Positions 1-20,966 of a DNA stretch of 20,966 nucleotides are shown here, in pieces. Within the stretch, counting starts at the first letter, position 1, and every line of letters starts with the position of its first letter. This DNA is from a virus. The DNA lies in IMG/VR virus record IMGVR_UViG_3300031957_001524, positions 1 to 20,966 of that record, one strand, 5' to 3'. The position numbers and the translations under genes are program-made. A model generated the notes under the pieces. It had not been told where the DNA came from, did no database searches, and was given only the letters and a program-made list of their open reading frames with translations.

Positions 1-1092
1 AATATTGTAATCTTTTCTCTTTCTAAATGTCCAATAGTCTCTAAACCCTAATGAGTTCAACCAACTTACATCTACAATATCAAAGTCATTACACTCCCCC
101 TCGTCTACATTAAATCTATAAACATGATGTAGGGGTTGTTGCCAATATGGTAGACTTGGGTCAGGACAACCTGAGTCATTCTGTGTAAATGTTCCTACAA
201 ACCAGTGAGTAGCATTTGATGTATCACCCGTATACATATTCTGTCCACATTGAACTGAAACTACATCGTGTGGGTATGAGTCAAATGCTGCACCTGAATA
301 AGTTACATTAGGTCCCCCTCCGTTAGATATTATGTTTTCAATGTAGAAGTCATCAAGTTGTGTTGTACCATCCATTATAGTGATTCTAAATGCTTTGATA
401 GTTTTACGTCTATCAGCTAAACTACCAACAGCAATCTTTGGAACTACTCTGTTTATATAACTTAACGTTCTTTGGTGATATGGGTCAGTTGGAACTTTTT
501 GTACATATACACCTTTACCTTGTGCCCATGATGGTGTATCACTACCTAAAGAAGATTGTCTTACACTTCTCCAATCAGTTAATGGAAACTTTGGTGTTGC
601 ATTTGCAGGACAACCTAATATCTCAGATATTTGAGGTCTATATAAAGTTTCAAAGTCACTCCAATCTAAATCATAGAATTCTTTTCTACCCCCTATTACA
701 CAATACGAACCAGTAGTTCCTGATGCAATTTGGTCTACGGTATAGGTACCTCCTAATTCAAAACCTACTTGACCTATAAATCTAAATGTTTCATCAGGGG
801 AACTTGTAATACCTGTGATAGATTGTAATTCAGGATTAGTGGTTGTATAATTCTTTAATATATTCTGTAAGTCAAAGTGAGCTGTCCCTGATGGGTTCTC
901 AAATTGTCTTAGGGTTGCAACAGTACTACCAGTTGTTGTTGTACCGGTTGATATACTAATTACATTCAAACCAAATTTAACTTGGTCTGTTGCACCCCCT
1001 GTGTCCTCAAGGGTGAATATATTCTTACCAAATGATAAATTAAAATCACTTGGTGTATTTCTTAAACTTGCATTTGGTGTAGGACCCGCCAT
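1..1092 (-). CDS. Partial phage structural protein, probably tail-associated (C-terminus outside window)
   Basis: The frame is open from an ATG at 1092 to the left edge, giving 364 residues and no stop, so the C-terminus is missing. The start overlaps the stop of the upstream gene as TAATG, so translation is probably coupled. The visible protein starts MAGPTPNASLRNTPSDFNLS and is rich in Thr, Ser, Gly and aromatic residues, with no signal peptide or membrane segment. Around residues 280 to 305 it has a VQCGQN-MYTGDT motif that resembles VVCGGN-MMYTGNT in one module of the 718-aa protein at 3390-5546, so the two may share a domain. I do not recognise a named family. Its place after fibre, holin-like and gp10-like genes suggests a virion or host-attachment protein; this is inference. 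Confidence 0.75.
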   Translation of the reverse strand, partial: MAGPTPNASLRNTPSDFNLSFGKNIFTLEDTGGATDQVKFGLNVISISTGTTTTGSTVATLRQFENPSGTAHFDLQNILKNYTTTNPELQSITGITSSPDETFRFIGQVGFELGGTYTVDQIASGTTGSYCVIGGRKEFYDLDWSDFETLYRPQISEILGCPANATPKFPLTDWRSVRQSSLGSDTPSWAQGKGVYVQKVPTDPYHQRTLSYINRVVPKIAVGSLADRRKTIKAFRITIMDGTTQLDDFYIENIISNGGGPNVTYSGAAFDSYPHDVVSVQCGQNMYTGDTSNATHWFVGTFTQNDSGCPDPSLPYWQQPLHHVYRFNVDEGECNDFDIVDVSWLNSLGFRDYWTFRKRKDYNI

Positions 1093-1520
1093 TATAATAC
1101 TGATTTTTCCATTATTTCAATTATGGTGTTTGTAATGTCTTCAGGATAGAACCTACGTGCATTTATACCTGCGACATACTTACTGTTTGATTTGGAACCA
1201 AACTTATATCCCACTGGTTCATTGAATGCAGCTGCAACATCTTCTGTTAATCCAAATGCACCTTTACGTTTTCTACCGTCAACACCGAATGATAGAAAGT
1301 ATCCATAGAACAACATAGAAATCTTTAAACTCTCACCACTAGCACTAACACTCATTGACTGTCTTAAGTTCCCTGTACGGTTCTTAAAATCCCCTTGTTG
1401 GAGTTGTCTTTGTAGTTTAAATGCAAGTTCAGATAACTCAGACGGTATATCCTTTTCTACATAGTCTACCGTGTTAAGTATATTGTTTACTAAATCATCT
1501 ATGTTGTCTGTTACAGGCAT
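1092..1520 (-). CDS. HK97-gp10-like tail completion / morphogenesis protein
   Basis: The protein has 142 residues. The N-terminal half is helical, then comes a TGNLRQSM motif (about residues 49-56), a YGYFLSFGV stretch (about 72-80), a basic DGRKRKGAFG loop, and a C-terminal segment ending in a helix. A TGxLrxS motif followed by a tyrosine-rich 'Y..ylefGt'-like strand is the usual signature of HK97 gp10-like proteins, which act at the head-tail junction or in tail completion. Length fits that family. The start overlaps the holin-like gene's stop as TAATG. Its position far from the portal, after the fibre and holin-like genes, is odd for a gp10-like protein, so the call is by motif rather than context. 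Confidence 0.6.
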   Translation of the reverse strand: MPVTDNIDDLVNNILNTVDYVEKDIPSELSELAFKLQRQLQQGDFKNRTGNLRQSMSVSASGESLKISMLFYGYFLSFGVDGRKRKGAFGLTEDVAAAFNEPVGYKFGSKSNSKYVAGINARRFYPEDITNTIIEIMEKSVL

Positions 1521-1738
1521 TACTCTTCTTCTTTCTTAGCTTTCCAAGACCATACAAAACCTACTATTGTGATGATAGCACCAACTACTTCAGTAAGCAT
1601 TGCTTCGTCAATTATACCTGCTGTTACAAGGTAACCACCTACAAAGGTGAGAATGTGTCTTAAAAGACCTGCGATTTTATCGTTCATCATGTTTGATAAT
1701 AATTTAATTAAAAGGTTTATTAGTTTTCCGTCCATCAT
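1520..1738 (-). CDS. Small membrane protein, holin-like
   Basis: The protein has 72 residues. A polar or amphipathic N-terminus (about 1-26) is followed by two short hydrophobic segments, roughly residues 28-42 (HILTFVGGYLVTAGI) and 48-65 (MLTEVVGAIITIVGFVWSW), and a charged C-terminal tail KAKKEEE. Two closely spaced membrane segments with a charged tail are typical of class II holin-like phage proteins, and the VVGAIITIVGFVWSW segment resembles small holin-like families. The gene starts inside the upstream fibre gene's stop (ATGA overlap; ATG ATG gives two possible starts three bases apart). No endolysin is visible in the window, so the lysis role is inferred from topology only. Confidence 0.55.
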   Translation of the reverse strand: MMDGKLINLLIKLLSNMMNDKIAGLLRHILTFVGGYLVTAGIIDEAMLTEVVGAIITIVGFVWSWKAKKEEE

Positions 1739-3048
1739 GTTATTCGTACTTTTAGGTCACCTGAGTTATGATACAGACCACCTAAGGGTACACCCCCTGT
1801 TGCTGCTGCCGAGTCAGATGCGAAGTTTAGGTTAGCGTAATCGTTAAGTACAATACCTTCAAACGCTTCAAGTGTTTCAACATATGTAGTGTGACTATTA
1901 AGTCCTGTTCTTCCACTACAACCAATTAAAACAGTACCACGCGTACCACCTGTTATTTGTGACGACTCAGAACCTATAATGGTTGCAAATTTAGTTACAT
2001 TACCTGTCTGACCTGCAATATCACAAGTCCAAGAGTTAAAGATACTAGCATTACCACCTTTAAATGCTCCTGTACCACTACCTGCAGTTTGTCTTATATA
2101 AGAGTGTGATGCATTATATAAACCAAATCCTTCGTCCTGTCCGTGACTTTGGTCGTGATATATACCACTATTATAAGGTGCAACATTAACAGAGTTCCAA
2201 GTTAAACTTACTTCTCCACCTGCACCACCAATAATAACACTTTGTAAACCTTCATTTATAGTATTACCTATACCTCCAACAATAACTCCTCTTTGAGAAC
2301 CATTTTGTAGTTGGTTATTTTGACCCCCTACAACAACTCCGTATCTTGCTGCGTTACTATTATTATTTCCTGCGACAATAGCATTATCAAATCTTCCGGT
2401 GATATCATTATTTGTACCTCCTAATACTACTCCTTTTGTATTATTAGTAATACTATTACTCTGACCACCGAAAATTCCTGTATAATTACCATTAACGTTA
2501 TTACCAGCACCACCTACTAATGCAGCATAACTACCACCCTGAATGACACTAGTAAAGTCATTACCCGCCATAAAACAACCATTACCAGTTGAACCAATTG
2601 TTCCCATACCTATTAACTGATGATAAGCACCTTGATTGATTTGTCCTTGAAGTGTTCCAATTAACATATTAGCACCTGAAGTACTAGTAGATGCTATTCT
2701 AGAATTACCGTGACCTGCAAATGCTCTATTATAAGGGTTATCTGTTATTGTAGTGTTTGCTTGAACTAAGTTAAAAGTTTCATTAGAGTTAGAGGTATAA
2801 ACCTCACCCTCCAAATTTAATTTATCTACATAAGTAGTACCAGTATCAACACCTCTACTTGTTGGTGAATATGAAGGAACTATACTATCTGTAGCGTCTC
2901 CTACCTGAAAAGCACCACCCACACCTGAAAGTAGTGTTGATACTTTTATTTTACTTGTTACAGTTTCCCCGCTATCAACAATGGCAAGCAAATCATTATC
3001 TGTCTTACCTGTCTGTTCGGGCAACTGTGGTATCGTTTTGTTTGCCAT
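1735..3048 (-). CDS. Tail fibre / spike with trimeric YadA-like repeats
   Basis: The protein has 437 residues. The N-terminus (about 4-41: TIPQLPE, then DLLAIVDSGET and KVSTLL) is the kind of virion-anchoring start common in phage fibres. Residues about 120-280 form a series of short repeats of the type 'x-V-V-V-G-G-x-N-N-x-x' (GIFGGQSNSI, GVVLGGTNNDI, AIVAGNNNSN, GVVVGGQNNQL, GVIVGGIGNTI, SVIIGGAGGEV), which resemble the left-handed beta-roll of trimeric autotransporter heads. The C-terminus ends GVPLGGLYHNSGDLKVRIT, a type of ending I associate with Bacteroidota phage fibre-like proteins. It probably forms a trimer that binds the host surface. The leader is A-rich with no Shine-Dalgarno. 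It overlaps the holin-like gene by four bases. Confidence 0.75.
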   Translation of the reverse strand: MANKTIPQLPEQTGKTDNDLLAIVDSGETVTSKIKVSTLLSGVGGAFQVGDATDSIVPSYSPTSRGVDTGTTYVDKLNLEGEVYTSNSNETFNLVQANTTITDNPYNRAFAGHGNSRIASTSTSGANMLIGTLQGQINQGAYHQLIGMGTIGSTGNGCFMAGNDFTSVIQGGSYAALVGGAGNNVNGNYTGIFGGQSNSITNNTKGVVLGGTNNDITGRFDNAIVAGNNNSNAARYGVVVGGQNNQLQNGSQRGVIVGGIGNTINEGLQSVIIGGAGGEVSLTWNSVNVAPYNSGIYHDQSHGQDEGFGLYNASHSYIRQTAGSGTGAFKGGNASIFNSWTCDIAGQTGNVTKFATIIGSESSQITGGTRGTVLIGCSGRTGLNSHTTYVETLEAFEGIVLNDYANLNFASDSAAATGGVPLGGLYHNSGDLKVRIT

Positions 3049-3060
3049 TTTTTATTATTA

Positions 3061-3360
3061 TTATAAGTCAGTTATGGTTACTGAATAACCTTTAGCTTCC
3101 AATTGGAATTGTATATACTCATTACTAAACAGTAATATATCAGACCCATCTGTTGCTCTATCATATGGGGTTAATATTTTTATACCGTCTATGTCAACGC
3201 TTGGTGCGCCATTATCATAAGCTGCTTTACTAGTATAGAAATATGGAGTACATCCAACATCTAAACCGTTTTCACTCAGCCATGCTTGAGTTCTACAGTA
3301 TAGTGAGTTTACAACTATACCTGATGATAATTCAATATTACCTGTGATTTCTAATGCCAT
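3061..3360 (-). CDS. Hypothetical small virion-associated protein
   Basis: The protein has 99 residues starting MALEITGNIELSSGIVVNSLY. It looks like a small beta-rich domain, with no membrane segment and two cysteines (about residues 22 and 37). I do not recognise the family. The gene has its own A-rich leader (AAAAAATAAAAAC just before the ATG), as the capsid genes do. It sits 12 bases upstream of the fibre gene and 29 bases downstream of the 718-aa structural gene, so it is probably a fibre-associated or assembly protein. That role is inferred from position alone. Confidence 0.7.
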   Translation of the reverse strand: MALEITGNIELSSGIVVNSLYCRTQAWLSENGLDVGCTPYFYTSKAAYDNGAPSVDIDGIKILTPYDRATDGSDILLFSNEYIQFQLEAKGYSVTITDL

Positions 3361-3389
3361 GTTTTTATTTTTTATTTTAATTTATTGTT

Positions 3390-5546
3390 TTATAAAGGGA
3401 ACCAATCTATGAAATCTCCCCCTTGAGTTATTATTAAATCTCCATTTTGTGCTTCAATATGATAGAAGATTGGTGATGGAGTTGGTGTCGGAGTTAAGGT
3501 AGCAGTCACACTTGGAGTTAAGGTTGGGGTTACAGAACTTGTAGGTGTTATAGTTGGTGTAACCGTAACAGAAGTTGTTGGTGTAATAGTCGGAGTTACC
3601 GTACTCGTTGGAGTGATACTTGGAGTAGGAGTTGGTGAAGGACATATAATGTTTGTCAATGTGTATGGATATGTCTCACCTGTTATTGTACCCGTAGTTG
3701 GGTAGTAGTATCCATTGTATTCACTGTAGTCAATTGTATTTCTTACAGAGACATTTGTAATACTTTCTGTATCTCCACATGATAGACCACCAGGTGCATA
3801 CCAATTTGACGTATTGACATAGTCAGAACTGAGTTCACTATAACTAATGATGTCATAGATATCACCACCAGTGTTTCTGTAATACAATGATGTAGTTCCT
3901 GTACAAGTGATTGTCAATGTTAAACCTGTATTGGTTATAATAGCATTACCTAAGTAGAAGTAATTACCACTACCTGTATTACCTGTAACATCGTAATTGA
4001 TACATTCAGATGGAACGAATGGTGAACTAGTCGGAGTAGGAGTAACAGTTGTAGTAGGTGTAACCGTATTTGTTGGAGTTATAGATGGTGTAATAGTTGG
4101 AGTCACACTACTGGTTGGTGTCGGTGTTGGTGATGGACATAGACCATTATTAAAATACAATGGTTCGTCAGCTACATCAGGATAATCAATACCAGCACAA
4201 GTTATATCATCCATAAAGTAGTCACTAACAGGAAGCAAGTTAACAACATTACCACAAGCCAGTGTTCCTGAGTTTAGATATCCTACTCTCCAACTTGTAG
4301 AACTTTCGCCAGGATACTTAGCAATGATACCTAAGTTACCCCCTTCTGTATTACCTGTATACATCATATGGTTACCACCACATACAACATTGAAGTTGTT
4401 ACCAGGAGGTGCTGATGTTAAGTAACCTGTTGTCCATGCAAAGTAGTTACCAAGAGGTGATGGTGATTGTGGTGTGTTTTTGTGACATATTGTTTGATAC
4501 AATGTACAATCTTCAGGTGATGGTGTAGGAGTTGGAGTCATACTTGGTGTTGCAGTCGGAGTAGGGGTATTTGAAGGTGGTGGTATTGGTGCTGCAGTTG
4601 GTGATGGTTTCGGGTCAGTACAATCAGTTTTAAAGATATATACGTTACCACTTCTATCTTCTGAGTCATTGGGGTCAAATGTCTTAACCCACCCCTCAGT
4701 TGGTATTACCCATCCATTGTCACTTGTTGTTGGTGCGTATGATACAGCAAAACCACCACTGTTATAAAATATTTGACTTTGTTGTGCTCCACATTCAAAT
4801 GTAGTTCCATCTTGTGAGTACCATATATAATACCCGTTTAATCTTGTACTATCACTGTCAGGATAACCATTATCAAAATAACTCATCATTGGATATATGG
4901 GTTTACCATTAAGGTCTGTTTTTTCTTCTCCAATGTAATATCCATATCTTGTATCACATACCCACTCAAAGTATTCTATATCATCACCTTGATATTGGTC
5001 TTCAGTATATTTCCAATAACCCCATCCACCAAATGTATATGTGTTGTTATAAAACGGAGCATTACCGTTACTGAAGTCAAATGCAACAAGACAATAGTTA
5101 GGGTCAGCTATCGGTGCACTACAAGCATCGAGTATGGTTGGATACGTAACACTTATGTTACAACTTGCACCTACCACATCATCTTGGAACCTCTCTTTGA
5201 ATGGAGTGAATGTGTAGTTAGTTTGTACTTCTATTAAGGGGTCAATAAGTGTGTTGTTAACTCTAGCAATGATATCTCTCATATTATCAATACAATCACT
5301 TTGATTTCTGATAATACTTTGTTCATCATCATTAGACTGAGTCATACAGATGAGGTTGAAATTAAATGTACTTACTCTATCCCCACTTGTGACACTGATG
5401 GGGTTTAAAAATATGTAAGGGTAGTAAGGGGGTTGTTGGTCATCTGGCGTCATGATATCAGAAATGTCACCATAACCAAAGTCATTAATAAAGAAGTGTC
5501 CTTGAACTTTCTGTTTAAATACGTCTATTATTTCTTTGTAAGTCAT
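3390..5546 (-). CDS. Large modular structural protein with three Pro/Thr-rich linkers
   Basis: The protein has 718 residues. Residues 1-145 form a compact N-terminal domain (MTYKEIIDVFKQK, then YPYIFLNPISVTSGDRVSTF and FTPFKERFQDDVVGASCN) that looks like a virion-joining domain. Three globular modules follow (about 146-311, 345-469 and 510-634), separated by low-complexity Pro/Thr/Ser linkers at about 312-344, 470-509 and 635-692. A short tail follows (IEAQNGDLIITQGGDFIDWF). Modules start and end near cysteines (EDC...LCPSP, SEC...IICPSP), which suggests disulfide-closed domains. The layout fits an extended surface appendage: an anchor carrying exposed domains on flexible stalks. The start lies inside the preceding gene (32-base overlap). 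Exact function is unknown; a tail or adhesion role is inference. Confidence 0.7.
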   Translation of the reverse strand: MTYKEIIDVFKQKVQGHFFINDFGYGDISDIMTPDDQQPPYYPYIFLNPISVTSGDRVSTFNFNLICMTQSNDDEQSIIRNQSDCIDNMRDIIARVNNTLIDPLIEVQTNYTFTPFKERFQDDVVGASCNISVTYPTILDACSAPIADPNYCLVAFDFSNGNAPFYNNTYTFGGWGYWKYTEDQYQGDDIEYFEWVCDTRYGYYIGEEKTDLNGKPIYPMMSYFDNGYPDSDSTRLNGYYIWYSQDGTTFECGAQQSQIFYNSGGFAVSYAPTTSDNGWVIPTEGWVKTFDPNDSEDRSGNVYIFKTDCTDPKPSPTAAPIPPPSNTPTPTATPSMTPTPTPSPEDCTLYQTICHKNTPQSPSPLGNYFAWTTGYLTSAPPGNNFNVVCGGNHMMYTGNTEGGNLGIIAKYPGESSTSWRVGYLNSGTLACGNVVNLLPVSDYFMDDITCAGIDYPDVADEPLYFNNGLCPSPTPTPTSSVTPTITPSITPTNTVTPTTTVTPTPTSSPFVPSECINYDVTGNTGSGNYFYLGNAIITNTGLTLTITCTGTTSLYYRNTGGDIYDIISYSELSSDYVNTSNWYAPGGLSCGDTESITNVSVRNTIDYSEYNGYYYPTTGTITGETYPYTLTNIICPSPTPTPSITPTSTVTPTITPTTSVTVTPTITPTSSVTPTLTPSVTATLTPTPTPSPIFYHIEAQNGDLIITQGGDFIDWFPL
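3471..3644 (-). repeat. Coding tandem low-complexity repeat (Pro/Thr linker 3)
   Basis: This stretch encodes residues about 635-692 of the 718-aa protein as degenerate units of the type T-P-T-[ILS]-T-P-[TS]. At DNA level it is a run of units resembling GTAACTCCAACT and ACACCAACAACT. It is the longest of the three linkers. Imperfect tandem units like this can gain or lose copies by slippage. Confidence 0.85.
4020..4139 (-). repeat. Coding tandem low-complexity repeat (Pro/Thr linker 2)
   Basis: This stretch encodes residues about 470-509 (PSPTPTPTSSVTPTITPS, then NTVTPTTTVTPTPTSSP). It shares its unit type and its CPSPTPTP entry with linker 3, so the module-plus-linker blocks may have arisen by duplication. 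Confidence 0.85.
4515..4613 (-). repeat. Coding low-complexity repeat (Pro/Thr linker 1)
   Basis: This stretch encodes residues about 312-344 (PKPSPTAAPIPPPSNTPTP, then TATPSMTPTPTPSP). It is the shortest and least regular of the three linkers, richer in Ala and Pro. Confidence 0.8.
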
Positions 5547-6219
5547 TCTTCTTGATTTCTTCTTTTTGTTTTTCCATCTTGTCTTTGTTCCATGCTAACC
5601 AGTTAAACGCTGACACCAATGATTTATCAGTTACATCATCTATAAATAGAAACTTCCCCTCAGCTAACGTTAGTATAATATCATACCAAATCTTCTTTAT
5701 GTCTTGTGTGGTTTGTTTTGTTTCCACCTCTGCATATCCATCACCTTCACCACCGAATAGATTTGTGTAATTCTTATATAAACTGTTTCTATAAGATATA
5801 AAATTTTGTATACCTGTCCATACACCTGATATCATAAACTCATCTGTTGGTTCTATACCCCATAGAGTCTTTATGATAGGTTTAATGGATTTATTAAGTC
5901 CGTCAGATAGGTATATCTCCATATCAATAAACTTACCTAATGTAAGACCATTTAAATTGATATACTCACCACCCATGTAATCTTTCTTTAATGGTTGGTG
6001 TTCGGGATATAACATAACGTATATAAACGATATTAATAATTGTATTGTCTTGTCGGGTATTATATCTACCTCATCATAGGGGATATCAAAACATAGAGAT
6101 ACAATCTTCTTGTGATTGAACTCCAACCCTATATCAAATTTGGTTACCTCTATCCATTGGTCTAATGTGAGGTCCTCAGGTAATTTATATTCTTTATCCT
6201 TGATTACAAGTGTATACAT
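5515..6219 (-). CDS. Possible tail assembly chaperone-like protein
   Basis: The protein has 234 residues. It starts MYTLVIKDKEYKLPEDLTLDQW, continues with helical segments (VSLCFDIPYDEVD, LISFIYVMLYP), then LTLGKFIDMEIYLSDG (about 92-107), an acidic stretch GGEGDGYAEVE, then IKKIWYDIILTLAEGKFLFIDDV and a very charged C-terminus. This layout resembles proteins between terminase and tail genes in Bacteroidota phages that I believe act in tail assembly; the similarity is recalled, not searched. The start codon is the end of a 25-base repeat shared with the tape measure gene. The end overlaps the 718-aa gene by 32 bases in the +1 frame. Confidence 0.5.
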   Translation of the reverse strand: MYTLVIKDKEYKLPEDLTLDQWIEVTKFDIGLEFNHKKIVSLCFDIPYDEVDIIPDKTIQLLISFIYVMLYPEHQPLKKDYMGGEYINLNGLTLGKFIDMEIYLSDGLNKSIKPIIKTLWGIEPTDEFMISGVWTGIQNFISYRNSLYKNYTNLFGGEGDGYAEVETKQTTQDIKKIWYDIILTLAEGKFLFIDDVTDKSLVSAFNWLAWNKDKMEKQKEEIKKNDLQRNNRRI

Positions 6220-6241
6220 ACTACTAAATAGATTATTTTAT
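6217..6241 (-). repeat. 25-base initiation-region repeat, copy A
   Basis: Read on the minus strand this is ATAAAATAATC then TATTTAGTAGTATG, ending with the ATG of the 234-aa gene. It matches 18486-18510, before the tape measure gene, at 24 of 25 bases. The upstream gene's stop falls at a different place in the two copies, so shared coding sequence does not explain the match. The TATTTAGTAGTAT part resembles the -7-like element at 9723-9735. Confidence 0.85.
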
Positions 6242-7456
6242 CCAATTGTAACTCCCTTTCTTCTTCATGGTCTTTCTTGCGTAATTAGCTATTGCTAGTG
6301 ACATAACACAGTCATCATGAAGTCCTGTTGGAGACCCATATTTTATTGCTCTTGTCTTTGGTGAGTATTCATAGGTAAACGATTGTAACTCGTTATATAG
6401 GGGACCAAATAATTGTTGTGAGGGTATGGATATATTCCCCTCATTAAAGTCCAATATAAGTCCTTCTATGATTTCCTGTTTAGACCTACTGGTTGTTACA
6501 AAGGGGTCAGTCTTATTGTATCTACGTTTGACCTCATCGTATATTACATCACCTATACTGTTTGCTTCTATTAGTACATGACAATTACTTTGTTTAGCTA
6601 AGTCAACAATATCCATAATGATATAGTTCCATTCTTTCTGTCTTGTTCTGTAAACCTCTATAACCTGACCTTCCTTATCCATCATTGTACATACGGTATA
6701 ATCTTCTTGTCTACCTAAGTCTACCCCCATGTATATTGTTCCTTGTGACTTTGGATAATGGTCAAATGTTTTTAGGTTTCTAAATACTTCCCCTCCACCT
6801 TCTATGAACTCAGCAAGATATTCTTGTTTAAATACATTCTCAGGTAGTGTCTTTCTACTATCTTCTATCTCCTTAGTATCTGCATAGGGATTGTCCATAG
6901 ACGTCCCCTTATAACTCTTATATTCTTCATGGTCATCTGACAGACCCATCTGATATAAATTGTAAAACCAGTTCTTACCTTTGGGGGTAGATAGGAACAA
7001 ACACTTCTTCCCCTTAACTAATAGTGTAGGTCTTATGGCTTCCGTCCATGCTTCTTCTTTGATAAAAGCAGCCTCATCAATAATACAGTAATCAATAGTA
7101 TAACCTCTAATATTATCGTAACGTTCTGCACTTCTGAATATAACTTCTGAACCATTCTTCAACGATATTATGTTCTCTGAGTAATTACAACTCTCAACAA
7201 TCCCCGTATCTACTAAGGCTTTAAATAGTTCCTTCTGAACTTTGGTGGTTTGTGAATATACTGGTGATACCCATAGTATGGTTGATAATGGGTTATTAAT
7301 TGACCAGTCAAGTACTAAGTTCATTGCTAGTAATGACTTTCCTGATTGTCTTCCTATTGCAACTACGTGGTACTTATGTGGACTTCGTATCCCCTGAATA
7401 ATCTCCTGTTGCTTCTTCGTCGGTATTATCCCTATTAGTTTCTGTTCCAAAATCAA
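6233..7456 (-). CDS. terL: Terminase large subunit (packaging ATPase-nuclease)
   Basis: The protein has 407 residues. It powers DNA translocation into the procapsid and cuts the concatemer, working with the small subunit at the portal. The ATPase domain shows Walker A GRQSGKS at 35-41, Walker B CIIDEA at 124-129, and the coupling motif STPKGKN at 156-162. The RNase H-like nuclease shows GVDLG with Asp at about 246, IEANS with Glu at about 297, and LHDDCV with two Asp at about 381-382. The chosen ATG lies inside terS (83-base overlap). The next methionine, about residue 45, would remove Walker A, so the long overlap appears real. Length is normal to slightly short for the family. Confidence 0.97.
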   Translation of the reverse strand: MILEQKLIGIIPTKKQQEIIQGIRSPHKYHVVAIGRQSGKSLLAMNLVLDWSINNPLSTILWVSPVYSQTTKVQKELFKALVDTGIVESCNYSENIISLKNGSEVIFRSAERYDNIRGYTIDYCIIDEAAFIKEEAWTEAIRPTLLVKGKKCLFLSTPKGKNWFYNLYQMGLSDDHEEYKSYKGTSMDNPYADTKEIEDSRKTLPENVFKQEYLAEFIEGGGEVFRNLKTFDHYPKSQGTIYMGVDLGRQEDYTVCTMMDKEGQVIEVYRTRQKEWNYIIMDIVDLAKQSNCHVLIEANSIGDVIYDEVKRRYNKTDPFVTTSRSKQEIIEGLILDFNEGNISIPSQQLFGPLYNELQSFTYEYSPKTRAIKYGSPTGLHDDCVMSLAIANYARKTMKKKGSYNWIK

Positions 7457-7721
7457 ACACTACTTTAGTTAATGGTTTATCCTCTCCCCCTGAGAGTTCT
7501 GTTCTTTGTAATTTAGGAAGAATGAAATCAGAATAAGCTTCAACAATCTTCAATGCTTCTTTAGGATTATCTGCAGCAACCTGTTGTAACCACTTCTGTA
7601 TGTCAGGTAATGAAGACTCGATTAATTGCTTAAACGCTTCTCTGATTTCTTCAGTGGTTTTATTCTTTGTCCCCTTCTTACGTCCTTTGGGGTTTCCTGA
7701 TTGTCCTTTCTTAAACGGCAT
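7374..7721 (-). CDS. terS: Terminase small subunit-like DNA-binding protein
   Basis: The protein has 115 residues. The N-terminus FKKGQSGNPKGRKKGTKNKT (residues 3-22) is the basic motif of a family widespread in phages next to terL (DUF5681-like), followed by helices (EEIREAFKQLIESSLPDIQKW) and an acidic, probably disordered C-terminus. The small subunit recognises the phage DNA and regulates the large subunit. Its last 83 bases overlap terL in another frame. The short upstream gap (7722-7754) carries a TATTTATTGATATCAAC element similar to that before the HNH gene. Confidence 0.8.
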   Translation of the reverse strand: MPFKKGQSGNPKGRKKGTKNKTTEEIREAFKQLIESSLPDIQKWLQQVAADNPKEALKIVEAYSDFILPKLQRTELSGGEDKPLTKVVFDFGTETNRDNTDEEATGDYSGDTKST

Positions 7722-7732
7722 TGTAGTTAGTT

Positions 7733-7749
7733 GTTGATATCAATAAATA
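7733..7749 (-). promoter_or_regulatory. Promoter-like TATTTATTGATAT element before terS
   Basis: TATTTATTGATATCAAC lies 11 bases before the terS ATG and nearly matches TACTTATTGATATAAAC before the HNH gene (15 of 17 bases). No TTGACTTTTT is present 20 bases upstream, so this copy is only half of the composite element seen at 9388-9739. Confidence 0.4.
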
Positions 7750-7754
7750 GAATT

Positions 7755-8009
7755 TTATTTTAAAATGAAATACATAGATAACATTGCACCTATCGTATAC
7801 CCCACTGAACTTGATAGAGCTAAGTAAAATCTACCCCTCCATGTCTTCTCATCTGCTACATAACCAGCAAATGGTAATGCTATGAATGGACCTAAGAATG
7901 CCCATAACATAGTTGATGCCATGTCTTTATTTGCTACTGAACTGATATACATGGTACTACCTATTTCAAGTGCTAGTGCTGAGAAGAATATTATTAAGTA
8001 TTTTTTCAT
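7755..8009 (-). CDS. Small integral membrane protein, unknown function
   Basis: The protein has 84 residues with three likely membrane segments: about 4-18 (YLIIFFSALALEIGS), 34-52 (MLWAFLGPFIALPFAGYV) and 63-82 (LALSSSVGYTIGAMLSMYFI). They are separated by short charged loops, including DEKTWRGRF (about 54-62). It is not a transporter of recognisable type. Similar small membrane proteins with an EKTWxxRxxLALxxSxGYxIG pattern occur in marine phages, from memory. There is no Shine-Dalgarno, and the start lies within the 48-aa gene (44-base overlap). A lysis or membrane-modification role is possible but unproven. Confidence 0.75.
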   Translation of the reverse strand: MKKYLIIFFSALALEIGSTMYISSVANKDMASTMLWAFLGPFIALPFAGYVADEKTWRGRFYLALSSSVGYTIGAMLSMYFILK

Positions 8010-8112
8010 TAAAAGTTTTTTTACATATAAGTTTTATAATTTCTTTATCTTGTTGTGTGTATTGTGCTGAATACCATTCAGGGAATTTCTTTGGGTCTAT
8101 ATAGTTATCCAT
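7966..8112 (-). CDS. Small hypothetical protein (48 aa) bridging two genes
   Basis: This is a short gene in the junction between two longer ones. Its ATG at 8112 overlaps the stop of the 92-aa gene by eight bases (ATGGATAA), and its TGA falls inside the next gene. The product starts MDNYIDPKKFPEWYSAQYTQ and continues QDKEIIKLICKKTFNEK, with a KFPEWYSAQ segment rich in aromatic residues and a charged helix. The last 11 or so residues overlap the downstream gene and look less constrained. Without it a gap of about 95 bases would remain in an otherwise gap-free operon. Function unknown. Confidence 0.6.
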   Translation of the reverse strand: MDNYIDPKKFPEWYSAQYTQQDKEIIKLICKKTFNEKILNNILLSTST

Positions 8113-8383
8113 AATATTTTTTCTTTATTGTATCTATTATGTGTCTATGGCACCCCCCACATCCTGTCTTTATTATCTTTCTATTTGCATCGTATATGAT
8201 GTTGTATAACTGGTAAACTTTCTCTAAGTCTTTTCTCTCTTTCCTACCGTGGTTGAAGAAGAATGGTCTATTGTTTCTTACCCACTCTTCTAGTAATTGT
8301 TGTTCTGTTGGTGGTGGTGGTGTTACAACAGGTTTTACTCTCAACGTGATATTCTTATTGTCATTGTATTGTTTTTCTTCCAT
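8105..8383 (-). CDS. Hypothetical phage protein with CGGCHRH motif
   Basis: The protein has 92 residues. The N-terminal third is polar with a run of prolines (VVTPPPPTEQQ, about 19-29), followed by a helical region with an FFFNHGRKERKDLEKVYQLY stretch (about 41-60). The C-terminus holds KTGCGGCHRHIIDTIKKKYYG, where C-x-x-C-H-x-H could coordinate a metal ion, though one such cluster is not a full zinc finger. The start overlaps the sigma-like gene by 23 bases. From its place between the sigma-like and terminase genes it may be a regulatory or packaging accessory protein. I do not recognise the family by name. Confidence 0.7.
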   Translation of the reverse strand: MEEKQYNDNKNITLRVKPVVTPPPPTEQQLLEEWVRNNRPFFFNHGRKERKDLEKVYQLYNIIYDANRKIIKTGCGGCHRHIIDTIKKKYYG

Positions 8384-8960
8384 AACTTTCTAATATTTTA
8401 GTTTTTAGTATTTTTAATGTTTTATTATCAAATTTAATATCTGTTGTCTTATCTGTAAACATTTTACTTTTTATATGTTCCAACCCCTCTTTGAAATTCT
8501 TCTTTATTGTTGTTCTTGGTATATTTAATCTTCTACTCATCTCAGCAAAGTTTCCTAATGTAAAGTAGAGTAATATTAACATTACATAGTATCTCTCCCT
8601 ATTTGTTCCCTTATACATTTCATCTAAGATGTTTAGGACGTTCTCTATTTGATTATCTTTATCTAAGTCATACTCTACCACCTTTATCTCACTTATCTCT
8701 TTATATTCGACAAGATGTTGTTTCTTGTATAATTTGTAATGGTCAGAACTTTTACTTCTTGATTGGTTGAGGGCTACCCTAACTATGAACCATCGTGCTT
8801 CGTTATTCTCAATTAGTTGTTCAGCTTTTGGATGTTGGATGAATATCATAAGTACCTCATGAAATAAATCCTCCTTAACACTATCGTTTTCGTATTTGAT
8901 AGCCCCCTTTATCCAACCTTTTATCTCTTCATAATTTTTGTTTACCCAATCGTTGACCAT
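8361..8960 (-). CDS. Sigma-70 family-like transcription factor
   Basis: The protein has 199 residues. Residues about 10-80 resemble sigma region 2: KEDLFHEVLMIFIQ corresponds to the 'DlvQEvFlrl' helix, and ARWFIVRVALNQSRS to the 'arayLyriarNlald' DNA-melting helix. Residues about 102-167 resemble region 4, with a helix-turn-helix GNFAEMSRRLNIPRTTIKKN and a following EGLEHIKSKM helix. The layout matches small ECF-type sigma factors. It would redirect host RNA polymerase to phage promoters, probably late ones. The gene lies just downstream of the divergent region holding three copies of a phage-specific promoter element. It overlaps HNH by 19 bases. The region 2 match is clear but not textbook, so a region-4-only regulator is possible. 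Confidence 0.75.
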   Translation of the reverse strand: MVNDWVNKNYEEIKGWIKGAIKYENDSVKEDLFHEVLMIFIQHPKAEQLIENNEARWFIVRVALNQSRSKSSDHYKLYKKQHLVEYKEISEIKVVEYDLDKDNQIENVLNILDEMYKGTNRERYYVMLILLYFTLGNFAEMSRRLNIPRTTIKKNFKEGLEHIKSKMFTDKTTDIKFDNKTLKILKTKILESYGRKTIQ

Positions 8961-9370
8961 GTCTTATGTCTTACCACATCTCTAATGGTTGAGGGGTTAC
9001 AGTCATACTTTGCTGCTAACTTTGCAAATGTGATTGATTCTTTCTCAGCGTATTCTTGTCTAATAGCTTCTGCCTTTTCCATGTTGAGTTTATTGTAACT
9101 CCTCTTTCTTATGTTTTCTTTTTGAGTTATACATTCTAAGTTCTCCAACCTATTGTCTGTTTTATCCTCGTTAATGTGGTTAATTTCCATTCCTAATGGT
9201 ATCTTACCCTTGAAGGTTTCCCATACAAATCTGTGTACATACATTGCTTCTGTACATCCCCCTTCGTAGTAAGCCTTGAATTGTTTATATCCATCTGAAT
9301 GACTATAAGGAGATAGTTTATAACCATCCTCATTATACACGTTACCTTCTTTATCACAATTGTATTCCAT
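8942..9370 (-). CDS. HNH endonuclease with C-terminal helix-turn-helix
   Basis: The protein has 142 residues. The N-terminal part (DKEGNVYNEDGYKLSPY) is a beta-rich start typical of NUMOD4/HNH proteins. The HNH core spans about 44-90: VHRFVWETF, then MEINHINEDKTDNRLENLEC and ITQKENIRK, with the His at about 65, Asn at about 73 and the 'N-L-E' helix expected of HNH_3 proteins. Residues about 97-137 form a helix-turn-helix (FAKLAAKYDCNPSTIRDVV) likely to read DNA. Possible roles are a free-standing homing endonuclease or a packaging-associated nuclease near terminase. It is the first gene of the leftward operon, with a promoter element 17 bases upstream. Confidence 0.88.
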   Translation of the reverse strand: MEYNCDKEGNVYNEDGYKLSPYSHSDGYKQFKAYYEGGCTEAMYVHRFVWETFKGKIPLGMEINHINEDKTDNRLENLECITQKENIRKRSYNKLNMEKAEAIRQEYAEKESITFAKLAAKYDCNPSTIRDVVRHKTWSTIG

Positions 9371-9387
9371 TGTTATATTGTTTAATA

Positions 9388-9427
9388 GTTTATATCAATA
9401 AGTATGTACCTAATATAAAAAAGTCAA
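9388..9427 (-). promoter_or_regulatory. Composite promoter-like element, leftward copy (P-left)
   Basis: On the minus strand: TTGACTTTTT, 13 bases, then TACTTATTGATATAAAC, ending 17 bases before the HNH ATG. TTG and TACTTATT are 20 bases apart, the same spacing as in the two plus-strand copies. Probably drives HNH, the sigma-like gene and the terminase operon. Confidence 0.6.
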
Positions 9428-9453
9428 TTTTCAAAATAATTTTTTTAACTATT

Positions 9454-9490
9454 CAGACTTTTTATTAACTGTGATATACTTATCAAATAC
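9454..9490 (+). promoter_or_regulatory. Composite promoter-like element, rightward copy 1
   Basis: CAGACTTTTT, 13 bases, then TACTTATCAAATAC. It shares ACTTTTT and the 20-base spacing with the other two copies, but has CAG in place of TTG. It faces the gene-free stretch 9491-9690 and would drive a transcript across it. Confidence 0.5.
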
Positions 9491-9514
9491 CGAGTGGATA
9501 CGTGAGTACAGTGC

Positions 9515-9546
9515 AGACACCTTTCTCTCCCCACGAACGATAGATA
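9515..9546 (+). repeat. Direct repeat copy 1 in island
   Basis: AGACACCTTTCT, an 11-base spacer, then CGATAGATA. Both blocks recur exactly at 9648-9673 with a 5-base spacer. Confidence 0.85.
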
Positions 9547-9607
9547 ACATTAGCGAGTATACCTTTGGAAACTTCAGTTGTAATAGCCTGTTTGGAACAG
9601 ATACCTT

Positions 9608-9635
9608 ACCTCTTACTGAGAGGTGTCTTTTCTTG
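9608..9635 (+). terminator. Weak hairpin with T-rich tail, possible terminator
   Basis: ACCTCT-TACTG-AGAGGT (9608-9624) is followed by GTCTTTTCTT. The stem is only six pairs, and its 3' arm can form a 12-pair alternative with 9647-9658, so termination here is uncertain. Confidence 0.3.
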
Positions 9636-9647
9636 CCTACTTCTTTA

Positions 9648-9673
9648 AGACACCTTTCTATTCCCGATAGATA
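9648..9673 (+). repeat. Direct repeat copy 2 in island
   Basis: AGACACCTTTCT, ATTCC, then CGATAGATA: 12 of 12 and 9 of 9 matches to copy 1. The start of this copy also forms the 3' arm of a 12-pair stem with 9618-9629. Confidence 0.85.
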
Positions 9674-9699
9674 TTATTATAAAATAATTTATATATTAT

Positions 9700-9739
9700 T
9701 TGACTTTTTAATAATTCTGTGATATTTATTAGTATAACG
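9700..9739 (+). promoter_or_regulatory. Composite promoter-like element, rightward copy 2
   Basis: TTGACTTTTT, 13 bases, then TATTTATTAGTATAACG, ending 18 bases before the ATG of the 78-aa gene. The layout is the same as the leftward copy at 9388-9427. It most likely drives the 78-aa gene. Confidence 0.6.
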
Positions 9740-9757
9740 ATTTAAACAGTAATACAA

Positions 9758-9994
9758 ATGAGTAACACAAGAAAAGAAGCATTCAGAAGAATGCAAGAAC
9801 TAAAACAACAAAAGATTGGTACAACCAAGATTACAATCCCTCAACCTAAACCAAGAGGTAGAAGAGTTAAACAAGATGAAATCTATTCAGAGATGGTAGA
9901 TAGATTTTGGGATGATGTGGAAAACAAGATGATTGATTTATCACGTTGGAATGGTGAAGGGTCACCTTGGTTATACAGAGAACTCGTAGACTAA
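9758..9994 (+). CDS. Small basic hypothetical protein (78 aa), plus strand
   Basis: The product starts MSNTRKEAFRRMQELKQQK, has a proline- and arginine-rich middle (PQPKPRGRRVKQDE, about 29-42), and ends in a helix-like acidic and aromatic part (MVDRFWDDVENK, LSRWNGEGSPWLYREL). The basic middle suggests nucleic-acid binding, but no known domain is recognised. It is one of only two plus-strand genes in the window and has its own promoter-like element and a strong terminator, so it is an independent transcription unit. It has no Shine-Dalgarno, with ACAGTAATACAA before the ATG. Its opposite orientation and own signals suggest an early or regulatory gene, or a moron-type insertion. Confidence 0.8.
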   Translation: MSNTRKEAFRRMQELKQQKIGTTKITIPQPKPRGRRVKQDEIYSEMVDRFWDDVENKMIDLSRWNGEGSPWLYRELVD

Positions 9995-10021
9995 AGTCTG
10001 CCTATTATTAAGTCTATGAGT
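9982..10021 (+). other. Hairpin over the stop codon of the 78-aa gene
   Basis: ACTCGTAGACT (9982-9992) pairs with AGTCTATGAGT (10011-10021): 11 pairs with one G-U, and an 18-base loop. It covers the TAA of the 78-aa gene and lies directly before the terminator stem, so the mRNA would end in two consecutive hairpins. Confidence 0.55.
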
Positions 10022-10057
10022 GGGGGATAGTTTATAGTTCTATCCCCCTTTTCTTTT
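10022..10057 (+). terminator. Strong Rho-independent terminator after the 78-aa gene
   Basis: GGGGGATAG (10022-10030) and CTATCCCCC (10040-10048) form a perfect 9-pair stem with a 9-base loop, followed by TTTTCTTTT. The T-tract is on the plus-strand side only. Confidence 0.92.
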
Positions 10058-10083
10058 GTCATTTTCTAATTATTATATATTTG
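10055..10083 (+). promoter_or_regulatory. Bacteroidota-type promoter (TTTG, 17 bases, TATATTTG)
   Basis: TTTG at 10055-10058 and TATATTTG at 10076-10083 are 17 bases apart. TATATTTG matches the -7 consensus TAnnTTTG exactly, and TTTG matches the -33 box. Transcription would start near 10088-10090. The TTTG overlaps the end of the preceding terminator's T-tract, giving a back-to-back terminator and promoter. Confidence 0.6.
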
Positions 10084-10087
10084 TTCA

Positions 10088-10195
10088 TGTATTCTAGTAG
10101 GGGGGATGTTCCATTTGTTATGAATCGTTTCTTTAGTATTTTCATTATCCCCCCATTTATTTAAAGACCTCTAAGAACGCTTAGGGGTCTTTTTA
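10088..10195 (+). ncRNA. Candidate ~105-nt small RNA or attenuated leader
   Basis: The stretch begins just after the TATATTTG promoter and ends at an intrinsic terminator. GGGGGGAT (10100-10107) and ATCCCCCC (10147-10154) form a perfect 8-pair long-range stem, with ATGAA/TTCAT (10120-10124 and 10141-10145) inside it. It holds no plausible open reading frame. It could be a free small RNA, or the leader of the 60-aa gene that begins 12 bases after the terminator, in which case the terminator would act as an attenuator. The start site is inferred from the promoter match. Confidence 0.5.
10165..10195 (+). terminator. Intrinsic terminator directly before the 60-aa gene
   Basis: AGACCTCTAAG (10165-10175) and CTTAGGGGTCT (10180-10190) form an 11-pair stem with one G-U and an AACG loop, followed by TTTTATATTT. 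On the other strand the tail is TTTAAAT, so it may also weakly stop leftward transcription from the portal operon. Confidence 0.85.
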
Positions 10196-10206
10196 TATTT
10201 ATTAAT

Positions 10207-10389
10207 ATGAAGAACAATACATTTATATTAGACAAGTTTTTATTTAGAGATACAGGAACAATCTCATTAGACGATTACATGATGGTGCGTCATTTCTTTG
10301 GACGTATGGGTTATGATACATCCAAGAATATTCATTTTCAATTTTGTAAGAAATATGGATTAAAGTACGAAGTTCCTAACGAGAGATGA
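10207..10389 (+). CDS. Small hypothetical protein (60 aa), plus strand
   Basis: The product starts MKNNTFILDKFLFRDTGTIS and continues DDYMMVRHFFGRMGYDTSKN, ending in a basic aromatic helix (FQFCKKYGLKYEVPNER). Its soluble, mixed alpha/beta composition looks like a genuine protein, but I do not recognise the family. The ATG follows directly on an intrinsic terminator with only about 12 bases between, so expression would need readthrough or an unseen start. A TATTTATTAATAT element overlaps the ATG (10196-10208). Its last 30 bases overlap the end of the converging 45-aa gene. Confidence 0.6.
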   Translation: MKNNTFILDKFLFRDTGTISLDDYMMVRHFFGRMGYDTSKNIHFQFCKKYGLKYEVPNER

Positions 10390-10497
10390 TACTTGTTGTT
10401 CTAACGTTGTAATTCGAGCTTCAATAATTTGTATTTGTTGTTGTAACGTGTTTTTGTTAATTTCTCTGTGTTCGTGTATTCTTTTTGTTTGAGACAT
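10360..10497 (-). CDS. Small coiled-coil protein (45 aa) after the connector gene
   Basis: This is a short gene whose ATG (10497) overlaps the stop of the connector gene as TAATG, the same coupling used elsewhere in these operons. The product starts MSQTKRIHEHREINKNTLQQ and continues QIQIIEARITTLEQQVSSLV. From about residue 18 hydrophobic residues recur at heptad spacing (L, I, I, I, L, V, L), so it is probably a coiled coil that oligomerises. Its codons look like those of its neighbours. It is the last gene of the portal operon and may be a small neck or assembly factor; function unknown. It converges on the 60-aa gene with a 30-base overlap. Confidence 0.65.
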   Translation of the reverse strand: MSQTKRIHEHREINKNTLQQQIQIIEARITTLEQQVSSLVRNFVL

Positions 10498-11054
10498 TAA
10501 TTCATTGGATTAGGATTATCAGGAAGATTGTCCCCACATCCATAAGGTTTTGGAATATACACCCCATGGAAATAAGGATTGTTCTTATTCGGCATCATAC
10601 CATCTGTACCAGGGTTTAGGTATTCAGGGAACTGTTCTTGATTATCTCTAATGTATTCTCTAGTTCTTTCACCATAGAATTGTGCTGTGTCTTGTATTGA
10701 CCCCCTAACATATTTTAGTGCAGTTAAATCAGTTGTTGAACTCTCTTCACTTGTTGGTGTTAAAATAGCCTTATTCTTTATCTTATAGTTCAATGAAGGG
10801 AATGCAAGGTAAACTGCATAGTTTGCTAAGGTTGGAGCAATATAGTCGTTTAGAAGAGTCTGATAATAACCTGTAACTGTATCGTTACTTATCTTGGTCT
10901 GTAATGCTTGATAGAATGTTGTACCTAAAATATCTTGTATGTAGATATCTTGTGCTTGAACAACAAAGGGGGTTAACTCTTGTGGTTCAACATTGTCATG
11001 TACTGCTGTTAATTTCTTTAATCTTGCTTCTGATATAAATATTACACTACTCAT
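10497..11054 (-). CDS. Head-tail connector / adaptor-like protein
   Basis: The protein has 185 residues. It starts MSSVIFISEARLKKLTAVHD and continues with helices: PFVVQAQDIYIQDILGTTFY (about 29-48), then YYQTLLNDYIAPTLANYAVY. It ends in a long extended tail rich in Pro, Asn and Gly (NPYFHGVYIPKPYGCGDN). An all-helical body with 'QdiyIqdiLGt.fY..L' resembles DUF6712-like or gp6-type connector proteins of Bacteroidota phages, which sit under the portal. Location directly after the portal gene (ATGA overlap) supports this. The family match is from memory; the structural role is likely. Confidence 0.6.
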   Translation of the reverse strand: MSSVIFISEARLKKLTAVHDNVEPQELTPFVVQAQDIYIQDILGTTFYQALQTKISNDTVTGYYQTLLNDYIAPTLANYAVYLAFPSLNYKIKNKAILTPTSEESSTTDLTALKYVRGSIQDTAQFYGERTREYIRDNQEQFPEYLNPGTDGMMPNKNNPYFHGVYIPKPYGCGDNLPDNPNPMN

Positions 11055-12145
11055 AATTCTACGTTTTCTTCAAAGTCTAATGTTGATGGTATTACTTTAA
11101 TTGATACGTTAATACCCATACCCCTTAATATTTTTTCAAGGTTCTTATTTACTGTTTTTTGTTTTTGTTCAATGACTGTAGACATGTAGTGAACATAAGC
11201 TACTTCCATCTCTTGTGCATTGTTACCTAAACCACTTGCTCCTTCTACTGTTAGTCCCACAAGTCTTGGTGAACTGATACGGTGAGCAGATAGTATACGA
11301 CTTGCAATTCTCGTTTCTAAAACCACGTAATAGTCATCGTTAGCACTATCTATGGTTGATATCTGTGGAGCTAATTCTTGACCCTCTGAGAAGGTTAGAA
11401 ACAGTTTACCTGCATTGTTCTCAGATGCAAATGCTTCATTCAAATCTCTATGTAAAGTTCTCATCTCATCAGGAGATGGTTCACCGTTTGGAAAGTTAAT
11501 GATAAGACCTGGTGACATTCCATTAGAAATATTACTGTTATGATAAACAGATATTCTACCATCAAGGTTAATGTCATTGACTGCCCCGATGTAATCAGGT
11601 AGAGGATATAAGTCAACACCTGGTGAGTATTGGTAGCAGTAATAGATTTGAGAGGCGTTGTCCCCCTTAGTATTTGTTTTGTCATAGATAGGGTATTCTA
11701 CTGGTTTATACTTACGTGTATTTGCCCAATTTGAAGAGTAGTAATAATGTGTAACCTCATCGTCATCATTTACTTTACCTGACCTTACTTTGTCAAATGG
11801 TAAGTGATATATCTCAGCAATCTTGTCACCACCTCTTGACCATATTACATTTAATGAGAAACCTCCATATAATAGGAAGTCATAACTAATCTTTCTGTAA
11901 ATGTCATCAAGGGTTTCTTCATCTCTGTTTACATACTCATCACCAATCATTTCAATACCTTCACCTACCATAGAGTCCAACTGAGAGTTGACACAAGTAT
12001 TGTGAATTGCACTTGACTGATATAGTTCAATAAGTTTTTGAGGGTATAAGTTATTCTCACCATAACTAACCCAATCTTTACCTCTTACTTCTTGGAAAGT
12101 AGGTAAATCAATTGCCGATAAATTTATTACTTTAATATTACTCAT
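11051..12145 (-). CDS. Phage portal protein
   Basis: The protein has 364 residues, short for a portal but complete. It forms the dodecameric ring at one capsid vertex through which terminase packages DNA. Signs of the family: an early DWVSYGENNLYPQKLIELYQ (about 25-44), SAIHNTCVNSQLDSMVGEG (about 45-63), the 'fllYGGFslnviwsr' core (about 89-104), LPFDKVRSGK (about 115-124), and a C-terminal helical stem around SRILSAHRISSPRLVGL (about 282-298) with TVEGASGLGNNAQEMEVAY. It overlaps both neighbours by ATGA. Position after capsid and tail-tube genes, and away from terminase, is unusual. Confidence 0.85.
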   Translation of the reverse strand: MSNIKVINLSAIDLPTFQEVRGKDWVSYGENNLYPQKLIELYQSSAIHNTCVNSQLDSMVGEGIEMIGDEYVNRDEETLDDIYRKISYDFLLYGGFSLNVIWSRGGDKIAEIYHLPFDKVRSGKVNDDDEVTHYYYSSNWANTRKYKPVEYPIYDKTNTKGDNASQIYYCYQYSPGVDLYPLPDYIGAVNDINLDGRISVYHNSNISNGMSPGLIINFPNGEPSPDEMRTLHRDLNEAFASENNAGKLFLTFSEGQELAPQISTIDSANDDYYVVLETRIASRILSAHRISSPRLVGLTVEGASGLGNNAQEMEVAYVHYMSTVIEQKQKTVNKNLEKILRGMGINVSIKVIPSTLDFEENVEL

Positions 12146-12603
12146 CCTCTATAATATGTATATTCTGCCCCGTCTTCTTGTATACGGGTTGCTTTATTTG
12201 TTGTATCTATTACATTGGTAAAGTCATTTATAACTTTACATAATTGTGTTATAAGTGGTTTTGTAAATACAGGTATAAAATTACTACCTCTTACTTCTAA
12301 ATCATAATATCCTCCGATATCTTCACTGTTTATATCTGCAGGTAATGATAGACCTGTTCCTGATATATCATTTCTATCCCAACTAAAACTAACATACCTG
12401 TCGTTATCATCTACCTTAGTCAATACAATGTATAGTATATCAACATCCCATTGATTAGTAAGTATTGGAGTAATATTTTTTAAATATTTGTTATTGAATT
12501 TGCTTTTAAAGAATAAAAAATAGTTTTCTTGCTCGTAACCTATGCTACTACTACCTTTATAAAATACAAGGTTTCTGCTGTCATCTGCAAAGTTAAATAC
12601 CAT
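12142..12603 (-). CDS. Hypothetical virion-associated protein (153 aa)
   Basis: The product is beta-rich: FNFADDSRNLVFYKGSSS, then WDVDILYIVLTKVDDNDRYV (about 52-71), GYYDLEVRGSN (about 97-107), and a C-terminus ending QEDGAEYTYYRG. The 'yYdLeVrGSN' stretch and the tyrosine-rich ending resemble small structural proteins of Bacteroidota phages, but no named family is recognised. It is the first gene of the portal transcription unit, with a TATATTTA promoter-like box upstream and a terminator for the previous unit before it. It overlaps the portal start by ATGA, so it may be a neck or head-fibre protein; this is inference. Confidence 0.7.
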   Translation of the reverse strand: MVFNFADDSRNLVFYKGSSSIGYEQENYFLFFKSKFNNKYLKNITPILTNQWDVDILYIVLTKVDDNDRYVSFSWDRNDISGTGLSLPADINSEDIGGYYDLEVRGSNFIPVFTKPLITQLCKVINDFTNVIDTTNKATRIQEDGAEYTYYRG

Positions 12604-12625
12604 ATCTTGCTTTGTTTTACACCCA

Positions 12626-12654
12626 TAAATATAGTTTATGCATTAAATGGCAAG
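12626..12654 (-). promoter_or_regulatory. Bacteroidota-type promoter before the portal unit
   Basis: On the minus strand CTTG (12654-12651), 17 bases, then TATATTTA (12633-12626). The -7 box differs from TAnnTTTG at its last base only, and the 17-base spacing is the same as at 10055-10083. TTG lies in the T-rich tail of the preceding terminator, repeating the back-to-back layout. Confidence 0.5.
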
Positions 12655-12680
12655 AAAAAGGGGAACGACTAGTTCCCCCC
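12651..12680 (-). terminator. Intrinsic terminator after the capsid/tail-tube unit
   Basis: On the minus strand GGGGAAC (12678-12672), loop TAGTC, GTTCCCC (12666-12660), then TTTTTCTT. It is a perfect 7-pair GC-rich stem 27 bases after the stop of the 177-aa gene. It separates the capsid unit from the portal unit. Confidence 0.85.
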
Positions 12681-12706
12681 TTTCAATTATATAATGAAGT
12701 CTAAGT

Positions 12707-13240
12707 TTAACTAATGTCAAACTCAAACATAGGTTGCGGTGACAACCCTGTTACTTCAATGGTGATACCTGAACGGTCACCAAATGCGGTACCTGTTTCA
12801 CTGGTACTAGCAGTGACAATCGCACCTGAAGTGTTACCTAAAATCCAATATCTATCGTTAGCATCCTTGACAACTACAACGAGTCTAGTGTTCTGTCCTA
12901 AGATGTTGAGAGTGTTTAATTTCTCACCTTCTAAAGTGTTGACAACAAAACTAAGAACTGATGTATAGAACGCTGTTCCATTTTCCTCACTAAACGCACC
13001 AGTTTCACTAAGTGAAGCTGATTGTCTTGGTTGTTGGAATTCGAACATACCATTCGTTGTTAAGTCAGCCACAGATGTAATATCAATAGTTCCTCCCTGT
13101 GCGGTTAGAGCTGTTGCAACACCTGTAGTAGCTGTGATAGATATGTCTTGTCCTGTCGTTGAACCGATGTATACTGCTTTAACACCACCAAGTGATGAAC
13201 GACAATCTAAAGTAGTACCGGTATTTAAAACACATGCCAT
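12707..13240 (-). CDS. Probable major tail tube protein
   Basis: The protein has 177 residues. It starts MACVLNTGTTLDCRSSLGGV and continues with beta strands and Thr/Gly/Ala-rich loops. Features suggesting a tail-tube fold are FQQPRQSASLSETG (about 68-81), NTRLVVVVKDANDRYWILGN (about 117-136), and the ending GTAFGDRSGITIEVTGLSP (about 150-168), a 'GdrsGytit.tG' finish I associate with tail-tube-like proteins in Bacteroidota phages. It is the last gene of the scaffold-capsid unit, with a terminator after it, consistent with a protein needed in many copies. A capsid-decoration role is the main alternative. Confidence 0.55.
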   Translation of the reverse strand: MACVLNTGTTLDCRSSLGGVKAVYIGSTTGQDISITATTGVATALTAQGGTIDITSVADLTTNGMFEFQQPRQSASLSETGAFSEENGTAFYTSVLSFVVNTLEGEKLNTLNILGQNTRLVVVVKDANDRYWILGNTSGAIVTASTSETGTAFGDRSGITIEVTGLSPQPMFEFDIS

Positions 13241-13267
13241 ATCTATTATTTTTTAGTTCTTAGTTTA

Positions 13268-14161
13268 TTAGAGCTCTGCGACAAATAAGTTAGGTTCACT
13301 AACAGCAACACCTAATCTCCATCTCATAAGACCTCTCATCTCATCGTTATCCTGTGAATACCACAATCTGAACTGTTCAAAGTCTGAAGTCAAATCAGTT
13401 CCCATGAAGAGTGCTGATTGTGGACCCATGTACTTTAACTCACTTCCTACCAATCCTGATGAAGCAACAACTCTCACCTGTGTACCTGGTACGAAGATGT
13501 TAGTTGAACCTGGTTCAATGTGGTAGTAGTTCTCTTGTGTGATACCTAATACTAACGCTCTGTAGTTAGAAGGTGACAAGATTAAGATTAAGTCGTCTTG
13601 AGTGTAAGCCTTATCGGGTAAAGCTGCGTACATTGCTTGAGCCGCATCAACAGCAGTAGTTGGTGTCCATGCAACAGCAGTAGCACCTGATACAGTTCCG
13701 TTAGCAACTGTCAAGATGTCAGTCAAACCACTGTAAGCTCCATCACCATTGATGAGGAAGTTTTCATTGTAGTTATTCAACTTACCGACAAAGTGCTCAG
13801 CCAACATTTCCTCAAAAGGAATAGAAGTGCCACCGTTGTAAGCACCTGCAGCCAACTGTTGTGAGAAGAAAGTATCTCTCAACGTCTGAACACATTGTAC
13901 AACGTTTACCTTGTTATTTTTTAATGTCATTGGAACAACTGAAATAGTTGTGTCACCTGACGCGTTCCATCCGCAATTAGCACCGTCTTGTACATCAAAA
14001 TCGGTATCTAACAATGGGATGTCAACTGAGTTTCCCTGAAGTCCAACGCGGACGTTCATAAATTCAGCTAAGTTGGTTTCTAAGATAGACTTTGAAATAA
14101 GTCCAAAAGACTCCTGGTCTATATATCCCGCAATAGCTGTTACATCAAATCCTGTAGCCAT
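13268..14161 (-). CDS. Major capsid protein (HK97-type fold expected)
   Basis: The protein has 297 residues and forms the icosahedral shell. It starts MATGFDVTAIAGYIDQESFG, with an N-terminal SILETNLAEFMNVRVGLQGN stretch, an E-loop-like region with KNNKVNVVQCVQTLRDTF, then LILILSPSNYRALV and VPGTQVRVVASSGLVG (P-domain-like strands), and the ending MRWRLGVAVSEPNLFVAEL. The final 'mrwrlGvavsePnLfv' segment is a common capsid ending. There is no long N-terminal delta domain, and the separate upstream gene looks like the scaffold. The leader AAAAAATAAATAATC is A-rich with no Shine-Dalgarno. It is flanked by scaffold and tail-tube genes, which supports the call. Confidence 0.85.
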   Translation of the reverse strand: MATGFDVTAIAGYIDQESFGLISKSILETNLAEFMNVRVGLQGNSVDIPLLDTDFDVQDGANCGWNASGDTTISVVPMTLKNNKVNVVQCVQTLRDTFFSQQLAAGAYNGGTSIPFEEMLAEHFVGKLNNYNENFLINGDGAYSGLTDILTVANGTVSGATAVAWTPTTAVDAAQAMYAALPDKAYTQDDLILILSPSNYRALVLGITQENYYHIEPGSTNIFVPGTQVRVVASSGLVGSELKYMGPQSALFMGTDLTSDFEQFRLWYSQDNDEMRGLMRWRLGVAVSEPNLFVAEL

Positions 14162-14184
14162 GATTATTTATTTTTTAATTTAAT

Positions 14185-14742
14185 TTATTTACCAACAGAT
14201 TGTTTTCTCATTTCTAAGATGGTTTGCATTCTTGCATCGTGAACGTTTCGTTCTGCTTTGTTCAATGCTCCAATGTTGTTTCTGATTTTATCAGTAGCAG
14301 GTCCATCTCTGAATTCGTGAAATTCTCCCTTGATTGAGTTTATTTGATTTTGTAAATCTTCAATTTTTGGAGAGAGTGCTCCTACAATCTGATTTACGAG
14401 GTCATCACCAAAGTTTTCTTTTTCTTCTACGATAACTTCCTCTTCTTCTGCTGGTTCTTCTATACTTACGATGATACCTTCAGCATCAACACCTACTATG
14501 ATACCCTCTGAAGTTTCGTGTAATCCTTCAGGAGCAGGGATATCACCCTCCTCCGTTACAACAAATAATTGTTTTCCAACTTCAAATTCACCTTCGGTCT
14601 TGACCTTAGTTCCATCAACAAGTGTAGCTTCAGCAAGTGTTACTTCGTCAGAGTCTGTTTCAGTTTCAAGAGATGCTTCCTCAATCGCATCCTCTACTCC
14701 TAACATTACTCTAATTTTGTAAAGTGCTTCTTGTGCAGTCAT
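14185..14742 (-). CDS. Scaffolding-like protein
   Basis: The protein has 185 residues, is strongly acidic, and lies directly before the capsid gene. Residues about 40-96 form a small beta domain: VDGTKVKTEGEFEVGKQLFV, then TEEGDIPAPEG and IIVGVDAEGIIVSIEEPAE. A Glu-rich linker (EEEEVIVEEKE) leads to a helical, probably coiled-coil part (VNQIVGALSPKIEDLQNQIN) and a basic C-terminal end (ARMQTILEMRKQSVGK). Acidic beta domain plus coiled coil plus basic tail immediately upstream of the capsid gene is typical of scaffolds, which shape the procapsid and are then removed or cleaved, here probably by the XkdF-like protease. The A-rich leader matches that of the capsid gene. Confidence 0.7.
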   Translation of the reverse strand: MTAQEALYKIRVMLGVEDAIEEASLETETDSDEVTLAEATLVDGTKVKTEGEFEVGKQLFVVTEEGDIPAPEGLHETSEGIIVGVDAEGIIVSIEEPAEEEEVIVEEKENFGDDLVNQIVGALSPKIEDLQNQINSIKGEFHEFRDGPATDKIRNNIGALNKAERNVHDARMQTILEMRKQSVGK

Positions 14743-14774
14743 GTTAATTTATTTTTTGGGTTTATTATTACTTA

Positions 14775-14782
14775 CAAATATA
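14775..14782 (-). promoter_or_regulatory. Candidate -7 box (TATATTTG) before the scaffold gene
   Basis: TATATTTG on the minus strand, 32 bases before the scaffold ATG, is an exact match to the Bacteroidota -7 consensus TAnnTTTG. No clear TTTG or TTG lies about 17-21 bases upstream, so the promoter is incomplete by eye. It would give the capsid unit its own transcription start. Confidence 0.4.
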
Positions 14783-14788
14783 AAAACC

Positions 14789-14959
14789 TTATTTTTCGTC
14801 CTTTATATCACTATATTCCTTATATAAACGAATTAAGGTGTAAATTATAGACACAGACAATAGAAATATTTTTAGGATAGCTTCTATGTCCATGAATGAT
14901 ACTGTGATTGCCCCCGTGTTCAACAGTATGACTTTATCATTGATAAGTTGTTTTATCAT
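14789..14959 (-). CDS. Small single-pass membrane protein (56 aa)
   Basis: This gene's ATG (14959) overlaps the TGA of the protease gene (ATGA). The product starts MIKQLINDKVILLNTGAITV, has one hydrophobic segment at about 25-45 (IEAILKIFLLSVSIIYTLIR), and a charged end KEYSDIKDEK. One membrane helix followed by a short charged tail is a pattern seen in small phage membrane proteins near head genes; similar 'ae..lkilLlvvsi.Ytiykw.key' sequences occur in other Bacteroidota phages, from memory. It fills what would otherwise be a gap of more than 200 bases. Role unknown; a holin-type or membrane-assembly function is possible. Confidence 0.7.
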   Translation of the reverse strand: MIKQLINDKVILLNTGAITVSFMDIEAILKIFLLSVSIIYTLIRLYKEYSDIKDEK

Positions 14960-16713
14960 TCTTTAACTTTTTTAAGTATATCTTTGATATCATTAAGTGT
15001 AGTCTCAGGGTTTACTGGTTTCATTCGTTGAATAAATCCACCAGCCAAACTAAAGCCTCTAAGTTCTCCTGATTTGATAAGGTTCCACGTTTCATCATCG
15101 TTAATTTTATAACTAACATACCACGTACCCTCTGGTAATGCAAATCCATATTTGTATGATTTATCATGTTTAATACTTTCACTTATCCAACTTTCCATCA
15201 AGGTATTATCAGTTGTAATATCTTCATTGTGATTAACGTCAGTATTGTTGTGTTTATTATTTCTAAAGAACTTCTCAGCCATCTTTCTAATGGTCTTCTT
15301 TGAAAAATAAATGTAGAATGGATTACCTTCCTCATCTCTACGTAATATCATCTTATTGGGTATCATAAGAGGTCCTACCACCATTCTCTTTTCTTCATCA
15401 ATACTCAATGAGAAGTTTCTCTTCTTTAGATAAGCATTGTTCTTAGTTGAACCTTGTGGTGATGGTTGTCTTTGGTTGTTAGACTTCATTGATTTCTCTT
15501 CAGCTGCATTATCTGCTCTGTTTGATGCAATGATTACCTTGTTACCTGTATCACCTTTAAACACTTCCAATTTAGTCCAATAATGAACACAGTTAGGTCC
15601 CCCCTTCCATTGAAGTTTAGAATATGATGAATTACCTCTCGGTCCAAAATCTCTGTTTAAAGATGACATCTTATTTACCTCATCGGTTGTGAATATCTTA
15701 CCTCTTGTTGCAAGTCTTAACATTGCTTTACAGAAATCTCTTTGTGCTGCAGGTCCTGTATATCTCCAATAGGTTTCAGGTGCTTCCTCTTTTTTAATTG
15801 ATAATCTCTTTAATATATCTAATGACCTGATTGCAGTTATAACATCACCAATTCCTGCAAATTGATTTAAGGTCATATCTATGTACAAGTCATCCTTCCC
15901 TATATAAACACCGTTGTTATCGTCTTCAGCAAAGTCTAAGATATCTCTCTGTTCTTCCTCAGTATAATAAGACTTCTTACATTTACCGTCTTTGTCTTTT
16001 TTACACTTAGCTAACTCTAATTCTTCTAATTTGTTTTGTGCCCATCTAATACCGGCATCACCACCCCATGCATCCCACATAAGTTTTCCACATCCTTCAC
16101 TATATGGTGTGTCACTATTTTGTCTGTGTCTTTCAAATGCAGCCATTCTTGAAATGGTATCTCTACTAATGTTTTCACCTTTACATAACTGATGTGCCCT
16201 TTGCTTACCAACGTCAGTTCCACAACTACCCCATCCGTTCTTATCAGCCCATTCTATAGCTCTACATGCGTTACCAGTTGCACCTTGAGGGTAGTCATTA
16301 TATGTTTCAAAGTTTTCTTCGTGTGTCTCACAAGGCATATAATATGTTTCCCCTTCGTATTCATGTTCGTGATATCCTTCACAACCCATCTCTTCAGCTG
16401 CTTTTTGTGCTTGTTCTATGGTGTGATAAGCCATTACACCATCAATCATTACAAACTCTTCGTTGTTTTGTATTGGAACACAATTAGGTACTTCTCTACC
16501 GTTCTTCATTTTTGTTCCTATTGCTTCATAACCTTCTTGACAAGGGTTAGGGGTTATAAAGTCTTCTTCGTTGAAGTATAAGAAGTCTGCTTGTATAGCA
16601 GGTTTATCAACGATACTAACTATCTCAACACCCGTACCGTCAAATACGTCATCTGTCAACTCTTCGTCGTCAATATCAAGTTCTACTATCTTATCTATTT
16701 TTTCGTCAATCAT
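14956..16713 (-). CDS. Modular prohead protease (XkdF-like) with inserted phage modules
   Basis: The protein has 585 residues, long for a prohead protease. Residues 27-45 (GVEIVSIVDKPAIQADFLY) are a typical protease-family start. Several modules follow: NPCQEGYEAIGTK-VPNCVP (56-80); AYHTIEQAQKAAEEMGCEGY with HEHEYEG and YYMPCETHE (95-132); DYPQGATGNACRAIEWADKN with GWGSCGTDVGKQRAHQLCKG (140-179); and RYTGPAAQRDFCKAML with KGGPNCVHYWTKLEVF (317-385). The C-terminal XkdF-like domain (about 430-565) shows VVGPLMIPNK, VNHNEDI with His about 495, MESWISES with Ser about 508, and LRGFSLAGGF. His and Ser are the likely catalytic pair. It would cleave scaffold and capsid during maturation. It overlaps tape measure and the 56-aa gene by ATGA. 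Confidence 0.8.
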   Translation of the reverse strand: MIDEKIDKIVELDIDDEELTDDVFDGTGVEIVSIVDKPAIQADFLYFNEEDFITPNPCQEGYEAIGTKMKNGREVPNCVPIQNNEEFVMIDGVMAYHTIEQAQKAAEEMGCEGYHEHEYEGETYYMPCETHEENFETYNDYPQGATGNACRAIEWADKNGWGSCGTDVGKQRAHQLCKGENISRDTISRMAAFERHRQNSDTPYSEGCGKLMWDAWGGDAGIRWAQNKLEELELAKCKKDKDGKCKKSYYTEEEQRDILDFAEDDNNGVYIGKDDLYIDMTLNQFAGIGDVITAIRSLDILKRLSIKKEEAPETYWRYTGPAAQRDFCKAMLRLATRGKIFTTDEVNKMSSLNRDFGPRGNSSYSKLQWKGGPNCVHYWTKLEVFKGDTGNKVIIASNRADNAAEEKSMKSNNQRQPSPQGSTKNNAYLKKRNFSLSIDEEKRMVVGPLMIPNKMILRRDEEGNPFYIYFSKKTIRKMAEKFFRNNKHNNTDVNHNEDITTDNTLMESWISESIKHDKSYKYGFALPEGTWYVSYKINDDETWNLIKSGELRGFSLAGGFIQRMKPVNPETTLNDIKDILKKVKE

Positions 16714-18488
16714 AATCTTGAAAGGTTTTCTATTTGTTGATTTGCTTGTTGTGCATTTGTAACATCGGTTGCAATTACATAGGCTTGTATTGGAGGTGCT
16801 TGATTAGACTGTGCACCGGTAATATCTATATCTTGTCCTTGTGTTGTGGTTCTTGGGATATTGAATTGTGGTGTTGGACCTTGACTAATACTTGGTGGTG
16901 TTATAGAGGGGTCAGGACCTGGTGTGTCTACTGCTAATATCTTTCTGACATTGAGTAAACCTGATGCAATTGCAACACCTGCTGCAATCTGTGGGAATGG
17001 TGGTGGTGCTGGTGTGTTTGCTAATGCGTTGGTTGCCGCTTGGTAGGTATTGATTGTTGCCGCTGCGACAGCTGCTGCTTTACCTACGGCTGATTGTTCT
17101 CCTGCAATTTGTGATATCGCACTGAATGCAGCTGATGAAACAGCGAGTTTACTATCTAACTCTGCTTTGTCAATTTCTTTTTTCTTATCAGCTTCTTCTT
17201 TTGCTGTATCAATTCTCTTTTGTGAAAATTCATCTTCAATTGCAGTCTTTTGTTTTTCAAATTCTTCTTGTAGTGCTAACTTCTCTTCGTCAGTTGCTCT
17301 TAGTAATTCAAGTTCAGCAAGTGCTGCCTCCTCAGCTAACTCAAGTGCTCTTAGTGCCGCTTGTTCTTCATCTTCTATATTTGCCGTTCTTAGGTCCTCT
17401 ATCATACCCTCAATACTCATCTTACGGTCTAACTCCTCTTGGTCTAACTCACGTCTTAACTGTGCTGATTCCAAAGATACGATAGACGCTTCCTGTTCTC
17501 TTGCTATTCTATCTGCAGTTGCTTGAGCTAGTTCTGCTTCTAACTCTCTACGGTCTTCATCGTTCTTAGTTAACGCAAGTTTTGCTTGTAATAGGTTTTC
17601 AGTTTCCTTAGCTTCTAACAATGCGTTTTCTACTAACTGTTCGTTAGCTGCAATAACATTCTCAAGTGCCTCACTACGTTCGTCATATGACCTTGTGGTA
17701 TCCTCACTAATCTTCTTTTGTTCTTCTAACTCTTTGGTAAGTTTTGCATTTTGTACAAGTAGTCTGTTCTGTAAAGCTGCAAATCTATTGTTTGCATCGA
17801 TGAGGTTGTTTGTGGTCTCGATAGCTACCTGTACTTCTGCTACAACTTCTGATACTACTTCAACTGCTGCGTTGAATGCGTCCACTGCTTTCTCAGAGAA
17901 ATCTTCTACACCTAATGCAACCTTAGCTACCGCATCACCTGCAATGGTCGCTGCATTACTAAAGTTACCTTTGAATAGTTCCCCTACTGCCGTAGCTAAT
18001 GCGGGTATAAGTTCTAAGATACCTTCAAACCTATTGATGATGTTATTAACGATTAGTTCACCAAAACTCTTGAGTGATTCTAACGGGTTATTAAACAACG
18101 CAGATAATGGTTCACCTAATGATAAGACTAAGTTGTATATCTTCTCAAATACAACACCTACTGCAGCTGTAGCACCTTGTAATATCTTTGCTCCCGTATC
18201 AGTTTTCTTAAACCATTCTACCAACTGAGCAAATGCAGTTAACAATAATCCTATACCTGTTGCTGCAATTGCACCTTTGAGTGCTCCAAATGCGGCTTTA
18301 CCTTTCTTTCCAAATTGTGTTAAGAACCCACCCCCTTTCTTAGTTGCTTTACCTGTATCTTCAACTGCTTCACTAACTTCTTCTTGTTCTTTAGCAACAC
18401 TTTTTAATGCATCACTTAATTCATTGAGGTCTGTGATATAACCATCTACACCTTCAACTTTAAAAAATATATCAACTTCTTGTGCCAT
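16710..18488 (-). CDS. Tail tape measure protein
   Basis: The protein has 592 residues. It fixes tail length and is chambered in the tail tube. It starts MAQEVDIFFKVEGVDGYITD, then a Lys/Gly-rich stretch (KKGGGFLTQFGKKGKAAFG), a hydrophobic segment at about 70-92 (ALKGAIAATGIGLLLTAFAQ), more Ala/Val-rich helices to about 230, a long Glu/Lys/Ala coiled coil at about 235-455, a second Ala-rich hydrophobic part at about 460-520, and a Pro/Gln-rich end with QAPPIQAYVIATDV. At about 0.15 nm per residue this predicts a tail near 90 nm if uncleaved. The start codon is the end of a 25-base repeat shared with the 234-aa gene. It is followed by head genes rather than tail genes. Confidence 0.85.
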   Translation of the reverse strand: MAQEVDIFFKVEGVDGYITDLNELSDALKSVAKEQEEVSEAVEDTGKATKKGGGFLTQFGKKGKAAFGALKGAIAATGIGLLLTAFAQLVEWFKKTDTGAKILQGATAAVGVVFEKIYNLVLSLGEPLSALFNNPLESLKSFGELIVNNIINRFEGILELIPALATAVGELFKGNFSNAATIAGDAVAKVALGVEDFSEKAVDAFNAAVEVVSEVVAEVQVAIETTNNLIDANNRFAALQNRLLVQNAKLTKELEEQKKISEDTTRSYDERSEALENVIAANEQLVENALLEAKETENLLQAKLALTKNDEDRRELEAELAQATADRIAREQEASIVSLESAQLRRELDQEELDRKMSIEGMIEDLRTANIEDEEQAALRALELAEEAALAELELLRATDEEKLALQEEFEKQKTAIEDEFSQKRIDTAKEEADKKKEIDKAELDSKLAVSSAAFSAISQIAGEQSAVGKAAAVAAATINTYQAATNALANTPAPPPFPQIAAGVAIASGLLNVRKILAVDTPGPDPSITPPSISQGPTPQFNIPRTTTQGQDIDITGAQSNQAPPIQAYVIATDVTNAQQANQQIENLSRL

Positions 18489-18510
18489 ACTATTAAATAG
18501 ATTATTTTAT
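18486..18510 (-). repeat. 25-base initiation-region repeat, copy B
   Basis: Read on the minus strand this is ATAAAATAATC then TATTTAATAGTATG, ending in the tape measure ATG. It matches 6217-6241 at 24 of 25 bases. Confidence 0.85.
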
Positions 18511-20633
18511 GTTCTTGATAATATTTTGATGAGGTCAACCTTCACAGAAGCTTTTTCCCCTAATGGTACGTCATATATCTTTTCGACATAATAGTAAGTG
18601 TCTTTGACAAAGATTACATCATCAAAACTAAACTCTCTCAAATCATCTGAGTTAAGTATAAAATATGCAGTAACACGTCTTGCCCATTTATCATACAATG
18701 AATTTATATATGTTGACCAATATGCAGTATATACTGAACTACCAATGTTTTGATTTTGAAGACCAAACTTAATATATCCCTGTTCTCTTTGCCAGTTTAA
18801 ATCAATACTTGAAGCAACAAGAGGAAAATCAGAATATGGACTAATCATAGGATAATCTGTAAATCCTGTTGCAACTGCTAAGTCATCTTCCATATACCAT
18901 GTATCATTTCTTGCCGCTATAGTACCTGTGTCTTTGATACCATTATAGAATACCAATCTTTTATTTGATACAACAGGTTCATGCAATACTGCACCAGGTT
19001 CAGCTTCGTGAATGTGATTGTGACCAATGATTGTATTATCCATACCATTGTTTGCTTCTTGAGCACCTTCAATTTGCATTACAGGAAATGGTATTATATT
19101 GGTTTCAATATTTCTATCACCTGTTAATAATTCATTATTACTGAATACTCTTAATGTTCCAAAGGGTTCATTAAATTGTTCTTGATATTGTTCATTCAAA
19201 TCATCACCCCCCTCACTATCTATGTATTCAATTACAGAACTTTGTGTATAAAATAGAGGACTAATTTTAAAGTCTTTTGAGACATCCAATTTATCTGTCC
19301 AATCAAACTCATCACCTGATGCAATATATGATGTCCATGGTTCTATAATAAAGTTAGAAGAGTTATTTTTGTCAGGTGCAAGAACCAATCTGAACTTGGT
19401 AATGATATCTCTAATAAAATCTATCTTTTTATAATCATTTGATAATAGGGGTGCAATTGATTGTTGACCTGGAGCATCGGTAATTTCTAAAGTACCTGTA
19501 ATATTTTCATTATCAGCACCACTACTAAAATTTATAAAGATTTCAGCACCTGCTGGTAAACTAACAGTATGTTCACCATTAAGAGCTATAAGAATGTCAT
19601 CCTCAGAGTCTGGTTCAAATGTATCGGATATAGTATCCAAAGTAGTATTAACTGCAGCATAAAATCTTCTTAAATTACATATTGCACTAATTGGTGTTGG
19701 ATTTCTAGCATCAGCTGTATAACCATAAGCAAATGTATAAGTTCCACTTTGAGGTACAATATATCTTCCACCTGAGAAGTTATTACCAGGGTCAAGATAT
19801 ATAATATCTAAATTAATTTCTTGACCTGAACTTGGTCCTGACTCAAAACCTTCTGCTTTACCTGTGTTCTGTAATGACTCAGTTAAAATATTTGCTTCAT
19901 TACCAAAGGCTGATAAGTATATCTTTTGAAATGTTTCACCTGACAAAAAATCAGATGTATAAGTAAAACCTGCTTCTTCAAATATTGCATCCCATACAGC
20001 TTTTGCTCTAATCATGGGTTTAAACCTTTCTCTTTCCAAATCGTATGAACTATTGGTAAATGGTTTAGAGTGTGCTATACTACTATGTCTTATCTCCCCC
20101 TCATTTGGAACAATACCGGTATAAGTGTTACCGTGGTCAATAAGTGGATAGATTACGTTACCATCTAATAATCCATCTGTACTTGCACCTTCAGGAAATG
20201 CTTGCCATGATAATACTATATTATTTGATGTAAGGTCATGGTCATAAGCTGATAAGTCTAATTCATTTATAGTTCCCTCACCAATAGAAGTAGCGAGAGA
20301 ACGAGTAGAACCAAAGAATATAACCTCATAGTCAATCTTTTCATTTTCTCTTGTAATGTAAATGTTATTTAGTCTGAGTTCACCTTGTCTAAACAAGACA
20401 CCATCAATCATTAACTCAGCATCTATTTTTTGTGTTATGTCAAAATCAAAACCAGTGATTTCAAATGCAGTTTCAAAGAACTGAGCATTATTAGCTGTAG
20501 CAGGTATTCTAAACGTCTGACTAAACTCAGAACGAGCAGAAGTATCAGTTATATCTTCAATTGCAAAGTTTAACTTTGGTGGGTCAAACTGATATAGGTC
20601 CAAGTATATATCACCTACTCTAATCTGTACCAT
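18507..20633 (-). CDS. Large tail protein, probable tail-tip / hub component
   Basis: The protein has 708 residues with no membrane segment. It starts MVQIRVGDIYLDLYQFDPPK and continues LNFAIEDITDTSARSEFSQT then FRIPATANNAQFFETAF, a beginning I associate with large tail proteins next to the tape measure gene in Bacteroidota phages and prophages. The middle is beta-rich (YIVPQSGTYTFAYGYTADA, about 293-311). The end, YYVEKIYDVPLGEKASVKVD, resembles the closing strands of hub or distal-tail domains. The start overlaps the preceding stop as TAATG and is preceded by AGAGG, one of few Shine-Dalgarno-like sequences here. Just upstream of the tape measure gene, it is most likely a tail-tip or baseplate-like protein. 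Receptor binding is possible. Confidence 0.65.
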   Translation of the reverse strand: MVQIRVGDIYLDLYQFDPPKLNFAIEDITDTSARSEFSQTFRIPATANNAQFFETAFEITGFDFDITQKIDAELMIDGVLFRQGELRLNNIYITRENEKIDYEVIFFGSTRSLATSIGEGTINELDLSAYDHDLTSNNIVLSWQAFPEGASTDGLLDGNVIYPLIDHGNTYTGIVPNEGEIRHSSIAHSKPFTNSSYDLERERFKPMIRAKAVWDAIFEEAGFTYTSDFLSGETFQKIYLSAFGNEANILTESLQNTGKAEGFESGPSSGQEINLDIIYLDPGNNFSGGRYIVPQSGTYTFAYGYTADARNPTPISAICNLRRFYAAVNTTLDTISDTFEPDSEDDILIALNGEHTVSLPAGAEIFINFSSGADNENITGTLEITDAPGQQSIAPLLSNDYKKIDFIRDIITKFRLVLAPDKNNSSNFIIEPWTSYIASGDEFDWTDKLDVSKDFKISPLFYTQSSVIEYIDSEGGDDLNEQYQEQFNEPFGTLRVFSNNELLTGDRNIETNIIPFPVMQIEGAQEANNGMDNTIIGHNHIHEAEPGAVLHEPVVSNKRLVFYNGIKDTGTIAARNDTWYMEDDLAVATGFTDYPMISPYSDFPLVASSIDLNWQREQGYIKFGLQNQNIGSSVYTAYWSTYINSLYDKWARRVTAYFILNSDDLREFSFDDVIFVKDTYYYVEKIYDVPLGEKASVKVDLIKILSRT

Positions 20634-20966
20634 TATCCTCTCTGTGAATTAATTTTATGTGCCATTCTAACTGTAATAGTATTTTGGAAGAGTTTGTCTT
20701 TTCTAAATGTTCTCTCAGTCCATTGATTATCTTGTAATGTTACAGAATACCAATCTGTTTCTCCCTCAAATCTAATTTTAACATCAGGACTCAAATAAAG
20801 GTTTTTAAGGAACTCTGCTTCATCATCTGATAGATACGCTGTGTTGAGTGTATATCTTTCCTGTAAGGACTGTGAGAATGTCTTCTCACCCCTATCATAA
20901 GTGTTTACACTATAGTCAGAGTCAGACCAAGTACCTTCAAGTTGTTCGTAGGTCTTTCTTGTAATA
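20633..20966 (-). CDS. Partial tail protein (N-terminus outside window)
   Basis: A frame is open from the right edge to a TAA at 20635-20633, which overlaps the next ATG as TAATG. About 111 C-terminal residues are visible: ITRKTYEQLEGTWSDSDYSV, then RGEKTFSQSLQERYTLNTAY, VKIRFEGETDWYSVTLQDNQ and WTERTFRKDKLFQNTITVRM, ending HKINSQRG. The pattern is beta-rich, with the 'Y.Vtlqd..wterTf..dklfnytitv' flavour of tail proteins. It is coupled to the 708-aa tail gene, so it is probably a tail-tip or distal tail component. The start and full length cannot be seen. Confidence 0.75.
   Translation of the reverse strand, partial: ITRKTYEQLEGTWSDSDYSVNTYDRGEKTFSQSLQERYTLNTAYLSDDEAEFLKNLYLSPDVKIRFEGETDWYSVTLQDNQWTERTFRKDKLFQNTITVRMAHKINSQRG

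Follow-up and report, generated by a model that had tools for sequence, protein, structure and literature searches.

The DNA analysed here (the window) comprises 20,966 bases of viral sequence (IMG/VR record IMGVR_UViG_3300031957_001524); its minus strand carries the structural genes, namely portal, a DUF6712 connector-like protein, capsid protease and terminase. The closest annotated relative of the portal belongs to the Nonlabens phage P12024S (27% identity), a match that fits a Bacteroidota phage, and the hosts of the virus are probably marine-type Bacteroidota bacteria. Also among the structural genes, at 3390-5546, is a 718-aa protein with several PTPTPTS-rich repeat stretches. Between the connector and HNH genes lies a plus-strand island composed of a 78-aa gene, a small RNA unit and a 60-aa gene (Table 1). 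The 78-aa gene has its own promoter and terminator, and the arrangement of the island, inverted and with its own promoters and terminators, reads as moron-like.

Table 1. Features of the plus-strand island and the genes on either side of it (window coordinates)
Feature	Position	Strand	Remarks
HNH gene	8942-9370		
78-aa gene promoter	9699-9728	+	TTTG 9699-9702, GATATTTA 9721-9728
Pairing region on target mRNA	9736-9760	+	AACGATT 9736-9742, ACAAATG 9754-9760
78-aa protein gene (proposed target)	9758-9994	+	just upstream of the unit
Terminator of 78-aa gene	10022-10057	+	GGGGGATAG / CTATCCCCC plus T-tract
Small RNA promoter	10055-10083	+	TTTG 10055-10058, 17-nt spacer, TATATTTG 10076-10083
Predicted small RNA, ~110 nt	10088-10197	+	from promoter/terminator positions, fold z, conservation in 16 contigs
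Main stem, 5' strand GGGGGGATG	10100-10108	+	covaries with 10146-10154 across groups
Unpaired loop, 37 nt (proposed targeting region)	10109-10145	+	
Anti-start segment CATTTGT	10112-10118	+	complements ACAAATG 9754-9760, including the 78-aa AUG
Anti-leader segment AATCGTT	10123-10129	+	complements AACGATT 9736-9742
Main stem, 3' strand TATCCCCCC	10146-10154	+	fold, covariation, pair probability
Intrinsic terminator of small RNA	10163-10195	+	13-pair stem 10163-10192, then T-tract; terminator scan
60-aa gene	10207-10389	+	downstream of the unit, outside the conserved unit
Connector gene	10497-11054		

The first-pass annotation had described the unit as a self-contained small RNA or an attenuator, and the architecture it proposed is borne out. 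The promoter it had named, TTTG-N17-TATATTTG, is present, with the boxes read from the sequence at -33 and -7, and it does begin in the tail of a terminator, as the terminator of the 78-aa gene overlaps the -33 box. That terminator would split the target gene and the small RNA into two transcription units. The flavobacterial sigma-A consensus is TAnnTTTG with a box at -12 to -5 (PMC9723704); because the promoter box agrees with it, the transcription start of the small RNA is estimated at about 10088. The second terminator follows with no gene in between, direct reading having found no ORF between promoter and terminator, and a scan of the 2.5-kb region gave 5 terminators for 1.0 expected. A trans-acting phage sRNA has a promoter and a terminator of its own, and here both are present by consensus match, that is, as predicted transcription. 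The long-range stem, a G-run/C-run hairpin first counted as 8 pairs, has 9 (the 8 plus a G-U), with pair probabilities of 0.998-1.0 in the ensemble fold. The RNA folds at -36.8 kcal/mol, as compared with -20.7 ± 3.1 kcal/mol for dinucleotide shuffles (z -5.28, 0/200).

Relatives were gathered among IMG/VR contigs by searches with the connector, 60-aa and 78-aa proteins. The unit is conserved in 16 related contigs, which fall, the window included, into eight sequence groups: A (the window and L002-L004), B (L005, L006, L055), C (L007-L010), D (L012), E (L013, L014), F (L015), G (L011) and H (L016). They represent one phage clade, known from metagenomic contigs, with six independent leader/loop groups. 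Further searches, started from the 60-aa protein or from the 78-aa family in its wider sense, produced no new group carrying the small RNA, and among 50,697 phage records none had similar DNA or the 78-aa protein. The hairpin was found in every one of the 16 contigs, and in groups A-F, for which the reading extended upstream of the unit, it follows a TTTG/TATATTT-type promoter. The length to the terminator varies from 95 to 164 nt, and a separate small RNA terminator is found in all groups but B, in which the hairpin directly precedes the 60-aa homologue. An outer stem is present in the six groups C-H (for example TGTTGGCA/TGCCAACA in C and TATTGGAT/ATCCAATA in D) and lost in A and B. The GC-rich main stem holds a loop of 27-50 nt, and linker lengths vary freely. 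In one group B contig, L055, the main stem has two mismatches (GGCGGAGTG against CCCTCCCCC) and the anti-start segment TATTCATAATAT is intact; this unit is possibly a decaying or structurally relaxed copy.

Compensatory base changes in homologs, a test set beforehand, were found. In the main and outer stems together, 12 of the 17 pairs are changed on both sides (24 cells), a covariation score reached by none of 500 shuffles, and sliding the stem partners by 1-3 columns leaves 0-3 double-changed pairs. MAFFT cannot align the loops, and the stems were anchored by hand for this count. Since the structure guided this alignment, the proportion of stem cells that are paired (90.7%) is biased upward, and the double changes carry more weight as evidence. 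The comparison shows that the unit is a real structured RNA. With the whole unit, promoter included, recurring in related phages and both stems covarying, the proposal of a self-contained phage small RNA is strongly supported. Two conserved stems, and a position between the portal/connector and terminase gene blocks, would also suit a structural or packaging RNA of the pRNA kind, acting by its fold instead of by base pairing. The outer stem is however lost in A and B, the linkers vary freely in length, and nothing in the loop is conserved except its complementarity to the neighbouring leader (see below), which makes such a role extremely improbable.

The other half of the first proposal, an attenuator or switch controlling the 60-aa gene, did not hold up. 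The unit does precede it in four groups (A, B, F and G), and in B the hairpin is directly its leader, but after the fully conserved RNA of the other four (C, D, E and H) the gene is absent, and therefore it cannot be the conserved target. Pairing of the C-run with GGGG in the terminator arm, the basis of the suggested switch, can be written, but when forced it gives -12.0 against -36.8 kcal/mol and has an ensemble probability of 0; the suggested comparison of the two states thus leaves the alternative about 25 kcal/mol worse than the hairpin state. Attenuators and riboswitches are recognized by a competing terminator-containing fold and a gene consistently downstream, neither of which was found here, and we regard this explanation as very unlikely.

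Unpaired segments of the small RNA are complementary to the leader and AUG of the 78-aa gene, which is located on the other side of the unit and had not been considered as a target in the first-pass annotation. The complementarity was first seen in the window and in L007 and then tested on all groups; the contigs of groups G and H end before the 78-aa gene, leaving six groups with leaders. In all six, one of the two best blocks lies on the AUG and the other between -26 and -10: ACAAATG and AACGATT in A (ATAACGATTA in L004), ATATTATGAATA and CAAATACA in B, AAACTATTAAACAT and ATGAGTAA in C, ATATAAACATTTAAA and ATGAGTAA in D, ACTATAAAAC and ATGAGTA in E, and ACAAATGGA and ATAACTT in F. The sRNA segment used for pairing differs between groups, CAAATACA of B pairing with the 5' tail and ATGAGTAA of C with the 3' linker. 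The equivalents of the anti-start segment follow the start context, with ATGAATA matched by TATTCAT in B, ATGAGTAA by TTACTCAT in C and D, ATGAGTA by TACTCAT in E, and ATGGA by TCCAT in F; ATGGA occurs as the gene start only in group F, and TCCAT lies in the loop of that group. The leader block has a mismatch in L003. Conserved partial complementarity to an mRNA start, a hallmark of trans-acting phage sRNAs, is therefore present.

To compare all loops with all leaders, we used duplex energies and counts of exact Watson-Crick blocks. The true assignment totals -98.8 kcal/mol against a mean of -62.5 and is surpassed by none of the 720 permutations, and it again ranks first of 720 in the block count, with either the window or L004 standing for group A. 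The loops of C and D cross-react. Dinucleotide shuffling gave p values of 0.069 for the window, 0.045 for L004, 0.022 for B, 0.001 for each of C, D and E, and 0.004 for F, and the 78-aa start is first by z among the gene starts of the contig in 6 of 7 contigs (z to -5.7). Pairing energies corrected for accessibility range from -6.8 to -17.2 kcal/mol, the target site being nearly open and the opening costs small; they were obtained from duplex plus opening energies, because contacts between a hairpin loop and another strand lie beyond what RNAcofold can model. When sites are ranked by raw energy, the 78-aa start is surpassed by many coding sites that are richer in GC, and scans of whole contigs or of all ATGs are dominated by GC-rich coding sequence and hence do not discriminate. 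For this reason the case rests on the composition-corrected and between-group tests. For the two groups without leaders we predict that of G to contain roughly ACAAATG preceded by a complement of TTACAACGTT, and that of H to be complementary to TGTTATCTAATAGTTT.

The window itself is the weakest case (7+7 pairs, p 0.07), the 78-aa start being only third of its 25 gene starts, and the ranking took in the gene starts of phage contigs. Both points would agree with a phage small RNA that has host mRNAs as its real targets and matches the neighbouring leader incidentally or secondarily. We consider this quite unlikely, because an incidental match would not track the leader of the neighbour across six diverged groups and rank first of 720 twice. 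A cis element is also conceivable, in which transcription reads through the 78-aa terminator and the loop of the 3' hairpin pairs with the 5' leader and AUG of the very mRNA that contains it. The two partners are on the same strand and close (~350 nt), and their complementarity co-varies just as a cis pairing would. A strong terminator nevertheless intervenes in every group, and a cis element needs neither the conserved promoter nor the terminator that the unit has of its own (the latter missing in B); on balance this arrangement is unlikely, and an RNA acting in trans on the 78-aa mRNA is the reading we prefer.

The 78-aa protein belongs to no known family, having no match in Pfam, PHROG, NCBIfam or PADLOC and no relatives in GTDB genomes, and a PDB sequence search returned insignificant hits only. 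It is charged and soluble-looking, and its AlphaFold model (pLDDT 62, pTM 0.28) is too poor for a structure search. The relatives have boxes similar to those of its promoter, and hairpins equivalent to its terminator are found in all groups. Around its stop codon the window holds another hairpin (9983-10020, CTCGTAGACT / AGTCTATGAG), whose arms appear by eye to co-vary (TGGTTGACT/AGTCAACCA in B, GTTATCGACTA/TAGTCGGTAAC in L053) and which also occurs in phages lacking the small RNA. More distant 78-aa genes (L046, L050-L054 and L123-L126) have a plain terminator in place of the unit, and because the gene exists without the unit in these phages, repression would not be essential to it. In L126 (4000-4540), the 78-aa gene is followed by a plain GGGGGGATG...CCCCCCATTTTT terminator and then by a 60-aa homologue, possibly the ancestral order without the small RNA. 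This intervening terminator, GGGGGGATGTAAAAGTCCCCCCATTTTT, resembles the group A stem, and we may speculate that the unit arose from such a terminator by expansion of its loop with antisense sequence.

Another conserved plus-strand element, noncoding and about 190 nt long, separates the HNH gene from the promoter of the 78-aa gene (9484-9690) and is preceded by a TATATTTA-type box. It is 69-76% identical in L007, L010, L013/L014, L046 and L126, is missing from the close relatives L003/L004, and has no match in Rfam. The element contains two near-identical (A)ACACCTTTYT..CCC copies (9515-9532 and 9648-9665), both of which can pair with one complementary strand (9618-9629), and from locus to locus the copies and this strand vary in concert, the behaviour expected of a two-state switch.

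Computation on this locus reveals a conserved unit, covarying stems and a complementarity that co-varies with one target. The most probable interpretation, which we hold with good though incomplete confidence, is that the unit encodes a trans-acting phage sRNA that represses initiation of the upstream 78-aa gene in a host that does without Shine-Dalgarno signals. The small RNA would be transcribed from its own host-type (sigma-A) promoter and end at its own terminator, and the GC-rich stem would hold the 27-50-nt loop open. This loop, or in some groups the 5' tail or 3' linker, would then form two blocks of base pairs with the 78-aa mRNA, in its leader and at its AUG; the start of this mRNA is estimated at about 9733, giving a leader of about 25 nt. 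The median leader of flavobacterial mRNAs is 24 nt long, and their promoters are of the TAnnTTTG type (PMC9723704). Initiation requires an unstructured A-rich region around the AUG, not a Shine-Dalgarno sequence, and is tuned by leader structure (PMC6847099). Because Bacteroidota ribosomes need an unstructured A-rich leader and start codon instead of Shine-Dalgarno pairing, covering the leader together with the AUG, from near the 5' end of the mRNA, should block initiation, and since the RNA can cover the ~25-nt leader up to the AUG, repression of 78-aa synthesis is a straightforward prediction. We infer that both RNAs are made and meet in trans with a repressive effect.

The proposed mechanism has counterparts among known phage RNAs. 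The c4 RNA of P1/P7 is a structured phage RNA whose loops pair around the ribosome-binding site of a neighbouring gene and block its translation (PMC12197685). As in c4 (RF01695), loop segments here are complementary to the initiation region of the target, but the target of c4 is the ant mRNA in phages of Proteobacteria, on which it masks a Shine-Dalgarno site, whereas the unit described here covers leader and AUG. Moreover, c4 is processed out of the leader of the very transcript it targets, while our unit sits downstream of its target with its own promoter and terminator. No link to an ant or antirepressor gene, which characterizes c4, was found, the 78-aa gene having no family match. The Rfam c4 model gave no match at E <= 5 in 9300-10600, and Rfam as a whole none that reached the gathering threshold, either in the window or in seven related loci. 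The best weak hits, to the L20 leader (E 0.04), RmaA (0.13) and ncr1241 (3.5), fall far short of their gathering scores and seem to reflect composition or terminator resemblance.

Sar of P22 is a 68/69 nt phage RNA with its own promoter that pairs with the ant mRNA and inhibits its translation, and the 77-nt OOP RNA of lambda, with promoter and terminator, regulates a neighbouring gene by pairing (PMC12197685). Both differ from the present case, in which target and sRNA are separate, same-strand sequences with imperfect, co-evolving pairing (unlike Sar), and the unit does not overlap its target (unlike the cis-encoded OOP). Sar is encoded opposite the arc-ant junction, so that its pairing is perfect by necessity, and OOP fully overlaps cII and works through RNase III. 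A cis-encoded antisense RNA of this kind was rejected, as the unit is on the strand of its target, ~330 bp downstream of the target start. A type I toxin-antitoxin system likewise combines a small gene with an adjacent RNA that blocks translation, as proposed here; the 78-aa protein differs in being charged and soluble-looking and in occurring without the RNA in related phages, and this class was rejected too, since its genes are always accompanied by their antitoxin RNA and the unit is missing from the distant loci listed above. The unit would thus work like c4 and Sar, but it belongs to neither family and is unrelated to them, because it has no Rfam match, a different gene, no overlap and its own transcription unit.

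The antisense RNAs known for phages are mostly those of enterobacterial phages and of Shine-Dalgarno hosts, and a 2025 review has no Bacteroidota example (PMC12197685); in the open-access literature we found no RNA of this type reported for phages of Bacteroidota. Tentatively, the unit could represent a new sRNA family of hosts lacking Shine-Dalgarno signals, with a rapidly evolving two-block guide presented by a stem and matched to its target by co-evolution, although we would not yet call this the likelier outcome. As the RNA of every group is best matched to the leader of that group, the sRNA could silence the gene copy of a competing phage in a type-specific manner. If our interpretation is true, these Bacteroidota phages hold a naturally co-evolving RNA-target pair, which would show sRNA silencing of a gene in bacteria without Shine-Dalgarno signals. 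The six independent guide/leader pairs would then be a ready-made specificity series, and a set of orthogonal translational repressors for the genetics of Flavobacteria and Bacteroides.
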